In this document: piece by piece, positions 1 to 64,000 of the stretch
Position numbering within the stretch: the first letter of the stretch is position 1
How the letters are laid out: each line of letters starts with the position of its first letter
NCBI GenBank assembly: GCA_015064555.1
Contig: SVRZ01000002.1
Location: 1 to 64,000 of the forward strand
DNA: 64,000 nucleotides
Origin: Oscillospiraceae bacterium
GTDB lineage: Bacteria; Bacillota; Clostridia; Oscillospirales; CAG-272
Reading direction: 5' to 3'
Made by a program: the position numbers and the translations under genes
The notes under the pieces: generated by a model
The model's database searches: none
The model's input: only the letters and a program-made list of their open reading frames with translations
What the model was told of the DNA's origin: nothing

Positions 1-2
1 AC

Positions 3-146
3 GGTTACAATACTACCTCATCTCACGGCGGTGTTGTTACACAAAACGGTCAGTATTTAAAAATCAAATATATTGTTAGTGAATATGATAGCGGCGAAAG
101 CAGAAATATAATTCTGTATATTGCTGAAATCGAGAAAACACAATAA
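3..146 (+). CDS. C-terminal end of an unidentified protein (partial)
   Basis: The third frame is open from the window edge to a TAA at 144-146 and encodes the last 47 residues of a protein whose start lies outside the window. The fragment is hydrophilic and beta-strand-like (GYNTTSSHGG near its start, KIKYIVSEYDSGE in the middle, IAEIEKTQ at the end). No motif allows a family call. Being only a tail, it could also be a chance open frame; the alternation of hydrophobic and polar residues makes a real tail somewhat more likely. Confidence 0.45.
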   Translation, partial: GYNTTSSHGGVVTQNGQYLKIKYIVSEYDSGESRNIILYIAEIEKTQ

Positions 147-200
147 AGTATTGTATCAAACTTGGAATCATGAGGGAGTATACGACACAGCGATATTGTC

Positions 201-601
201 AGTGATGTTTTTGCTGACGCAAAAGTGATGTTATGCTCCGCATAATGATGTTGCTCGCCATTTGCTATGCAAATACAAGCTCGCGAGTGATGTGATGTTT
301 ACCCACTGTGCCAAAGGCACAACATCATTCACGCAGTGAACATCACTGCCGTAGGCAACATCATTTGCCCGTGAGGGCAAACATCGTTTAGCGTGAATGC
401 TCCGTTAAGAGCATCACGCTATAGGGCTAAGCCCAAGCCCCTATTGCAAACAAAGAGAGAACAAATCGGCTTAAATTCCGAAATGTCCTCTCTTTTTTGT
501 TAGTGATGTTTTTGCTGACGCAAAAGTGATGTTATGCTCCGCATAATGATGTTGCTCGCCATTTGCTACGCAAATACAAGCTCGCGAGTGATGTGATGTT
601 T
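201..601. repeat. Hairpin-rich intergenic element with duplicated 100-bp unit
   Basis: A noncoding stretch built of many very small hairpins separated by GATGTT or its complement AACATC. Two 100-bp copies, 201-300 and 502-601, lie in the same orientation and differ at one base (position 267 T versus 568 C by eye). Each copy contains TTTTGC-tga-cGCAAAA, TTATGC-tcc-GCATAA and ATTTGC-tat-GCAAAT stems. The 301-501 interior adds GTGCC-aaa-GGCAC, TTCAC-gca-GTGAA, TTTGCCC-gtga-GGGCAAA and longer stems. The only coding trace is the promoter of the next gene after 640. This looks like a dispersed, possibly mobile or structured-RNA repeat; its function is unknown. Confidence 0.75.
451..501 (+). terminator. 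Terminator-like hairpin inside the repeat element
   Basis: An 18-base arm beginning AAAGAGAGAACAAATCGG is followed by a near-perfect complementary arm CCGAAATGTCCTCTCTTT and then a T-rich run (TTTTTTG). It would end transcription arriving from the left, before the second copy of the 100-bp unit. Confidence 0.5.
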
Positions 602-644
602 GCTATAAATTTTTGTGCTGCTAAGCCAATGTTCGCACCCGGTA

Positions 645-673
645 TTGACATCGCATTCCATCCATGATAAAAT
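645..673 (+). promoter_or_regulatory. Sigma-70-type promoter for the TPR gene
   Basis: TTGACA at 645-650 and TAAAAT at 668-673 with a 17-base spacer, 33 bases before the start codon at 707. A GAGAAAGGTGG stretch follows as ribosome-binding site. Confidence 0.7.
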
Positions 674-706
674 ACTTACAGTGAAGAGAAAGGTGGTTTC
701 AGACTA

Positions 707-1669
707 ATGAAAAATAAAAGGACTGTGACAGTTATCATATCGATTTTTGCCTTGATCGCTGTCGGGACGGTAGCGCTTTACGTTTATGAAATAGCAAACG
801 GAGCATCGCCAACGGAAAATCTTACAAGAATGCTTGCGACCGTTTTTATATGCGCTGCCGCTTCTATGCGTATGTTCAGGGGCGGAGCAGGGAAAAGATA
901 CACTCTGGACTTTTATGAAATGGAATTTGCAAAGCATATAAGGGGTGCCTTTGCGCACACTCCCGCGCTCAGAAAGAAGCTTCTTTCTGCTGTCAGGCTA
1001 TATAGCGAGTCGAAATACAATCAGTCTATGAAAAAGCTCATAGACCTGAAGCCGTTGTGCAGAACAGAGGACGACATATATGCTGTCGGTCTTTTTATGG
1101 GACTTAACTTTAAGGCGGCAAGGATGTATGATGCTGCCGTTGACGTATATCGTGAACTTATTGATTTGAATATAACATCATCAACCGTATACGGCAATCT
1201 CGGCAACCTGTATCTGCTTCTCGGTCGGGATGATGATGCTATATCGTATATGCATCTTTCAATACAAAATGATGAGAATAATTCCGCGCCGTATAACAAC
1301 CTTGCGCAGCTCTATTTTGAAAAGAAAGATTTTGATAAAGCAAAGGAATATGCACACAAAGCTTTACAAATTGACAGCAAAATGGTGGCATCATCGAAGC
1401 TCCTGGCAATTATTTACTCCTTGGAGGGTAATGATGATGAATTTAAAAAATACGCACATATGTCTGTAGTTAACGGTGCGGATTCCGAAGATATCAGGAG
1501 CGCGATCAAATATTATAAGTCAATTCGCGAGGGCCAAAGATTTCGACAGCCGGAAGACACCGAGGAGCTCGAGGAGGTCGAGTATGCAGAAGAAACCGAG
1601 GATGTCGAGGAGATTGAATCGGCAGATGAAAATGAGAATGACACAGAAGAGGAGTCAGATACCGAATGA
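707..1669 (+). CDS. Membrane-anchored TPR-repeat protein
   Basis: A 320-residue protein of unknown specific role, probably a scaffold for protein-protein contacts. Two hydrophobic helices (about 8-28 and 40-55) anchor the N-terminus. From about residue 130 to 250 there are helical repeats matching the tetratricopeptide pattern (VYGNLGNLYLLLGRDDDAIS, then PYNNLAQLYFEKKDFDKAKE, ending in an ALQID helix). The last 45 residues are almost all Glu/Asp/Thr/Ser, a strongly acidic tail. The stop overlaps the next start (ATGA at 1666-1669), so the two genes are translationally coupled and probably act together. Confidence 0.75.
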   Translation: MKNKRTVTVIISIFALIAVGTVALYVYEIANGASPTENLTRMLATVFICAAASMRMFRGGAGKRYTLDFYEMEFAKHIRGAFAHTPALRKKLLSAVRLYSESKYNQSMKKLIDLKPLCRTEDDIYAVGLFMGLNFKAARMYDAAVDVYRELIDLNITSSTVYGNLGNLYLLLGRDDDAISYMHLSIQNDENNSAPYNNLAQLYFEKKDFDKAKEYAHKALQIDSKMVASSKLLAIIYSLEGNDDEFKKYAHMSVVNGADSEDIRSAIKYYKSIREGQRFRQPEDTEELEEVEYAEETEDVEEIESADENENDTEEESDTE

Positions 1670-2523
1670 AGCCGTTCTTTGGATTGGATATTACATATGA
1701 TAAGGATAACGAGAAGATAAACGGAAATGAGTTTATCATAAGGGAGGTTCCCGAAGAGAGGCAGAAGCAGTATGAAGAAATGCTGGATTCTATATTTGAT
1801 TCTATAAATGCAACCGAGCCTCCGAATTGGTTGCAGCTTATCAAATCAATTTCCGGGCTCATCGGTGCTGTAGGCATTATTTCATATATCCGTGTTGTAT
1901 TCGATATAGGCCTGGCAAAGGCAATCAGCAATGCTCCCTTTGTGGCGGTGCTTACAGTAGCGGCAATAGCCACGTGGTTCACACTGACCTATATGACTAA
2001 GCGAAGAGTGCGTCTGGTTTCCGAGGAGCGCGATATTGAAGGCCAGCAAAATATGATCGATGCGGAGCTCGCGAAGCTTCTTGCTATTCTGGAGGTTCCC
2101 GCGGAAGCACAGCGACTTGATCTTATAGCTTTTTCTTACAGTATGCTTGGTACCGAGATCGTGCCGTATGCACAGATGAAGCGCATCCCGGCGTTTGTGC
2201 TTGCCGAGTTTTATGCGTATGCCGATGAGGAGGGCTTCTGCCTTGCTTATGCCTCATGTGTCTACCGATTTGAAAAGAGCGATCTCAAATATATCGAAAC
2301 GGTTAATGAGCATGCCTCTGTCTACGGATGGAATAAGGATGAATATCCGAGCTCGGAGAATTTCAGGAAATATAAGCTGACAACCGATGCTGCAGGTTAT
2401 GCCCGAATGAACCGGTATTACATAATGCATATCGAAAAAGACGGCGAGGAATACGGTCTGTATTTCCCGAGCTATGAGCTCCCTCTTATAGAGCGCATAT
2501 CGGGACTTTCCGCAGAAGAATAA
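1666..2523 (+). CDS. Two-helix membrane protein of unknown function
   Basis: A 285-residue protein not recognised as a known family. It has a soluble N-terminus of about 55 residues, two transmembrane helices (about 61-82 and 88-110), a basic segment (TKRRVRLVSEERD) and a mixed alpha/beta C-terminal half rich in Tyr and Glu. It overlaps the preceding TPR gene by four bases (ATGA), which points to coupled translation and a joint function. A strong bidirectional terminator follows. No catalytic motif is visible. Confidence 0.7.
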   Translation: MKPFFGLDITYDKDNEKINGNEFIIREVPEERQKQYEEMLDSIFDSINATEPPNWLQLIKSISGLIGAVGIISYIRVVFDIGLAKAISNAPFVAVLTVAAIATWFTLTYMTKRRVRLVSEERDIEGQQNMIDAELAKLLAILEVPAEAQRLDLIAFSYSMLGTEIVPYAQMKRIPAFVLAEFYAYADEEGFCLAYASCVYRFEKSDLKYIETVNEHASVYGWNKDEYPSSENFRKYKLTTDAAGYARMNRYYIMHIEKDGEEYGLYFPSYELPLIERISGLSAEE

Positions 2524-2567
2524 AGAGATGATCTCTGTGATTGTAATCCGCCGCATCTATCACAACT

Positions 2568-2621
2568 AAAGCAATAGCAGACAAGCAAGGTCTATCCATC
2601 TCGCTTGTCTGCTATTGCTTT
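2568..2621. terminator. Bidirectional intrinsic terminator
   Basis: A 19-bp perfect stem (AAAGCAATAGCAGACAAGC at 2568-2586 pairing with 2603-2621) with A-rich and T-rich flanks, between two convergent genes ending at 2523 and 2650. Confidence 0.85.
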
Positions 2622-2649
2622 TCGTTTTATAAAGAAATTCCCGACTCTA

Positions 2650-3105
2650 TTATGATTGCTTTGCGAAGAAGGTAACCCTACTGTCAAGAACTATCTTCTC
2701 CATTTCTGCGCGAAGCTCCCGGCGCTTCGCATTGTATTTATCCATCGCGCTGTTATAAGCTGTGAGCTGCTCGTTGTACTTCTTGAACTGAAGCACCTTG
2801 TACGTAACGTAGACAACAAGCGGAATAACGAAGCAGAGCAGTGCGTAGAAGCAGGTCTTCGCCTTGACTCTTGCGGGCTTCACAGGAGCGGTGGGCGGAA
2901 CGAGCGCATAATACTCATTTACCTTCTCTTCGTATTTAGCCTGAAACTTTACGAGGTCGGTGTAAACCGGGTTCTGCGTTTCGCGTGACATAGTTATTTG
3001 TTTTCCGTTCAGGGAAAGAAGCTCCCATCCGAATGCTTCATAGTGAGATACGGTTTCCTGAACGCCCCATTCATAAGCATTTAATACTTTTGATTCTCTT
3101 GACAT
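2650..3105 (-). CDS. Small single-helix membrane protein of unknown function
   Basis: A 151-residue protein. The N-terminal 45 residues form a compact domain (NAYEWGVQETVSHYEAFGWE, then a LNGKQITMSR strand), followed by a helical, coiled-coil-like stretch, one transmembrane helix (about 84-107, CFYALLCFVIPLVVYVTYKV) and a charged C-terminal coiled coil. The start is well supported by AGGAGG eight bases upstream. It is divergently transcribed from a small XRE regulator, and its consensus promoter is overlapped by direct repeats, so it is probably a target of that regulator. The function is unknown. Confidence 0.7.
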   Translation of the reverse strand: MSRESKVLNAYEWGVQETVSHYEAFGWELLSLNGKQITMSRETQNPVYTDLVKFQAKYEEKVNEYYALVPPTAPVKPARVKAKTCFYALLCFVIPLVVYVTYKVLQFKKYNEQLTAYNSAMDKYNAKRRELRAEMEKIVLDSRVTFFAKQS

Positions 3106-3131
3106 AATAAAACCTCCTGGCTTTTTTGAAA

Positions 3132-3176
3132 ATTATAACACAAATGTATTCAATTGTCAACATATGTATTCAATTT
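3132..3176 (-). promoter_or_regulatory. Divergent promoter region with 15-bp direct repeats (candidate XRE operator)
   Basis: On the minus strand a perfect consensus promoter reads TTGACA (3155-3160), 17-base spacer, TATAAT (3132-3137). Two direct repeats sharing ATGTATTCAATT lie at 3142-3156 and 3162-3176, spaced 20 bp or about two helical turns. One covers the spacer and -35 of this promoter; the other overlaps the weak -35 (TTCAAT, about 3169-3174) of the plus-strand promoter, whose -10 is TAAAAT at 3193-3198. This geometry fits binding by the adjacent XRE protein (inference). Confidence 0.6.
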
Positions 3177-3217
3177 TTTTCGGGAAATAGGATAAAATAA
3201 TTACCGAGGTGATTATT

Positions 3218-3454
3218 ATGTCTGAAGAATATCTTGATCCTGTCGTGGTCGGCGAGGTAATAGCGCATTTCAGAAAGCAAAGAAAGCTTTCTCAGGAGGT
3301 TCTCAGCGGTCTTTCGGATATTGGAAGAACGCATCTGAGCGCCATAGAGCGCGGCGACAGAAAGCCTACCCTTGAAACGCTTTACAGAATAAGCTCGGCT
3401 CTTGGGATATCTATGAGCGAAATCGTAGCAGAAATAGAGCGCAGAATCCGGTAG
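3218..3454 (+). CDS. XRE-family HTH transcriptional regulator
   Basis: A 78-residue protein that is almost entirely a Cro/C1-type helix-turn-helix domain (about residues 11-66): IAHFRKQRKLSQEVLSGLSD, then an IGRTHLSAIERGDRKPT recognition segment and a TLYRISSALGIS helix. The ATG at 3218 is chosen over the in-frame GTG at 3209 because GAGGTG at 3206-3211 is correctly placed for it. Lacking any other domain, it probably acts as a small dimeric repressor. It is divergent from the membrane-protein gene at 2650-3105, and the shared promoter region holds direct repeats, so autoregulation and control of that gene are likely. Confidence 0.85.
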   Translation: MSEEYLDPVVVGEVIAHFRKQRKLSQEVLSGLSDIGRTHLSAIERGDRKPTLETLYRISSALGISMSEIVAEIERRIR

Positions 3455-3761
3455 TCCTTCTCCATACAATGGAAAGCACCGTTATGGTACAATTATCTTT
3501 GTTTTCTTACATTTTTAATGATTATTCGACAGGCTTTACAAGCAGATCCGCAGACTCCTATCAAGAGTCCGCGGATTTACTTGTATCAGATCTAATGATC
3601 CTGCTATTATTCAGGGCAGCATCGTAAAGGTTATTTATGATATCCGAGAGAATGGGGATACGCCGAGCGGGCAGGATGCGAAGTTGCAAAGAGCAACAGG
3701 AGGGGTAGGAGTGAGCATCGCAATGATTCGGGGCTTTCCCGGTATCCGGCAATCTATCAAT
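3455..3761. other. Intergenic region with one large hairpin
   Basis: No convincing gene is present. A hairpin with 19-base arms (3540-3558 and 3565-3583, about 16 of 19 paired, arm CAAGCAGATCCGCAGACTC) follows the XRE gene but has no clear T-run, so it may be a weak terminator or a processing structure. A 63-codon minus-strand frame at 3561-3752 has no good ribosome-binding site and an unlikely composition. Confidence 0.5.
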
Positions 3762-3805
3762 AAAAATCAGCCGGGCAAGAGCCTTATATCGCGCTTGCCC
3801 GGCTG
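3762..3805 (-). terminator. Intrinsic terminator of the aldose epimerase gene
   Basis: On the minus strand a 12-bp stem CAGCCGGGCAAG / CTTGCCCGGCTG is followed by ATTTTTATT. It lies 45 bases past the stop of the epimerase gene. Confidence 0.8.
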
Positions 3806-3849
3806 TAATTATCGGATTTTGTGTGGTTAGGAAGGATAAGAAAGCCCGA

Positions 3850-4692
3850 TCAGTTAAAGTAGCGAGTCATATACGTAGTGCTTTCTCCGGGGGTAAGCAC
3901 TTTGTATCCATCGGGAGTATTAAGTCCGTTAACGTCACCTGCCTGGGGCTCGATGCAGATGAAATTGCGCTTGCCCTGAGCATTGTAAGTGATCCAATGA
4001 TCAAAGTTATCAGATACCGCAAACATAATATTATCTATAGTTGCGATATTAGCTCTGGAAATATAATAACCGCAAACATTGAGATCCTTGGATGGCGAGC
4101 CGCTGATATACTTTGTCTCCTGCTCGGTGAGAGGAAGGTATTCGCCTGTGGGTATATCATTGACGGTTTCCTGCTTGTAGCCTACGGGCATCGTGAAGCT
4201 CTCCGGCTGCATGAAGGTGGAGTGCAGACAGAAGGTGTAGGGCATATTTTTCTTGTCTGTGTTGGTTATCGTATATTCCGCGGTAAGTCCTGCGGCATCA
4301 ATAGCGTACTTAACGGTCAGATCGAAATTGAAAGGATAGCATTCGCCATGGTTTGAATATTTGGCTATAACGTATTCATCATTCGCCTCAACCAGGTCGA
4401 AGCTCTTGGTATGTACAATACCGTGAAGATGCGAGTTCGTTCTCTCCTCGTTTATCGGAAGGGTATATTCAATTCCCTCAAACGTGAATTTTCCGAGATA
4501 GGTTCTGTTTGCGGGCAGAAGTATGGGCGCACCCTGAATGTAGGGATTTGCCTCAAGGTCCTTTTCATCCTTGAGAGGGCGCAGAATATTCTTTCCGTCA
4601 AACTTGAGATATACGATGTTCGCGCCGAGTCTGGGGCATATGCCTGCCTCCCATTTTCCCTCCTTGAGGGTGATAGTGTCATTTATTTTCAT
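3850..4692 (-). CDS. Aldose 1-epimerase family protein
   Basis: A 280-residue cytosolic protein of the galactose mutarotase (GalM) fold, which interconverts alpha and beta anomers of hexoses. Visible family marks are NRTYLGKFTFEGIEY, the NSHLHG histidine region near residue 87, FCLHSTF in place of the usual HPYFNL-type histidine strand, and IEPQAGDVNGLN with the probable catalytic glutamate. The start at 4692 is chosen because GGAGG lies eight bases upstream; a longer frame to 4743 runs through the promoter. It has its own promoter and terminator, so it is monocistronic. The exact sugar is unknown; a galactose-type ABC transporter lies about 10 kb away. Confidence 0.85.
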   Translation of the reverse strand: MKINDTITLKEGKWEAGICPRLGANIVYLKFDGKNILRPLKDEKDLEANPYIQGAPILLPANRTYLGKFTFEGIEYTLPINEERTNSHLHGIVHTKSFDLVEANDEYVIAKYSNHGECYPFNFDLTVKYAIDAAGLTAEYTITNTDKKNMPYTFCLHSTFMQPESFTMPVGYKQETVNDIPTGEYLPLTEQETKYISGSPSKDLNVCGYYISRANIATIDNIMFAVSDNFDHWITYNAQGKRNFICIEPQAGDVNGLNTPDGYKVLTPGESTTYMTRYFN

Positions 4693-4733
4693 TCTCATAT
4701 CCTCCGAAATTGCCAAAATACTTATACAAATAT

Positions 4734-4762
4734 AGTATAACATAGCAAAAACAAATTGTCAA
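4734..4762 (-). promoter_or_regulatory. Promoter of the aldose epimerase gene
   Basis: On the minus strand TTGACA (4757-4762), 17-base spacer, TATACT (4734-4739), about 40 bases before the chosen start. Confidence 0.75.
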
Positions 4763-4856
4763 TCGGAAAAAACGTCTTTTTTACAGAATCAATATCGTTT
4801 TTTTGGTTTTTAATGCGGTTTTGTGCTCTTTTGGTTACAAACAGGGCAGATAAAGG

Positions 4857-4900
4857 AAAAACGGAGCGGTTTTGGAAAAAGTCCGAACCGTCCCGTTTTT
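4857..4900 (-). terminator. Terminator of the cytidylate-kinase-like gene
   Basis: Arms AAAAACGGAGCGGTT and AACCGTCCCGTTTTT pair with a two-base internal mismatch. On the minus strand the stem ends in a T-run, 47 bases past the stop of the kinase-like gene. Confidence 0.65.
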
Positions 4901-4946
4901 ATGGTATAATTTATGTGTGAGCATCAAAAGGCTCAAAGAACGCGCA

Positions 4947-5576
4947 TCATTCCTCGGTCAGCTTCTTAGCGCAGCTTACTATGAGATCGGCTGTGCCTTG
5001 AATACCGAGAGTGGAGGAATTTATCGCCATATCGTAGTTATCGTATTTACCCCATTTATTGCCCGTATAGAAGTTATAGTATGAGGCTCTTCTGCGGTCG
5101 GTTCTGTTTATGATATCGACCAGCTGAGCCGTCTTTATCTCGGGGTGCCTCTCGCGCACGCGCTCTTTCCTATGCTCAAGGTCACCGTAGATAAAGAGCC
5201 TGAATACGTCCTTATCCTCTCTGAGAACATAGTCCGAGCAGCGTCCTATGATCACGCAGCTTCCCATCTTTGCATATTCCTTTATAACCTCCGACTGGAG
5301 TATAAAGAGCTTGTCGTTGATAGGCATCTTATATCCGAAGGGCATGCTCGAGCCTACAACGTTAGAGCCGACTGCAAGGGTATATAAGAGGCTGTTCGCC
5401 GCAGATTCATCCGTCCTTTGCAGAACGTCCTCGCTGAGATTCCCTTTTGAAGCGGCATCGGTGATAAGCTGCTTGTCAAAAATCGGAATTCCGAGCATCT
5501 CGGCAACCTTTTCTCCGATCTCTCTTCCGCCGCTGCCATACTGGCGCGCTATTGTGATAACGATCTTTTTAGCCAT
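4947..5576 (-). CDS. Cytidylate kinase-like family protein
   Basis: A 209-residue P-loop protein of the cytidylate-kinase-like (Cytidylate_kin2) family common in Clostridia and Bacteroidetes. The N-terminal strand and loop read VITIARQYGSGGREIGEKVA, where GSGGREIG replaces the classic GxxGxGK(S/T). Other marks are PIFDKQLI, VIIGRCSDYVL, and an arginine-rich lid region (HRKERVRERHPE, later NRTDRRRASYYNFYTG). A nucleotide kinase role is inferred; the substrate is uncertain because true CMP kinase is usually encoded elsewhere. The start at 5576 has GGAG seven bases upstream; upstream codons to 5594 are unlikely to be used. Confidence 0.8.
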   Translation of the reverse strand: MAKKIVITIARQYGSGGREIGEKVAEMLGIPIFDKQLITDAASKGNLSEDVLQRTDESAANSLLYTLAVGSNVVGSSMPFGYKMPINDKLFILQSEVIKEYAKMGSCVIIGRCSDYVLREDKDVFRLFIYGDLEHRKERVRERHPEIKTAQLVDIINRTDRRRASYYNFYTGNKWGKYDNYDMAINSSTLGIQGTADLIVSCAKKLTEE

Positions 5577-5608
5577 AGTGAATCTCCTTTTCAATCTTTA
5601 TATTAATA

Positions 5609-5637
5609 ATATTATCACAAAAATAGCGGTTTGTAAA
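5609..5637 (-). promoter_or_regulatory. Promoter of the cytidylate-kinase-like gene
   Basis: Minus strand TTTACA (5632-5637), 17-base spacer, TAATAT (5609-5614). Confidence 0.65.
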
Positions 5638-5676
5638 GTGTTTTTCCGGTAAAAAATATTAAATAGAATTAAAGGA

Positions 5677-5705
5677 TTGAAAAAAATCTCCGAAAGTGCT
5701 AATAT
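5677..5705 (+). promoter_or_regulatory. Promoter of nnrD
   Basis: TTGAAA (5677-5682), 17-base spacer, TAATAT (5700-5705); start codon at 5744 preceded by AGGAGG. Confidence 0.65.
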
Positions 5706-5743
5706 ATATGTAATACTAAATCAACAAGTAGGAGGCAAAGAGT

Positions 5744-6631
5744 ATGATCTGCACTGCGAGAATAGATGCGGAATACGTAAAAGGCCACCTGCCAAAGCGC
5801 CCCTGCGACTCCAATAAGGGCAGCTTCGGCAGAGCGCTGATAATTGCGGGCTCGGAGCAATATATGGGAGCGGCTCATCTTGTTCTTGGCGCGGCGCTCC
5901 GCGGCGGAGCAGGTTACGTTGAGCTCGTAAGCGAGGAGTGCGTATGGAATACCGTTATTCTCAAATACCCCGAGCTTATATATACACGGATACCGTCTAT
6001 TCCGATGCTTTCGGCGGATGACTGCGACCGTATAATGGCGAGGGCGGAGGCGGCATCGGCGATCCTTATAGGACCCGGATGCGGCAAGAGCCGCGCCCTG
6101 GCAGATCTCGTCATGGCACTCGTCCGAGGGCAGGGAGGCCCTGTGATAATAGATGCGGATGCAATAAACTCGATAGCCGAATATTATGAGGATGCGATAG
6201 CTTGCCTCAGGGAGGCAAGGCGCCCCGTGATCCTGACTCCGCATCCGCTTGAGTTTTCAAGACTCACGGGCATTCCGACAAATGAGGTCAGCAATGCAAG
6301 GCTTGAGTCGGCATACGGGCTTTCTCTTGACACGTCTGCCACCGTGCTTTTAAAGGGTGCCGGGACTGTGGTTACCGACGGCAAGGAAATAATGATCAAT
6401 ACCACAGGCTCGTCTGCATTGGCGAAGGCAGGCAGCGGAGATGCCCTGGCAGGCTTTATGGTATCGCTTCTTTCAATGGGAGCAGAGCCTCTCGCAGCTG
6501 CCGCGATAGCCGCATACGTCCACGGCAGAGCAGGGCAGATCCTCGCGGAAGAGCTGTCGGAATATGGTGTCACTCCATCTGATCTTGCACCTGTTATGGC
6601 GAGGGTTTTGGCTGAAATAGCATCGAAATGA
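5744..6631 (+). CDS. nnrD: ADP-dependent NAD(P)H-hydrate dehydratase
   Basis: A 295-residue repair enzyme of the ribokinase-like fold that dehydrates damaged NADHX/NADPHX back to NADH/NADPH at the expense of ADP. Visible motifs are GSFGRALIIAGSEQYMGAAH near residue 27, GPGCGKS near 109, VILTPHPLEFSRLTG near 165, LKGAGTVVTDG near 205 and the catalytic KAGSGDALAGFM near 232. It is the C-terminal (dehydratase) half only; the NAD(P)HX epimerase domain often fused in front is missing and must be separate or absent. AGGAGG precedes the start. It is monocistronic, ending at a bidirectional terminator. Confidence 0.92.
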   Translation: MICTARIDAEYVKGHLPKRPCDSNKGSFGRALIIAGSEQYMGAAHLVLGAALRGGAGYVELVSEECVWNTVILKYPELIYTRIPSIPMLSADDCDRIMARAEAASAILIGPGCGKSRALADLVMALVRGQGGPVIIDADAINSIAEYYEDAIACLREARRPVILTPHPLEFSRLTGIPTNEVSNARLESAYGLSLDTSATVLLKGAGTVVTDGKEIMINTTGSSALAKAGSGDALAGFMVSLLSMGAEPLAAAAIAAYVHGRAGQILAEELSEYGVTPSDLAPVMARVLAEIASK

Positions 6632-6645
6632 CAATAAATATGTAC

Positions 6646-6684
6646 AAAAAAGAGGATTTCTCTAACCGGAGCAATCCTCTTTTT
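6646..6684. terminator. Bidirectional intrinsic terminator
   Basis: AAAAAGAGGATT (from 6646) pairs with AATCCTCTTTTT (6673-6684); A- and T-rich on both sides, between convergent nnrD and the SLH gene. Confidence 0.8.
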
Positions 6685-6736
6685 GCTTGTATATCTATCT
6701 CCGCATCATACTACGTTGTAAGGATCGTATGACGAT

Positions 6737-8008
6737 TTACGACCTTTGCCCGGATGCAAGGCGGTAAAGATATTCTGCCGCCTTTTCTCTTGTGAGGGCT
6801 TCGCTGAGCTCATCCTCCTCGCCAAGGTCGAATATGCCCTTTTCATACATTGCACCGACGTGCGGTCTTGCCCATACGGGCAGATTCTCGGTGCCGGGGG
6901 GATAGTCGCTCTCGGCGGTAACACCGAGTATATTCGACATAACTATAGCCGCCTCGCATACGGTTATCGCATCATTGGGGCGGAATTTCAGTCCGTCTCC
7001 GTCAAAGGAGCCGTTGACTATTCCTATAGATGCCGCAGTGGCAACGTAGCCGACGAGGGGTGTCGGTATCTCGTTGTTGTCATCAAAATAGGTCTTGTCG
7101 AGAGTGCTGTCGGCTTTTATCGAGGCTGCCTTCATCGCCATAGCCACAAATTCGGCACGGGTAACCCCATCTTCAGGCAAAAAGTAGACGTTATCGCCTA
7201 TTCTCGAGCCGCTCATTATGCCCATCGCCGTCATGGCAACGGCAGCATTGTAGCTCTTAGAATCGGTCATATCCGAATACACTACCTCGCTCATTCTCTC
7301 GGTAACGCGTACGCTTATCTCCTCCGGGCTGGAATAATTTCCGAATTCGTCACGCATAACGAGGATGAAGGAATCCCTTCCGTCAAATCCCGCATCGGGA
7401 GTATATCTGTATTCTCCCTTGGCGGCATCGGTGAGCGAAAGACTTCCGTTCTTGGGTTGTCTTACTATCAGAGTAATGAGCTTATCTCCTTCGGGATCGC
7501 TTCCTTCGAGCTTACCGAAATAGGATATTCCGGACTGCGTTGTCACTTTGACCGACTGTCCCAATGAGTCGCTTACCTCAGGGGCATAATTCACCTTTTC
7601 GGTAAAGCGCATCCTGCATCTGATCTCCGCGCCGGAGCTGCCTCTTTCGCGGAAGGTGAATTGGCTTTCCGTTATACTTGCATCCGCGGGGCAGAAGCTG
7701 AGGCGCGAAAGCGCCCTTCTCTTTATGATCTGCCCTTCGTTGACGGGGCTGCCGTCAAGCTTGAGAATGCCGTCTTTTTTATCGGGGAGCGTGCATATTT
7801 CTATCCCCTTGATCTCGGAAACTCCGAGCGCACACTTGAAGTCTGTGTCCGAAAATTTCAGCTCTTTGCCGCTGATGCCGCTCTTTATGAGCTCGACGTC
7901 ATTAGCGATGACTGCCGCGCCCGTACCGAGGAACGATGCGCTCGCCACACTTGCAAAAGAGAGAACAAGCAGTATGGCGGACACTGTAATTAGTAGCGTT
8001 TTTTTCAT
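6737..8008 (-). CDS. Secreted S-layer homology (SLH) domain protein with cadherin/Big-like module
   Basis: A 423-residue exported protein. Residues 1-24 are a signal peptide ending ASVASA. Residues about 25-135 are a beta-rich domain without clear relatives; about 143-240 match a bacterial Ig/cadherin-like repeat (GSDPEGDKL, GEYRYTPDAGFDGRDSF). The C-terminal 180 residues hold three SLH units, with FLPEDGVTRAEFVAMAMKA in the first, FRPNDAITVCEAAIVMSN in the second and ALTREKAAEYLYRLA in the third. SLH domains bind secondary cell-wall polymers, so the protein is probably wall-anchored. AGGAGC precedes the start. No enzyme domain is visible; a structural or adhesive role is inferred. Confidence 0.88.
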   Translation of the reverse strand: MKKTLLITVSAILLVLSFASVASASFLGTGAAVIANDVELIKSGISGKELKFSDTDFKCALGVSEIKGIEICTLPDKKDGILKLDGSPVNEGQIIKRRALSRLSFCPADASITESQFTFRERGSSGAEIRCRMRFTEKVNYAPEVSDSLGQSVKVTTQSGISYFGKLEGSDPEGDKLITLIVRQPKNGSLSLTDAAKGEYRYTPDAGFDGRDSFILVMRDEFGNYSSPEEISVRVTERMSEVVYSDMTDSKSYNAAVAMTAMGIMSGSRIGDNVYFLPEDGVTRAEFVAMAMKAASIKADSTLDKTYFDDNNEIPTPLVGYVATAASIGIVNGSFDGDGLKFRPNDAITVCEAAIVMSNILGVTAESDYPPGTENLPVWARPHVGAMYEKGIFDLGEEDELSEALTREKAAEYLYRLASGQRS

Positions 8009-8121
8009 TTTTTTGCTCCTTCCTTTTTTCTCTGTTAGGTATTTTTGCCTTCTTTACCGTTTTTATGCGCCCGCAAAAAATCTTTATAGAGGATTTTAAA
8101 TAAATATCGCGGCAAAAGGGA

Positions 8122-8150
8122 TTGACAAAAAAATATATATATTGTATACT
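8122..8150 (+). promoter_or_regulatory. Promoter of the LRR/HprK-like/BY-kinase operon
   Basis: TTGACA (8122-8127), 17-base A/T spacer, TATACT (8145-8150); start codon 45 bases downstream with GGAG before it. Confidence 0.8.
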
Positions 8151-8194
8151 TATTTGGTATAGGGCTGAAAATGCTCTTTTGAAACGGAGAAAAT

Positions 8195-11095
8195 ATGAAA
8201 AAGCTTTTGAAACCGAAATATATAATTATTTTCGGCTGTCTGTGTCTTATACTCGCATCGGCTCTTGTCGTATCGCTCACGCGGCCCGATAAGCCGACAC
8301 CCGAGAGGACGGTCTATCTCCACGGCGATTTCGAATACGTTGTAAGAGAAGACGGCAGACTTGAAATAACCAAATACATAGGAACGGATACCGAAATTAA
8401 CGTTCCGTCCGCAATAAGCGGAAAAACGGTTGCATCCATAGGTACGGATGCGTTTTCAAAGTCAAAGATACGTACGGTCTATCTCGGTGCCTTTACCGAG
8501 ACTGTCGGTGATTATGCATTTGCCGCCTGCACCAAGCTGAAGGAGGTCTCCTTCTCAGCCGAGACTATCAGCATCGGCAGAGGTGCATTTGCCGATTGCA
8601 CCGCTCTTGAAGAGATCGAGCTATCCTCGGGGCTTACCTCGATAGGCGAATATGCATTTTCGGGATGCTCGGCTCTCAAGGCAGCCGTCATTCCCGAGAA
8701 GGTTATCTCGATAGGCGAGGGAGCATACAGCGGTTGCCTTTCGCTCACCTCTATAGATATGGCGGCATCCTCGCTTTCCATAGGCGCATCGGCATTCCGC
8801 GGATGTGAAAGGCTCACCGAGCTTCGGGATAACGGAGGTATAGTTTCGATAGGAGATCTTGCATTTGCAGATTGCAAGGCGCTTGTATCGGTGGAGCTTG
8901 GCGCGGGTATTGAGAGGCTCAGCCATCTGGCGTTTGAAGGCTCACCGAAGCTCGCATCGGTATCGATATCTCCCGAAAACAAGAATTTTGAGGTGATCGG
9001 CTCTGCCGTTTTTGATAAATCAGCCGCGATGCTTTTGCTTTTGCCTCGTGCCGCAAAGACAGAGGTGCTGACGGTTCCCGATTACGTTCGTCATATAGCG
9101 CCGTATGCGCTTGTTGGAAATCAATCGATTAATACCGTGTCGCTACCCGACGGGCTTCTTACGATCGGAGTCTATGCCTTTGACGGATGCTCGAAGCTTA
9201 AGACGGTAAATATTCCAAAAAGCGTTACCGATATAGGCTGTTACGCTTTCTACGGAACAGAATATTATAAATCCCTGACCGACGAGATGACCGTGGTTGG
9301 TGACGGTGTGCTGATAAAGTACAACACCCCGATAAACAGTTACGGTGACTATTATAAAACGGAATATACCGACGTTGTTATGAAGGACACCGACAAGGGC
9401 GGCAGGGTTCCCGTGGGCGTGGCGGTCACAATACCCGAAGGAGTAAAAAGAATATCCTCCGCATTTTCATCGAATATTGATATCCGCAGAGTTGATATCC
9501 ACGGCGGTGTTTCGGTCATATCGGACAGCGCCTTTGAGGGTGTTACCTATCTCACCGAGCTCAATATAGCTAAGGGAGTCAGCCATATAGGAGTACGCGC
9601 ATTCTCATATTGCCGTGCGCTCATATCCCTGACCTTGCCCGATAGCGTAAAGACTGTTGGCGAGTATGCCTTTGAGGGCTGCGAGGGATTACGCACAGTA
9701 TCCCTGCCTCCGAGTATAGGAAGCATCTCGCGTGCTATGTTCTCCGAGTGCATTTCGCTTGAGAGCATAGTGATCCCCGAGGGAATAACAGAGATCGGCG
9801 CAAACGCATTCTACAAAGCGAGAGCACTTCGCAATATCACTCTTCCCGAAACTCTTGTCAAAATCGGTAAAAACGCGTTTATAATGACGGCATTTGAAAC
9901 CTTCACTATTCCCGATTCGGTTACCGAGGTAGGCGAGTGCATACTTTCCGAGGCACCGAAGCTTGAAGCTCTCGTTCTCGGAAAGGGTCTTTCCGAGATA
10001 CCGGTAGGAATCTGTCTGGGTGCACCGAAGCTTTCAAAGATCATTCTGCCGGAGGGATACGCCTCTGTCGGTGACGATGCCTTTGCTGATTGCATAAGTC
10101 TAATTTCGCTCGAGCTTCCGAGCAGTATTACAAATATAGGCTCTGCGGCATTCTTCGGATGCAGAGCGCTCGAATCCCTGAGAGCTGACGGCATTGTTTC
10201 GGTAGGAGAAGGAGCATTCCGGAGCTGTGATAAGCTTTCCGTATTCAAGCTTCCGAAAACCGTCAGGTCGATCGGTGCCTCCGCCTTTCGCGATTGCGTT
10301 CTCATAGACGGATTTGACCTTTCCGGAGTGAGAACGATAGGTGAATATGCCTTTTACGGATGCTCCTCGCTGACGTCTGCAGACCTCTCGTCGGTTGAGC
10401 ATTATATACCTGACAATCTGTTTTCCGCCTGTGAGTCGCTGACCGAAATAAAGCTTTCGGACAGTATCGTAAAGATCGGCAACGGCGCATTTCACAGTAC
10501 ACTTATAAAAGAGATATCCCTTCCCGATGCACTCCGCTATATAGAAAGCAGTGCGTTTATAAACTGCGTATATCTTGAGCGCGTGGACTTCGATTCATCG
10601 CTTGTATATATCGGTGTCAGCGCCTTTTCATACTGTGAAAGGCTCACAGAGGCAATATTCCCCGATTCGCTTGAAACGATAAGCGAAAAGGCATTTGAAA
10701 GCTGTCCGTCACTTACAACCGTCAGAATGGGCGATAACGTAAGGACGATAGGTCCTTCGGCATTTTACTATTGCTCAAGGCTCTCCGAGCTTCGGCTTTC
10801 GTCCTCTCTCTCCGAGATCCCCGATCTGGCATTTTCAAATTGCTATCAGCTCTCCTGGCTGATAATACCTCGCGGAATAAGGGCGATAGGACAGTCGGCA
10901 TTCTATTCCTGCGTAAACCTTGTCAGAGTGGATATGGCATCAGACCTGCGCGAGATACGCACCAATGCATTCTCGGGCTGTAAGGCTCTCAAGTACGTGG
11001 ATTACCGCGGCACGCGCGCAGAATTCGAGACCGTGACCTTCTATTCGGGAAATGACGAATTAAGGTCGGCATCACTTACGGAGGTGGCGGAATGA
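8195..11095 (+). CDS. BspA-like leucine-rich repeat (LRR_5) surface protein
   Basis: A 966-residue protein. A short basic start is followed by one hydrophobic helix (about 9-28, IIIFGCLCLILASALVVSL) with no clean lipobox, so it is either a signal peptide or a membrane anchor. From about residue 60 to the end it is built of 22-24-residue LRR_5 units of the form IGxxAFxGCxxLxxVxLPxx. It ends with a cap (VDYRGTRAEFE, then SGNDELRSASL) like the ends of the other two LRR proteins here. BspA-type proteins are typically adhesins. It is the first gene of an operon and overlaps the next start (ATGA at 11092-11095), an unusual coupling of a surface LRR protein to cytosolic kinases. Confidence 0.9.
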   Translation: MKKLLKPKYIIIFGCLCLILASALVVSLTRPDKPTPERTVYLHGDFEYVVREDGRLEITKYIGTDTEINVPSAISGKTVASIGTDAFSKSKIRTVYLGAFTETVGDYAFAACTKLKEVSFSAETISIGRGAFADCTALEEIELSSGLTSIGEYAFSGCSALKAAVIPEKVISIGEGAYSGCLSLTSIDMAASSLSIGASAFRGCERLTELRDNGGIVSIGDLAFADCKALVSVELGAGIERLSHLAFEGSPKLASVSISPENKNFEVIGSAVFDKSAAMLLLLPRAAKTEVLTVPDYVRHIAPYALVGNQSINTVSLPDGLLTIGVYAFDGCSKLKTVNIPKSVTDIGCYAFYGTEYYKSLTDEMTVVGDGVLIKYNTPINSYGDYYKTEYTDVVMKDTDKGGRVPVGVAVTIPEGVKRISSAFSSNIDIRRVDIHGGVSVISDSAFEGVTYLTELNIAKGVSHIGVRAFSYCRALISLTLPDSVKTVGEYAFEGCEGLRTVSLPPSIGSISRAMFSECISLESIVIPEGITEIGANAFYKARALRNITLPETLVKIGKNAFIMTAFETFTIPDSVTEVGECILSEAPKLEALVLGKGLSEIPVGICLGAPKLSKIILPEGYASVGDDAFADCISLISLELPSSITNIGSAAFFGCRALESLRADGIVSVGEGAFRSCDKLSVFKLPKTVRSIGASAFRDCVLIDGFDLSGVRTIGEYAFYGCSSLTSADLSSVEHYIPDNLFSACESLTEIKLSDSIVKIGNGAFHSTLIKEISLPDALRYIESSAFINCVYLERVDFDSSLVYIGVSAFSYCERLTEAIFPDSLETISEKAFESCPSLTTVRMGDNVRTIGPSAFYYCSRLSELRLSSSLSEIPDLAFSNCYQLSWLIIPRGIRAIGQSAFYSCVNLVRVDMASDLREIRTNAFSGCKALKYVDYRGTRAEFETVTFYSGNDELRSASLTEVAE

Positions 11096-11805
11096 TAAGA
11101 ATATCGGTAGCAGATCTCATAATAGAGCTCGATAATAGATACGGCTACGTAAAAGATCTCGCGCGAGATTATATAACGGAGTCCGTGGGTGAATCTCACC
11201 TTACCGTTTCTGCTTCGGATACGGATATCCGTCTTGAGGCAGAGGCGAGCGATATTCCTCATAGCCCGGGATACCTTGAAAGTATAGTTCTTTACAGAGA
11301 GATAGCCGAGAGGCTTCCTCGCTTTGATGCATTCGTCTTTCACGGAGCCGTCATAGCTCTTGACGGAGCGGCGTATGCGGTCACCGCAAGGAGCGGTGTC
11401 GGAAAGACCACGCACCTCCGTCTTTGGATGAAGGCTTTCGGAGATAGGGTGCATATCCTGAACGGAGATAAACCGATACTCAGGATAATAGACGGCAGGG
11501 TTTACGCCTGCGGAACTCCATGGCGCGGAAAGGAAAACTACGGAGTTCCCGAGATGCTTCCGTTGGAAGGCATTGCATTTCTCGAGCGCGGAGAAGAAAA
11601 TTCGGCAAGAAGGATAACGGTAGGAGAGGGACTTATAAGGTTTGTATCTCAGATATATGTACCGCGAATGCCCTCCTCGGCTTCGATGGCACTCTCCGTT
11701 GCAAACAGAATAATATCATCTGTACCTCTTTACGAGCTTCGTGCCAATATGGATATATCGGCGGCGACCGTTGCTTATGATGCATTTACGAAAAAAACAA
11801 ATTGA
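11092..11805 (+). CDS. HprK/PEPCK-like P-loop protein
   Basis: A 237-residue protein resembling the C-terminal kinase domain of HPr kinase/phosphorylase. After about 80 residues of a different N-terminal domain come FHGAVIALDG, the Walker A ARSGVGKTTHLRLW (P-loop lysine at about 105), LNGDKPIL with the acidic residue expected in the HprK/PEPCK fold (about 126), and GTPWRGKENYG near 141-151. The true HprK signature and its N-terminal domain are absent, so this is a relative with another substrate. Its start overlaps the LRR stop and it lies 13 bases before the BY-kinase gene, so it is firmly in this operon. A kinase or phosphotransferase role linked to surface polymer or LRR protein is inferred. 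Confidence 0.75.
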   Translation: MIRISVADLIIELDNRYGYVKDLARDYITESVGESHLTVSASDTDIRLEAEASDIPHSPGYLESIVLYREIAERLPRFDAFVFHGAVIALDGAAYAVTARSGVGKTTHLRLWMKAFGDRVHILNGDKPILRIIDGRVYACGTPWRGKENYGVPEMLPLEGIAFLERGEENSARRITVGEGLIRFVSQIYVPRMPSSASMALSVANRIISSVPLYELRANMDISAATVAYDAFTKKTN

Positions 11806-11818
11806 AAGGACATAAAAA

Positions 11819-13312
11819 ATGGAAAACAAAAACCTAGAAAAGGAAATCACCTTTGCCGATCTTTGGAAGGTGTTTAAAAAATCTATCGTATTTATGCTGA
11901 TAGCAGCGGTGCTTTTCGGCTCGGTCGGTGTGGCTTACTCGCTGTTGATCGACGAGCCGGAATATAAGGCTACGGCGACCTTCTGGGTAAATAACACCTC
12001 ATCCGATTACGATTACACCTCTCAGGCTCAGACCTCTGCGGCTGTATCTATCGCATCCAGCTGTGTTTATCTCGCATCCACAGATATCGTTGTACGTCGT
12101 GCCGTTCAGGATTACGATCTTACCAATAAGCTTAAATCAAAGGGAGAGGATGCCTGCGTCAAGGAAGTCATGAAGATGATAAATGCGCGTCAGGTTGATA
12201 AGGAAACTGTAATATTCAGCGTTACCGTAACCTCAGACCACAGAGTAAAGACCTTCGAGGTAATAAACGCAATACAGGGCGTTATGCCTCTTGTTCCTCC
12301 AGAGCTTCTCGGACTCAAGCAGAATGAGGATAATGCGCCTATGATTGCACTGATCGGACCTGTCACCGGACTTGCGGCAGTATCCGAGGTAAAGACATCG
12401 GCTGCGGTAGTGGCAATTATATGCGCCTTTGTCGGAGCACTCGCGGTATACGCGTTCTTCTTTGTACGCGATCTTCTTGACAAGCTTGTTCACGATGAGA
12501 ACACTATCAAGGAAGCAGTCAACTATCCTATTGTGGGCGCAATTCCCACGTGGGGCAACGGAGAGGCTGCTAAAAAGAAAATCTCCACCTTCAAAAAAGG
12601 ACCGGTTATTGCCGTAAGAAATTACGAGGACAAGCTCCTTTCACCCGATTCGCCCTTCTTCGTTACAGAGGCATTCAATACCCTCAGAACGAATTTCATC
12701 TATTCGGCTGCAGCTACAAAAAATCCCGTATTTGCCATTACAAGCGAATCGGCAGGCGTCGGAAAGACGGTTATCAGCTCTAATCTTGCTTTGGCACTTG
12801 CGAATATGGGCAAGCGCGTGCTTCTCGTTGAGAGCGATATGAGATGCCCTTCCTTTAACAAGGTATTCGGTGAGAAGCCCGAGCATGGGCTTTCCGAGCT
12901 TCTTGCAGGAATAGTGAGCGATACAAAGAGCGTCGTTCATTCTTACAAGGAAACAACGCTTGATGTTATTTTCTGCGGTCAGATTCCCCCTAACCCCTCT
13001 GAGCTTCTTTCCGGATACAGAATGCAGGAGCTTCTCGATGAGTGGAAGGGAACATATGATTACATACTTCTCGATATGCCGCCTATCGGCGAGGTCTTTG
13101 ATGCCGGTGCGGTCTCCGCATTTGTAAACGGATATATTCTTGCTGTAAGATGCAATTATTCCAATGTGAACAGCGTGAAGGGTGCAGTTGATGCTATAGA
13201 ATCGGTCAACGGTAACATACTCGGTGTTATAGTTAACGATATCGATCCCAAGTCGCGCGGAAATCACAAGTACGGATATTACGAGAAAAATCATGATAGA
13301 CAGGCGTTTTGA
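11819..13312 (+). CDS. BY-kinase fused to Wzz-like membrane domain (polysaccharide tyrosine autokinase)
   Basis: A 497-residue membrane protein that regulates chain length or export of exopolysaccharide in known relatives. It has a chain-length-determinant (Wzz) N-terminus with transmembrane helices at about 22-44 and 194-216, then a cytosolic CpsD/CapB-type kinase: EAFNTLRTNF (284-293), Walker A SESAGVGKT (309-317), Walker A' LLVESDMR (335-342, with Glu where the first Asp is usual) and Walker B YILLDMPP (415-422). The tail has only three tyrosines (KYGYYEKN), fewer than typical. Adaptor and kinase are on one chain, as in proteobacterial enzymes. No glycosyltransferase genes are adjacent, which is odd for this family. 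Confidence 0.88.
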   Translation: MENKNLEKEITFADLWKVFKKSIVFMLIAAVLFGSVGVAYSLLIDEPEYKATATFWVNNTSSDYDYTSQAQTSAAVSIASSCVYLASTDIVVRRAVQDYDLTNKLKSKGEDACVKEVMKMINARQVDKETVIFSVTVTSDHRVKTFEVINAIQGVMPLVPPELLGLKQNEDNAPMIALIGPVTGLAAVSEVKTSAAVVAIICAFVGALAVYAFFFVRDLLDKLVHDENTIKEAVNYPIVGAIPTWGNGEAAKKKISTFKKGPVIAVRNYEDKLLSPDSPFFVTEAFNTLRTNFIYSAAATKNPVFAITSESAGVGKTVISSNLALALANMGKRVLLVESDMRCPSFNKVFGEKPEHGLSELLAGIVSDTKSVVHSYKETTLDVIFCGQIPPNPSELLSGYRMQELLDEWKGTYDYILLDMPPIGEVFDAGAVSAFVNGYILAVRCNYSNVNSVKGAVDAIESVNGNILGVIVNDIDPKSRGNHKYGYYEKNHDRQAF

Positions 13313-14027
13313 TAACGCACGATATGCCGTCCTCGCTGAAATCGGCAGCGAGGACGGCATAGGAACTTATATGGAGCGCTCGCTCCACAAAATACTCAAG
13401 TTCTATCTTGAACCGGACGAGAGCTTCCATGAGATAAAGGTCAATGGAAGCATTGCGGATATAAAAAAAGGGGACGAGATAATCGAAATACAGACGCGAA
13501 GCATGTCACGGCTCCTTCCCAAGCTCGAAAAATTTCTTCCTGACCATAAAGTAACCGTTGTATACCCCTTGGATCATACTAAGTATATAAGGTGGATAGA
13601 TAAGAAAACGGGAGAAACGACCGAACGCAGAAAAAGTCCGAAGAGTGCTACTGTATTTGACAGTGTTTACGAGCTTTATAATATACGAAGGTTTATAGGC
13701 GACCGAAATCTTTCTTTAAAGCTTATATTTCTCAACGTAGAGGAATACAGGTACAGAAATGAAATGGCATTCGGGAAAAGACGGAATAAGGTACGTGCCG
13801 AGCGTATACCAACGTCGATCGAGTATGCGGTGGATATCCGCGAGCCGGACGATTACCGTATATTCATCCCAAATGGGCTTGCGGATCATTTCTCGGTGGC
13901 GGATTTCAACCGTGCCGTAGGCGGCAGGTTTTCATACGGATACAGCGCGATCTCCATTCTGCGCGCGGCAGGGCTTGTCGATGACGGTGAGCGCATCGGC
14001 AGAAGCATAAAATATAAATTGAAATAA
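13293..14027 (+). CDS. Uncharacterised protein with PD-(D/E)XK-like core and winged-helix C-terminus
   Basis: A 244-residue protein, not a recognised named family. Residues 25-92 follow the order of a PD-(D/E)XK nuclease core: helix with Glu28, strand HEIKVNGSIADI with Asp56, strand IIEIQTRS with Glu65 and Gln67 (Gln in place of Lys), a helix RLLPKLEKFL and a strand VTVVYPL. The C-terminal 60 residues (FSVADFNRAVGGRFSYGYSA, then ILRAAGLVD) look like a winged helix. It overlaps the BY-kinase gene by 20 bases, with a weak ribosome-binding site, so translation is probably coupled. Nuclease activity is inference; it could be a non-catalytic member of the fold. Confidence 0.7.
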   Translation: MIDRRFDNARYAVLAEIGSEDGIGTYMERSLHKILKFYLEPDESFHEIKVNGSIADIKKGDEIIEIQTRSMSRLLPKLEKFLPDHKVTVVYPLDHTKYIRWIDKKTGETTERRKSPKSATVFDSVYELYNIRRFIGDRNLSLKLIFLNVEEYRYRNEMAFGKRRNKVRAERIPTSIEYAVDIREPDDYRIFIPNGLADHFSVADFNRAVGGRFSYGYSAISILRAAGLVDDGERIGRSIKYKLK

Positions 14028-14082
14028 AGCTATCGGCTTGCAAAACCGCGAAAATGCAAACAAATGTTATAAAATAAGCCGA

Positions 14083-14129
14083 TCAACGGCACAAATGCGT
14101 ATCTTTCAGCATTTGTGCCGTTGATTTTC
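14083..14129. terminator. Bidirectional terminator between the kinase operon and mgl
   Basis: TCAACGGCACAAATGC (14083-14098) pairs with GCATTTGTGCCGTTGA (14109-14124), followed by TTTTC. Confidence 0.8.
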
Positions 14130-14147
14130 ACAATCGGATAATTCCTT

Positions 14148-14261
14148 TTATCTGAGAGCTGCAAAGGCTATTATAAGCGGGATCGCCGCCGACAAAACCG
14201 CAACTGCCGCATTAAGAACGCGCTCGGATATATGCACTCCATCGTATATATTCTTTTTCAA
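14148..14261 (-). CDS. 37-residue single-helix membrane peptide at the end of the mgl operon (TTG start)
   Basis: A tiny frame that begins with TTG at 14259-14261, preceded by AAGGAG seven bases upstream, and ends at TAA 14148-14150. It encodes a charged head (KKNIYDGVHISERVLN) and one hydrophobic helix (AAVAVLSAAIPLIIAFAAL) ending in Arg. It lies 11 bases after the permease stop and before the operon terminator. The clean ribosome-binding site, helix and position support a real gene, perhaps an accessory of the permease. The function is unknown. Confidence 0.55.
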   Translation of the reverse strand: MKKNIYDGVHISERVLNAAVAVLSAAIPLIIAFAALR

Positions 14262-14272
14262 TGGTCTGCTCC

Positions 14273-15388
14273 TTATCTTTTGGCAAGATATTTTCTCATA
14301 TCTATAGCACAGGCGAGAAGGATTATAAGTCCTTTGATTATATAGAGAAGATTCTGATCTACCGAGAGAAAATTAAGTCCCACGAATATTATCTGCAAGA
14401 GCAGAACACCGATGACAACGCCGCCGATCTTACCCGTACCGCCAACAAAGGAAACTCCGCCGATAACGCAGGCGGCGATGGCATCGCTTTCGTAATTAAG
14501 ACCGGTATAGGATGCACTTGAGCCTATACGCGCACCCTCGATAAATCCGGTTATGCCATACATTATTCCCGCGAGCACAAAAACTCCGACCACCGTGCGG
14601 AATACGTTAACACCCGATACGTGTGCCGCCTCCTCGTTTGATCCGATGGCAAACATATTTCTTCCGAAGACGGTTTTGTTCCATACGATCCACATAACCG
14701 CCGTCAGTATTACCGAATACAGAACGTATCTCGGGATGGCTATTCCGCTGATGCGGAAGAGCGGCCCCGCGATAAAGGAGAGGTATGACTGATCCAGTCC
14801 CGAAAGAGTCTGTCCGCCGTTATTTCCTATCTGCAGGTAAAGGAGTATAAGCCCATATATTATCAGCTGAGTGGAAAGGGTAACTATGAATGGGTGAAGC
14901 TTGAATTTTGCAACGAAGAATCCGTTGACCAGTCCTATTACAGCACCTGTAGCGACTACCGCCGCGATGACCAGAGGTATCGGAACAGGATCGAGAGAGG
15001 GGAAGATTTTTGATGCATATCCCGCGCTCTGAAGCAATGACGCGCTTATACATGCGGTAAGACCGACGGCGCGCCCTGCGGAAATATCGGTTCCCGTAAG
15101 AACGATCGCTCCCGCGATACCTAATGCTATCGGCAGTCTTGCTGCGGTCAGGGAAATTATGTTAACGATGGATGCCGCAGACAAAAATCTCGGCTTCAGT
15201 ATAGCTATTATGACTATAGCCAGCGTGATCATAATAAACATCGCATTGTTCAGCACTGCATCCGTAACCGTCCGTCTTTTGTCCTCCGGGGAAAGCGCAT
15301 TGAAGGACGACACTCTTTCCTTTACCTGACTTCCCATGCCGTGAAACGCGCCGCGTATCCTTTCAAGACCTCCGTTTTTTTCTTTCAT
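14273..15388 (-). CDS. mglC: Galactose/methylgalactoside ABC transporter permease
   Basis: A 371-residue inner-membrane permease of the RbsC/MglC family (BPD_transp_2), with about nine or ten hydrophobic helices. Visible family segments are LPIALGIAGAIVLTGTDIS, SAGRAVGLTA, KLHPFIVTLSTQLIIYGL, FAIGSNEEAAHVSGVNV and CVIGGVSFVGGTGKIGGVVI. The start has GGAG upstream. It follows the ATPase gene by 56 bases in the order mglB-mglA-mglC. With that binding protein and ATPase it should import galactose or a related monosaccharide using ATP. Confidence 0.92.
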   Translation of the reverse strand: MKEKNGGLERIRGAFHGMGSQVKERVSSFNALSPEDKRRTVTDAVLNNAMFIMITLAIVIIAILKPRFLSAASIVNIISLTAARLPIALGIAGAIVLTGTDISAGRAVGLTACISASLLQSAGYASKIFPSLDPVPIPLVIAAVVATGAVIGLVNGFFVAKFKLHPFIVTLSTQLIIYGLILLYLQIGNNGGQTLSGLDQSYLSFIAGPLFRISGIAIPRYVLYSVILTAVMWIVWNKTVFGRNMFAIGSNEEAAHVSGVNVFRTVVGVFVLAGIMYGITGFIEGARIGSSASYTGLNYESDAIAACVIGGVSFVGGTGKIGGVVIGVLLLQIIFVGLNFLSVDQNLLYIIKGLIILLACAIDMRKYLAKR

Positions 15389-15444
15389 AAATGCTCCGTT
15401 CAGATACGGGGAGCGGAGGCATAAGCCCCGATCCCCATATCGGG

Positions 15445-16947
15445 TTAAATATATTTTGTGGCGAGCGTTATAATGCTCTCCTGGCTTGCGCCTCTGTCCA
15501 CCGTGCCTGCTGCACGACCGTTGCTCATAACCATTATTCTGTCGCAGAGTCCCAGCAACTCGGGCATCTCGGAGGACACGAGAATAACGCCTCTTCCCGA
15601 TTCGGCAAGCTCGTTGATCAGTGCGTATATCTCATACCTCGCCCCAACGTCTATACCTCTTGTCGGCTCATCGAGCAGAAGGACGGTAGGCGACGTCAGC
15701 AGCCAACGTGCGAATATAACCTTCTGCTGATTTCCTCCCGAGAGCGAGCGTATCTTGGTATGCATATCCGGGGCTCTTACCTTAAGTCTTTTCATATATT
15801 CGGTGGTCGAGCTGCGCATCAGCTTCTCCGAGATCAGAGGACCGCGCCGAAAGCCCTTAAGAGAGGATATTACGGTATTTTCCTTTATATCGAGAATACC
15901 GAAAATTCCGCCTGCCCGCCTTTCCTCTGTGACCATGGCAAATCCGTTTCTTATAGCCTCGCCCGGAGTGCGGTTATATATATTCTTTCCCGACAGACGG
16001 ATCTCTCCGCCCGATCGCCGGGATAACCCGAACAATGCCTCGAGCAGCTCTGTGCGTCCCGAGCCGTCCAGCCCTGCGATCCCGAGTATTTCGCCTTTGC
16101 GGAGCGAGAACGAAACGTCGTTAAGATGGCTGTACTCGCCCGATAGCCCTGTAACCGACAGGAGGATATCATCTTTCGGAGGCGTTGCACGCGCCGGATA
16201 TCGCTCGGAAAGCTCGCGCCCGACCATAAGGCGTATTATTTCATCTGTGGTTATATCAGAGGCGGATCGGGTTGCTATATGACGTCCGTCACGCATGACA
16301 GTTACCTCATCGGATATTCTCAGTATTTCGTTCATTTTATGAGATATATATATTATTCCGCATCCGTCGGAGCGAAGCCGTTCTATTATCCCGAACAGCC
16401 GCTCCGCCTCCTCCTCTCCCAAGGATGAGGTCGGCTCATCGAATACGATTATCCTTGCGCCGTATGATACGGCTCGCGCGATCTCCACCATCTGACGGTC
16501 TGATACCGAAAGGCGCTCTGTGAGTGCCTCGGGATCGATATCAATGCCTAGCGCATCAAATATTTCTCCGGTCTTTTCAATCATCTGCCGCTTCGATATA
16601 AACGGAAGAGCATCGATCGGACGCGGAAATCTTCCGAGCCACATATTCTCGGCAACCGTAAGCTTCAGAGCCTGATTGAGCTCCTGATGCACCATTGCTA
16701 TTCCGAGTGAGAGAGCTTCCTTCGAGGAGCGCGGAGAGATAGGCTCGCCGTTAAGGAATATCTCTCCCTCCTCATGCGTATAAACTCCGAAAAGGCATTT
16801 CATAAGCGTTGATTTTCCTGCGCCGTTCTCGCCCATAAGGGCATGAACCGTACCTGCTTTTACGTGGAGCCTTGCGCCGTCAAGCGCGCGCACACCGGGA
16901 AAACTCTTTGAAATGTTCTCCATCCTCAAGAGAATGCCTTCGCTCAT
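15445..16947 (-). CDS. mglA: Galactose-type sugar ABC transporter, duplicated ATP-binding subunit
   Basis: A 500-residue cytosolic ATPase with two ABC domains. The first has Walker A GENGAGKST (about 39-47), signature LSVSDRQMVEIARA and Walker B IIVFDEPTSSL. The second has a degenerate Walker A GLDGSGRTEL, as usual in the MglA/RbsA family, signature LSGGNQQKVIFARWL and Walker B VLLLDEPTRGID. Its start overlaps the binding-protein stop (16944-16947, ATGA). It powers uptake by the neighbouring permease. Confidence 0.94.
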   Translation of the reverse strand: MSEGILLRMENISKSFPGVRALDGARLHVKAGTVHALMGENGAGKSTLMKCLFGVYTHEEGEIFLNGEPISPRSSKEALSLGIAMVHQELNQALKLTVAENMWLGRFPRPIDALPFISKRQMIEKTGEIFDALGIDIDPEALTERLSVSDRQMVEIARAVSYGARIIVFDEPTSSLGEEEAERLFGIIERLRSDGCGIIYISHKMNEILRISDEVTVMRDGRHIATRSASDITTDEIIRLMVGRELSERYPARATPPKDDILLSVTGLSGEYSHLNDVSFSLRKGEILGIAGLDGSGRTELLEALFGLSRRSGGEIRLSGKNIYNRTPGEAIRNGFAMVTEERRAGGIFGILDIKENTVISSLKGFRRGPLISEKLMRSSTTEYMKRLKVRAPDMHTKIRSLSGGNQQKVIFARWLLTSPTVLLLDEPTRGIDVGARYEIYALINELAESGRGVILVSSEMPELLGLCDRIMVMSNGRAAGTVDRGASQESIITLATKYI

Positions 16948-18023
16948 TTTTCTTCCTTGCTTCCGTCCTCGCCCGTGTATGCGGAGTAGGGAATATTGAC
17001 TCTGGTTGTTCCTACCGACATATCCTTATCGACTCCTTGGAGAATGCTTTCGCCGGAGAGCATATTTTTTGCTATTTTTCCGATAACCTCTGCCATTTTA
17101 GCCGAATCCTGGCGTATTGTTCCGCGCATAGAGCCGCTTTTTATCTGAGCCACGGCACCGTCGGTGGCATCAACACCGAATACGGGTATGACTCTTCCGT
17201 TTGCCTTGTTATAGCCTGCCTCCTGAAGTGCGGATATAGCACCGAGAGCCATCTCATCGTTATTGGCAATAATGAGCTCTATCATATTTCCGCCGCTTTC
17301 GCTATGCGCCGAGAGTATAGTCTTCATATAATCGTTAGCCGCCTGAGCAGACCAGTTTCCGCCCTGATCCACAAGGTAGCCCGAGGCATTCTTGGGATCA
17401 TAGAAGCTCAGTGCCGGCTTTCCCGCCTCCGAAAGAAGCTTGTTGGCATCCTCAACGCTATAGCGTGTGCGCGCCTCAGCCTCTGCGTTACCCTGCTGTC
17501 CCTTGAATAAAACGTAGGATATTTTTCCGTCACCGTTTATATCATACTTTTCGTAGTTATCAATAAGATCTCTGCCGATAAGCTCGCCCTGCATATGACC
17601 TGCCATCTCGTAGTCAGTACCGACAAAAATACATTTGTCGTAGCTCTTGACGACCTCATCGCTTACCGAGCGATTGAAGAATATAAGCGGTATACCTGCA
17701 TTCTTAGCCTTGGCAACAATATTCTTTGCCGCATCGTCCGAGCCTGTGTCAACGATGTTGACTATCAGTAGCTTCGAGCCCTTTGCTATAGCGGTATCTA
17801 TCTGCTCAGACTGAGTTGTCTGATTGCTGTTTGCATCATAATTATGGTACGGAATATCCCCGTTACGCAAGATTTTGTCCATCGCGCTCCGTACTCCGGA
17901 TATATAGGTGTCGCTGTAGGTATAATAGAATACCGACACCTCGCCCGCGTCACGCCGTCCGCAGCTCACAAAAGAGCCGACTAACGTGCAAAGGCACAAA
18001 ACAAGAATAATGATTCTTTTCAT
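16944..18023 (-). CDS. mglB: Galactose/glucose-binding lipoprotein of the Mgl transporter
   Basis: A 359-residue extracellular binding protein. A signal peptide ends in the lipobox VGSFVSC (Cys21). Resemblance to MglB is specific: YTYSDTYISGVRSAM (sugar-binding Asp near 38), a calcium loop DINGDGKIS at 161-169 followed by GNAEAEARTRY, NNDEMALGAISAL and VFGVDATDGAVA. Ser169 replaces the second Gln of the E. coli calcium loop. GAGGAG precedes the start. It is the first gene of the mgl operon; no consensus promoter stands out in the short gap to the divergent oxidoreductase gene. Confidence 0.93.
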   Translation of the reverse strand: MKRIIILVLCLCTLVGSFVSCGRRDAGEVSVFYYTYSDTYISGVRSAMDKILRNGDIPYHNYDANSNQTTQSEQIDTAIAKGSKLLIVNIVDTGSDDAAKNIVAKAKNAGIPLIFFNRSVSDEVVKSYDKCIFVGTDYEMAGHMQGELIGRDLIDNYEKYDINGDGKISYVLFKGQQGNAEAEARTRYSVEDANKLLSEAGKPALSFYDPKNASGYLVDQGGNWSAQAANDYMKTILSAHSESGGNMIELIIANNDEMALGAISALQEAGYNKANGRVIPVFGVDATDGAVAQIKSGSMRGTIRQDSAKMAEVIGKIAKNMLSGESILQGVDKDMSVGTTRVNIPYSAYTGEDGSKEEK

Positions 18024-18090
18024 TGCACTCCTCTTTCTTCGTGTTTTTTATTATGTTTTACTCAAATTTGATTTTTATACGCGATTTTTC

Positions 18091-18119
18091 TTGCAAAATT
18101 GAGTGCGCCGTGATAAAAT
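18091..18119 (+). promoter_or_regulatory. Promoter of the FAD-dependent oxidoreductase gene
   Basis: TTGCAA (18091-18096), 17-base spacer, TAAAAT (18114-18119), 30 bases before the start at 18149. Confidence 0.65.
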
Positions 18120-18148
18120 TAGAATATGAATGCTTTGGAGAAATAAAA

Positions 18149-19747
18149 ATGATCAGAACGGAAATAAAGCTTGATATAAATTATGATATAGATTCCTTGA
18201 AGGATGCGATCGTTGCGCATCTTCCTGTGGATAGGTCGGAGATAAAGGAAATAAGGATACTGAAAAAGACGCTTTGCGTTACGGATAAACCGAGCTTTTC
18301 TCTCAGTCTTGGCGTTGAGTTTTCACCCGAGCGCGAGGAAGGTCTTAAAAAAATGAAGAAAAAGGTTTCGGAATGCCCCGATTACACTATGGAGATTCCG
18401 AAATGCGATAGGATGGTATCCCCTGTAGTTGTCGGTGCAGGACCTGCGGGACTCTTTGCGGCACTTGTGCTTGCCGAGGGCGGTGCAAGACCTATAGTCA
18501 TAGAGCGCGGCGAGGAGGTGGATAAAAGAGCGAGGACCACCGCCGAATTTTTCAGCCGCGGCGTTCTCTCGGGAGAGTCGAATATTCAGTACGGAGAGGG
18601 AGGTGCAGGCGCATTCTCGGATGGAAAGCTGAAGGTCGGCTCGATGGATAAATACAAGTACAAGGTGCTCTCGGAATTCGTCGGGGCAGGCGCGCCCGAG
18701 GATATCGTCTATACCGTAGGTGCTCACCTGGGTACCGATAAGCTCCCTTCCTATGTCAAAAAAATAAGAGAGAAGATAATCTCTCTCGGTGCAAGCTTTA
18801 TTTTCTCAGCCAGGGTAAAGGATATAAAGGTGAAGAACGGATGCGTTTGTGCCGTGGTTTATGAAAAGGACGGACGTGACGTGACCGTAGATACCGACCG
18901 CGTTATATTTGCGGCAGGTCACAGCGCAAAGGATAGCTTTGAGATGCTGATGTCACTTCGCGTGCCTATGTCGTCACGTCCATTCGGCATCGGTGTCCGT
19001 ATAGAGCACAGAAGAGAATATATAAACTCTCTTGTATACGGAGATAAGTGTAAAGAGCTTGAGGCGGCTGCAGGAACTGCATCATACCACCTTGTCACCC
19101 ATCTGCCAAACGGCAGAAGCGTATATAGCTTCTGTATGTGTCCCGGAGGCACCGTGGTCGCCGCGGCGAGCGAGGAGGGCGGTGTGGTAACGAACGGTAT
19201 GAGCGAGTGCGCACGTATGGCAGAGAATTCAAATGCCGCCCATCTTGTAAGCCTGACGCCCGCCGATTTCGGCTCCGAGCATCCCTTAGCCGGCATTGAT
19301 CTTCAAAGGAGGATCGAAAGGGCGGCGTATATAGCCGGCGGCGGAAATTTCCGCGCTCCCGCCATATCTATGGAAAGCTTTATGAAAAACGAGGCTCCTT
19401 CGCTATCAAAATCGCTTAGAGCCTCCTACCCGTGCGGAGTTACAGCGGCAAGAGCAGAGGATTATCTTCCCGATTTCGTCACCGATTCTCTGCGCCCGGG
19501 AATTGCCGACTTTGATAAGTGGATGCCGGGCTTTTATCATCCCGATGCGCTTCTTACAGGAGCGGAAACTCGCTCCACCTCCCCCGTCCGCATCCATAGA
19601 AATGCATCGTTTATGTCGGATGCCGTAAAGGGGCTTTATCCGATAGGCGAGGGCGCAGGATATGCAGGAGGAATAGTTTCCTCTGCGGTGGATGGAGTCC
19701 GCGCGGCAGAAAGTATATTGAAGGAAAATTCTTTAAAATGTAAATAA
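18149..19747 (+). CDS. NAD(P)/FAD-dependent oxidoreductase (COG2509-type)
   Basis: A 532-residue cytosolic flavoprotein of the widespread uncharacterised FAD-dependent dehydrogenase group. The first 85 residues form the typical N-terminal alpha/beta domain; then VVVGAGPAGLFAA (about 93-105) binds the ADP part of FAD, followed by VIERGEEVDKRA and GEGGAGAFSDGKLKVG. Near the end GEGAGYAGGIVSSAVDG is the second FAD contact. The start at 18149 is chosen for GGAG eight bases upstream; the 42 upstream codons run through the promoter. The substrate is not known for this family. Monocistronic, ending at a bidirectional terminator. Confidence 0.9.
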   Translation: MIRTEIKLDINYDIDSLKDAIVAHLPVDRSEIKEIRILKKTLCVTDKPSFSLSLGVEFSPEREEGLKKMKKKVSECPDYTMEIPKCDRMVSPVVVGAGPAGLFAALVLAEGGARPIVIERGEEVDKRARTTAEFFSRGVLSGESNIQYGEGGAGAFSDGKLKVGSMDKYKYKVLSEFVGAGAPEDIVYTVGAHLGTDKLPSYVKKIREKIISLGASFIFSARVKDIKVKNGCVCAVVYEKDGRDVTVDTDRVIFAAGHSAKDSFEMLMSLRVPMSSRPFGIGVRIEHRREYINSLVYGDKCKELEAAAGTASYHLVTHLPNGRSVYSFCMCPGGTVVAAASEEGGVVTNGMSECARMAENSNAAHLVSLTPADFGSEHPLAGIDLQRRIERAAYIAGGGNFRAPAISMESFMKNEAPSLSKSLRASYPCGVTAARAEDYLPDFVTDSLRPGIADFDKWMPGFYHPDALLTGAETRSTSPVRIHRNASFMSDAVKGLYPIGEGAGYAGGIVSSAVDGVRAAESILKENSLKCK

Positions 19748-19765
19748 TTATTTATAATTATATAC

Positions 19766-19809
19766 AAAAAGCACAACCACGCAAGATTTTCTGCGCGATT
19801 GTGCTTTTT
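19766..19809. terminator. Bidirectional intrinsic terminator
   Basis: AAAAAGCACAA (19766-19776) pairs with TTGTGCTTTTT (19799-19809), with an inner CGCA/TGCG stem, between convergent genes. Confidence 0.85.
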
Positions 19810-19863
19810 AATTTGAGTGAAATATTGAATATATAGCTTAGCTATTAAAGACCGATAGCGATT

Positions 19864-22800
19864 CTATATATTTTCGGAGCTGTTCTGATCTTCTACTTCA
19901 GGCACGTAATCGTAGTGAATGGTTGCAGACGAGAGAATTCCATTACCGCTTTCTATCACGATGCTCTGCCATTCGGCTTCGGTGCCTGTGTAGTATATAT
20001 CTGTGAGTGATCCGCATAATTCAAATGCGAATGCCTTTATAGATACAATGCTGCTTGGGAGAACTAGTGTCTTCAGTGATGAACAACCCGAAAACATATA
20101 TACGTCTATAAAGGTGACGCATTCGGGGAGGGTTATACTTGTTACTGTGTGCATGTTTTTAAACACCGCGCTATGAATCTGATAATCTTCTCCGTTGTAG
20201 TCGTCAGGAAGAACAATTTCAGTATCACTTCCGATATATTTAATCAGATAATTGACACCGTTAAATGTGTAGAATTTATAGTCGCCTAAAACCTTTAGCT
20301 TTGGTTCTCCGGTGTGTACCTCAAATGCATATTTGGCGATACCGCCAAAGTCATCTTTACCTGCTACGATCTCAAGATCGGAATGGTTTATGACCTCAAT
20401 CATGGCGGTGCATTGGTTGAACGCATTCGATGCAATTGACTCAATTCCTTTACCAAGCTTGATCACTTCAAGCGAGCTGCAATACTCGAAAGCATTCCGT
20501 CCTATAGTTTTAATACTATCGGCGAGAGTAACGCTCCTTATATGCTTGAATCTTGCGAAAGCATTATCCGGAATCTTTTCGCTACCTGTTATAACTATAT
20601 TTTTAAGGCTTTCGGGAACATAATCCACCGAGTAGGAATAACCATTGTGTGCACTAAATATATGAGTGCAGGTCAAGTTATTTCCGCCTGACTTGCCCGG
20701 TCCGACAAAAGGAATGGTCAGATCGGTCAAATTTGTGCATAAGAACAATACGCCGCGGCCCATAGAAATGATACTGTCGGGGAATATGATGCTTTCCAGC
20801 GAAGAGCAGTTGGTAAATGCAAATTCTTCAATTTCAAAAACACCGTTGGCGATATAGACATCAGTAAGCGATGTGCAGTTTGCGAATGCCGACTTTCCCA
20901 CCGTATCAAGGTTTTTTGGAATATGAACCTTAGCCAGAGATTTACAATCACTGAATGCACCTTCTCCCAACATTTTGATGGATTCCGGAAGAACAACACT
21001 CTTCAGCGACTCACATTTGTAAAATGCATATTTGTAAATACTGTGGATCGGTGCACCGAAGTTTATGGATTCGAGGCTCGTGCATTCGGAAAAAGCATAG
21101 TCGTAAATGAAATTGATATTGCCTTTTATATCGATAGACTTCAGCGAAGAGCAGTCCATAAATGCGTAAGCTCCAATGGAATTCAGACCGTTCGGGATAC
21201 TTATGTGGGTGATGGAATCGCAATTTATTAATGAATATCCGGATATGTTATACAGATTTTCCGGTATGACAAGCTCCTCCACCAATTCACCGTTCAGATA
21301 CAGATTTTTTGCATAGTATAACGGGTTTGCGGTCTTGTTGGCGAATGCTATCTTGCACCAGTGGATAATGTCGGAAATATATACTCCCGTAAGACCTTTG
21401 CAATTTTCAAATGCACTCTCCATGATCATATCAACGCTTTCGGGAATGGTTATTTTCGAAAGTCCGTTGCATTCTTGGAATGCGCCTTTCATTATAGACG
21501 TTACCGAGCTTGGGATAGATATACTTGCTAAAGATTGGTATCCGGCAAATACATAACTTTCTATAACAGTTACGCCCTCGGGAATTGCGATATCGGTTGT
21601 TTTATTGCCATTAAGATAGAGATACGCTGAGTTGTATAACGGATTGGCGGAAAAATTTTCAAAGGATATCTTACACCAATTTTCAAGATCGTTTATGTAA
21701 ACTTTTTTGAGTGAGGTGCATTTTGAAAATGCAGCTGTACCGATCTCGGTAAGGGTAGAGGGGATAGTTATTGATTCGAGTGCTCTGCAATCCGCGAATA
21801 AATAGATTCCCATTTTTTTAATTCCTTCCGGAATACCGATAGCTTTAAGGCCCGAGCAATATTCGAATGTACTGTCGTTTAATTCGGTAACGCCTTTGGG
21901 AATGGTGAATTCTGTCAGTGAAGAGCATCCGCCGAATGCACGGGAACCTATATATTCAGTGCTGTCCGGCAAAATGATATTCATAATGCTATCGCAGCCA
22001 TAAAATGCTTCGTAGCCTATATAAGTTCCACCTGTGATCTCTACGGTTTTTAAAGTCGATGGAACGCTGTTTTGGGTTCTGTGTATTCCCGTTGTAGCAA
22101 ACAGATAACTTAAAGAGGAGTTGATTTTACACCCCATTTTTGATCCGAGAAACGGAAGGGTGAGTTTTTCGAGCGCTGTGCAGTCCTTAAATGCTCCGAA
22201 TGCGTAGCAAATATCCGGATCGTCAATATCGATAACTGTTATATCGGGATCGCATCCAACTATCCAGTTGTTAACGTAATAAAATCCATTTTTCTTCACC
22301 TTTAACTTGTCACATCCGTCAAAGGCATAGCTGGAGACGGTCGTAATGCTGTCCGGAATCGTAATGCTTTCAAGGGATACAAAATCCTTGAAGGCATCTG
22401 CTGATATGGATGTGATCGGCAGACCGTCGTGATATTTTTCCGGAATAACGATCTCTGTTAAATTTTTGTTTGCTCCTATAACCGAATATGAATCGGAATC
22501 GCTGTTTTTTCTGTAAACGAGTACGGGAGAGCCTGCATCAATGTTCTTTTCTATTTTGCTTGTTCCGTATACTTTGAAGTTTTCGTTTGCGGAAAGCTGA
22601 AGATCCACGGTAACATTGCCGCCCGTGATCGGTATAAGACGTAAAACTATGCGTTTTGAATCCGAATCACCGGCATAGCACGGCATTACAAAGGTTATGC
22701 TGATCTTGGTTTCGTTTTCCGATTCAACCCTTTCTGTATCTGCATCCTTGGGGAACTCGGTGGGAATTATGTCAAAATCATGCTCTCCGGGAAATGTCAC

Positions 22801-23121
22801 CGTAAGTGTTATGGGTTCGTCCTTACCAATGTGAGTAAGTAAGGCATAAGAAAAATCTATCACCATAAATCCGACTTTAGTGTTATCGAGCTCTATGTCT
22901 GAGGTTATTTTTTCATCGTCGAACTCACCGTCATTGTAATCATCCTCGGTGAGATAACCTATGGTAAAATCGGTGATATCAATATCATACCCCTGTTTTG
23001 CTTTTTCTTCCCTGCGTTCCTTAATTTTATCTAATGAACGGCAAGAGGACAGGAGCAAAGTCATAAAAATCAATGTTAGAACCGAAGTATAAGTGAATAG
23101 TTTTTTGAACAATGTTTTCAT
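19864..23121 (-). CDS. BspA-like LRR_5 lipoprotein (second copy type)
   Basis: A 1085-residue lipoprotein. The signal ends in LLLSSC, so the mature protein is lipid-anchored outside the cell. Residues about 35-200 are a beta-rich domain with many acidic residues (TIGYLTEDDYNDGEFDDE). The rest is LRR_5 units of about 23 residues, with some longer inserts (YINDLENWCKISFENFSANP type, three times) that mark a sub-pattern. It ends with IYYTGTEAEWQSIVIESGNG, a cap shared with the LRR protein ending at 37974. The start at 23121 is chosen for AAGGAGG; the frame extends to 23163 without support. It lies 71 bases downstream of the M29 peptidase gene, probably as a separate unit. An adhesive role is inferred. 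Confidence 0.9.
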   Translation of the reverse strand: MKTLFKKLFTYTSVLTLIFMTLLLSSCRSLDKIKERREEKAKQGYDIDITDFTIGYLTEDDYNDGEFDDEKITSDIELDNTKVGFMVIDFSYALLTHIGKDEPITLTVTFPGEHDFDIIPTEFPKDADTERVESENETKISITFVMPCYAGDSDSKRIVLRLIPITGGNVTVDLQLSANENFKVYGTSKIEKNIDAGSPVLVYRKNSDSDSYSVIGANKNLTEIVIPEKYHDGLPITSISADAFKDFVSLESITIPDSITTVSSYAFDGCDKLKVKKNGFYYVNNWIVGCDPDITVIDIDDPDICYAFGAFKDCTALEKLTLPFLGSKMGCKINSSLSYLFATTGIHRTQNSVPSTLKTVEITGGTYIGYEAFYGCDSIMNIILPDSTEYIGSRAFGGCSSLTEFTIPKGVTELNDSTFEYCSGLKAIGIPEGIKKMGIYLFADCRALESITIPSTLTEIGTAAFSKCTSLKKVYINDLENWCKISFENFSANPLYNSAYLYLNGNKTTDIAIPEGVTVIESYVFAGYQSLASISIPSSVTSIMKGAFQECNGLSKITIPESVDMIMESAFENCKGLTGVYISDIIHWCKIAFANKTANPLYYAKNLYLNGELVEELVIPENLYNISGYSLINCDSITHISIPNGLNSIGAYAFMDCSSLKSIDIKGNINFIYDYAFSECTSLESINFGAPIHSIYKYAFYKCESLKSVVLPESIKMLGEGAFSDCKSLAKVHIPKNLDTVGKSAFANCTSLTDVYIANGVFEIEEFAFTNCSSLESIIFPDSIISMGRGVLFLCTNLTDLTIPFVGPGKSGGNNLTCTHIFSAHNGYSYSVDYVPESLKNIVITGSEKIPDNAFARFKHIRSVTLADSIKTIGRNAFEYCSSLEVIKLGKGIESIASNAFNQCTAMIEVINHSDLEIVAGKDDFGGIAKYAFEVHTGEPKLKVLGDYKFYTFNGVNYLIKYIGSDTEIVLPDDYNGEDYQIHSAVFKNMHTVTSITLPECVTFIDVYMFSGCSSLKTLVLPSSIVSIKAFAFELCGSLTDIYYTGTEAEWQSIVIESGNGILSSATIHYDYVPEVEDQNSSENI

Positions 23122-23192
23122 AAAAATCCTCCTTGTGTTATATTCAGGCGTGATTACCTTCAAATAGTGGCTTCAAAAGATTTGCGTACCGA

Positions 23193-24416
23193 TCAGAACG
23201 CCCATTCTCCGTTTTCGAATATTTTGATCTCTTTGCCGTCCTTGTCAATTCCGGTGATGGAGAGATCGGCAGTTCCTATCATAAAGTCAACGTGAGTCAC
23301 CGAATCGTTTATTCCGAGCTTGTGAGCCTCATCGTCGGTGTACTTATCAAAATCGCGAAGCACGTTTGTGAAGCCCATTCCTATCGCGAGATGGCATGCC
23401 GCATTCTCATCGTAAAGAGTGTTGTAGAAAAGGACACCGCTCTTGCGAATGGGGGAGGAATAGGGAACGAGCGCGCACTCTCCGAGATAGGAAGCGCCCT
23501 CATCGAGGGTGAGCATTTCATTAAGGAGGTCGGCATTTCTTTCTGCGCCCGATTCCACAGCCTTACCACCCTCAAATCTGATCCAGAAATTCTCGATAAG
23601 CTCTCCGCCATAGGAGAGAGGAAGGGAGGAGTAAACTATACCCTCTGCTTCGCCCTTCTTAGGTGAGGTAAATACCTCCTCGGTGGGGATATTGGGGTTA
23701 AAGTAGATACCCTCGGTGCTTGTCTCGCCGCCGGCACAGAAAAGAGCCTCGGGAATAAGACCTACGGTGAGGTCGGTGCCGTTAGACGCCTTGTAAACGA
23801 GCTTTCTCAGCTCAAGCGAGTTAAGATATGCCGATCTGTCTGCAAGATCCTTGTTGTGCGCATCCCAAGCGGCGATGGGATCATCGTCTACGCGCGAGGT
23901 ATCAAGTATAGCCTCCCAGAGCTTTTCAACAGCCGTCGATACTCTCATTCCGGGGAATACCTTCTTTGCCCAAGCCTCGCCGGGCACACCTGCGATGCAC
24001 CACTGATAGCGGTTTTCCATAGCGCGGCGTATCGGCTTTATCGTTATAGCCCTTTCGGCTCTTGCCTTGGCATACTTCTTCTGATTAACGCCCTTAAGAC
24101 CGTCGGGATCCTCGGAGGTAAGGTATATTTTTGCGGGCAGAAACTCTGCCTGATGCTTCCACTTCTCGATCTGCCAGTCCTCGAGCTTGCCGAGCACCTT
24201 GGAGCTCTGATATCTTATAGCCAGCTTTTCAAGCGGCTGATACGACCAATCTACGCTTACCTTTTTTGCTCCGAGCTTGTAGCATTCCTCAACGAGCATT
24301 TTGACGAATTCGGGCTGGTCAAGACCTGCGGCTACGATGACCTCCTGTCCCTTCTGTATATTAGCACCGGTCGATGCGATAAGATGTGCATATTTTCTGA
24401 GTCTTGTCTTGTTCAT
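23193..24416 (-). CDS. Aminopeptidase, M29 family
   Basis: A 407-residue metallopeptidase of the thermophilic aminopeptidase (AmpS/PepS) family, which removes N-terminal residues from peptides. The family pattern is visible: ITIKPIRR with IAGVPGEAWAKKVFPG near 140, GGETSTEGIYFNPNIPTEE (metal-binding Glu), SGAERNADLLN, LGECALVPYSSPI, FYNTLYDENAACHLAIG and VTHVDFMIG (metal-binding His and Asp). The length is normal. It starts 18 bases after the M20C dipeptidase gene, so both are probably co-transcribed and complete the degradation of imported peptides. Confidence 0.92.
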   Translation of the reverse strand: MNKTRLRKYAHLIASTGANIQKGQEVIVAAGLDQPEFVKMLVEECYKLGAKKVSVDWSYQPLEKLAIRYQSSKVLGKLEDWQIEKWKHQAEFLPAKIYLTSEDPDGLKGVNQKKYAKARAERAITIKPIRRAMENRYQWCIAGVPGEAWAKKVFPGMRVSTAVEKLWEAILDTSRVDDDPIAAWDAHNKDLADRSAYLNSLELRKLVYKASNGTDLTVGLIPEALFCAGGETSTEGIYFNPNIPTEEVFTSPKKGEAEGIVYSSLPLSYGGELIENFWIRFEGGKAVESGAERNADLLNEMLTLDEGASYLGECALVPYSSPIRKSGVLFYNTLYDENAACHLAIGMGFTNVLRDFDKYTDDEAHKLGINDSVTHVDFMIGTADLSITGIDKDGKEIKIFENGEWAF

Positions 24417-24434
24417 TGGATTTATCCTCTTTCT

Positions 24435-25856
24435 TTATATTTCTTTCAGTACCTTTTTCAAAAATTCCCATACTCTTGCCGTCGAGGATATCGAGAGATG
24501 CTCCTCGGTGGTATGGATATCGAAGTTATCAGGGCCTATCGAGATGCAGTCAAGTCCCTCTATCTTATCCGAGAATATTCCGCATTCGAGTCCCGCGTGG
24601 ATAACGATGACCTCGGCAGCCTTGCCGTACATTTCGGAATATACCTTGCAGCAAACGTCGCGCAGATGCGATTCGGGGCGGTATTCCCAGGCGGGATATT
24701 CGCCGCGGACCGATACCTCGGCACCGTTGTCCTCCGCGATCTTGCGAAGGGCGGCTATCATAGTCCTCTTGGACTCGCCCTTGGCAGAGCGTACGGATGT
24801 GGTTATTCTGAATTTTTCATCGAGGCGCACGATACCGATATTCTGCGAGCTTTCTACAAGCCCCGCGATATCGCCGCTCATAGCGACAACGCCCGAATGG
24901 ATGCTGCCCATTATCGAAAGAAGCCTTGCGGTCGATTCTGCATCAAGCGGCATAAGCCCGCCCTCGCACTCTGTGAGCTCGGCATAAAAGTCGGGATCGG
25001 TCTTTTCAAGCTCTGCGGATATTCTTTCCGCCGCGCGTGTGAATGCATCGGTTACGGCGCCTTTGGTGATAAACTCCGCCTCCGCTTCTCTCGTTATGGC
25101 GTTATCCATATTTCCGCCGGATATCGCGGCTATCCTTATATCGCCGAGCTCGGAGAGGATGGTGGAGAGCAGCTTGGACGCATTTCCGCGCATCTTGTGT
25201 ATTTCAACGCCGCTGTGACCGCCGAGAAGTCCGCCTACCTTGAGGGTGTATCTCTTTCCCTCAAAGCTCTCGCGCTTTACCGCGAGTGAGATATCGGTTC
25301 TCGCACCGCCCGCGCATCCGGCAGTGAATATTCCCTCGTCATCCGAGTCTATGTTTATCATTATCCTTCCTTCAAGCACCGAAGCATCAAGTGCGGTCGC
25401 ACCTATAAGCCCTACCTCCTCATCCGAGGTAAAGAGAGCCTCGATTGCGGGGTGGGGAATATCCTTCGACTCAAGAAGTGCCAGCGCATAAGCAACTGCC
25501 ACGCCGTCATCTCCGCCGAGAGTCGTTCCGCGAGCGCGCAAGAAATCTCCGTCGCGGTATATTTCAAGCCCCTCGGTCTGCATATCCTTATCCAGATTCG
25601 GGAGCTTCTCAGCAACCATATCGGTGTGTCCCTGAATAATCACGGTAGGTCTTGCTTCGAGCCCCTTTGTTGCAGGCTTTCTTATAAGAACGTTATTGCT
25701 CTCATCTCTGTAGAAGGAAAGCCCGTGGCTTTTTGCAAAAGCCGTAAGATAATCTGCTATGAATGAAGTATTACCGGAGCCGTGAGGAATTTTCGATATT
25801 TCTTCAAAATAGTAGAAAACTCTCTTGGCATCCTTGAAATCGTTAATACATATCAT
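24435..25856 (-). CDS. pepD: Beta-Ala-His (Xaa-His) dipeptidase, M20C family
   Basis: A 473-residue cytosolic zinc dipeptidase of broad specificity. Key motifs: IQGHTDMVAEK near 70 (first metal His-x-Asp), GGDDGVAVAYALALLES near 113 (bridging Asp), FTSDEEVGLIGA near 140 (catalytic Glu pair), NIDSDDEG, GGHSGVEIHK (lid-domain His) and VIVIHAGLECGIF near 410. The length and order are standard. First gene of a two-gene unit with the M29 aminopeptidase. Confidence 0.93.
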   Translation of the reverse strand: MICINDFKDAKRVFYYFEEISKIPHGSGNTSFIADYLTAFAKSHGLSFYRDESNNVLIRKPATKGLEARPTVIIQGHTDMVAEKLPNLDKDMQTEGLEIYRDGDFLRARGTTLGGDDGVAVAYALALLESKDIPHPAIEALFTSDEEVGLIGATALDASVLEGRIMINIDSDDEGIFTAGCAGGARTDISLAVKRESFEGKRYTLKVGGLLGGHSGVEIHKMRGNASKLLSTILSELGDIRIAAISGGNMDNAITREAEAEFITKGAVTDAFTRAAERISAELEKTDPDFYAELTECEGGLMPLDAESTARLLSIMGSIHSGVVAMSGDIAGLVESSQNIGIVRLDEKFRITTSVRSAKGESKRTMIAALRKIAEDNGAEVSVRGEYPAWEYRPESHLRDVCCKVYSEMYGKAAEVIVIHAGLECGIFSDKIEGLDCISIGPDNFDIHTTEEHLSISSTARVWEFLKKVLKEI

Positions 25857-25933
25857 TTTTGTTACCGCCTGTGAAGTGTAGTATTAGTTTACATATATTT
25901 TACAGGAAAATGAAGACTTTTTCAACAGGTAAG

Positions 25934-25962
25934 TTGACTTTTTTATAAAAAAGTTGTAAAAT
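25934..25962 (+). promoter_or_regulatory. Promoter of the M18 aminopeptidase gene
   Basis: TTGACT (25934-25939), 17-base spacer, TAAAAT (25957-25962), 74 bases before the start at 26036. Confidence 0.65.
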
Positions 25963-26035
25963 ATTATTACAAAATTAAAGCGCACCGAATATACCGCCGG
26001 AAATCTGGCGATTTCCCGCGCAAAAGGATGTTAAA

Positions 26036-27298
26036 ATGACCGAATTACTTGAATTTCTTAAAAAATCGAAAACCGCCTTTCACGCAGTTGAAAATATCGC
26101 GGCTCTTCTTCGCGCCGATGGCTACGAGCGCCTTTACGAGAGCGAGGAGTGGAATCTTGCCGAGGGCGGCAAATATTACGTTATACGCGGCGGTTCGTCG
26201 ATAGTGGCATTCCGCAATATGGGCGGTGGCTTTATGATAGCCGCATCGCACAGCGATTCGCCCTGCTTCCGCATAAAGGGTGACGCGGTATCCGCAGGCT
26301 GTCTGAAGCTTGAGACCGAGCGATACGGCGGTATGATAAACTATACATGGCTTGACAGACCGCTTACCGTTTCGGGCAGAGTGACCGTTCATACCGATAG
26401 CGGAGTAAAGGCTGTGACAGTCGATATCGGTGACAAAAAGGTCGTTATCCCCAGTCTTGCGATCCATCTTAACAGAGGGGTTAACGACGGTGCGAGCTTC
26501 AATCCCGCAACCGAGCTTCTTCCTCTTGCCGCTATCGGTACCGAGCGCGGTGCGCTGAAGCGTATGATAGCCGCATCGCTAGGAGTGAATGAGGCGGATA
26601 TCGTATCCGAGGAGCTTTATCTTACCTCTGCCGAAGAGCCTGTCCTTTGCGGACTCGGCGATGAGCTAATCCTTTCTCCAAGGCTCGATGACCTCGCCTG
26701 CGCATATGCATCCATCAAGGGCTTCCTCGGCGCGCAAACCTCGTGTGCAACACCCGTTCTCGCGGTCTTTGACAATGAGGAGGTCGGCTCGCAGACCAAG
26801 CAGGGTGCGGCTTCAACCCTTCTTTACGATACCCTTTACCGTATATCGGGCAGCACGCTTGAATATCTGAAGCGAGTAGCATCGTCCTTCCTCGTCAGTG
26901 CCGATAATGCGCACGCCATGCACCCCAACCGTCCCGAAATGTCGGATAGAAGCAATGCACCCGTCCTCGGCGGCGGTGTAGTGCTTAAGCACAATGCCAA
27001 TCAGCGATATATAACCGACGGCGTTTCCGAGGCGGTATTCAGCTCAATATGCTCGACTGCAGGAGTAAAGCTTCAGAGCTACTATAACCGTGCAGATCTC
27101 CCCGGAGGCTCGACTCTCGGCTCGATAGCCAATACTCAGGTTTCGCTTCCCGGTGTTGATATAGGTCTTCCTCAGCTCGCTATGCATTCGGCATGCGAGT
27201 GCTGTGCTGTGGCAGACGTTGAGTCTATGATAACCGCTCTCACCGCCTTTTTCGGTAAGGCTGTAGAGATGGATGGCGAGCAGATCGTTATCAAGTGA
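26036..27298 (+). CDS. M18 family aminopeptidase
   Basis: A 420-residue zinc aminopeptidase that prefers acidic N-terminal residues in characterised relatives. Metal and catalytic motifs are intact: ASHSDSPCFRIKG near 79 (His, Asp), LSPRLDDLACAYAS near 221, FDNEEVGSQTKQGAAS near 254 (Glu pair), SADNAHAMHPNRPE near 300 and the C-terminal LAMHSACE histidine. AAGGA lies seven bases upstream of the ATG. Monocistronic and divergent from the pepD unit; the three peptidases together suggest active use of peptides. Confidence 0.93.
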   Translation: MTELLEFLKKSKTAFHAVENIAALLRADGYERLYESEEWNLAEGGKYYVIRGGSSIVAFRNMGGGFMIAASHSDSPCFRIKGDAVSAGCLKLETERYGGMINYTWLDRPLTVSGRVTVHTDSGVKAVTVDIGDKKVVIPSLAIHLNRGVNDGASFNPATELLPLAAIGTERGALKRMIAASLGVNEADIVSEELYLTSAEEPVLCGLGDELILSPRLDDLACAYASIKGFLGAQTSCATPVLAVFDNEEVGSQTKQGAASTLLYDTLYRISGSTLEYLKRVASSFLVSADNAHAMHPNRPEMSDRSNAPVLGGGVVLKHNANQRYITDGVSEAVFSSICSTAGVKLQSYYNRADLPGGSTLGSIANTQVSLPGVDIGLPQLAMHSACECCAVADVESMITALTAFFGKAVEMDGEQIVIK

Positions 27299-27380
27299 GG
27301 TCGGACGTTTAATAAGCTGATGTGCAAATTCGAAGGTCGAATAAATTATCGAGAAAATCCCGATGTTGAATAAATACTTG

Positions 27381-27439
27381 CTATAAATTCAGGGCTGTAT
27401 CAAATGCATTTTCGCATTGATACAGCCCTGAATTTATAG
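27381..27439. terminator. Long-stem bidirectional terminator
   Basis: A 26-bp stem with one bulge: CTATAAATTCAGGGCTGTAT at 27381 onward pairs with the arm ending at 27439; loop about ATTTTC. Shares the AAATGCATTTT-GCATT tip with the hairpin at 46675-46727. Lies between convergent genes; the rest of 27299-27565 shows nothing else. Confidence 0.75.
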
Positions 27440-27565
27440 TATAAGCCCTGTGACCGCGGATATATGTACGGAAAAGGACGATAATATTGAAAGCTGGGTA
27501 TATCTATAACAGAGGCATACCCGTGTATCGGTCGATCAACTTTAAATATTGAATTTAAGCTATGA

Positions 27566-28033
27566 TCAGCCGACGTTGCAAACGTCTACCCATTCGGTAA
27601 ATCGGGAATATCTTTCAAGCTCGGGGATGGTAAGCTCTATGGCGCTGTTACTGCTGCCGCAGGCAGGGAATACCGTTTCAAATCGCCTCAGCGATTCGTC
27701 AAGATAAACGGTGACGCCCTCCTTTATCGCAAACGGGCATACACCGCCGACCGCGTGACCTATAAGCTCGATCGCTTCATCGGGGGTGAGCATTTTTGCC
27801 TTCGCTCCGAATCTTGCCTTATATTTTGAATTAGCTACCTTTGCATCACCCGCACAGACGATAAGTATAGGAGCTCCGTTCAAGGAGAAGGAGAGCGTTT
27901 TTGCAATTCGGCAACCTTCTGTATTAAGTGCCGCAGCGGCAAGCTCGACGGTTGCGCTCGAAACGTCAAATTCCATTATTCTGTCGGAAATACCCAGATT
28001 TTGAAAATAATTCTTTACATTCTCTATACTCAT
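27566..28033 (-). CDS. YbaK/EbsC-type aminoacyl-tRNA deacylase
   Basis: A 155-residue stand-alone editing-domain protein of the YbaK/ProX family, which hydrolyses mischarged tRNAs. Marks are a RIAKTLSFSLNGAPILIVCA strand pair with the family Lys near 45, VANSKYKARFG, the AVGGVCPFAI loop (typically GxxSPFG) and VYLDESLRRFETVFPACGS. The start has AAGGAT upstream. It lies 7 bases from the TrmO gene, so both belong to one unit concerned with tRNA quality. The exact tRNA substrate cannot be read from the sequence. Confidence 0.88.
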   Translation of the reverse strand: MSIENVKNYFQNLGISDRIMEFDVSSATVELAAAALNTEGCRIAKTLSFSLNGAPILIVCAGDAKVANSKYKARFGAKAKMLTPDEAIELIGHAVGGVCPFAIKEGVTVYLDESLRRFETVFPACGSSNSAIELTIPELERYSRFTEWVDVCNVG

Positions 28034-28040
28034 AGCATTG

Positions 28041-28715
28041 TTATCCTTTGTTTTCTATGTTTATAACCGTTACAGTGCCGTTATTAACAGTAAACGAAAT
28101 TTCGTAATCTGCATAGGTAAAGGTATAGGCTCTGTCTCCGTCGGCAATATAGGACGGGCGCGGATCGCCGGCTAAGATCTTAATAAGCGAGTCGCGCTTG
28201 TCGGGGCTGATTTTTTCTGCAAGCTTATCCGGGAAATCTACTCGGAGCGAGTATTCCTTGACCTCATCAGCAAAGCCCGAGATGGCATCGGGATGACTGT
28301 CGGTAAAGCTGAGATAGGGCTTTATATCGTATATGGGCGTACCGTTCATAAGATCGGCACCCGCAACGATCAGCACACAGCCCTTATCGTAGGTGTCCCT
28401 GACCTCTATAAGTCTTACCGAGGAAAGCCCTATCGGATTCGGTCTGAAGGGCGACCTCGTTGCAAAAACGCCTACCCGCTTATTGCCGCCGAGGCGCGGC
28501 GGACGGACGGTAGGCGACCAGGAGTCGCGCAACGCCTCGGAAAATTGCCATATCAGCCAAAGATGCGAGTAGCCCTCGATACCGCGCAGAGCCTCGCGGA
28601 CTCTGTATTCGGGCTCGAAAACTATAGTTGAGATAAGCTCATCGGTGATTCCGCTCTGCCTGGGGATACCGAACTTTTCCTTAAAATCGTTTTCTATATG
28701 AGCAATTATTTTCAT
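28041..28715 (-). CDS. trmO: tRNA (N6-threonylcarbamoyladenosine37-N6)-methyltransferase TrmO family
   Basis: A 224-residue protein of the TsaA/YaeB family that methylates t6A37 in some tRNAs using S-adenosylmethionine. The SAM-binding beta-barrel motifs are clear: GIEGYSHLWLIWQF near 45, VGVFATRSPFRPNPIGLSSV near 82 and PIYDIKPYL near 130. The C-terminal 60 residues form the usual extra domain. Start and upstream stop share one base (TGATG at about 28713-28717), coupling it to the tautomerase gene. Confidence 0.9.
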   Translation of the reverse strand: MKIIAHIENDFKEKFGIPRQSGITDELISTIVFEPEYRVREALRGIEGYSHLWLIWQFSEALRDSWSPTVRPPRLGGNKRVGVFATRSPFRPNPIGLSSVRLIEVRDTYDKGCVLIVAGADLMNGTPIYDIKPYLSFTDSHPDAISGFADEVKEYSLRVDFPDKLAEKISPDKRDSLIKILAGDPRPSYIADGDRAYTFTYADYEISFTVNNGTVTVINIENKG

Positions 28716-29059
28716 CAGAAATTACTGCCGCACCAGCCCCAATGCTCGGTTTCTTCATACTTTATATAGATCCTTCCGCCGTCAACGCCCAGCACGTCCT
28801 GAACTCTTTTCGTGATCGCGGCGGTAAGTCTTTCGTATACCGCATCGCTCGCACTGCCGAGCAGACTTACCTCAACGTATGCGATATCGGGATCTGCCTT
28901 ACCGCCGAATGCCATGCGGCAGTTATCCTCAAAGCCGAGCATAAGCCATTTTTCGGTCTTTCCGGGGATGATCTCGATATCCTTGCCGAAGCCCTCTTTC
29001 AAAGCCGCTTCAGCCTCTTTTGTAATTTTTTTCGTTGTTTTAAGATTGATAAAAGGCAT
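28715..29059 (-). CDS. Phenylpyruvate tautomerase / MIF-like protein
   Basis: A 114-residue protein of the macrophage migration inhibitory factor fold. The catalytic N-terminal proline exposed after Met removal is present (MPFINLKT), as is ADPDIAYVEVSLLG (usual pattern x-DPxxxxxVxSIG) and a C-terminal HWGWCGSNF matching the MIF NVGWNNSTF end. Bacterial members have keto-enol tautomerase activity; the physiological substrate is unknown. It lies 5 bases after folC and is coupled to trmO, so it is in the middle of a folT-folC-MIF-trmO-ybaK run. Confidence 0.88.
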   Translation of the reverse strand: MPFINLKTTKKITKEAEAALKEGFGKDIEIIPGKTEKWLMLGFEDNCRMAFGGKADPDIAYVEVSLLGSASDAVYERLTAAITKRVQDVLGVDGGRIYIKYEETEHWGWCGSNF

Positions 29060-29064
29060 AATAT

Positions 29065-30321
29065 TTACTTCCTTTCAAGATATTCCTTTAAGTCCTTATA
29101 GAGATAGAGCGAGCCGCATATCACAGTGAGCCTTGACCGCCGCCTTGCCTCCTCGTATGCTTCTCCTATGTCCTCAAATGCCACGCCCGAAAAGCCGAGA
29201 TCTGACGCTCTTGCGGCAAGTGCTTTTGCCGTCATTGCACGCGGATTGTCCCTGACCGTGGTGAAAATAAACTCGGTTTCGTTCTCCGAAAGCATTCTCA
29301 GAGAATTTTTTATATCCTTGTCTGCCATACAGGCAAAAATGACCGTTTTCGGCTCATTTCCGAAGTATCTTTCGATAGATCGGGTGAGTGCCTCTATCCC
29401 GTTTTCGTTATGACCGCCGTCGTATATCACTACAGGCGTGTCAGATATAAGCTCGAACCTTGCGGGATTCCTTGCCGATCGGATTCCGCGCCTGATAGCA
29501 TCGTGAGAAATGCCGAGCTTTTCTGCGGCAGCGGCGGCAAGCGCGGCATTTTCTATCTGGTGGTAGCCGGATATACCGCAGACGATATCCTTTATTTCTC
29601 CAAGGTCAAAAACCTCGTATATTTCATTCGTTCCGCGAGGCTCGGGGCTGACCTCCGTGACGGTACAGCCCTTTTCGGAGGCAACCTTCCGTATGACCTC
29701 GGCGGCGGTATCCTCCTGCCTGACGGTTATTACGGCACGCGTAGCCGAGCGCGCTTTGATTATGCCTGCCTTTGCCCGCGCTACCGATTCTATACTGTCA
29801 CCAAGATACTGCGTATGATCGAGTCCGAGCCTTGTTATTATAGCTATTTCATTTTCCTCTATCACGTTCGTCGCATCGAACTCGCCCCCGAGCCCGACCT
29901 CAAGCACAACGTAGTCGCATCCCGATTCCTTGAAATAGAGAAATGCCGCCGCCGTCCATATTTCAAATTGAGTGGGACTCTGTCCGAGGCGTGCGCCGGC
30001 GGCATCAGCCGCGGGCTGAACTCTGTCAAGAAGCCGCGAGAGCTCACTGTCGGATATATCGCATCCGTTGATGCTTATCCTTTCGTTCACGCGAAGAAGG
30101 TTCGGGGAGATATATTTTCCGACCTTATAGCCCGCCGCTCGGAGTATTTCTGTCATATTGGCGGCGGTCGAGCCCTTTCCGTTCGTTCCGGCAATGTGTA
30201 TGAATTTCTGTCCTCGCTCGGGATTTCCAAGCTCCGAGAGCATAGCCGCTATCCTTTCAAGGCCGGGAACGGTCACCGCCTGAAAGCTGTTTGCATAGCT
30301 TTTGAATTCTGCGTTTTTCAT
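29065..30321 (-). CDS. folC: Folylpolyglutamate synthase / dihydrofolate synthase
   Basis: A 418-residue Mur-ligase-like enzyme that adds glutamate to folates. Motifs: P-loop HIAGTNGKGSTAANM near 42, YISPNLLRVNERI near 73, a YVVLEVGLGGEFDATNVI strand and loop near 137, LGLDHTQYLGDSIESVARAK near 168, SGYHQIENAALAAA near 248 and VIYDGGHNENGIEAL near 297. Its ATG overlaps the folT stop (ATGA at 30318-30321). Together with the tetrahydrofolate riboswitch ahead of folT this is a folate-salvage operon: import, then trapping by polyglutamylation. Confidence 0.95.
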   Translation of the reverse strand: MKNAEFKSYANSFQAVTVPGLERIAAMLSELGNPERGQKFIHIAGTNGKGSTAANMTEILRAAGYKVGKYISPNLLRVNERISINGCDISDSELSRLLDRVQPAADAAGARLGQSPTQFEIWTAAAFLYFKESGCDYVVLEVGLGGEFDATNVIEENEIAIITRLGLDHTQYLGDSIESVARAKAGIIKARSATRAVITVRQEDTAAEVIRKVASEKGCTVTEVSPEPRGTNEIYEVFDLGEIKDIVCGISGYHQIENAALAAAAAEKLGISHDAIRRGIRSARNPARFELISDTPVVIYDGGHNENGIEALTRSIERYFGNEPKTVIFACMADKDIKNSLRMLSENETEFIFTTVRDNPRAMTAKALAARASDLGFSGVAFEDIGEAYEEARRRSRLTVICGSLYLYKDLKEYLERK

Positions 30322-30845
30322 AAAAATCTGTCCATAGGCTTTTTAAGAGCCGAATATATGAAGTAGAATGAAATTATCCTGATAGGAAGGTTGATGAGTG
30401 CATTGATCGCGCGAGACCAGAGAGTGAAGCTCCAGGTCCATGAATACATATAGACGAGTACCGGCGATTTCAAGAGAAAATCGACCAGCACCGCTCCGAG
30501 CAGGAAGCAGAGAATGACTCTTTTGAGTGTGATGTTTTTCTTATAGAAGAATACTCCCATTATGAGCGCGAAGGCTATCTGACAGAGAAGTATCCAAGGA
30601 TTGGGTGCATAGCCGTTAAGGAGCGAGCCGATGATATCGGCTACCGCATATCCGAGCGCGGCATATACAGGTCCGAGCATATACCCGACAAGCGCGATAG
30701 GCAGAAATCCGAGATCGAAGCGGAAGGGAGTCCCCTCCGGTGCATAGCCGAGAAATCGGCAGAAAACGACCGAGAGTGCGGTCATAGCCGCGGTAAGAGT
30801 CAGCGCGAATAAAGCTTTTCTGTTGTATTTCAAAATAAAAAACAC
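30318..30845 (-). CDS. folT: Folate ECF transporter S component
   Basis: A 175-residue membrane protein with about six hydrophobic helices. Features of folate-type ECF S components are visible: FRFDLGFLPIALVGYMLGP near 40, ALGYAVADIIGSLLNGYAPN near 63 and a C-terminal SRAINALINLPIRI segment. GGGAGGTG lies six bases upstream of the ATG. It would dock with the shared ECF module (EcfAA'T, not in this window). Control by the upstream tetrahydrofolate riboswitch is expected. Confidence 0.9.
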   Translation of the reverse strand: MFFILKYNRKALFALTLTAAMTALSVVFCRFLGYAPEGTPFRFDLGFLPIALVGYMLGPVYAALGYAVADIIGSLLNGYAPNPWILLCQIAFALIMGVFFYKKNITLKRVILCFLLGAVLVDFLLKSPVLVYMYSWTWSFTLWSRAINALINLPIRIISFYFIYSALKKPMDRFL

Positions 30846-30911
30846 CTCCCTAGCACAGATTTACATCCGATAACCGAGGGGTGCTTAAAATATAATATCC
30901 GCCCTTCAGAA

Positions 30912-31044
30912 AACAGTGGGATGCGGAATATAAACCGTCGTACGGTATAAGCTCGTCCGAAAGACTTCGAGCAAATGCCGCACATTCGTCCGTGTGACAA
31001 CTCCCCGTCCACACAGCACTGAACGCATACATTCCTACTCTGTT
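30912..31044 (-). promoter_or_regulatory. Tetrahydrofolate (THF) riboswitch upstream of folT
   Basis: On the minus strand the leader starts AACAGAGTAGGAATG, continues GCGTTCAGTGC, GGACGGGGAGTTGTC and ACGGACGAA, and closes with CCGCATCCCACTGTT, which pairs with the first block. This is the conserved frame of the THF riboswitch. The leader then holds a CACCCCTC run (around 30876-30883) able to pair with the GGGAGGTG ribosome-binding site of folT, suggesting control at translation initiation (inference). Confidence 0.85.
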
Positions 31045-31122
31045 AGTGTATGACTTATTTTACCACAGTTATCCGAATAAATCAATAAAAACGCAAAAAA
31101 AAATAAAATTAAATGCAAAAGG

Positions 31123-31151
31123 TTGAAAAAACAAATTTTCTGTGCTATAAT
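31123..31151 (+). promoter_or_regulatory. Promoter of the MFS transporter gene
   Basis: TTGAAA (31123-31128), 17-base spacer, TATAAT (31146-31151). Confidence 0.75.
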
Positions 31152-31183
31152 GTGGCGGAATTAAGATTTTGGAGGATGGCAAG

Positions 31184-32374
31184 ATGTCAAAGACGAAGCG
31201 TGCACTCGCTGTAGGTGTTGTGTGCATAGTGACGTACGTAATCAACTACTATCTGCGAAATATGCTGAGCGTTTTTACACCCGATCTTACGGGCAGAGGG
31301 CTGTTTGACGAAGGGCAGATAGCTCTTATGTCATCGACGTATATGTGCTTTTATGCCGGCGGTCAGCTTGTGAACGGATTTTTGGGAGACATCATAGCTC
31401 CAAAGAAAATGATACTTGCCGGTCTTGTCCTCGCAGGCGGTATGACTCTTCTGTTTCCCATATTGCCGAGTCTGGCTCTTGCGGTAGTATGCTTTGCGGT
31501 CATGGGCTTTGCGTTATCTATGCTTCGGGGACCGCTTATGAAAATGATCAGCGAGAGCACAGAGCCCTCCGAGGCGAGGCTTATCTGCGTATTCCTTTCC
31601 TTTGCATCCTTCAGCGGACCTATGATAGCAGGTATATTCGCCCTAGCCTTCGAGTTTGATATAGCATATTTCGTTGCGGGCGGTGTAGCACTTCTTTTCG
31701 CTATTACTTCCTTTGTCACCTTTGCTACGATGGAAAAGCGCGGAGTGATAAAATACACAGTTAAGGATAACGCGAAATTCGACCTTTCTATCATCACCTC
31801 GGTATTTAAAATAGAAAAAATAGGCTTCTACCTTATAGTTGCCTGCCTGGTTGAAATAGGAGCAACGACGATATCCTTCTGGATACCTACCTATCTTTCC
31901 TCGCATCTTGGCTTCGAGGAATCGGCAGCTACTGTCATTTTTACCGTGATATCGGCTTGCCGTGCGCTTATGCCGTTTATCACCCTGTTCATATTCAACA
32001 AAACGGGCGAGAACGACCGTATGATGATGCGTATATCCTTCTCGCTCTCGGCAGTATTCTTTATAATCAGCATTTTTGTAACGGTACCTATGCTGAATGT
32101 AATTCTTCTGATGGTGGCGCTTATGTCTATGAGCTGCTCGTCTTCGCTCTTATGGAGCATATACATTCCCGGGCTCGGAAAAACGGGTAAGGTATCGGGA
32201 GTGAACGGAGTTCTTGACTGTACAGGCTATATAGCCGCCGCGGTAGCCAATCTTCTGTTTGCCTTCGTTATGTCGAGTATAGGATGGTGGGGCGTGACGG
32301 TACTCTGGGCAGCCCTCGGAGTAATAGGCTTTGGTGCAACCTTCCTGATAAAGAAAAATTCCCGGGCTGCGTAA
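31184..32374 (+). CDS. MFS transporter (GlpT/UhpT-like)
   Basis: A 396-residue inner-membrane carrier with about 12 helices. The N-terminal region (VTYVINYYLRNMLSVFTPDL, then YAGGQLVNGFLGDIIAPKKM with the typical helix 2-3 loop) resembles organophosphate:phosphate antiporters of the GlpT/UhpT branch, and NYYLRN corresponds to the Arg-bearing NYxxR segment of that branch. The substrate is not determinable; sugar phosphate or glycerol 3-phosphate is a guess. The start at 31184 is chosen for GGAGG eight bases upstream, over an in-frame TTG at 31169. Monocistronic. Confidence 0.85.
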   Translation: MSKTKRALAVGVVCIVTYVINYYLRNMLSVFTPDLTGRGLFDEGQIALMSSTYMCFYAGGQLVNGFLGDIIAPKKMILAGLVLAGGMTLLFPILPSLALAVVCFAVMGFALSMLRGPLMKMISESTEPSEARLICVFLSFASFSGPMIAGIFALAFEFDIAYFVAGGVALLFAITSFVTFATMEKRGVIKYTVKDNAKFDLSIITSVFKIEKIGFYLIVACLVEIGATTISFWIPTYLSSHLGFEESAATVIFTVISACRALMPFITLFIFNKTGENDRMMMRISFSLSAVFFIISIFVTVPMLNVILLMVALMSMSCSSSLLWSIYIPGLGKTGKVSGVNGVLDCTGYIAAAVANLLFAFVMSSIGWWGVTVLWAALGVIGFGATFLIKKNSRAA

Positions 32375-32393
32375 TAAAAACAAAAATATACGG

Positions 32394-32554
32394 TTGGTGC
32401 TATTGGCACCGACTTTCTTAACGATGAGTCTTTAAGAGTCGCGTATCTTGGGGTGGAACCGCCGTTTCCGAAGAGATTTGCGTAGAATTTTGACAGCGAC
32501 AAATAAAAGCAAAAGCCTTGCACGCAGGAGTAATATCAAGCGTGTGAGGCTTTT
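32394..32554. terminator. Two terminator-like hairpins in the MFS downstream region
   Basis: A short stem TTGGTGC-tatt-GGCACCGA (32394-32412) followed by CTTTCTT can end the MFS transcript. A second stem, AAAAGCCTTGCACGC (32511-32525) with GCGTGTGAGGCTTTT (32540-32554), closely resembles the terminator at 38053-38101. Between them, 32420-32500 is imperfectly palindromic (ATCTTGGGG versus CCGAAGAGAT) without a recognised identity. Confidence 0.55.
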
Positions 32555-32577
32555 GATATGTTTTTTTGCTTATTCTA

Positions 32578-32606
32578 TTTACAAAAGAAAAAAAGTATGC
32601 TAAAAT
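32578..32606 (+). promoter_or_regulatory. Promoter of the structured RNA
   Basis: TTTACA (32578-32583), 17-base spacer, TAAAAT (32601-32606). The predicted start, about 32610-32613, coincides with the 5' arm of the RNA closing stem. Confidence 0.7.
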
Positions 32607-32609
32607 AAT

Positions 32610-32818
32610 GTTGCCAAACAAACTTAATAATCGCAGAGACAGGTGTATTTTCTCAGGGAGAGGTATGCCTTTTTTACGCATATTTGAACGAAATCCATTT
32701 TTGTAAAAATGCGACTCCCGTTTGAGTATGCAAAATACCTCTGCGAAAAAGTTTGTTTGGCGACAGCTTGGAGTCCTGCATTTTTAGTGCGGCAGCTTCG
32801 GCTGTCGCACTTTTTGCT
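32610..32818 (+). ncRNA. Free-standing structured RNA, 6S-RNA-like
   Basis: About 205 nt between its own promoter and terminator with no usable frame. A 16-bp closing stem (GTTGCCAAACAAACTT at 32610 with AAGTTTGTTTGGCGAC at 32749-32764, one mismatch) encloses a long interrupted hairpin: CGCAGAG (32632-32638) with CTCTGCG (32739-32745), GTATTTT with AAAATAC, GGGAG with CTCCC, and a terminal CGCAT/ATGCG stem. A tetraloop terminator AGTGCGGCAGC-TTCG-GCTGTCGCACT plus TTTTT ends it at 32786-32815. This rod-like shape fits 6S RNA, but no diagnostic sequence was confirmed. Confidence 0.6.
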
Positions 32819-32850
32819 TTAATGGCACAAAACAAAAGGAGAAAAGGAAA

Positions 32851-35800
32851 ATGGCAAGAAAAATTTTAGTCACAGTGTTTCTTATGCTTTCGCTCACCCT
32901 TGCGCTCGCATCCTGCGACTTTCTCGGCGGAGCGAACGATCAGGGAAGCGGAAATTCATCCGAGCCCGAAATTGTGATCAGTGAGGATGGCTACGTTGTG
33001 GTAAACGGTGTTAAAACCGAGCACAAGGTTCACACCAAAGACCGCATATCCATAAGCAATGACGCATATCTGATAGTAAACGGAGTGAAAACCGAGTACA
33101 AGATCGATATGAAAGACGTTGTTTACGTCGATGACTACGGCTTTGTCGTTGTAAACGGTCAGCGTACTCAGTACAGGGTACGCACCGCAGATGAAATATA
33201 CGTTAACGAAGATGGCTACATTGTAGTAAACGGTAAGAAAACCGAGCATAAGGTTCATACCACCGATGAAGTCACTGTCGATGAAGACGGCTACGTTGTG
33301 GTAAACGGTGTAAAAACCGAGCATAAGGTTAAGGACGAAAGTCACCCCTACGGTGATTGGAAGCTTTACAATAAGGACGAAGAAAATTGCGAGGACAAGC
33401 TATTCTATCGTACCTGTTCCGATTGCGGAGCGATTCAGTGGCGCGAGGGCGGTTATGAAGATCATAGCTTCACTACCGTTACCACTTCTCCTACCTGTAC
33501 CGCAGGCGGATATGATACAAAGACCTGCGGACTTTGCGGAAAGACCGAGATCTGCAACGAAACAGATATTCTTCCGCATCAGTATTCTTTGGAATACCTT
33601 TCGGATAATTCCTTCCACTGGAAAAAGTGTAAGGATTGCGACGCCACCGATGAAAGGGCAGAGCACACTCTCGGCGAGGACGGTGTATGCACCGTCTGCT
33701 CGGCTGTAATAGGAGCAACCGAGGGAATATTTTATGATCTGTCTGCCGATGGCACGTATGCTGAGGTAATAGCCTATACAGGTACCGCAAAGCGTATCAG
33801 AATAGCAGAGGAATATGAAGGAGTACCGGTCAGAACCATATGCAGCAAGGCTTTTGACAGCATTGGAGAAATCGATATCATCATACCCGACAGTGTCAGA
33901 GAAATTGCCACCGATGCATTTAATAACTGCAAGATAGTTAGTGCTACAATTCCGGCTTCCTTAATTTCCGCGATAGTTGAATTGGGAAGATCCTCGTCGT
34001 ATTATAGCAGACCTAACAGCATTTTGAAAACGGTTGTCATAACCTCGGGCGAGAGGATTGAGGATAAGGCGTTTGAGTATTGCTCGGCACTTACGAGCAT
34101 CACGATTGCAGACAGTATAACAAGCATCGGCTCTTATGCATTCCGCGATTGCACAAGTCTTACCTCCATCATAATCCCCGATAGTGTAACAAGCATTGGT
34201 AATTATGCTTTCTATGACTGTAGTAAGTTGGCTTCTGTAGATCTCGGTAGCGGTATCTCAGGCATATCTTATGAGATCTTCTCTGGATGTAGAAATCTTA
34301 AGAAGATAGTGATAGATGAGAATAATTCGGCTTATAAAAATATAGATGGGAATCATATCTATACGAAGGATGGAAGGGTTCTCGTAAAATATGTACGGGA
34401 TAATGAAAGTACGAGCTTTACTGTTCCCGGTTGCGTAACAAGCATCGGCGATTATGCATTCTCGGATTGCACAAACCTTACAAGCATAATTATCCCCGAT
34501 AGCGTAACAAGCATCGGCTCTTCTGCGTTCTACGGTTGCACAAGTCTTACGAGCATAACTATCGGAAATAGTGTAACAAGCATCGGCGATTCTGTGTTCT
34601 CCGGTTGTACAAGTCTTACGAGCATCACGATTCCCGAGGGCGTAACAAGCATTGGCTATAATGCGTTCTTGGGTTGCAAAAATCTTGAGAATCTTACTCT
34701 ACCGGATAGTCTTACAAGCATAGGAACTTCTGCATTCTCGGATTGCACGAAGCTTAAATACAATATCTATGAAAACTGCAATTATCTCGGCAATAGTACA
34801 AATCCTTACGTTTTACTGGTAAAGCCGGTCAATTTGAATTTCAGCAGATATACTATCAATGAAAATACCAAAGTCATATACCATAATGCCTTTGAAGGAT
34901 GCGAAAGGCTATTGCAGATCACAATTCCGGATAGTGTAGTGAGTCTTGGCAAAAACGCATTTAATAGCTGCAAGAGTCTCACGAGCGCAACTATAGGAAA
35001 TAGTGTTTCCGCCATTCTCGAATATACTTTTAATGATTGCACAGCTCTTTCGAGCCTTGTTATCGGCAGCAGCGTTAATTCGATAGAATACGGCTCATTT
35101 GGAAACTGCACATCTCTCTTGAGCATTAATATTCCGATAAGCGTTGATTCTATAGCATATAGCGCATTTGAAGGTATAAGCAAGATAACCCTATACTGCG
35201 AGTCGACCTCTATTCCGAACGGCTTGTCGTCGTATGATTCAAAATTCGAATTTGTCTTAGCCTGCAATAGCATAACCACAGATTCAGAGTATGACTACGT
35301 TATCAATAACGGAAAAGCAGTCTTGATCAGATATAAGGGAAATGATACCGAGATATCGATCCCTGCTGTTATTGATGGATATTCTGTTAAGAATTTTGGA
35401 GATATATTCAAAAACAAATCGGATATACAAGCTATTACTATTCCGGACTCTGTAACCGGCATCGGCTCTTCTGCGTTCTCCGGTTGCACAAGTCTTACGA
35501 GCATCACGATTCCGGATAGCGTAACGAGCATCGGCTCTTCTGCGTTCTACGGTTGCACAAGTCTTACGAGCATCACGATTCCGAATAGCGTAACGAGCAT
35601 CGGCGCTTCTGCGTTCCAGGGTTGTACAAGTCTTATGAGCATCACGATTCCGGACGGTGTAACGAGCATCGGCTCTTGGGCGTTCGAGCATTGCACGAGT
35701 CTTATGCAAATAACCGTGGGAGAAAACAATACTAAGTATAAAAACATAGACGGCAATCATATCTATACAAAGGATGGAAAAACACTTATTCAGTATGCGG

Positions 35801-37974
35801 TAGGAAGCAGTGCCGAAACCTTCATTATCCCACAGGGTGTAACGAGCATCTACTCTTCTGCGTTCCGGGGTTGCACAAGTCTTACGAGCATCACGATTCC
35901 GGATAGTGTAACAAGCATTGAATATGGTGCGTTCAGGGGTTGCACAAGTCTTACGAGCATCACGATTCCGGATAGTGTAACGAGAATCGACTCTTCTGCG
36001 TTCGAGGATTGCACAAGTCTTACAAGCATCACGATTCCGGACGGTGTAACAAGCATCGGCTCTTATGCGTTCAGGGGTTGCACAAGTCTTACGAGCATCA
36101 CGATTCCGGATAGTGTAACAAGCATAAGCGATTATGCGTTCTCCGGTTGCACAAGTCTTACAAGCATTACGATTCCGGACGGTGTAACCAGCATCGGCTC
36201 TGGTGTGTTCTCCGGTTGCACAAGTCTTACAAGCATTACGATTCCGGACGGTGTAACCAGCATCGGCTCTGGTCTGTTCTCCGGTTGCACAAGTCTTACG
36301 AGCATCACGATTCCGGACGGTGTAACGAGCATCGACTCTTCTGCGTTCTCCGGTTGCACAAGTCTTACAAGCATCACGATTCCGGATAGTGTAACAAGCA
36401 TCGGCTCTAATGCGTTCTGGGGTTGCACAAGCCTTACGAGCGTAACTATCGGAAATAGCGTAACAAGCATCGGCAATGGTGCGTTCTCGGGTTGCAATAA
36501 GCTGATAGAAGTAATTAACAAATCGAATCTTGCTTTAAAAAATGCAGAATGGGGTGAGTACGGAGGTATAACCGATTACGCATTGACGATCCACAATGAA
36601 GAGACCAAGATAGACAATATAGATGGTTATCTCTTCTATCACTACAATCCGGGATACTATAACTCTGAAAAATATCTTATCGGATATTCGGGAACGGATA
36701 CCGATCTGACTCTCCCGGCTAATTACAAGGGCAGCAATTACTCCATATATAAATACGCATTCTCTGAAAACAGTAGAATAAAAAGCATCGTCATACCGGA
36801 TAGTGTAACAAGCATCGGCGATTACGCGTTCATGGGTTGCAAAAAGCTTACAAGCGTAACTATCGGAAATAGCGTAACAAGCATCGGCTCTTGGGCATTC
36901 GAGAATTGCACAAGTCTTACGAGCATCACGATTCCTGATAGTGTAACAAGCATCAGCTATGGTGCGTTCTCCGGTTGCACAAGTCTTACAAGCATCACGA
37001 TTCCGAATAGCGTAAAAAGCATCGGCTCTTCTGCGTTCCGGGGTTGCACAAGCCTTACGAGCATCACGATTCCCGATAGTGTTACAAGCATTGGCGATGG
37101 AGTGTTCTCAAGTTGTACAAGTCTTGTGCAGATAACCGTGGGAGAAAACAATACTAAGTATAAAAACATAGACGGCAATCATATCTATACAAAGGATGGA
37201 AAAACACTTATTCAGTATGCAGTAGGAAGCAGTGCCGAAACTTTCATTATCCCACAGGGTGTAACGAGCATCGGCGGTTCTGCGTTCTCCGGTTGCACGA
37301 GTCTTACGAGCATCACGATTCCGGACGGTGTAACGAGCATCTACTCTTCTGCGTTCGAGGGTTGCATGAGTCTTACGAGCATCACGATTCCCGATAGTGT
37401 AACAAGCATCGGCTCTTGGGCATTCGAGAATTGCACAAGTCTTACGAGCATCACGATTCCTGATAGTGTAACAAGCATCAGCTATGGTGCGTTCTACGGT
37501 TGCACAAGTCTTACAAGCATCACGATTCCGGATAGCGTAACAAGCATCGGCCCTGATGCGTTCTCGCGTTGCACAAGTCTTACGAGCATAACTATACCCG
37601 ATAGTGTAACAAGCATCGGATATGATGCGTTCTACGGTTGTACAAACCTTACAAGCATCACGATTCCGGACGGTGTAACGAGCATCGACTCTTCTGCGTT
37701 CTACGGTTGCACAAGTCTTACGAGCATCACGATTCCGGACGGTGTAACAAGCATCGGCTATTGGGCGTTCTCCGGTTGTACAAGTCTTACGAGTATCACG
37801 ATTCCCGATAGTGTAACAAGCATCGGCTCTGATGCGTTCTGGAATTGCACAAATCTTACCGATGTGTATTACACGGGAAGCGAAGAAGACTGGTCAAAGA
37901 TATCTGTATCCTCTTCGGGAAATAGTTACTTAACCGAGGCGACAATTCATTATAACTATTCCCCCGAAGAATAA
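32851..37974 (+). CDS. Giant BspA-like LRR_5 lipoprotein with near-identical repeats
   Basis: A 1707-residue lipoprotein (lipobox LALASC, Cys22). Residues about 43-165 carry five 24-residue repeats of the form DGYVVVNGVKTEHKVHTKD. Residues about 175-285 hold two Cys-x2-Cys modules (CSDCGAIQW; CGLCGKTE; CKDCDATDE; CTVCSAVIG), as in other clostridial LRR proteins. The rest is several dozen 23-residue units, GCTSLTSITIPDSVTSIGSS with AF, encoded by almost identical 69-bp DNA units. It ends with VYYTGSEEDWSKISVSSSGN, the cap shared with the other LRR lipoprotein. GGAGAAAAGGAAA precedes the ATG. A role in adhesion and possible length variation by recombination are inferred. Confidence 0.92.
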   Translation: MARKILVTVFLMLSLTLALASCDFLGGANDQGSGNSSEPEIVISEDGYVVVNGVKTEHKVHTKDRISISNDAYLIVNGVKTEYKIDMKDVVYVDDYGFVVVNGQRTQYRVRTADEIYVNEDGYIVVNGKKTEHKVHTTDEVTVDEDGYVVVNGVKTEHKVKDESHPYGDWKLYNKDEENCEDKLFYRTCSDCGAIQWREGGYEDHSFTTVTTSPTCTAGGYDTKTCGLCGKTEICNETDILPHQYSLEYLSDNSFHWKKCKDCDATDERAEHTLGEDGVCTVCSAVIGATEGIFYDLSADGTYAEVIAYTGTAKRIRIAEEYEGVPVRTICSKAFDSIGEIDIIIPDSVREIATDAFNNCKIVSATIPASLISAIVELGRSSSYYSRPNSILKTVVITSGERIEDKAFEYCSALTSITIADSITSIGSYAFRDCTSLTSIIIPDSVTSIGNYAFYDCSKLASVDLGSGISGISYEIFSGCRNLKKIVIDENNSAYKNIDGNHIYTKDGRVLVKYVRDNESTSFTVPGCVTSIGDYAFSDCTNLTSIIIPDSVTSIGSSAFYGCTSLTSITIGNSVTSIGDSVFSGCTSLTSITIPEGVTSIGYNAFLGCKNLENLTLPDSLTSIGTSAFSDCTKLKYNIYENCNYLGNSTNPYVLLVKPVNLNFSRYTINENTKVIYHNAFEGCERLLQITIPDSVVSLGKNAFNSCKSLTSATIGNSVSAILEYTFNDCTALSSLVIGSSVNSIEYGSFGNCTSLLSINIPISVDSIAYSAFEGISKITLYCESTSIPNGLSSYDSKFEFVLACNSITTDSEYDYVINNGKAVLIRYKGNDTEISIPAVIDGYSVKNFGDIFKNKSDIQAITIPDSVTGIGSSAFSGCTSLTSITIPDSVTSIGSSAFYGCTSLTSITIPNSVTSIGASAFQGCTSLMSITIPDGVTSIGSWAFEHCTSLMQITVGENNTKYKNIDGNHIYTKDGKTLIQYAVGSSAETFIIPQGVTSIYSSAFRGCTSLTSITIPDSVTSIEYGAFRGCTSLTSITIPDSVTRIDSSAFEDCTSLTSITIPDGVTSIGSYAFRGCTSLTSITIPDSVTSISDYAFSGCTSLTSITIPDGVTSIGSGVFSGCTSLTSITIPDGVTSIGSGLFSGCTSLTSITIPDGVTSIDSSAFSGCTSLTSITIPDSVTSIGSNAFWGCTSLTSVTIGNSVTSIGNGAFSGCNKLIEVINKSNLALKNAEWGEYGGITDYALTIHNEETKIDNIDGYLFYHYNPGYYNSEKYLIGYSGTDTDLTLPANYKGSNYSIYKYAFSENSRIKSIVIPDSVTSIGDYAFMGCKKLTSVTIGNSVTSIGSWAFENCTSLTSITIPDSVTSISYGAFSGCTSLTSITIPNSVKSIGSSAFRGCTSLTSITIPDSVTSIGDGVFSSCTSLVQITVGENNTKYKNIDGNHIYTKDGKTLIQYAVGSSAETFIIPQGVTSIGGSAFSGCTSLTSITIPDGVTSIYSSAFEGCMSLTSITIPDSVTSIGSWAFENCTSLTSITIPDSVTSISYGAFYGCTSLTSITIPDSVTSIGPDAFSRCTSLTSITIPDSVTSIGYDAFYGCTNLTSITIPDGVTSIDSSAFYGCTSLTSITIPDGVTSIGYWAFSGCTSLTSITIPDSVTSIGSDAFWNCTNLTDVYYTGSEEDWSKISVSSSGNSYLTEATIHYNYSPEE
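35701..35850 (+). repeat. 150-bp intragenic repeat, copy A
   Basis: Matches 37123-37272 with about four mismatches by eye. It encodes a non-LRR island (ITVGENNTKYKNIDGNHIY and following strand) that interrupts the LRR array; the copies are 1422 bp apart. Confidence 0.85.
37123..37272 (+). repeat. 150-bp intragenic repeat, copy B
   Basis: Second copy of the island at 35701-35850. A related but diverged island (KKIVIDENNSAYKNIDGNHI) is near 34310, so the gene probably grew by segmental duplication. Confidence 0.85.
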
Positions 37975-38052
37975 TGAATCCCGAATAACAGTTTCTTTTG
38001 TGCTTTTGCTTGTGTATGAATATACAGCGAGCACTTATAATCTGATAAAAGC

Positions 38053-38101
38053 AAAAAAAGCCTTACACGCAGGAGGTGAAATCCTGTGCGCAAGGCTTTT
38101 T
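38053..38101. terminator. Bidirectional terminator between the giant LRR gene and the decarboxylase genes
   Basis: AAAAAAGCCTTACACGCAGGA pairs with TCCTGTGCGCAAGGCTTTTTT (ending 38101) with few mismatches; loop GGTGAAA. The stem shares AAGCCTT-CACGCAGGA with the hairpin at 32511-32554. Confidence 0.85.
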
Positions 38102-38113
38102 TATTATTGAATA

Positions 38114-38278
38114 TTATTCCTCGTCGTTCTTTTTCTTAAGGAAGAGATTTGAGCTCATAAGCTTATTGAGCCCGTATACCGAAAGGATGAGAACACCGAT
38201 AACGATGAATATGCAGAGCATACCCTTCCACATATACTGAAGGGAGAAAAGGAATCTGTCAAAATTGAAATCAAGCAT
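38114..38278 (-). CDS. Small sodium-pump decarboxylase gamma-like subunit (54 aa)
   Basis: A short frame from ATG 38276-38278 to TAA 38114-38116. AAGGAG lies nine bases upstream. It encodes LDFNFDRFLFSLQYMWKGML, one hydrophobic helix (CIFIVIGVLILSVYGLNKLM) and a charged tail KKKNDEE. The size, single helix with a preceding WKGM and position 18 bases after the beta-subunit gene match OadG-type gamma subunits, which help assemble the decarboxylase on the membrane. Without a search the assignment rests on pattern and context. Confidence 0.75.
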   Translation of the reverse strand: MLDFNFDRFLFSLQYMWKGMLCIFIVIGVLILSVYGLNKLMSSNLFLKKKNDEE

Positions 38279-38296
38279 CAGTTTTTTCTCCTTTCC

Positions 38297-39430
38297 TTAA
38301 ATGAAGTTGATGAAATCGGCAGCAAAGCTGAGGATAAGTCCGCCCGCGATAACCGATGCTATCTGACCTGAAACGTTAACGCCTATAGACTGCATAAGCA
38401 GGAAGTTCTGAGGATCCTCCTCAAGTCCCATCTTATGAACAACACGTCCGGACATCGGGAATGCCGAAATACCTGCCGCACCGATCATGGGGTTGATCTT
38501 CTTTCCCTCGGGTAAGAAGAGGTTCATAAGCTTTGCGAAGAATACACCGCCCGCGGTATCGAATATGAATGCGAAAAGACCGAGACCGAGTATAAGAAGG
38601 GTGGTGGGCTGAAGGAACTGAGAAGCCTCCATCTTGACGGCGATGGTGATGCCGAGGAAGATGGTAACGAGGTTTGCAAGAACCTTCTGCGCGGTGTCGG
38701 AGAGCGAATCGAGAACTCCGCACTCACGGATAAGGTTACCGAACATAAGGAAGCCGACAAGTGCTACCGAGGAGGGAGCAACGAGTCCTGCGATAATGGT
38801 GATGATGATGGGGAAGAGAATTCTCGTAGCCTTCGAAATATTCTGAGGCTTGTAGGGCATACGGATGAGTCTTTCCTTCTTGGTGGTGCAGAGCTTGATG
38901 ATAGGCGGCTGGATAATAGGCACGAGCGCCATATATGAATATGCCGCAACCATTATCGGGCCGACGAATTTGGAATTAAGCTTCTGCGCAACTACTATAG
39001 CGGTGGGGCCGTCTGCCGCACCTATAATACCTATGGAAGCCGCATCGGGAAGCTCAAAGAACATCGATGCAACACAGAATGTGAAGAATATACCGAACTG
39101 TGCCGCCGCACCGAAGATCATAAGCTTCGGATTCGAGAGAACGGGACCGAAGTCTATCATCGCACCTATACCGATAAAGAGTATAAGAGGGAAGAGCTCG
39201 TTTGCGATTCCTGCGTCAAAGAGTGTCTGCAGAGGACCTTCTTCGCCGATAGCACCGGAGAAGGGAAGGTTTACCATAATAGTACCGAATCCGAGAGGAA
39301 GAAGAAGCGTGGGCTCCATTTCCTTTTTGATGGCAAGGAAGATAAGCAATCCGCCGATAAGCCACATTACGATATACTTCCAGCCCTCACCTTGGAAGAG
39401 GCTCAGTATACTTTCATACAAAATTTCCAT
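38297..39430 (-). CDS. oadB: Sodium ion-translocating decarboxylase, beta subunit
   Basis: A 377-residue integral membrane subunit (about nine to ten helices) of the Na+-pumping biotin-dependent decarboxylases (oxaloacetate, methylmalonyl-CoA or glutaconyl-CoA). The signature GIIGAADGPTAIVVAQKL near 135-152 holds the conserved Asp of the sodium channel; other marks are LILFIGIGAMIDFGP near 82, NPMIGAAGISAFPMSGRVVH near 320 and NFLLMQSIGVNVSGQIASVI near 348. The carboxyltransferase alpha subunit and biotin carrier are not in this window, so the specific substrate cannot be assigned; the name oadB is used in the family sense. Confidence 0.92.
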   Translation of the reverse strand: MEILYESILSLFQGEGWKYIVMWLIGGLLIFLAIKKEMEPTLLLPLGFGTIMVNLPFSGAIGEEGPLQTLFDAGIANELFPLILFIGIGAMIDFGPVLSNPKLMIFGAAAQFGIFFTFCVASMFFELPDAASIGIIGAADGPTAIVVAQKLNSKFVGPIMVAAYSYMALVPIIQPPIIKLCTTKKERLIRMPYKPQNISKATRILFPIIITIIAGLVAPSSVALVGFLMFGNLIRECGVLDSLSDTAQKVLANLVTIFLGITIAVKMEASQFLQPTTLLILGLGLFAFIFDTAGGVFFAKLMNLFLPEGKKINPMIGAAGISAFPMSGRVVHKMGLEEDPQNFLLMQSIGVNVSGQIASVIAGGLILSFAADFINFI

Positions 39431-39524
39431 AGTCCATTCCTTTTGTTATTTTTGTGTGATGCGCTCGCGCACAAGACCATCTAGTATTTTAACATAATGA
39501 AGGACACAATTTGTTAACTGATTG

Positions 39525-41291
39525 TTAATATTTTCGAGGAATTTCGAGATTATAGTATTTTTTGAGAATCGAAAGCGCGTGGGAAACGTTTTTTCCGAAG
39601 GCATCACGCGAGGTATCAAAATATCCGTAATAGTCCTTTTTGCCCCCTGCGGTCTGATAAAATTCGCTTCCGTCGGGGTTCTTTATCCCCATTGCAACGA
39701 AGGATGAGGCAGGCACCTGTCCACCTCCGGCAAGGCTATCGCAGATATAGCATCTGTCGATAAGCATACTTATAGCCCGTCTTATCGCCGCGTCGGCACG
39801 CGCCGATTCCTCGGGAGTGCGTGTGCTGTCCCTCGGTGTGAGCGGAGCATTCACGTTCCATACAACGTAATAAGTGCCGAGCTGACCTTCTGTTTTTACT
39901 TCATCGGGGTATCTCTTTTTTAGCGACTCTATCTCGTTTGTCGGAATATTGTCTATAAGACACAGCGTTCCGTTCTTGAAGTTGGTCAGCATATTGTTTG
40001 CATCGTCCGAGAGATAGAAGCTGATGCTCGGCGGAATTATACTGTCCCTGTCGTGGTAATTTTCATTTTTAGAGAGCACTATTCTTCCGTTATGCTCCCA
40101 CCGTGTCAACTTGTAAGCGCCGTTGCTGACGTAGCTTGAAGCCGAGGTCGCCCATTTTTCATCGGCGGTAACGTCCGCCCGTGTCGGGAAAAAGGCAGGG
40201 AAAGCAAGCAGCTCGTTCCAGTACGGAATATATCGATCAAGAGTTACGGTGAGAGTTCGTTCATCGGTAGCCTTTACCGAAAGGTCTGAATCTGTGCCAT
40301 ACCCTTTTATCCCTTCAAACATATACGCATAGTCCGCGCCGAGCTCCTTTGATGCCGCGCGTTTCCAGGCAAGCTCGAAATCCTTTGCCGAAAGAGGCAC
40401 GCCGTCTGACCACTTAAGTCCCGGTCGAAGACGGTAGGTATAGGTTATTGTACCGTCATCATTTAACACGCCCTCGGGTAGAGCCTCTGCAGAATCCGGA
40501 GTTATTACCGTCTTTCCGTCGATATTATCCCACCTGGCAAGTCCCGAAAACAGATGCGAGAGCATGGTCGCGCTATCCACGGTCGAGGAAAGCGCAGGGT
40601 CCATTGAAGCAGGCTCGGAGGCAAGCGATACCGATATCGGCTCGGAGCTTTTGTACTTTGCATACATAAAGTATTTATAGCCGAGCGGATTTGTGAAAAA
40701 GCCCGACAAGGATTTGTCTACCATATAAATATCGGTGTAATAATATAGCGGCATGATGCACCCCGTGTCAATTATCATATCCTCTGCGAGATGCATCAGC
40801 AGGTATCGCTTTTCCTCGTCGCGGCACTCGCCTATCACTGATATAAGCCTGTCGTAGGTATCGCTCCATCTTCCGTTTTCCACCTTGATATCATATCCGT
40901 ATGAGGTAAGATCCAGGTCGTATATACCGAGGTTGGCGTGCTCGCCCTTGCCGAGACCTGCATCGTTATTTCCCGAGGTTGATACCCACATATCGAGAAA
41001 GGTTATCGGGTCGGAATGGTCTGCCAGCCAACCGCTCCTTGCCATAACGTAATCTCCGCTTTTTCTGGTACTGAGGAAGGTTCCCCATTCCTGATTTTTT
41101 AAGGATACCTTGATACCTGCTATCTTGAGTGCTGTTTGTATATATTCGCCTATCGCCTGGTGACCTTCGCCGTTATTGTAAAGATATGTTAGCATAGGTG
41201 GGCTTTTTTCGTTTGTTTTCTTGCCCGAACAAGAAAAAAGCGATGCGGCAGTTATTGCGAAAACTAAAAACAATGAAACCGTTTTTTTCAT
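39525..41291 (-). CDS. oppA: Oligopeptide-binding lipoprotein OppA with circularly permuted domain order
   Basis: A 588-residue peptide-binding lipoprotein (lipobox SLFSC, Cys21). Mature residues 31-212 (MLTYLYNNGEGHQAIGEYIQ, NQEWGTFLSTRKSGDY, then NPLGYKYFMYA) are what normally forms the C-terminal third of OppA. Residues 216-588 (VSLASEPASMDPALSSTVDS, RPGLKWSDGVPLSAKDF, NVNAPL, ALSILKKYYN) are what normally forms the N-terminal two thirds. The usual break point between KKYYN and the PPMLTYLYN strand has become the two ends, and the old termini are joined near residue 213 (about 40650). All parts seem present, so the protein may fold normally. Last gene of oppBCDFA; its start overlaps the oppF stop (41288-41291). 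Confidence 0.85.
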   Translation of the reverse strand: MKKTVSLFLVFAITAASLFSCSGKKTNEKSPPMLTYLYNNGEGHQAIGEYIQTALKIAGIKVSLKNQEWGTFLSTRKSGDYVMARSGWLADHSDPITFLDMWVSTSGNNDAGLGKGEHANLGIYDLDLTSYGYDIKVENGRWSDTYDRLISVIGECRDEEKRYLLMHLAEDMIIDTGCIMPLYYYTDIYMVDKSLSGFFTNPLGYKYFMYAKYKSSEPISVSLASEPASMDPALSSTVDSATMLSHLFSGLARWDNIDGKTVITPDSAEALPEGVLNDDGTITYTYRLRPGLKWSDGVPLSAKDFELAWKRAASKELGADYAYMFEGIKGYGTDSDLSVKATDERTLTVTLDRYIPYWNELLAFPAFFPTRADVTADEKWATSASSYVSNGAYKLTRWEHNGRIVLSKNENYHDRDSIIPPSISFYLSDDANNMLTNFKNGTLCLIDNIPTNEIESLKKRYPDEVKTEGQLGTYYVVWNVNAPLTPRDSTRTPEESARADAAIRRAISMLIDRCYICDSLAGGGQVPASSFVAMGIKNPDGSEFYQTAGGKKDYYGYFDTSRDAFGKNVSHALSILKKYYNLEIPRKY

Positions 41292-42268
41292 TTTTTAAAA
41301 TCTATTCCTCCGGCAAAATGGCAGGCGGCTCTGTGACCGTCTGATATCTCTTTGAGCTCGGGCGGCTGCGTGCGGCATATATCGCGTCTGTACGGGCACC
41401 GCTCGAAAAATATGCAGCCATAGCCTCCGCCGACCTCCGTACCGACGTCACCCACGGGAATTATTCTCCTTCTCTCCTTGGCTTTCTTGGGATCGGGGAT
41501 AGATATTGCCGACATAAGCACGGCGGTGTAAGGATGAAGGGGATTGTCGCATACCTCGGAGCTCTCGGCGATCTCTACTATCCTGCCCAGGTACATGACC
41601 GCGATCCTGTCGCTTATATGCCGCACTATTGATAAGTCGTGCGAGATGAAAAGCAGTGCAGGGGCGTGCGAATTGCCGAGGTCTATCAGGGTGTTTATTA
41701 TCTGTGCTCGCACCGAAACGTCAAGAGCCGAGGTCGGCTCGTCACAGACTATGAATTCAGGAGAGGTGGCAAGAGCGCGTGCTATGCCTATCCTCTGTCG
41801 CTGACCGCCTGAAAATTCATGCGGATAGCGCGAGGCGTGCTCGCGGTTTAATCCAACGGTAGCCAAAAGCCCCTTTATCTTGTCGCTCCGTTCATCTTTT
41901 GAGCGGTATAGGCGGTGAATATCAAGCGGCTCGCCGATTATATCCTCCACCGTCATTCTCGGATCGAGTGAGGAATAAGGGTCCTGAAATACCATAGCCG
42001 CTCTTTTTCGTAGCTCATCGCCGACCTCCTTATCCGAGATCGACCTGCCTCGGTAGAGGATATCACCTCCGTCGGGACGGTATAGCTGCATAAGCATTCT
42101 GCCCACAGTTGTTTTGCCGCATCCCGATTCTCCGACAAGTCCCAGAGTCTCGCCCTCGGCGATAGAAAATGATATTCCGTCCGCCGCGGCAACCGCTCGG
42201 CTTTTTGGGGAGTGTCTTCTGTAAAAATATTTTTTCAGATCCCTGACTTCAATTATTGCTTCCTTCAT
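41288..42268 (-). CDS. oppF: Oligopeptide ABC transporter ATP-binding protein OppF
   Basis: A 326-residue cytosolic ATPase. Walker A GESGCGKTT near 47-55, Q-loop MVFQDPYSSLDPRMTVEDII, signature FSGGQRQRIGIARAL, Walker B FIVCDEPTSALDVSV and the oligopeptide-specific C-terminal extension with CIFFERCPYRRDIC, whose cysteines may bind an Fe-S cluster or metal as in other Opp ATPases. The start at 42268 is chosen for AGGAG six bases upstream; the frame extends to 42286. It overlaps oppD by 20 bases. Confidence 0.93.
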   Translation of the reverse strand: MKEAIIEVRDLKKYFYRRHSPKSRAVAAADGISFSIAEGETLGLVGESGCGKTTVGRMLMQLYRPDGGDILYRGRSISDKEVGDELRKRAAMVFQDPYSSLDPRMTVEDIIGEPLDIHRLYRSKDERSDKIKGLLATVGLNREHASRYPHEFSGGQRQRIGIARALATSPEFIVCDEPTSALDVSVRAQIINTLIDLGNSHAPALLFISHDLSIVRHISDRIAVMYLGRIVEIAESSEVCDNPLHPYTAVLMSAISIPDPKKAKERRRIIPVGDVGTEVGGGYGCIFFERCPYRRDICRTQPPELKEISDGHRAACHFAGGIDFKK

Positions 42269-43253
42269 TTTCTTCTCCTGATCCAAGGACGAGCCTTCTT
42301 TCGTATTCGTAGCACGCGGCGCTGTGAATACCGTCGACGCTTATTTCTCTCGGGAATTCCATCAGGCAGACGTGCATCGCTTTTTCGCATCTGGGTGCAA
42401 AGGGACAGCCGCGTATCCCCTGCGAGATATCTATCGGAGCACCGCCTATCGGAATAAGCCTCTCCCGCTTGTCTGCTGTGGGCACAGATCTGAGAAGAGC
42501 CTTTGTGTATTCGTGGCAGGGTGAATAAAATATATCCTCCGTCCTTCCTCTTTCGCATATACGACCACCGTACATTACCGCCACCTCGTCGCACAGCTCG
42601 GCTACCGTACCCAGATCATGCGTTATCATCATAATTGCCATTCCCATTTTGCGTCCCAGCTTCTTCAGCAGGTCGAGTATCTCGGCGGCAACCGTAACGT
42701 CAAGTGCCGTTGTCGGCTCGTCGGCTATCAGAAGCTCCGGCTCGCATACGAGAGCCATGGCTATCATCACCCTCTGCCGCATACCGCCCGAGAGCTCGTG
42801 CGGATATTGATTCATCCTTTCTTCGGGAGCGCGTATGCCGACAGATCTCAGCATCTCTGTCGCACGCACCTTCGCCTCCTTCGGTGAGGCATCTGTATGC
42901 AGAAGTATCGATTCGGTTATCTGCTTTCCGATCCTCAGCGTAGGATTCAGCGAGGTCATAGGATCCTGGAAGATCATTGAAATGCGATTTCCCCTTATCC
43001 GGTTGAGAAGTGTGCGGTCTGCACCAACAAGCTCCTCTCCCATGAATTTCACAGAGCCTTCGATTATCCTTCCGCCCTTAGGTAAAAGTCCGAGCACCGA
43101 GTATGCCGTGACCGATTTTCCCGATCCCGATTCTCCGACTATGCCGAGAACCTTTCCGCTCTCGAGGGAGAGCGAAACTCCGCCGAGCGCGGAGATCTCG
43201 CCGCGCTCGGTGAAGAATGAGACCTTGAGATCCTTTATATCAAGTAGTGCCAT
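42249..43253 (-). CDS. oppD: Oligopeptide ABC transporter ATP-binding protein OppD
   Basis: A 334-residue cytosolic ATPase, partner of OppF. Walker A GESGSGKSV near 37-45, Q-loop MIFQDPMTSLNPTLRIGKQI, signature LSGGMRQRVMIAMAL, Walker B LLIADEPTTALDVTV, H-loop MMITHDLGTVAELCD and the C-terminal CPFAPRCEKAMHVC cysteine motif. The gene lies 16 bases after oppC. Together OppD and OppF energise the OppBC channel. Confidence 0.94.
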   Translation of the reverse strand: MALLDIKDLKVSFFTERGEISALGGVSLSLESGKVLGIVGESGSGKSVTAYSVLGLLPKGGRIIEGSVKFMGEELVGADRTLLNRIRGNRISMIFQDPMTSLNPTLRIGKQITESILLHTDASPKEAKVRATEMLRSVGIRAPEERMNQYPHELSGGMRQRVMIAMALVCEPELLIADEPTTALDVTVAAEILDLLKKLGRKMGMAIMMITHDLGTVAELCDEVAVMYGGRICERGRTEDIFYSPCHEYTKALLRSVPTADKRERLIPIGGAPIDISQGIRGCPFAPRCEKAMHVCLMEFPREISVDGIHSAACYEYERRLVLGSGEENEGSNN

Positions 43254-43269
43254 AAAAACCGCCTTTCCG

Positions 43270-44328
43270 TTACCGTGAGCCCGAGATCGACGGATCGAAT
43301 GAATCTCTCAGTCCGTCGCCTATGAGGTTAAGGGCGAGAACGGTAAGCGATATGACCGCTGCAGGGAAGATAAGCCTTGAAGGGTAGCTTTCTATTCCGT
43401 TAAGTGCATCCGAGGCAAGCGAGCCGAGCGAGGGCATAGGAGCGTTTACACCGAGTCCGAGGAATGAAAGATAGCTTTCCGTGAATATCGCGGAGGGGAT
43501 CTGTAAAGCGGTGGAAACGATTATGACTCCTATCGCATTTGGCAAAAGATGGCGTCGTATTATCCTTCCGCCGCCTGCACCGAAGGTCTTGGCGGCAATA
43601 ACGTATTCCTGCTCCTTCACAGAGAGCACCTGTCCGCGTATAAGGCGTGCCATTGATACCCAATAAAGGAGTGCAAAAACGAAGAAGAGTGAAATCATAT
43701 TAGTGCCAAGCCTTTCAAAAGCCCCTCCGATATTTCCGAGAGCCGCACTCAGCACCGATGACAGCAGTATTACCATCAGCATATCGGGGAGCGAGTATAT
43801 TATATCCACTATCCGCATAATGAACAAATCGGCATTTCCGCCTAAATAACCTGACACGGCCCCCACCGTAAGTCCTACAAGAAGAACTATAATGCTCGCA
43901 AAAAATCCGACTCCAAGCGATATGCGTGCACCGTATATTACGCGGATAAAGTAGTCCCTTCCCGAGGAATCCGTGCCGAATATATGAGGAAATAAACGTT
44001 CTCCGTCGGCTATAAGCTCGCGCTCGGTCTCTCCGTACTCGAAGGGGGCAAGATTGTTATAGGATGCATCCACGGGCAGCCCGAGCTGCACTCCGAGCTG
44101 ATCATCATATCCGTATGGCCAGACGGCGGGTAAAAGGATCACCAGAAGGCTTAATATGATTATTGCAAAGAGCGAGAGCGACGCCGTTTTATTGCGCATA
44201 AACCGCCTGACTCCGTCCTTAAAAAACGAGCCTCCGACATTTTCACCTTCTTTTTGCAGTTCTGCCCGTTCTTCGGGACTGATAGGTGTATAAAGCTCTC
44301 TGTCAGTCTTGGGATCGAATAGCTTCAT
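43270..44328 (-). CDS. oppC: Oligopeptide ABC transporter permease OppC
   Basis: A 352-residue membrane permease. It has the OppC N-terminal domain (FMRNKTASLSLFAIIILSLL, then FGTDSSGRDYFIRVIYGARI) and the EAA loop YVIAAKTFGAGGGRIIRRHL with LLPNAIGVIIVSTAL that docks on the ATPases. About six helices. The start at 44328 has GGAG six bases upstream; an in-frame ATG at 44340 is the alternative. It lies 53 bases downstream of oppB. Confidence 0.92.
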   Translation of the reverse strand: MKLFDPKTDRELYTPISPEERAELQKEGENVGGSFFKDGVRRFMRNKTASLSLFAIIILSLLVILLPAVWPYGYDDQLGVQLGLPVDASYNNLAPFEYGETERELIADGERLFPHIFGTDSSGRDYFIRVIYGARISLGVGFFASIIVLLVGLTVGAVSGYLGGNADLFIMRIVDIIYSLPDMLMVILLSSVLSAALGNIGGAFERLGTNMISLFFVFALLYWVSMARLIRGQVLSVKEQEYVIAAKTFGAGGGRIIRRHLLPNAIGVIIVSTALQIPSAIFTESYLSFLGLGVNAPMPSLGSLASDALNGIESYPSRLIFPAAVISLTVLALNLIGDGLRDSFDPSISGSR

Positions 44329-44381
44329 TTCATTCTCCATTCACAAAAAATAGCATATTGCAAAGTATTATTTACAAATCA

Positions 44382-45404
44382 CTACTCAAGCGTGATTCTT
44401 GGATCCAGAGCTCTGTATAAAAAATCGGCAAGAGTATTCATAAAAACCACAAGCATTGAGAGTATTATGGTAGTACCCATTATGAGAGGATAATCTCTTC
44501 CGGTAATGCTTCCGACAAAATCGCGCCCGATACCGGGAACGGCGAATATCCGTTCTACCACAAGCGAGCCTGTAACTATCCCCGCGAGCATCGGACCAAA
44601 ATATGTGATAACCGGTATCAGGGAGTTTTTCAGTGCATGCCTGAATATTATTTTCCCTTCCGACAAGCCCTTTGCCCGAGCTGTTCTTATATAGTCCTTT
44701 CCGAGCGTATCGAGCATTGATGCGCGAGTGAGCCTTGTGATATAGGCGGTGGGGTAGAGCGAGAGTGTTGCTACAGGAAGTATAAGCCCCGATATGCCCC
44801 CTCCGGTTGCCGTTGCGGGAAGCCACCCCGTGTATGCCGAAAATATCAGCAGAAGAAGCGTTCCCGCTATGAAGGACGGCACCGAAACGAAAGCGGTGGT
44901 CATTACCATTATCAACCTGTCTGCAAGGCTGCCTCTTTTCAGTGCGGCGGTGCTTCCGAGAAGCGTACCCACCACCAAAGCGATCGCTGCAGCCGATATA
45001 CCGAGTGCGGCAGAGGTCTTCATCCCGTCGCTTATTATTCCGAGGACGCTTCTGCCCTTTTGCTTCAGGGAAGGCCCGAAATCAAATCCTTTGATTATAT
45101 CCCCAAGGTAGCTTCCGTACTGTACGATAAGCGGCTTGTCCAAGCCGTATTTTTCGCGCAGAGCCGCCTCCACCTCGGGTGATACCGCCTTTTCGCTGAA
45201 GAATGGCCCTCCGGGGACGGCGTGCATGGCAAAGAATGTGACCGTTATAACTATCCATACCGTAAAGCAGGCAAGAAGAATTCGTTTTGCCACGTATCTT
45301 AAAGCGGGGGAACGGAGTATACCGCCGATAAATGACGGTGCGCCTTTTATAATCTTCAGTGTTTTCCCTCCAATGGCGTTTAGTCCTTGTCCTGTGGCAT
45401 CCAT
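44382..45404 (-). CDS. oppB: Oligopeptide ABC transporter permease OppB
   Basis: A 340-residue membrane permease, first gene of the opp operon. The first helix with LLACFTVWIVITVTFFAMHA and PGGPFFSEKAVSPEVEAALR is characteristic of OppB/DppB; YGLDKPLIVQYGSYLGDIIK, the EAA loop YIRTARAKGLSEGKIIFRHA and the C-terminal ALDPRITLE follow. The start at 45404 is supported by GGAGG seven bases upstream; the frame extends to 45521 into the divergent promoter region and is not used. Confidence 0.93.
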   Translation of the reverse strand: MDATGQGLNAIGGKTLKIIKGAPSFIGGILRSPALRYVAKRILLACFTVWIVITVTFFAMHAVPGGPFFSEKAVSPEVEAALREKYGLDKPLIVQYGSYLGDIIKGFDFGPSLKQKGRSVLGIISDGMKTSAALGISAAAIALVVGTLLGSTAALKRGSLADRLIMVMTTAFVSVPSFIAGTLLLLIFSAYTGWLPATATGGGISGLILPVATLSLYPTAYITRLTRASMLDTLGKDYIRTARAKGLSEGKIIFRHALKNSLIPVITYFGPMLAGIVTGSLVVERIFAVPGIGRDFVGSITGRDYPLIMGTTIILSMLVVFMNTLADFLYRALDPRITLE

Positions 45405-45510
45405 ACGCTTTCCTCCGTCCGTTTTTTTGTTTAGTGTGCGTTTGAACGGTGCATTTATGCATTTCTGTTCTGTTTTTTCTGACAAATAAATGAACGAAAT
45501 CTGTTTTTTG

Positions 45511-45539
45511 TTGACAAACAACTTCGTTTGTGTTAATAT
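45511..45539 (+). promoter_or_regulatory. Promoter of the threonine-aldolase-like gene with palindromic spacer
   Basis: TTGACA (45511-45516), 17-base spacer, TAATAT (45534-45539). The spacer holds the inverted repeat ACAAAC-aacttc-GTTTGT (about 45515-45532), a possible operator, in the region between the divergent opp operon and this gene. Confidence 0.6.
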
Positions 45540-45572
45540 GATATGTAAATTTATTTAAGGGAGAGAGAAATA

Positions 45573-46607
45573 ATGTTGTCATTTGAAAGCGATTATATAC
45601 TTGGAGCGCACGAGAAGATACTCGATGCACTTGTAAGAACCAACGGTGAGCAGCTTTCGGGCTACGGTAACGATCCCCATACCGAAAATGCCTGCCGTCT
45701 GATAAAAAATGCCTGCCACGCACCGGAGGCCGACGTTTTTCTCCTCATGGGCGGAACTCAGGTCAATAAAACGGTGATTGCCACTCTTCTCAAGCCTTAT
45801 GAGGGAGTTATAGCACCGACGACAGGTCACGTGAGTCTGCACGAGGTCGGCGCTATCGAGTACACAGGGCATAAGGTCATAGAGCTTCCTCAGCATGACG
45901 GCAAGCTTTCTCCGAGCGAGGTAAGGGAATATATGAACACCTTTTACGGAGATGAAAACAACGGTATGATGGTAGTACCGGGTATGATATATATTTCTCA
46001 TCCGACCGAATACGGAACTCTCTATACTCTCTCCGAGCTTCGTGAGCTCCGTGCTATAGCGGACGAGTACGGCATGCGCCTGTTTATGGACGGAGCAAGA
46101 CTCGGCTACGGTCTTATGAGCAAAAATACCGACGTCACGCTTCCGGATATCGCACAGCTCTGCCACGTGTTCTACATAGGCGGCACCAAGGTCGGAGCCC
46201 TCTGCGGCGAGGCGGTCGTATTTGCAAAGGGCGTTGCTCCGACGCGCTTCCACAGTCTTATGAAGCAGCACGGTGCGCTTACCGCAAAGGGCAGATTACT
46301 CGGAGTGCAGTTTGAAACACTCTTTACCGACGGTCTTTATTTTGATATATCAAGGAATGCCATAGACAGAGCGGAGGAGCTTAAGTCGCTTCTTCTTTCG
46401 TGCGGATACGAGCTGTTCATAGCTTCGCCTACCAATCAGCAATTCGTTGTATTAACCGATGCCGAAATGGGCAGAATAAAGGATAAATGCAGATTCTCCT
46501 TCTGGGAGAGAATAGATTCGGAAAGATGCGTCGTCAGATTCGCCACGAGCTATGCCACGACGAGTGAGGATATAGCCGCCCTTGCACGTATACTCAAGGG
46601 GTGCTGA
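45573..46607 (+). CDS. Low-specificity L-threonine aldolase-like PLP enzyme
   Basis: A 344-residue fold-type I pyridoxal-phosphate enzyme of the beta-eliminating lyase (threonine aldolase) family, which cleaves threonine or allo-threonine to glycine and acetaldehyde. Marks: YGNDPHTENACRLIK near 31, LLMGGTQVNKTVIATL near 57, HVSLHEVGAIEYTGHKVIEL near 86, MDGARLGYGL near 171 (PLP-contacting Asp and Arg) and YIGGTKVGALCGEAVVF near 197 with the Schiff-base lysine. GGGAGAGAG precedes the ATG. Divergent from opp; peptide uptake and amino acid breakdown may be co-regulated. Confidence 0.85.
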   Translation: MLSFESDYILGAHEKILDALVRTNGEQLSGYGNDPHTENACRLIKNACHAPEADVFLLMGGTQVNKTVIATLLKPYEGVIAPTTGHVSLHEVGAIEYTGHKVIELPQHDGKLSPSEVREYMNTFYGDENNGMMVVPGMIYISHPTEYGTLYTLSELRELRAIADEYGMRLFMDGARLGYGLMSKNTDVTLPDIAQLCHVFYIGGTKVGALCGEAVVFAKGVAPTRFHSLMKQHGALTAKGRLLGVQFETLFTDGLYFDISRNAIDRAEELKSLLLSCGYELFIASPTNQQFVVLTDAEMGRIKDKCRFSFWERIDSERCVVRFATSYATTSEDIAALARILKGC

Positions 46608-46674
46608 TGTCTTCTGCGCGCCTGTTCCGCAAAAAAGCGGGACGAAATTCTTTTGAAAACCGACTATCGCTTTG

Positions 46675-46727
46675 AAAACGAGGCTGTCTTAAAATGCATT
46701 TTTGCATTTGGGATAGCCTCGTTTTTA
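46675..46727. terminator. Long-stem terminator after the threonine-aldolase-like gene
   Basis: AAAACGAGGCTGTCTTAAAA with TGC pairs with GCATTTGGGATAGCCTCGTT and TT; loop ATTTTT. Same architecture and AAATGCATTTT tip as the hairpin at 27381-27439. Confidence 0.8.
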
Positions 46728-46778
46728 ACAAAAAACAGCCCTTTTTCAGCCGATTCTTTGTTAACTTTTTAACTTTTC

Positions 46779-46807
46779 TTGACACAACGCGCGCGTTATA
46801 GTATAAT
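46779..46807 (+). promoter_or_regulatory. Promoter of the rnf operon
   Basis: Perfect consensus TTGACA (46779-46784), 17-base spacer, TATAAT (46802-46807). The spacer contains AACGCGCGCGTT, a 12-bp perfect palindrome that could bind a regulator. Confidence 0.8.
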
Positions 46808-46858
46808 TGTAGCTGTGAGTGAACCGTAATCAAAATTTCGACGGAAAGGATAAATATT

Positions 46859-48199
46859 ATGCGATTTTTCTTACCAGGAGTACACGTACCCCACAGAAAG
46901 ACCACCGCTGATATGCCGCCGGTAAGGATGCCGGCACCGAGCGAGGTAGTGATTCCCATGTCGATGCACATAGGAAAGCCCGCCATACCGGTGGTCTCGG
47001 TAGGGGATCAGGTATTCGTAGGAACTCTTATAGCGAATAAGGATGGATTTATATCTTCGCCAATTTATTCCAGCGTTTCGGGAAAGGTGAAGGCAATATC
47101 GGAGGTAACCCTCCCATCGGGAGCAAAGACACTTGCCGTTAAGATAGAATCGGACGGTGAGATGACTGTGGATCCCGCGATAAAGCCCCCTGTTGTTACC
47201 ACCAAGGAGGAGCTTGTTGCGGCGATAGCGGAGAGCGGAACGGTAGGTCTTGGAGGCGCAGGCTTCCCGACGTACGTCAAGTTCAGTATTCCCGAGGGCA
47301 AGTCTGCCGATACGCTTATCATAAACGGTGCCGAGTGCGAGCCCTATATAACCAGCGATACGAGGACTATGATAGATAAATCCGATGATATGCTCAGGGG
47401 TATATCTATCATATGCGACCTGATGGATATCAAGCGCGTCATAATCGGTATCGAGTGCAATAAAAAGGCGGCTATAGAGAAGATGCGCGAGCTTGCCGCA
47501 AAGAGACCTGAAATAGAGGTAAGCGTTCTCCCTGCGGTATATCCTCAGGGCGGAGAAAAGGTGCTCATATACCACACCACGGGCAGAGTAGTCCCGGCGG
47601 GAAAGCTTCCGATAGACGTTGGCTGCATAGTTTCGAACTGTACAACGGTTGCCGCAATAGGAAATTACGTGAATACCGGTATTCCGCTCGTTTCAAAGTG
47701 CGTGACGGTTGCGGGCGGTGCTATGCGCGAGCCCAAGAACGTTATCGTGCCGATAGGAACGCGTATTTCCGAGGTATTCGAGTTTGCCGGCGGATTTTCC
47801 GAGCAGCCATACGGTATCATTCTCGGCGGTCCCATGATGGGATACACGGTGGATAATACCGATGTTTCGGTAGTGAAGGGAACGAATGCTCTGCTTGCTC
47901 TTACCGAAAAGGAAATGAAGCCGAAGAAGGAGACCGCCTGCATTCATTGCGGTGCTTGTGCTAATCACTGTCCCTTCGGTCTTAATCCCGCGGCATTTAT
48001 GAAGGCTTACCGTCTTGGAAACGTCGACGAGCTTGCAAGACTCCGTGTCGATATCTGTATGGAATGCGGATGCTGCTCGTTCATATGCCCTGCGGCAAAG
48101 CCGCTTGTGGAAACCAATAAGCTGTCCAAGGCAAAGCTTCGCGCGCATCTTGAAGAAAAGAAAAAGATCGCCGAGGCATCTGCCGAGGCTAAGAAATAA
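46859..48199 (+). CDS. rnfC: Electron transport complex subunit RnfC
   Basis: A 446-residue peripheral subunit that exchanges electrons with NAD(H). N-terminal barrel-sandwich domain (PMSMHIGKPAIPVVSVGDQV), then the flavin/NADH-binding Rossmann-like region (GLGGAGFPTYVKF, INGAECEPYITSDTR) and two [4Fe-4S] motifs, CIHCGACANHCP near 361 and CMECGCCSFICP near 400. A short Lys/Glu/Ala-rich tail ends the protein. AAAGGA precedes the start. First gene of rnfCDGEAB, the order seen in acetogens and other Clostridia. Confidence 0.95.
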   Translation: MRFFLPGVHVPHRKTTADMPPVRMPAPSEVVIPMSMHIGKPAIPVVSVGDQVFVGTLIANKDGFISSPIYSSVSGKVKAISEVTLPSGAKTLAVKIESDGEMTVDPAIKPPVVTTKEELVAAIAESGTVGLGGAGFPTYVKFSIPEGKSADTLIINGAECEPYITSDTRTMIDKSDDMLRGISIICDLMDIKRVIIGIECNKKAAIEKMRELAAKRPEIEVSVLPAVYPQGGEKVLIYHTTGRVVPAGKLPIDVGCIVSNCTTVAAIGNYVNTGIPLVSKCVTVAGGAMREPKNVIVPIGTRISEVFEFAGGFSEQPYGIILGGPMMGYTVDNTDVSVVKGTNALLALTEKEMKPKKETACIHCGACANHCPFGLNPAAFMKAYRLGNVDELARLRVDICMECGCCSFICPAAKPLVETNKLSKAKLRAHLEEKKKIAEASAEAKK

Positions 48200-48213
48200 G
48201 GAGGCAAAGAGAT

Positions 48214-49155
48214 ATGTCTGAAAAGCTTCATATAGGCGTTTCGCCTCATATATCGAGCCCTAGAACCACGCAGGGCATAATGCTTGACGTGGTCATAGCG
48301 CTTATGCCTGCGCTCATAGCCGGCACGGTAATTTTCGGCTTGCGCGCTCTTCTCGTCGTGCTTGCCTCGGTAATCTCGACTACTCTTTCGGAGTATGTGT
48401 TCTGCCTTATAACCAAAAGAGAAGATACCGTTACAGACCTCAGCTCTGTCGTTACCGGTGTTTTGCTGGGACTCAATCTTCCGGCTACCGCTCCGATATG
48501 GCAGGTAATGCTCGGCGGCGTCTTTGCTATCATAGTGGTAAAGTGTCTTTTCGGCGGACTCGGTCAGAATTTTGCTAATCCTGCAATAACCGCCAGAGTC
48601 TTCCTTCTCGTTTCATTCTCGGGCTCGCTTGCGGGTGGAGCAATTCCGCGTCTTTCCAGAGCTCCCGACCTTGTAGCCGGTGCAACGCCTCTTTCTATCC
48701 TTAAGGATGGCGGTGCGCTCCCCTCGATAGGCGATATGCTTCTCGGCCTGCGCGGCGGTGCGATAGGCGAGACCTGTATCATAGCACTGCTGCTCGGCTT
48801 TGCTTATCTTGTTTTCAGAAAGGTAATATATCCCGAGGTACCTCTTGTTTGCCTCGGTACGGTATTTGTTCTTTCACTTATATTCGATAACAGCTTCTCC
48901 ATAGCTCTTTACCACCTTCTTTCGGGCGGTCTTATGATCGGTGCGATCTTTATGATAACCGATTATTCCTCATCCCCGGTCAGCCGTGTCGGTAAGATGG
49001 TATTCGCGTTTGGATGCGGAGCTATGACCTATATCATAAGAAGACTCGGAGCATACCCCGAGGGCGTTTCCTTTGCTATACTTCTTATGAACGTTCTTTC
49101 GCCATACATTGATAAATGGACTGCAAAGCGTCCCTTCGGAGGTGGAAAGGTATGA
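48214..49155 (+). CDS. rnfD: Electron transport complex subunit RnfD
   Basis: A 313-residue integral membrane subunit with about nine helices. It carries NFANPAITARVFLLVSFSG near 119-137 and the covalent-flavin motif DLVAGATPL at 152-160, where Thr158 is the expected FMN attachment site (the usual Ser before Gly is Ala here). AAGGAGG precedes the start. It overlaps rnfG by four bases (ATGA at 49152-49155). RnfD with RnfG moves electrons through membrane-bound FMN while the complex pumps Na+ or H+. Confidence 0.95.
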   Translation: MSEKLHIGVSPHISSPRTTQGIMLDVVIALMPALIAGTVIFGLRALLVVLASVISTTLSEYVFCLITKREDTVTDLSSVVTGVLLGLNLPATAPIWQVMLGGVFAIIVVKCLFGGLGQNFANPAITARVFLLVSFSGSLAGGAIPRLSRAPDLVAGATPLSILKDGGALPSIGDMLLGLRGGAIGETCIIALLLGFAYLVFRKVIYPEVPLVCLGTVFVLSLIFDNSFSIALYHLLSGGLMIGAIFMITDYSSSPVSRVGKMVFAFGCGAMTYIIRRLGAYPEGVSFAILLMNVLSPYIDKWTAKRPFGGGKV

Positions 49156-51089
49156 ATAAGGAATTATTTTCAAAGAAGAATCTGATGCCCGTTGCGGTCC
49201 TTTCGGTAATATGCATCGCGGTAGCTCTGCTGCTCGGTGTTGCCAATCTCATAACTGCGCCCGAGATCGAAAGAAGGAATAACGAGGCAATATTTGAATC
49301 CCTCCGCATAGTTATCCCTGACGGTGAGTTCAACCCCGAGCCCGATCCGCTTCGTGATGATGCTCCCGAAACTGTCAAGAAGGTATATACCGAGAAGACC
49401 GGTAAGGGTACCGTTATCATTCTCGAAACGACTAAGGGATATACCGGTAAGGCTATCGGCATTACCACCGCTATAGACAATGACGGAAAAATAATAAACA
49501 CCGTTATCACCAAAAACGAGGAGAGCATAGTTCCCCCCAGCCTCAAGCCTATGGGCACATACGGTGATGCATATAAGGATGCTACCGCAGATACGGTTGC
49601 TGATGTTGAAACAGGTGCTACCGTAAGGTATACCGAGGCAGCCATCAAGGGCGCGCTCAAGGATGCCTTCACATATCTCGGTGTAGGTGGCGAGGAGGTG
49701 GAAAAGCTTCCCAGGACCGATGCCGAGCTCAAAGAGCTTATAACCGCAGACGGATGGCTCGCCCCCGGTGCAGAGCTTGAAAACATCACTCCCGAGGAAA
49801 AGAGTGAAACCCTCAAAAGACTCTATAAGCTTTCGGACGGAAGCTTTGCGGCTTATATCGTTACCGCAACTCAGTACGTTCCCGTAGAGACCGAGGCTCT
49901 CGTTCATATAGACGAGGACGGCTCGGTAATGGCAATAAAGAAGCTTTCCTGGGTGGTAGGCCACGGTCCGGAGAACGATCCTCCCGCTCCCGACGAGAGT
50001 CAGGTGAACGAATTCTTCGGCTCATTCGTAGGCAAGGACACCGCAGGTATAGACGGAATTGACGTCACCAACGGTGCTACAGGCACCTCGACTCATCTTC
50101 GCGATGCGGTAAAGGATGCCGTCGATACTGCGGTTCCACCTCTTCCGAGAAGCGACTCGGAGCTTTCTCTGCTTATCGCAGAGCTTGCGCCAGATACCGC
50201 CTTTGAGATCATAGCTCCCGAGGAAAAGAGCGAAACCCTCAAAAGACTATATAAGCTTTCGGACGGAAGCTTTATGGCTTATATCGTTACCGCAACTCAG
50301 TACGTTCCCGTAGAGACCGAGGCTCTCGTTCATATAGATGCGGACGGCTCGGTAATAGCAATAAAGAAGCTTTCCTGGGTGGTAGGCCACGGTCCGGAGA
50401 ACGATCCTCCCGCGCCCGACGAGAGTCAGGTGAACGAATTCTTCGGCTCATTCGTAGGCAAGGACACCGCAGGTATAGACGGAATTGACGTTACCAACGG
50501 TGCTACAGGCACCTCGACTCATCTTCGCGATGCGGTAAAGAATGCTGTGGATATCGCGGTACCTCCGCTCCCCAGAAGCAATTCCGAGCTTCTCGGGCTC
50601 GCAGAGCAGCTTATGCCGAACGCACAGGGCTTCGAGAACGTTACTCCCGAGGGCTCTAAGCTTCTTAAGCGCCTTTACAAGGACGTTGGCGGTAACGGAT
50701 ACGTTGCCTATCTCAATACCTTCGCTCAGTACGGCGGAACGCTTGAGAGCGAAACACTCATAGCGATAGACAATAACGGTAAGATCATTGCAGTAAAGAA
50801 TCTTTTCTGGAAGGTCGGTCACGGCCCCGAGAGCAATCCTCCCGCACCAAACGAGGCGGAGGTAGCGGAATTCTTCGGTGATTTTGTAGGTAAGAAGGAA
50901 AGAGATCTTTCCTCTGTTGTGATAGCCGGTGCTACAGGAACGGCAAGTAACGTCAGAGCTGCAATTCTGGAGGCTCTTGAGGCAGTCCCCGCGAAGGAGT
51001 CGCAGGCGGCACGTGTCATAGGCATAGTGCTTCTCACCCTCTCGGCGGCAGCTGGGGCAGTCTACGTAGTAAGGAGGAAGCTTGTATGA
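49152..51089 (+). CDS. rnfG: Expanded RnfG with four FMN-binding modules
   Basis: A 645-residue protein; ordinary RnfG is about 200. It has an N-terminal helix (about 11-33), a canonical FMN-binding domain with DVETGAT (Thr157), then three further modules each with VGHGPE(N/S)(D/N)PPAP, EFFG(S/D)FVGK and a flavinylation-like motif: DVTNGAT (Thr310), DVTNGAT (Thr452) and VVIAGAT (Thr595, lacking the Asp). A C-terminal helix (about 621-640) gives a second anchor. Modules 2 and 3 are nearly identical in DNA, 426 bp apart. If all are flavinylated by the ApbE encoded downstream, the protein would be a multi-FMN wire outside the membrane. The start has AAAGG and overlaps rnfD. Confidence 0.9.
   Translation: MNKELFSKKNLMPVAVLSVICIAVALLLGVANLITAPEIERRNNEAIFESLRIVIPDGEFNPEPDPLRDDAPETVKKVYTEKTGKGTVIILETTKGYTGKAIGITTAIDNDGKIINTVITKNEESIVPPSLKPMGTYGDAYKDATADTVADVETGATVRYTEAAIKGALKDAFTYLGVGGEEVEKLPRTDAELKELITADGWLAPGAELENITPEEKSETLKRLYKLSDGSFAAYIVTATQYVPVETEALVHIDEDGSVMAIKKLSWVVGHGPENDPPAPDESQVNEFFGSFVGKDTAGIDGIDVTNGATGTSTHLRDAVKDAVDTAVPPLPRSDSELSLLIAELAPDTAFEIIAPEEKSETLKRLYKLSDGSFMAYIVTATQYVPVETEALVHIDADGSVIAIKKLSWVVGHGPENDPPAPDESQVNEFFGSFVGKDTAGIDGIDVTNGATGTSTHLRDAVKNAVDIAVPPLPRSNSELLGLAEQLMPNAQGFENVTPEGSKLLKRLYKDVGGNGYVAYLNTFAQYGGTLESETLIAIDNNGKIIAVKNLFWKVGHGPESNPPAPNEAEVAEFFGDFVGKKERDLSSVVIAGATGTASNVRAAILEALEAVPAKESQAARVIGIVLLTLSAAAGAVYVVRRKLV
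49785..50140 (+). repeat. RnfG module repeat, copy 1
   Basis: About 355 bp nearly identical to 50211-50566 (only scattered mismatches by eye), encoding FMN module 2 of RnfG. Most differences are silent or conservative, which indicates a recent in-frame tandem duplication or gene conversion. Confidence 0.88.
50211..50566 (+). repeat. RnfG module repeat, copy 2
   Basis: Second copy of the module at 49785-50140, in frame, offset 426 bp (142 codons). Confidence 0.88.
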
Positions 51090-51799
51090 ATGATAAGAAA
51101 AGACTTTCTGTATTCCTGAACGGTCTTATAGCAGAGAACCCCGTTCTGGTGCTCGTGCTGGGAACCTGTCCCACTCTCGCTCAGACGGGAAGTGTCATCG
51201 CGGCTCTCAGTATGGGAATCGCGGCAACCCTCGTCCTTCTTTGCTCAAACGTCGTAATATCTCTTCTCCGTAAGGTCATTCCCGATACGGTACGTATCCC
51301 CTGTTATATAGTTGTTATCGCGGGCTTCGTTACCGTGGTTCAGCTTCTGATGCATGCATATCTGCCCGACCTTTATGAGATGATGGGCGTATATCTTGCA
51401 CTTATAGTCGTTAACTGTATCATTCTCGGCAGAGCCGAAATGTTTGCAAGGAAGAACGGTGTTCTCGATTCTGCTCTTGACGGACTCGGAATGGGACTGG
51501 GATTCCTTATAGCCCTTCTTGCTATGGCAACCATCCGCGAGGTGCTCGGTGCAGGCTCGTTTGCAGGCATTGAGATACCCTTCCTTGTGGATTACAGGAT
51601 TCCGATCCTCGTTCAGGCACCCGGCGGCTTTCTTGTATTCGGTATACTGATAGCGGTTATCAATATGATAGGCCCCAAGGCAGGCGAGGCAAAGAGAAGA
51701 AACTTCTCCTGCGCCGGCTGTCCCTCGGCAGCGGTATGCGGAAAGGGCTCCTGCTCCGAGAAAAACGAAGAAACTAACGCAAAGGATAAGGAGGATTGA
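51086..51799 (+). CDS. rnfE: Electron transport complex subunit RnfE
   Basis: A 237-residue membrane subunit with about six helices: GLIAENPVLVLVLGTCPTLA near 13, then LIVVNCIILGRAEMFARKNG near 101, LDGLGMGLGFLIALLAMATI. It is homologous to RnfA; the conserved Cys in LGTCP near 28 fits the intramembrane iron site proposed for the RnfA/RnfE pair. The soluble tail after 205 has four cysteines (FSCAGCPSAAVCGKGSC), a clostridial feature that could hold a metal. ATGA overlap with rnfG at 51086-51089. Confidence 0.95.
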   Translation: MNDKKRLSVFLNGLIAENPVLVLVLGTCPTLAQTGSVIAALSMGIAATLVLLCSNVVISLLRKVIPDTVRIPCYIVVIAGFVTVVQLLMHAYLPDLYEMMGVYLALIVVNCIILGRAEMFARKNGVLDSALDGLGMGLGFLIALLAMATIREVLGAGSFAGIEIPFLVDYRIPILVQAPGGFLVFGILIAVINMIGPKAGEAKRRNFSCAGCPSAAVCGKGSCSEKNEETNAKDKED

Positions 51800-51804
51800 T
51801 CGGT

Positions 51805-52398
51805 ATGGATTTCAAGATGCTTATGTACATCCTTCTTGTGGGTGTGTTTGTAAATAACTACGTTCTTCAGCGCTTCCTCGGAATATGTCCGTTCCTCGGA
51901 GTTTCCAAGAAGCTCGATCAGGCGACCGGTATGGGTATATCGGTAATATTCGTAATGCTTCTTGCAACTGCGGCAACCTGGCCGATACAGAAGTATATCC
52001 TTGATCCAAACGGTCTCGGATATCTTCAGACTATAGTATTCATCCTCGTTATTGCCGCTCTGGTTCAGTTCATAGAGATCGTGCTCAAGCGTTATATCCC
52101 GGGACTTCATAAGAGCCTTGGTGTATATCTTCCGCTTATCACGACAAACTGTGCCGTTCTCGGTGTAACCATCAATAATATCACCGACGAATATAACTTC
52201 ATACAGTCTATGGTAAGCTCGCTCGGTTGCGGACTCGGATTTCTTCTTGCAATGGTTCTGTTCTCGGGTGTTCGCTCGAGAATGGAGGGAGCAAACGTGC
52301 CCCGAGCATTCAAGGGGCTTCCGATAACTCTCGTTGCCGCATCTATAGTTTCGCTTGCATTCTTCGGATTCAGCGGAATTATTGACAACCTGTTCTGA
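51805..52398 (+). CDS. rnfA: Electron transport complex subunit RnfA
   Basis: A 197-residue membrane subunit with six helices. NNYVLQRFLGICPFLGVSKK near 17-36 has the conserved Cys of the intramembrane iron site; LGVYLPLITTNCAVLGVTI near 104 is the inverted-repeat counterpart. The start at 51805 is chosen over a TTG at 51796 that overlaps the rnfE stop; AAGGAGG lies ten bases upstream. It pairs with RnfE as the core of the complex. Confidence 0.95.
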   Translation: MDFKMLMYILLVGVFVNNYVLQRFLGICPFLGVSKKLDQATGMGISVIFVMLLATAATWPIQKYILDPNGLGYLQTIVFILVIAALVQFIEIVLKRYIPGLHKSLGVYLPLITTNCAVLGVTINNITDEYNFIQSMVSSLGCGLGFLLAMVLFSGVRSRMEGANVPRAFKGLPITLVAASIVSLAFFGFSGIIDNLF

Positions 52399-52411
52399 GG
52401 AGGTGGCTTGA

Positions 52412-53203
52412 ATGATAAACGTTTTGATAGCGATTCTCGTCGTTTTCGTAACAGGTATGGTAGCGGCGGTCATTCTGGCACTCGCATCATACTATATGGC
52501 GGTGCCCGAGAATGCAAAGGTCAGCGAGGTAAGAGAATGCCTCCCGGGTGCAAACTGCGGTGCCTGCGGTTATACCGGATGTGATGGCTATGCGGAGGCT
52601 GTTGCCTCCGGCAAAGCAGCTTCGAATCTCTGTATCCCCGGCGGCGCAAGCGTTGCTAAGGCGATTTCGGAAATAACAGGTGCATCCGCCGAGGAATTTA
52701 CTCCTCCCGTAGCATTTGTGCATTGTAACGGTACTTCCGATGCTGCGGTAAAGACCGCCGAGTACGAGGGGCTGAAGACCTGTGCCGCTATGTGCCTTTC
52801 CTGCAGCGGAGATTCCGCCTGCAAGTACGGCTGTCTTGGCTGTGGCGATTGTGCTGACAGCTGTCCTGTCGATGCGATCTGCCTTGAGGACGGTATCGCG
52901 CGCATAAACCGTGAGATCTGTATAGGCTGCGGTGCCTGCGTAAAGACCTGTCCCAAGCATATAATATCCCTCATTCCTCGCACCGGAATGATAGCGGTTG
53001 CCTGCTCCTCCTGTGATGCGGGAGCGCAGACTCGCAAGAATTGCAAGAACGGATGCATCGCTTGCAAGAAGTGCGAAAAGACCTGTCCTAACGGAGCGAT
53101 AACGGTTATAAACAACTGCGCCCGTATAGATTACGATAAATGCACCTCGTGCGGCTTGTGCCGTGACGTATGTCCGACCGGCTGTATCATAAGTGTGGGC
53201 TGA
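52412..53203 (+). CDS. rnfB: Electron transport complex subunit RnfB (ferredoxin-accepting)
   Basis: A 263-residue iron-sulfur subunit, the likely entry point for electrons from reduced ferredoxin. One N-terminal helix (about 4-29), then the RnfB [4Fe-4S] domain CLPGANCGACGYTGCDGYAE near 43-61, followed by ferredoxin-type motifs CLGCGDCADSCP, CIGCGACVKTCP, CIACKKCEKTCP and CTSCGLCRDVCP. That is five clusters by motif count. GAGGAGG precedes the ATG. Last Rnf subunit gene; three accessory genes follow. Confidence 0.95.
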   Translation: MINVLIAILVVFVTGMVAAVILALASYYMAVPENAKVSEVRECLPGANCGACGYTGCDGYAEAVASGKAASNLCIPGGASVAKAISEITGASAEEFTPPVAFVHCNGTSDAAVKTAEYEGLKTCAAMCLSCSGDSACKYGCLGCGDCADSCPVDAICLEDGIARINREICIGCGACVKTCPKHIISLIPRTGMIAVACSSCDAGAQTRKNCKNGCIACKKCEKTCPNGAITVINNCARIDYDKCTSCGLCRDVCPTGCIISVG

Positions 53204-53208
53204 CTAAA

Positions 53209-53592
53209 GTGAAGATATCTGAAAAGCTCAGAAACGATATAATATTGGCTGTGGCAGTTCTTGCTGTGGCATTGATCGCGCTTCTTATTCTTCTTTTCGC
53301 ATCGCCTCACGGAAACCTTGTTTCGGTCACGGTGAACGGAGAGCTTTACGGCGAATATCCTCTGGACGTTGATACCACGGTTGAGATATACAGCGGCGAG
53401 GACGGCAGAGATGTAAATGTCCTCGTCGTGAGCGAGGGGCGAGCCTCGGTCATATCGGCAAATTGCCGTGACGGTATCTGTGTCAGGCACCGTCCTGTAT
53501 CAAGATCGGGTGCATCAATAGTATGCCTGCCTCACGGTGTCGTTATAACCGTGGTGAGCGATGCTGACGCGGATATAGATATCGTTTCATGA
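53209..53592 (+). CDS. NusG domain II-containing membrane protein
   Basis: A roughly 127-residue protein with one N-terminal helix (IILAVAVLAVALIALLILLF) and an extracellular NusG-domain-II-like beta barrel: SVTVNGELYGEYPL, then SANCRDGICVRH and a VCLPHGVVITV end with two conserved cysteines. The family (NusG_II) regularly sits beside Rnf, Gx transporter and ApbE genes in Clostridia, so an accessory role in the redox system is likely. The start is uncertain: GTG at 53209 avoids overlap; ATG at 53170 would overlap rnfB by 34 bases; neither has a good ribosome-binding site. Confidence 0.8.
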   Translation: MKISEKLRNDIILAVAVLAVALIALLILLFASPHGNLVSVTVNGELYGEYPLDVDTTVEIYSGEDGRDVNVLVVSEGRASVISANCRDGICVRHRPVSRSGASIVCLPHGVVITVVSDADADIDIVS

Positions 53593-54183
53593 GTGAGCAT
53601 GCATCTCACTCGAAAAGACATTAAAAAACGGTACGGAAATCAGATAATGAAATACGGAGCAAGGCGCATAGCGCATATCAGCATAGCCGTTTCCGTGGCT
53701 ATGATACTGTCATATATTGAGTTTTTACTGCCACCCGTGTGGAGTGCCGTTCCGGGTATAAAGCTCGGACTCGCAAATATTATAATCATATTTGCGATCT
53801 ACCGCTACGGTAGCGGCAATGCGGCGATTATTTCCGGGCTGCGGATCTTTCTTTCTGCTTTACTGTTCGGAAGTATTATGACGCTTCTTTACAGTGCAGC
53901 GGGAGCTCTCCTCAGTCTTTGCGGTATGATGATAGTTAAAAAAACAGGATTGTTTTCAACAGTCGGTGTGAGCATTGTGGGCGGTGTCCTTCATAATGTG
54001 GGGCAAATACTTATGGCAGTCATCCTTTTAAGGACTGCCGAAATAGGCTACTATATGATAGTTCTTGCGATAACGGGTACGCTTGCGGGTATTGCCGTCG
54101 GAATTGCGGCGGCATCGCTTATAAAGCATATCCCGCCCGACCGCAATTTCCTCGCCCCCAAAAAAACGGATAAAATCGAATAA
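53593..54183 (+). CDS. Gx transporter family / heptaprenyl diphosphate synthase component I-like membrane protein
   Basis: A 196-residue membrane protein with about five helices. VPGIKLGLANIIIIFAIYRY near 53 and LLFGSIMTLLYSAAGALLSL near 90 match the HepA/Gx family, ECF-S-like proteins once annotated as HepS component I. The family accompanies NusG_II and ApbE genes next to rnf operons; it may supply a flavin or prenyl-linked precursor, but this is unproven. The start is uncertain: GTG 53593, ATG 53599 or ATG 53647 are in frame; none has a strong ribosome-binding site. Confidence 0.8.
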   Translation: MSMHLTRKDIKKRYGNQIMKYGARRIAHISIAVSVAMILSYIEFLLPPVWSAVPGIKLGLANIIIIFAIYRYGSGNAAIISGLRIFLSALLFGSIMTLLYSAAGALLSLCGMMIVKKTGLFSTVGVSIVGGVLHNVGQILMAVILLRTAEIGYYMIVLAITGTLAGIAVGIAAASLIKHIPPDRNFLAPKKTDKIE

Positions 54184-54203
54184 AAACAAAAAAGGAGAGG
54201 TGT

Positions 54204-55253
54204 ATGAAAAAGATATTTTGCAAAATCATTTTTTCTCTTGTTCTTCTGTCGCTTCTCCTTTCTGTTTTCGGTTGTAATGAGCAAATAAGTAAACAAAAGT
54301 TCTCAAAAGTGTACTTTGATCACTTTGATACCGTCACTACTGTAGTAGGATATGAAAATAGCAAGGAGGAGTTCAATTCTGTTGCGGCGCTTGTAAATAC
54401 GCGGCTTTACGAGTATCATAAGCTGTACGATATCTATAACAGCTATAGTACAATAACCAATCTTTGCGACATAAATTCCGCTGCAGGAAAAGAGCCACTC
54501 AAGGTCGACAAGAGAATTATAGATATGCTTCTTTATGCTAAAGAGGCATATGAGATGACCGGTGGCGAGACAAATATTGCCATGGGCAGTATTTTATCCT
54601 TATGGCATGAGAAAAGAGAGCAGGGAAGCCAAGATCCGGACAATGCTTCGCTTCCTACCGATCAGGAGCTTCGCGCCGCTGCAGCTCATACGGATATATC
54701 CGCCCTCCAGATAGACGAGAATGCCTCTACGGTATTGATAACCGATCCCGATATGCGTCTTGACGTAGGTGCTGTCGCAAAGGGCTATGCTACCGAGATG
54801 ATAGCGCGTGAGCTTGAAAGCATGGGAAAGCACGGGTACGTATTAAATGTAGGCGGCAATATCAGAATTGTCGGCACAAAGCCCGGAGGTGAGCCATGGC
54901 GTGTGGCGGTAGAAAATCCGGGAATCCCGGGCTCCTCCTACGAGTACGTAAGAGAGCTTTCGCTTTCTTCGGGAGCTATGGTAACGAGCGGCTCGTATCA
55001 GCGATATTACGTAGTAGACGGTAAAAGATATCATCACATAATAGATAAGGATACCCTTTATCCATCCGAATATTTTCTCTCTGTATCGGTAATATGCGAT
55101 AATTCGGCACTGGCAGACGTTTTGTCAACTGCATTGTTTTCCATGCCGTATGAGGAAGGCATCGCTCTGGTATCTTCGATAGATTCGGCAGAGGCGTTAT
55201 GGGTAGGCTTACACGGCGAAATAAAAACCACGGACGGTTTTCCCGGAAAGTGA
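54204..55253 (+). CDS. apbE: FAD:protein FMN transferase (ApbE), lipoprotein
   Basis: A 349-residue exported lipoprotein (lipobox LSVFGC) that attaches FMN from FAD to Thr in the flavinylation motif of RnfG and RnfD. Family motifs: FDHFDTVTTVVGY near 39, the TGGETNIAMGSILSLWH region near 118-134, DVGAVAKGYATEMIARELES near 190, VLNVGGNIRIVG near 213, SSGAMVTSGSYQRYYVVDGK near 255 and YHHIIDKDTLYPS. AAAGGAGAGG precedes the ATG. Being last in the rnf operon, it is co-supplied with its targets, including the four-module RnfG. Its last codons form one arm of the terminator. Confidence 0.94.
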   Translation: MKKIFCKIIFSLVLLSLLLSVFGCNEQISKQKFSKVYFDHFDTVTTVVGYENSKEEFNSVAALVNTRLYEYHKLYDIYNSYSTITNLCDINSAAGKEPLKVDKRIIDMLLYAKEAYEMTGGETNIAMGSILSLWHEKREQGSQDPDNASLPTDQELRAAAAHTDISALQIDENASTVLITDPDMRLDVGAVAKGYATEMIARELESMGKHGYVLNVGGNIRIVGTKPGGEPWRVAVENPGIPGSSYEYVRELSLSSGAMVTSGSYQRYYVVDGKRYHHIIDKDTLYPSEYFLSVSVICDNSALADVLSTALFSMPYEEGIALVSSIDSAEALWVGLHGEIKTTDGFPGK

Positions 55254-55282
55254 TTCCGGTATAAAATCGTCCGTGCTTTTTT
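55226..55282 (+). terminator. Terminator of the rnf operon, overlapping the end of apbE
   Basis: CACGGACG (55229-55236, inside apbE) pairs with CGTCCGTG (55268-55275), enclosing TCCCGGAA/TTCCGGT; followed by CTTTTTTC. Confidence 0.8.
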
Positions 55283-55404
55283 CATAAAAAAACAAAAAAA
55301 GGTTACCTTTTGTCATAAAATAGCTCCTAAAATTTCACAAACAAAAGACCGGTAAGTGATATGATATGAGTGTGGCATATTATTTTAAATTGTGGGAGGA
55401 TTTT

Positions 55405-58400
55405 ATGAGCAGGAAAAAAACTCTATATTTTGCGGCTTTACTCGTTATGCTGGCATTAATTTGCGCGGCGGGTGCGGTATACGCATTTGCATCGGAGGAA
55501 GCGGGTGATAAAAATATGGAAATTGACGTATGGCTTATAGCCGGTCAGTCAAATGCAGTAGGCTACGGAAGCGATGCGCTCTCTGCACAGACAATGACTG
55601 ACAAGCGCTATACCGAAGGATTTAAGAATGTTCTCTTTTACGGAGAATATGAATCCACTTATAATCCGACCGATTTTGTTCCGGTAACAATAGGACTCGG
55701 TAAGCAGAATGCAACGAACAACAGAACCGTAGGCGCGGAAATAGGAATCGCATCCGCGCTTGGTGACGGTGACAGAATGAATGCTGTTATCAAGCACGCC
55801 GTGGGTGGAACTTATCTTTATCCTACGACCGACGGATCATATACTGCCGCCTACGGAACGTGGACGTCTCCATCTTACATAGAAAAATACGGCGTGGATA
55901 CTTCGACAAACAAAATAGGTGACCTTTACACCGGCTTTATGAGTACGGTTGAGGAGGGACTTCGGATGCTTGTCGCAAAAGGATATACTCCCGTGATCAA
56001 GGGCGTATGGTGGATGCAGGGCGAGGCGGAAACTCCAAACGAGTCTGCGGCCAAAGCATACTATGAGCTTCTTTCTGCTTTCATTTCTGATATGAGAGCA
56101 GATCTTAGTGAGATATCCGGCACAGATCTATCCGAGCTCCCGTTCGTTATGGGTAAGATCACAAGGAATCCCGATCCGCAATATGCACAGCATCCGTACG
56201 TTGATACCGTAAATGCTGCTCAGCTTGCTGTGGTTTCTTCGGTAAGAAATACCTTTATAGTTGATACCTCGGGACTAAAGCAGCTCGATGGATGGCATTT
56301 TTCTGCAGAGTCGCAGAAATGGATCGGTGAGCAGTTTGTAAATGCGGTGGTTTCGGCAGATGGTAAATTCAACGTAATCATGAGCGGAAGCAATGCTCTT
56401 ATGACAGGCGGCGGAATAAAGGCTCCCGGCGATACGGTAAGTGTTGTTATTACTCCATACGAGGGATGCACTATATCATCGGTTAAAATCAAGATCGGCT
56501 CGGCTGACGCCTATGATATCGAGCTTGATTCAAACGGTGTGTATACCTTTACGATGCCTGCCGACATGGTAACGTTTGAGGTGGCATCTGTAGATCCCAA
56601 TGCGGAGCAAACGCAGTACGGAATAATTCCCTCAAGATTTACAGACCGTGAAAAATATCCCTTCCTTCTTTTCAAGAACGGAGAGCTTCTTCAGGCATAC
56701 ACCAAATTCCACCCGATCATGAATGAAAATAAGATATCGGGTGCTACTCTGCTTATGAGAAGAAACTACAGCACCACAGAGAGCGGAGATAATACGTGGG
56801 GTATATGCTATCTTTCTGATTTTCTTATAGATCTTGGAGGGCATACTCTTACCCGTGGCGATTATCACTTATTCCAGGTTGTTGGCAGAGATCCGCAGCA
56901 GCATAATTCTTCTATCAGAATAATCAACGGAACGCTTAAAACCAGCTATCTCAAGTCTGATGGAAAAGCGGCTCATCCGCTGTTCGTATTTAACAATGCT
57001 GCAAGCTCAACAGTTATTGATAACTTTGACATAACGCTTGACGGAATAACTCTGGATGTAAGCGAGGCGAGAGGAATCGCTGCCACTTACGGTGACGGAA
57101 CCGTAGGAACAAAGGTAAAAATGACTCTCAATAACTGTAAGATCTACAGAGGTTCGTCTACCACAACGATGACGTTGTTCGCACTTAAGGATTCATCCGG
57201 AAATAAGAACGATATTGATGTTGTTATAAACGGGGGCGTACTTGTGGCAGATACGCTTGAGGGGCTTACCTTTGCTACTTACAGCCCGGAGCGCGAAAGC
57301 GGAAAGGGCTCACCGGACAGCTTGACCATAACCGAAAACGGAAATGCTCCGTTTGTTATAGATCTTTCGGATGATTATACCGTTTCTTCCGGCGGAAACA
57401 GCTTCTCTGGCGGTAAGTATTACCTTATTAACCCTATCAGTGCTGACGGAAGAACTAAATACAATCTTTATGATGCATCGACCAAGTACGGTAACATTCC
57501 GTATGATTACATATCGGAAGAGGAATATCCCTTTGTTCTCTTTAAGAACGGTGTGGCGAAGACCGCCTTCGGGGATTGGAAGAGCTTTATAGACAGCACC
57601 GTATATAAGACGGCAGATTATAAGAGCGGCTGTACGCTTCTTCTCCGCAGGGATTACACTACGTCCGAGGCATCGGGAAGTCCATGGGCGCTCAGTTATA
57701 TCGGTGATATGCTGATCGACCTCGGAGGCAATACGCTTACCAGAGGAAATAATCATCTTTTCCAGGCAAACGTGCACGGATCGGCAAAGAATACCACCTC
57801 AATAAAAATAATAAACGGTACGCTTAAGACTCAGTTCTATAAAGACAACAGCAACACCGCTTACGCAACTCCGCTTATCGTCTTCAACAGCGATAAAAAT
57901 GCCACCGTTGGTGACAGCTTTGAATTCGTTATAGAGGGCGTAACCATTGACGTAAGCCTTGGCAGAGGAATCGTAGCCGTTTACGGTGACGGAACCTATG
58001 GCTCGAGTAGTACGGTAGTGCTTAATAATTGCACAGTATACCGCGGTAATTCCACAAATTCAATGACGCTCTTTGATCTTAAGGATAGCACGGGAAATAA
58101 GAACGACGTGGCGGTTGTTTTAAATGGCTGTAAGATAACGGCAAACAGTCTTTCGGGACTTAAGATAGCAACCTTCAGCGATGAGCGCGAGAACGGAAAG
58201 GGATCTCCCGATAGTATTCTTATCGGAGCGAGCCCCCTTGAGATAGAGCTTCCATCCGGATATAAACCGTCCCAAACCGTATACAAATTCAGTGATGGAA
58301 ATTATTATCCTGTCGATCCGATAGTGAATCCTGCATCGGGTGCTCTTGTTTATACATTTTTGAATCTTACCACCAAATACGGTGATATCACTTCAGATTA

Positions 58401-60102
58401 TGCTTCGGTTCTGGATTATCCCTTCGTTCTCTTTAAAAACGGTGAGGCGAAGATCGGCTTCAAGGATTGGAAAACCTTTATAGACAGCACTTTATATAAG
58501 ACATCCGATTATAAGAGCGGATGCACGCTTCTTCTCCGCCGAGATTACACTACGTCCGAGGCATCGGGAAGCCCATGGGCGCTCAGCTATATGATCGATA
58601 TGGAGATCGACCTTGGCGGTAATACGCTTACCAGAGGAAATAACCATCTATTCCAGGCAAACGGACACGGCACGCAAGAAAATTCCACAACCGTAAGAAT
58701 TTTCAACGGAACTCTTAAAACTCAGTTCTATAAAGATAACAGCACCACCGAATTCGCAACTCCCTTGATCGCTTTTAATAATGATAAGAACTCCACTTGT
58801 ATTGACAGCTTTGAGTTCATTATGGACGGTGTGACGCTGGACCTTAGCGGCGGCAGAGGTATTTCGACCGCATTTAAGGACGGAACGAGCGGACTTAAGG
58901 GTAAGATCGTTTTAAACGATTGCGTTATTTACCGCGGAGGACATATCGACGCTATGACGATCTTCGCGCTCAATGATTCGGGAAATAAGTGCGATATTGA
59001 GGTTATTGTAAATGGCGGAAGTCTCGTCATGGACAGCGCTCGTAATCTTACGTTCGCAGATTATAATTCGGAGCGTGAGAGCGGAAAGGGCTCGCCGGAC
59101 AGACTGGTATTCGGAAAGGGAAAGGACGGTAAATATCTGACCGTATCGATCCTGAAGACCTCTTATACACCCTTTGCAGGAAAAACATTTAATACCGATA
59201 CAGGAGTTTCCTGCTCCTTCACAAAAGATTCCGAAGATGCCAAATATGCAAACTATAGTTTATATCCTGAGGTAATGAAGGGATATAAGATTCAAACGAG
59301 CGTAACTCTTTGGTCTAACTTCGTGTATAACATTTATATACCAAAGGCAGGCGTTGTGGACTTCAGTGTCAACGGAAATACCGTTGAATACGAAGAGGTA
59401 TTGATGAATGGTGCGGAATATTATCATGCGGCTGTTGCTCTGGCGGCAGGTGAGTCGCTTTCGGATATCAATCTTAAGGTAACTCTGAAATCCGGCGATA
59501 GCACGGTTAGTGCAAGATGGACTCTCAGTACCCTCTCGTACATCAAAAAGGTATTGGATGATTCTCCCGATGCCACAACCGAGGCTCTTATGCTCGATAT
59601 GCTTTCCTATGCATCAGCGGCGCACACCTACTTTAAAAACACCTATTCTGTTGCGGATAAGCTTGATGATATCGCCTCGATTCTTGAGAATTATAACACA
59701 GCGGTTTCCGTCGGTGAGGCCAAAGAGATCTCGAATGACACTTACTTCTCAAAAACGGTAATATATCTCGGAGATGTTCCTTCCTTCAGATTTTACCTTA
59801 CAGATAATTACCTTGCTTCCGACTTCAGCTTTACGGTAGGCGGCAGACCTGTAAGCACATTTGAGGATGTCGGTGGAAAATATATTGAGATAGTTATGTA
59901 TGCTTATATGATGCTTGATGACGTAAGCTTCACCGTTGTTGATAAGAATAGCGGGGAATCGGTTACCGAATCATGGAATCTTTATGCTTACTATGAGTAT
60001 TCAAAAACACTTGGAGACGATACTCTTGTTGATATAGTAGAGGCCTTGATGAGATACTCGGAGAGTGCCGAGGCGTACAGAATTGCGTCCATCAAGGGGT
60101 GA
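55405..60102 (+). CDS. Giant secreted SGNH/sialate-O-acetylesterase-like protein with three tandem beta-rich modules
   Basis: A 1565-residue exported protein. The signal peptide ends about residue 30 (VYAFA). Residues about 38-310 are an SGNH hydrolase of the sialate O-acetylesterase/CE6 type: WLIAGQSNAVGYG (nucleophile Ser49), WWMQGEAETPNES, and LDGWHFSAESQ with the Asp-x2-His pair. Then a small beta domain (to about 400) and three repeats of about 290 residues beginning YGIIPSRF (56617), YGNIPYDY (57487) and YGDITSDY (58378), each with EYPFxLFKNG, DLGGxTLTRG and INGTLKT strands like a right-handed beta-helix. The C-terminal 300 residues contain a module common in clostridial secreted proteins. 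Deacetylation of a glycan is inferred. The start has GGGAGG. Confidence 0.85.
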   Translation: MSRKKTLYFAALLVMLALICAAGAVYAFASEEAGDKNMEIDVWLIAGQSNAVGYGSDALSAQTMTDKRYTEGFKNVLFYGEYESTYNPTDFVPVTIGLGKQNATNNRTVGAEIGIASALGDGDRMNAVIKHAVGGTYLYPTTDGSYTAAYGTWTSPSYIEKYGVDTSTNKIGDLYTGFMSTVEEGLRMLVAKGYTPVIKGVWWMQGEAETPNESAAKAYYELLSAFISDMRADLSEISGTDLSELPFVMGKITRNPDPQYAQHPYVDTVNAAQLAVVSSVRNTFIVDTSGLKQLDGWHFSAESQKWIGEQFVNAVVSADGKFNVIMSGSNALMTGGGIKAPGDTVSVVITPYEGCTISSVKIKIGSADAYDIELDSNGVYTFTMPADMVTFEVASVDPNAEQTQYGIIPSRFTDREKYPFLLFKNGELLQAYTKFHPIMNENKISGATLLMRRNYSTTESGDNTWGICYLSDFLIDLGGHTLTRGDYHLFQVVGRDPQQHNSSIRIINGTLKTSYLKSDGKAAHPLFVFNNAASSTVIDNFDITLDGITLDVSEARGIAATYGDGTVGTKVKMTLNNCKIYRGSSTTTMTLFALKDSSGNKNDIDVVINGGVLVADTLEGLTFATYSPERESGKGSPDSLTITENGNAPFVIDLSDDYTVSSGGNSFSGGKYYLINPISADGRTKYNLYDASTKYGNIPYDYISEEEYPFVLFKNGVAKTAFGDWKSFIDSTVYKTADYKSGCTLLLRRDYTTSEASGSPWALSYIGDMLIDLGGNTLTRGNNHLFQANVHGSAKNTTSIKIINGTLKTQFYKDNSNTAYATPLIVFNSDKNATVGDSFEFVIEGVTIDVSLGRGIVAVYGDGTYGSSSTVVLNNCTVYRGNSTNSMTLFDLKDSTGNKNDVAVVLNGCKITANSLSGLKIATFSDERENGKGSPDSILIGASPLEIELPSGYKPSQTVYKFSDGNYYPVDPIVNPASGALVYTFLNLTTKYGDITSDYASVLDYPFVLFKNGEAKIGFKDWKTFIDSTLYKTSDYKSGCTLLLRRDYTTSEASGSPWALSYMIDMEIDLGGNTLTRGNNHLFQANGHGTQENSTTVRIFNGTLKTQFYKDNSTTEFATPLIAFNNDKNSTCIDSFEFIMDGVTLDLSGGRGISTAFKDGTSGLKGKIVLNDCVIYRGGHIDAMTIFALNDSGNKCDIEVIVNGGSLVMDSARNLTFADYNSERESGKGSPDRLVFGKGKDGKYLTVSILKTSYTPFAGKTFNTDTGVSCSFTKDSEDAKYANYSLYPEVMKGYKIQTSVTLWSNFVYNIYIPKAGVVDFSVNGNTVEYEEVLMNGAEYYHAAVALAAGESLSDINLKVTLKSGDSTVSARWTLSTLSYIKKVLDDSPDATTEALMLDMLSYASAAHTYFKNTYSVADKLDDIASILENYNTAVSVGEAKEISNDTYFSKTVIYLGDVPSFRFYLTDNYLASDFSFTVGGRPVSTFEDVGGKYIEIVMYAYMMLDDVSFTVVDKNSGESVTESWNLYAYYEYSKTLGDDTLVDIVEALMRYSESAEAYRIASIKG

Positions 60103-60290
60103 TAATATCGACGTTTTTTGCGGTGAATCGTTGCTTATAAATCTTGACTTACCGAAAACGGCGAATATCACGCATATATTTTCATCACCTTCGCAATAAG
60201 GGAAGTAGCATTTGCAGTGACTTTTGGAGGTCATAAAATGTCTTGCTTCTCCCGAATAAAATGGGCGTCATGTTTAGGCGCAACCGAATA
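60103..60290. other. Intergenic region downstream of the giant esterase-like gene
   Basis: No gene is supported. A TTATTGCGAAGGTGATG-type stretch and a 17-codon frame near 60238 (starting at an ATG after GGAGGTCATAAA) could be a micro-peptide, but nothing else supports it. Confidence 0.3.
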
Positions 60291-60334
60291 AAAACTGCAG
60301 AAGCTCTGAAAAAAGCAGTGCTTCTGCAGTTTTT
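60291..60334. terminator. Bidirectional intrinsic terminator
   Basis: AAAACTGCAGAAGC (60291-60304) pairs with GCTTCTGCAGTTTT (60320-60333), followed by TTTT; between convergent genes. Confidence 0.85.
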
Positions 60335-60395
60335 TATTGAATTTTTAACAAGAGATCCTTATTTGTGTTGTTGTCAAGTGTTTATCAGATTCAGA

Positions 60396-61241
60396 TCAAA
60401 CGGTTACCTTATACTCGGTAACGTTAAGGAGTGTCTCTCCGTCTATCTGAAGAGAGGTGGGCTTATCAAAGGTAACGGTTATATCCTTGCCCTTATGTAT
60501 TGCTATGCACTCGGTGTGCTTTACGTGCTCACCCTTGAACAGAGAAGGGAATATCATAAGCGTTTTCAACTTACCCGAGCCGTGGAAGAGCATAAGAGAA
60601 ACCTTCTTTTCGTCTGCGAGTCTGTCCTGATCGGGGGTAGGCATCATTCCACCGCCGTAATATCTTCCGTTCATAGTGGGAGCTATCCATACCTTCTTGT
60701 ATTCGTAGCTCTTACCGTCTACCGTAACGGTCGCATTCGGAGCCGAGAAGTGGAAAAGAAGTCCCTTTATCGCAATTGCGGTATAATTTACGGGCTTGTC
60801 GGACTCCGCCTTTATCTTATCTCCGACCTCACAGCAGTAGCCGTCTATTCCGAAGCCAACTCCGTTTAAAAATCTGTAGGTCTGTCCGTTAACGGTAACC
60901 TTGGGAAGATCGGTGATATATTTTTTGATAGAAAAGGGGCGGCTGGTGTCAACGTCCTTGAGGTCGCGCACGAAATCATTTCCCGTGCCCGTAGGATAGT
61001 AGAGCACGTCGAATGGGAGCTCGTATCCCTCTGTTGCGTTGACGAATTTGTTTATAGTACCGTCGCCTCCGAGAAGCACCACCGTATCCTCGGGAGTGAG
61101 TTTTTCGTAAAGCTCCTTGTAATCGGAAAGATCGATAACGTTCAGGCATTCGGCGTCATTGAGCATCTCCTTGACATCGGAGAGTGCTTTTTCCCAGCCT
61201 CCGTGACCGGCAAGAGGATTATATAGAATGTAATATTTCAA
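60396..61241 (-). CDS. Diacylglycerol/lipid kinase family protein (TTG start)
   Basis: A 281-residue cytosolic or membrane-associated kinase of the DagK/YegS/sphingosine kinase family. Marks: YYILYNPLAGHGG at the N-terminus, VVLLGGDGTINKFVN near 58 (nucleotide-binding GGDGT), YYPTGTGNDFVRDL near 82, FLNGVGFGIDGYCCEV near 122 and VWIAPTMNGRYYGGGMMPTP near 178. The chosen start is TTG at 61239-61241 because AGGAG sits eight bases upstream and the family begins with this strand; the 48 upstream codons cover the promoter. It probably phosphorylates a membrane lipid. Monocistronic. Confidence 0.87.
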   Translation of the reverse strand: MKYYILYNPLAGHGGWEKALSDVKEMLNDAECLNVIDLSDYKELYEKLTPEDTVVLLGGDGTINKFVNATEGYELPFDVLYYPTGTGNDFVRDLKDVDTSRPFSIKKYITDLPKVTVNGQTYRFLNGVGFGIDGYCCEVGDKIKAESDKPVNYTAIAIKGLLFHFSAPNATVTVDGKSYEYKKVWIAPTMNGRYYGGGMMPTPDQDRLADEKKVSLMLFHGSGKLKTLMIFPSLFKGEHVKHTECIAIHKGKDITVTFDKPTSLQIDGETLLNVTEYKVTV

Positions 61242-61281
61242 AGAATTGTCTCCTTTCGTTGCTGCAAATGAGCATAAGGAC

Positions 61282-61310
61282 ATTATATCACAAATTTCGC
61301 TATTTTTCAA
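61282..61310 (-). promoter_or_regulatory. Promoter of the lipid kinase gene
   Basis: Minus strand TTGAAA (61305-61310), 17-base spacer, TATAAT (61282-61287). Its position inside the longer frame supports the TTG start. Confidence 0.75.
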
Positions 61311-61485
61311 GTAAAAAATCCATACATATCCCATATTCCTGTTTTTTGTTGTTAATAAAGCGCATAAGGATAGTGTATTATGCACAAAAATGGCAGGTTC
61401 GTTTATAACAGTGAAATTGTCAACAGTACCGCATAGGACATAAACTGTAAAGAGAAAACCATTTTACGTTAAAGGAATAAAGGAT

Positions 61486-62277
61486 ATGAAAATAGTTTTT
61501 CTTACGGCGCTCGGTGTAGGCGGTGCTACTGCCGCGGGTGCTGTTATAGGATTTTTGTTCAAGCGGATGGCTTTGAGATTTGCAGACGTTATTATTGCCT
61601 TTTCGGCAGGTATAATGCTTGCCGCATCGGTTTTCGGTCTTATAATCCCGGCGCTCGGAGAAGGTAGCATAGGCGAGGCGCTGACGGTGTCGCTCGGAAT
61701 AGTGACGGGCGCTGTAATGATTCCGCTCGCGGGCTTTATAGCGGCTCTGGTAAGCCGCGCGGCAGGGAAGGGCAGATGCGACTTGGCAGCTCAGCCCTCA
61801 GGCACGGTGAAAAAGAAAAGAGAATGGGAAAGATCGCTCCTGTTTGTCCTTGCCATGGCTATCCATAATTTTCCCGAGGGGATCGCTGCGGGCGTCGGCT
61901 TCGCGGGTGACGATCTTGCGGGAGCCTTCGTTATAGCCGGGGCTATCGCTCTGCAGAATATCCCCGAAGGAATGGTGGTTATACCGCCTCTCATTGCCGC
62001 AGGCGTCAGCCCTGTGAAAAGTCTTGCATTTGCCGCTATGACAGGGCTTGCCGAGGTAGTCGGAGTTATGTTCGGATACTTTTTTGCGGGAGTATCGGAG
62101 TCACTTTTGCCGATCGCGCTTTCGCTTGCGGCAGGTGCTATGATCTTTGTGGCATCAGAGGACGGTTCGGATAAGGAGCGCAAAGAGGTAAGGATAAATA
62201 ATATCCGCCCTATAGCGTTTTCGATCGGATTCAGCCTTATGACGTTTCTCAATTTTTTGATATCGGCACTTGTGTGA
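61486..62277 (+). CDS. ZIP family divalent metal transporter
   Basis: A 263-residue membrane protein with about eight helices that imports zinc or similar divalent cations. The paired metal-binding helices are clear: MAIHNFPEGIAAGVGFAG near 122 (helix IV His-Asn-x2-Pro-Glu-Gly) and IALQNIPEGMVVIPPLIAAG near 153 (helix V). A variable cytosolic loop (SRAAGKGRCDLAAQPSGTVK and KKR) lies between. AAAGGA precedes the start. Followed by a long inverted repeat. Confidence 0.92.
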   Translation: MKIVFLTALGVGGATAAGAVIGFLFKRMALRFADVIIAFSAGIMLAASVFGLIIPALGEGSIGEALTVSLGIVTGAVMIPLAGFIAALVSRAAGKGRCDLAAQPSGTVKKKREWERSLLFVLAMAIHNFPEGIAAGVGFAGDDLAGAFVIAGAIALQNIPEGMVVIPPLIAAGVSPVKSLAFAAMTGLAEVVGVMFGYFFAGVSESLLPIALSLAAGAMIFVASEDGSDKERKEVRINNIRPIAFSIGFSLMTFLNFLISALV

Positions 62278-62457
62278 AGGGCGCATCCGGATACCCCTTC
62301 TTGTCGCATCAGCCGGGGGACGTGTCGAATTTACACATCATGCACAGAAAAATGAGTGATTGTCATATGTGTAGAAAAAACTTTTGAAAAATTGTGCACT
62401 TTTCACAAGTACGCGGCAAAAATACCAAAATGCTAAATAAAAGGTTTTCGACCTGTA
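62278..62457. other. Intergenic region after the ZIP gene
   Basis: No gene is supported here. A/T-rich sequence with an isolated GC-rich start (62280-62330); no promoter of consensus quality was seen before the inverted repeat. Confidence 0.4.
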
Positions 62458-62550
62458 AAAAGAGTAAATGTAATTTACCTTCAAGTGTCCTGTTTTTTGT
62501 AAACGGCGGGCACGTGGCGAGTTTCTCGGGTAAATTTCATTTACTCTTTT
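62458..62550. repeat. Large inverted repeat with 22-bp arms
   Basis: AAAAGAGTAAATGTAATTTA with CC (62458-62479) is complementary, with one mismatch, to 62529-62550. The 49-base loop contains a further GTGTCC/GGGCAC stem. The right arm runs into CTTTTCGTTTTTTG. It could be an oversized terminator for the ZIP gene, a structured RNA or a mobile repeat end. Confidence 0.6.
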
Positions 62551-62668
62551 CGTTTTTTGCCGAATTTTTTAAAAAAATGCGTAACCTTAAGTTTACATAA
62601 AAAAATATTTGGCAAATTCATCTATCTTTTTTTGCGGTCGGAGGGAGTACTACCGTAAAAAACCTATC

Positions 62669-62697
62669 TTGACAATCTTAGTTGATTGTGCTATAAT
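62669..62697 (+). promoter_or_regulatory. Perfect-consensus promoter of the secreted protein at the right end
   Basis: TTGACA (62669-62674), 17-base spacer, TATAAT (62692-62697). About 60 bases of leader with TTGGAGG before the ATG at 62761; expression is expected to be strong. Confidence 0.85.
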
Positions 62698-62760
62698 TTA
62701 GTACATAACACTCGCGCTTCACACGCGTGAGAAAAAGAAAATCTTGGAGGAAAACTTTTC

Positions 62761-64000
62761 ATGAAGAAGTCACTGTTTCAGAAGGTGATCTGTTTCATCC
62801 TTTCTGCGGCTATGCTGCTCAGTGCCGTTGCTCTTACGGTGTCCGCCGGTGAGCTTAAGCCGGACAGCACTGCGGCGACGCTTGATGAGATGCAGTCCCT
62901 GATAGGGACCACGTCTTATGCCGAGTATATCGCTCCGCACAAGGAAGCCGGCACTAAACCCGGACCTGCGATAATACTTCTCGACAACTCTACAGTTCAG
63001 GGTGTTGAGAAGGTTTCGGACAGTCAGGTCTGCATAGATGCTCAGCAGATCAATCAGCAGAATTGGGTGGATTTCAAGTCAAACCCTAATTATGCAAATG
63101 CTCTTTATCTTCCCGCTACCGGATCGGCAACCTGGTCATTTACCGTTCCCGAGGAAGCCAAGGGCATGTACTACATACGCATCGTATATTACAACTGCCT
63201 CACGTCCGAGAGCAGTATAAGTGTGATCGAGCGTAAGCTCTTCATTGATGATAGGCTTCCGTTCTCGGAGTCAGGTAACCTCAGTATAGCAAAGCATTGG
63301 GTTACCGATAACGTCGTTAAGAACGAGACTACCGATACTACGGAGAAGGACAACTACTCGGTAGTTCACGAGACTCGTGACGACGGATATTACAAGGTCG
63401 TCACCGCGATAAAGGACGGTAAGAAGACGGTCACCGAGTATAAGATATCTCAGGATATCAACGGAAACTCCATGGCACCCGACGTTGTAGAGAAGCCCAC
63501 TTGGTCAACCTACTACTGTCAGGATTCCACCGGATATGAGCATGATTACTTCCGCTTCTATATCCTCAACGGTACTCATACTCTCACCCTTGAGGCAGAG
63601 CGTGAGCCTATGATCGTAAGCTCCATCGAGCTTGTTCCCGTCGATGATGATACCGCGGTTGTTCCTACCTACAGTCAGGTTCTTGCGGAGTATGCAAACA
63701 AGGGATACACCGCACCCGATAAGGGCGAAATAACCGTTCTTGAGGCGGAGTTCCCCGATTTCGTATCCGACTCCTCGGTATATGCCACCAACGACAATTC
63801 CTCTGCCGGAAACTATCCTATAAAGTCCAAGGCGCAGGTATATAATGTAATAGGTGAGAACAGCTACAGCACCGTAGGACAGTGGGCGGCGTACAAGTTC
63901 ACCGTCAATAAGACCGGTCTTTATAAGTTCTCCATGCGTTACAAGCAGAACGGACGTCAGGGTATGTATATCTGCCGTTCCATAAAGCTTTCGGGCGGTG
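62761..64000 (+). CDS. Secreted multidomain protein, N-terminal part (runs off the window)
   Basis: The frame opens at ATG 62761 (GGAGG nine bases upstream) and continues to the window edge, 413 codons so far. A signal peptide ends near residue 29 (ALTVSA). Two beta-sandwich, carbohydrate-binding-like regions can be guessed: about 60-250 (LYLPATGSATWSFTVPEEAK, then GMYYIRIVYYNC, FRFYILNGTHTLTLEAERE) and from about 320 (VLEAEFPDF, SYSTVGQWAAYKFTVNKTGL, YKFSMRYKQNG). Such modules precede solute-binding or glycosidase domains in gut Clostridia, but the functional part lies beyond the window. Strong promoter and secretion suggest an abundant surface protein. Confidence 0.8.
   Translation, partial: MKKSLFQKVICFILSAAMLLSAVALTVSAGELKPDSTAATLDEMQSLIGTTSYAEYIAPHKEAGTKPGPAIILLDNSTVQGVEKVSDSQVCIDAQQINQQNWVDFKSNPNYANALYLPATGSATWSFTVPEEAKGMYYIRIVYYNCLTSESSISVIERKLFIDDRLPFSESGNLSIAKHWVTDNVVKNETTDTTEKDNYSVVHETRDDGYYKVVTAIKDGKKTVTEYKISQDINGNSMAPDVVEKPTWSTYYCQDSTGYEHDYFRFYILNGTHTLTLEAEREPMIVSSIELVPVDDDTAVVPTYSQVLAEYANKGYTAPDKGEITVLEAEFPDFVSDSSVYATNDNSSAGNYPIKSKAQVYNVIGENSYSTVGQWAAYKFTVNKTGLYKFSMRYKQNGRQGMYICRSIKLSGG

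Follow-up and report, generated by a model that had tools for sequence, protein, structure and literature searches.

Natural circular permutations have mostly been recounted as single old events linking distant proteins, and the usual model for their formation is tandem duplication, fusion and trimming. According to the accessible part of its description (PMC4990184), MglB-2 (Tp0684) of Treponema pallidum, designated 'Type Ic / cluster Bc', is a natural circularly permuted binding protein. The glycine-betaine-binding proteins are, in the excerpt available of PMC2395249, naturally permuted with respect to the molybdate-binding proteins and CysB. Permuted GTPases have also been described, YlqF with the order G4-G5-G1-G2-G3 and cpRAS with the order G3-G4-G5-G1-G2 (accessible part of PMC2430557).

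Here we analyzed a 64,000-nucleotide stretch of DNA (the window) from an Oscillospiraceae bacterium, the draft genome of which consists of 44 contigs and is 82% complete. One gene in the window encodes a binding protein of the OppA/DppE type (SBP_bac_5, PF00496), a group which we take to be cluster C, and its parts do not follow the standard order.

Order of parts in the window protein and its operon

The gene (39525..41291, minus strand) encodes 588 amino acids, and ORF calling, alignment to PDB sequences and block HMMs give the block order 4-5-1-2-3. The protein begins with a putative signal peptide (residues 1-21; 41229..41291, minus), judged by eye to end in a lipobox-like LFSC, which does not match the scripted lipobox pattern because of the Phe at -2. 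It is followed by the native C-terminal third (residues 31-212; 40656..41201, minus), which holds blocks B4 and B5 and corresponds to OppA ~358-516, by the joint of native C-terminus and native N-terminus (residues 211-218; 40638..40661, minus), in which 8 residues separate B5 and B1, and by the native N-terminal two thirds (residues 216-588; 39528..40646, minus), with B1-B3 corresponding to OppA 1 to ~357. When compared with PDB sequences by phmmer, residues 213-549 align with residues 18-339 of Bacillus subtilis DppE (8ay0), residues 19-112 with DppE 353-447 and residues 142-209 with DppE 448-516. The order is likewise reversed against B. subtilis OppA (8are) and Salmonella OppA (1b05), and at the level of sequence a chance alignment to DppE or OppA is excluded by the E-values. 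Read along the gene, positions 277-367 of the SBP_bac_5 profile come first and positions 12-260 second, the two stretches scoring 217 bits against a cut-off of 32.4. All five block HMMs match the protein nearly completely, each block once, and the peptide-site motif is kept in the alignment to PDB sequences.

These alignments, together with the profile order, confirm what an earlier note on this DNA had claimed, namely that the C-terminal third of OppA lies ahead of the mature N-terminus. Separate alignment of the two parts shows that its segment limits (about 31-212 and 216-588) are correct within a few residues. The note had also regarded 588 residues as a normal OppA length, and 125 canonical ORFs indeed range from 499 to 667 amino acids (median 587), while 29 permuted ORFs range from 531 to 637 (median 579). 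The family order that it had assumed was right as well: the standard order is found in a genome of the same genus (G028, locus L136, 622 amino acids) and in 125 five-block relatives. A second SBP_bac_5 match in the window genome, on contig 34, is a single piece covering profile positions 6-362.

The whole permuted chain was modeled by AlphaFold2 with a pLDDT of 93.0 and a pTM of 0.89. With a sequential structure aligner, the match was confined to OppA 1-358 and the back part of the modeled chain, and the front third is unplaceable by such an aligner; in the predicted model, the native N-terminal two thirds have the same fold as the unpermuted kin. The PDB alignment, the profile and the structure alignment thus all depart from the linear order of a standard OppA-type chain, and the OppA fold and its peptide cleft are predicted to be retained in the permuted chain.

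The permuted oppA is the last gene of an oppB-oppC-oppD-oppF-oppA operon, with its cognate oppBCDF alongside. The permeases are encoded by oppB (44382..45521, minus; BPD_transp_1), the mechanically assigned TTG start of which may lie upstream of a true internal start, and oppC (43270..44340, minus; BPD_transp_1, OppC_N), and the ATPases by oppD (42249..43253, minus) and oppF (41288..42286, minus), both with ABC_tran and oligo_HPY. There is a 4-nt overlap between the oppF stop and the oppA start, and 94 bases separate the end of oppA from the next minus-strand gene; therefore, the permuted gene has no leftover of an earlier copy immediately next to it. Directly behind the operon on the same strand is an OAD_beta gene (38297-39430), encoding the beta subunit of a sodium-pumping decarboxylase, and a gene of the beta-eliminating lyase family (45573-46607, plus) is divergent from oppB, the ORFs being close together. 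Elsewhere in the window, another OppD-like ORF (29% identity to OppD) is found near 15445 on the minus strand. A lipoprotein-like ORF of 1707 amino acids (32851-37974, plus), presumably BspA-like, is built from numerous leucine-rich repeats (type TSITIPDSVTSIG) and has, close to its start, a second kind of repeat, VVNGVKTEHKV.

Permuted homologs and four rotations of the blocks

Among the related loci that were taken from named genomes, 6 of 80 are permuted. The order of the window protein was sought in related genomes and found, for example in L018 (52% identity in the best segment), while L020, L025, L057 and L062 share a second opening point and L091 has a third. Further homologs were sought with queries containing the native C-to-N joint, because a match running through the joint marks any permutation. 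The samples overlap and the counts are lower bounds, drawn from two phyla. Through-joint matches were found in at least 9 of 391 genomes of a class sample (own genome included; the ORFs read belong to classes I, II and IV defined below), at least 6 of 291 in a smaller sample of the class searched with profile A1 (own included), at least 11 of 398 in a phylum sample (own included), at least 6 of 295 from the phylum to which L062 belongs (its genome included), and at least 6 of 299 in a phylum search with the L135 protein. In the search of the L062 phylum, weaker matches reach partly past the joint (e.g., G1015 44-326 and G996 38-314). The permuted genomes from the 391- and 398-genome samples carry at least 12 family codes (f1, f26, f61, f72, f82, f101, f102, f104, f146, f154, f197 and f216). 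One match of the phylum sample (G805/L154) is a class I homolog split into two ORFs (5803-6954 and 7006-7476, minus) in a single-contig genome, and it is not among the 30 permuted proteins counted below. A plasmid search with the whole protein (3900 records) gave matches of a kind that cannot tell the order. With the window joint, four plasmid records matched, one of them through the joint, and this is a circular 215-kb record of Subdoligranulum variabile TSDC17.2-1.1 carrying the permuted gene L190. With the L135 joint, 84 of 1925 records were covered to at least 80%, and of the two that were read, the same S. variabile record is permuted and a Pediococcus record canonical. No chain running through the window joint was found among the best 60 of 111 PDB matches to profile A1.

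Five conserved blocks were cut from an alignment of 107 canonical proteins, and their HMMs were run on the ORFs of the fetched loci, leaving out loci that repeat another. Four or more blocks were matched in 167 ORFs. Of these, 125 have the order 12345, 8 are canonical but lack a match to one block, and 5 read 2345, an order to which no assignment is possible. The window's order, 45123 (class I), is found in 14 ORFs and 51234 (class II) in 7. A single ORF has 23451 (class III), an order found separately in L190. Class IV comprises six ORFs with 34512 and one with 4512 (L159), where the HMM missed a block 3 that is seen by eye at the front. All four non-standard rotations of five blocks are thus represented, by 30 permuted proteins in total (I, 14; II, 7; III, 2; IV, 7), 29 of them besides the window protein; these class counts are not frequencies, as the sampling favored permuted genes. 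No ORF carrying any block twice was seen, and no non-cyclic order occurred among the 167 ORFs. Two permuted proteins, L156 (5415-7256) and L190 (5843-7633), have low-complexity tails at the new C-terminus, with acidic ESTDD repeats and Ser/Ala-rich sequence. L021, the record of which is titled 'uncultured actinobacterium', groups with Clostridia proteins in trees; a wrong title or gene transfer is possible.

Both native ends of such binding proteins lie in the same lobe. In 26 of 29 permuted proteins block 5 is followed by block 1 after 4-24 residues, and the native ends must therefore be close in space; in L157, L158 and L159, where the match to block 1 begins late, the distance is 45-59 residues.

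An assembly artefact, with segments of a normal oppA misordered in a chimeric contig, has to be considered, since the window comes from a 44-contig draft and its exact joints are known from one genome. Against this, L018 has the same order in another genome, orders I, II and IV each occur in several genomes, and order III occurs in L091 and in the circular plasmid record. Low dN/dS (0.03-0.1 in six pairs of permuted kin, the window gene being outside the pairs), which indicates purifying selection and stable inheritance, also speaks against an artefact. Misassembly is therefore very unlikely, given 29 further permuted homologs, of which three are in single-contig genomes (L131/G391, L135/G094 and L153/G630) and one on a circular plasmid record. 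A permutation could alternatively be mimicked by fusion of fragments from two different OppA paralogs. Tandem oppA pairs do exist (2 of 165 fetched loci), and in L128 and L129, where the front piece comprises a single block, the two pieces rank canonical relatives with weak correlation (Spearman rho 0.24 and 0.31). For the window protein, the rankings of 125 canonical relatives by the two pieces agree closely (rho 0.94), although the canonical relative ranked first by one piece is 14th and 24th by the other; over 29 permuted proteins rho is 0.24-0.94, and 26 of the 28 others have 0.43-0.93. The high value for the window argues against unlike paralogs but not against close ones, the fusion of which would likewise yield a high rho. 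With no block duplicated or missing and only cyclic orders observed, we regard paralog fusion as improbable for the window protein, if somewhat less so than misassembly; for L128 and L129 it may apply. A genuine circular permutation is the best reading of the window gene, as the earlier note had proposed in preference to a fusion or truncation. This reading is supported because the five blocks occur once each in cyclic order, the pieces rank relatives alike, the order recurs in other genomes, and the chain is confidently predicted to fold.

Number of origins, cut sites and function

Trees were built from rotated sequences with FastTree (110 rows) and IQ-TREE (63 rows, after removal of 12 long or redundant rows and of 35 other canonical rows), and both require 12 changes of arrangement. 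AU tests on a quick tree of 63 rows rejected a single clade in three classes, with p = 2.5e-10 for class I, p = 0.0034 for class II and p = 1.3e-79 for class IV. Joint clades were compatible with the data for the window and L018 (p = 0.55), L133-135 and L146-153 (p = 0.69), and L057/L062 and L020/L025/L155 (p = 0.17), and the window permutation may thus be shared with L018. Since there are four classes, three of which do not form one clade, at least seven changes of arrangement are supported, with a point estimate of 12. It could also be imagined that ancient permutations occurred just once or twice and were later reversed, and the three compatible groupings could each be one clade. This scenario is nonetheless unlikely, at a level close to paralog fusion but marginally above it, given the rejection of single clades for classes I, II and IV and given that a reversal is itself a permutation.

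In Salmonella OppA numbering, the cut is at ~358 in class I, 439-443 in class II, 127-133 in class III and 279-286 in class IV. For L091, alignment A5 was used; A4 was apparently misplaced in block 5. We take the OppA domain limits to be 1-44, 169-270 and 487-517 for domain I, 45-168 for domain II and 271-486 for domain III. By these limits, domain III contains three of the cuts, those of classes I, II and IV, and domain II contains that of class III. The six strongest indel peaks among canonical relatives are at 150, 335, 396, 537, 219 and 428 of L136. Four of the six fall in the inter-block intervals that hold a cut (III, 147-180: 150; IV, 328-345: 335; II, 523-547: 537; I, 427-437: 428), intervals whose limits were set post hoc around the cuts, and these four peaks exceed 93 to 99.5% of all positions. 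The class II cut precedes its peak by some ten residues in L020, L025 and L155. The peaks at ~219 and ~396 have so far no permutant.

Signals with a lipobox are found in 20 of the 30 permuted proteins, 18 by script and two (the window protein and L190) by eye; nine (L146-L153 and L128) have a signal without a lipobox match, and L057 lacks its 5′ end. It is worth noting that L146-L153, all of class I and of three family codes (f154, f197 and f216), differ in this respect from most others. The operons, the signals and the low dN/dS in permuted kin suggest that the permuted proteins are working receptors. The window gene very probably encodes a working binding protein of an OppABCDF peptide importer, circularly permuted with new ends at OppA ~358, its transport role being inferred and its fold predicted. 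Pseudogenization of the permuted oppA was set aside.

The native ends, neighbors in domain I, would have been connected through a short linker, and the chain would have been opened in a domain III loop at OppA residue ~358, where a new signal peptide would tether the protein via lobe 2 (domain III) and not via lobe 1. As the likely route, oppA would first have been duplicated in tandem at its place in the operon, the copies would then have fused in frame, and the outer pieces would have been lost while a signal was kept; no fused intermediate was seen among the ORFs. The window permutation is one among several independent ones in OppA-like proteins of Bacillota, each opened in an indel-tolerant stretch. 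By analogy with an idea put forward for MglB-2 in the accessible part of PMC4990184, a shift of the lipid anchor away from lobe 1 and onto lobe 2 might be adaptive and ease tethering or docking. If these domain limits hold, proteins of classes I, II and IV have their new N-terminus on lobe 2, and the 20 proteins with a lipobox would fit. The nine permutants without a lipobox match count against the tether as the sole cause, class III opens in domain II, and the cut sites track indel tolerance, for which selection on the tether is not required; we therefore consider this explanation rather doubtful. A broader proposal, slightly less doubtful but still tentative, is that OppA-like receptors of Bacillota were permuted repeatedly through the available indel-tolerant loops, and that ends on lobe 1 are disadvantageous in some importers, so that a shifted tether or folding order was selected. 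If so, permutants at ~219 and ~396 of L136 would also be expected.

Comparison with known permuted proteins

The OppA family contains fairly close kin with different orders, opened at four sites in several origins and with the same transporter genes adjoining. This makes the family a naturally occurring test case for the ways in which proteins become circularly permuted and the reasons for it, with direct tests possible of the origin of permutation, of permissive loops and of the importance of lipid-anchor position for an ABC importer. There is also a warning for annotation, as profile searches split many permuted genes into two stretches, which may look broken; eight permuted proteins compared with NCBIfam matched standard OppA-type models, none named for a permuted order.

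The earlier note knew of no natural permutation of this family. In an open library with only a minority of the subscription papers and no bioRxiv preprints, we found neither a permuted OppA-family protein nor recurrent permutation at several sites of one binding-protein family, and to that extent the remark stands; it needs qualification because permuted binding proteins are known elsewhere, according to the accessible parts of PMC4990184 and PMC2395249. Natural permutation of binding proteins is thus already known in other families, and, judged against that library, a permuted OppA and its recurrence at several sites are apparently the new part. With OppA/DppE-type proteins the window protein has in common all conserved blocks, the peptide-site motif, a lipoprotein-like signal and an oppBCDF operon, but they have the standard order, whereas its order is 4-5-1-2-3 with new ends at OppA ~358. 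As far as the accessible text of PMC4990184 goes, MglB-2 is likewise permuted, lipidated and bilobed, serves an ABC importer as its binding protein and has relatives in Gram-positive gut bacteria, but it belongs to the sugar-binding cluster B and has one permuted arrangement, whereas the window matches are of OppA/DppA type and the OppA family has four. The betaine-binding proteins share a circular permutation within the binding-protein fold; in the excerpt of PMC2395249, theirs is a structural relation at less than 24% identity, whereas OppA pieces are ~50-68% identical and yet differ in order. The GTPases resemble the OppA family in having more than one natural rotation of one fold, but two rotations are described in the accessible part of PMC2430557, compared with four in the OppA family, three of which do not form one clade.
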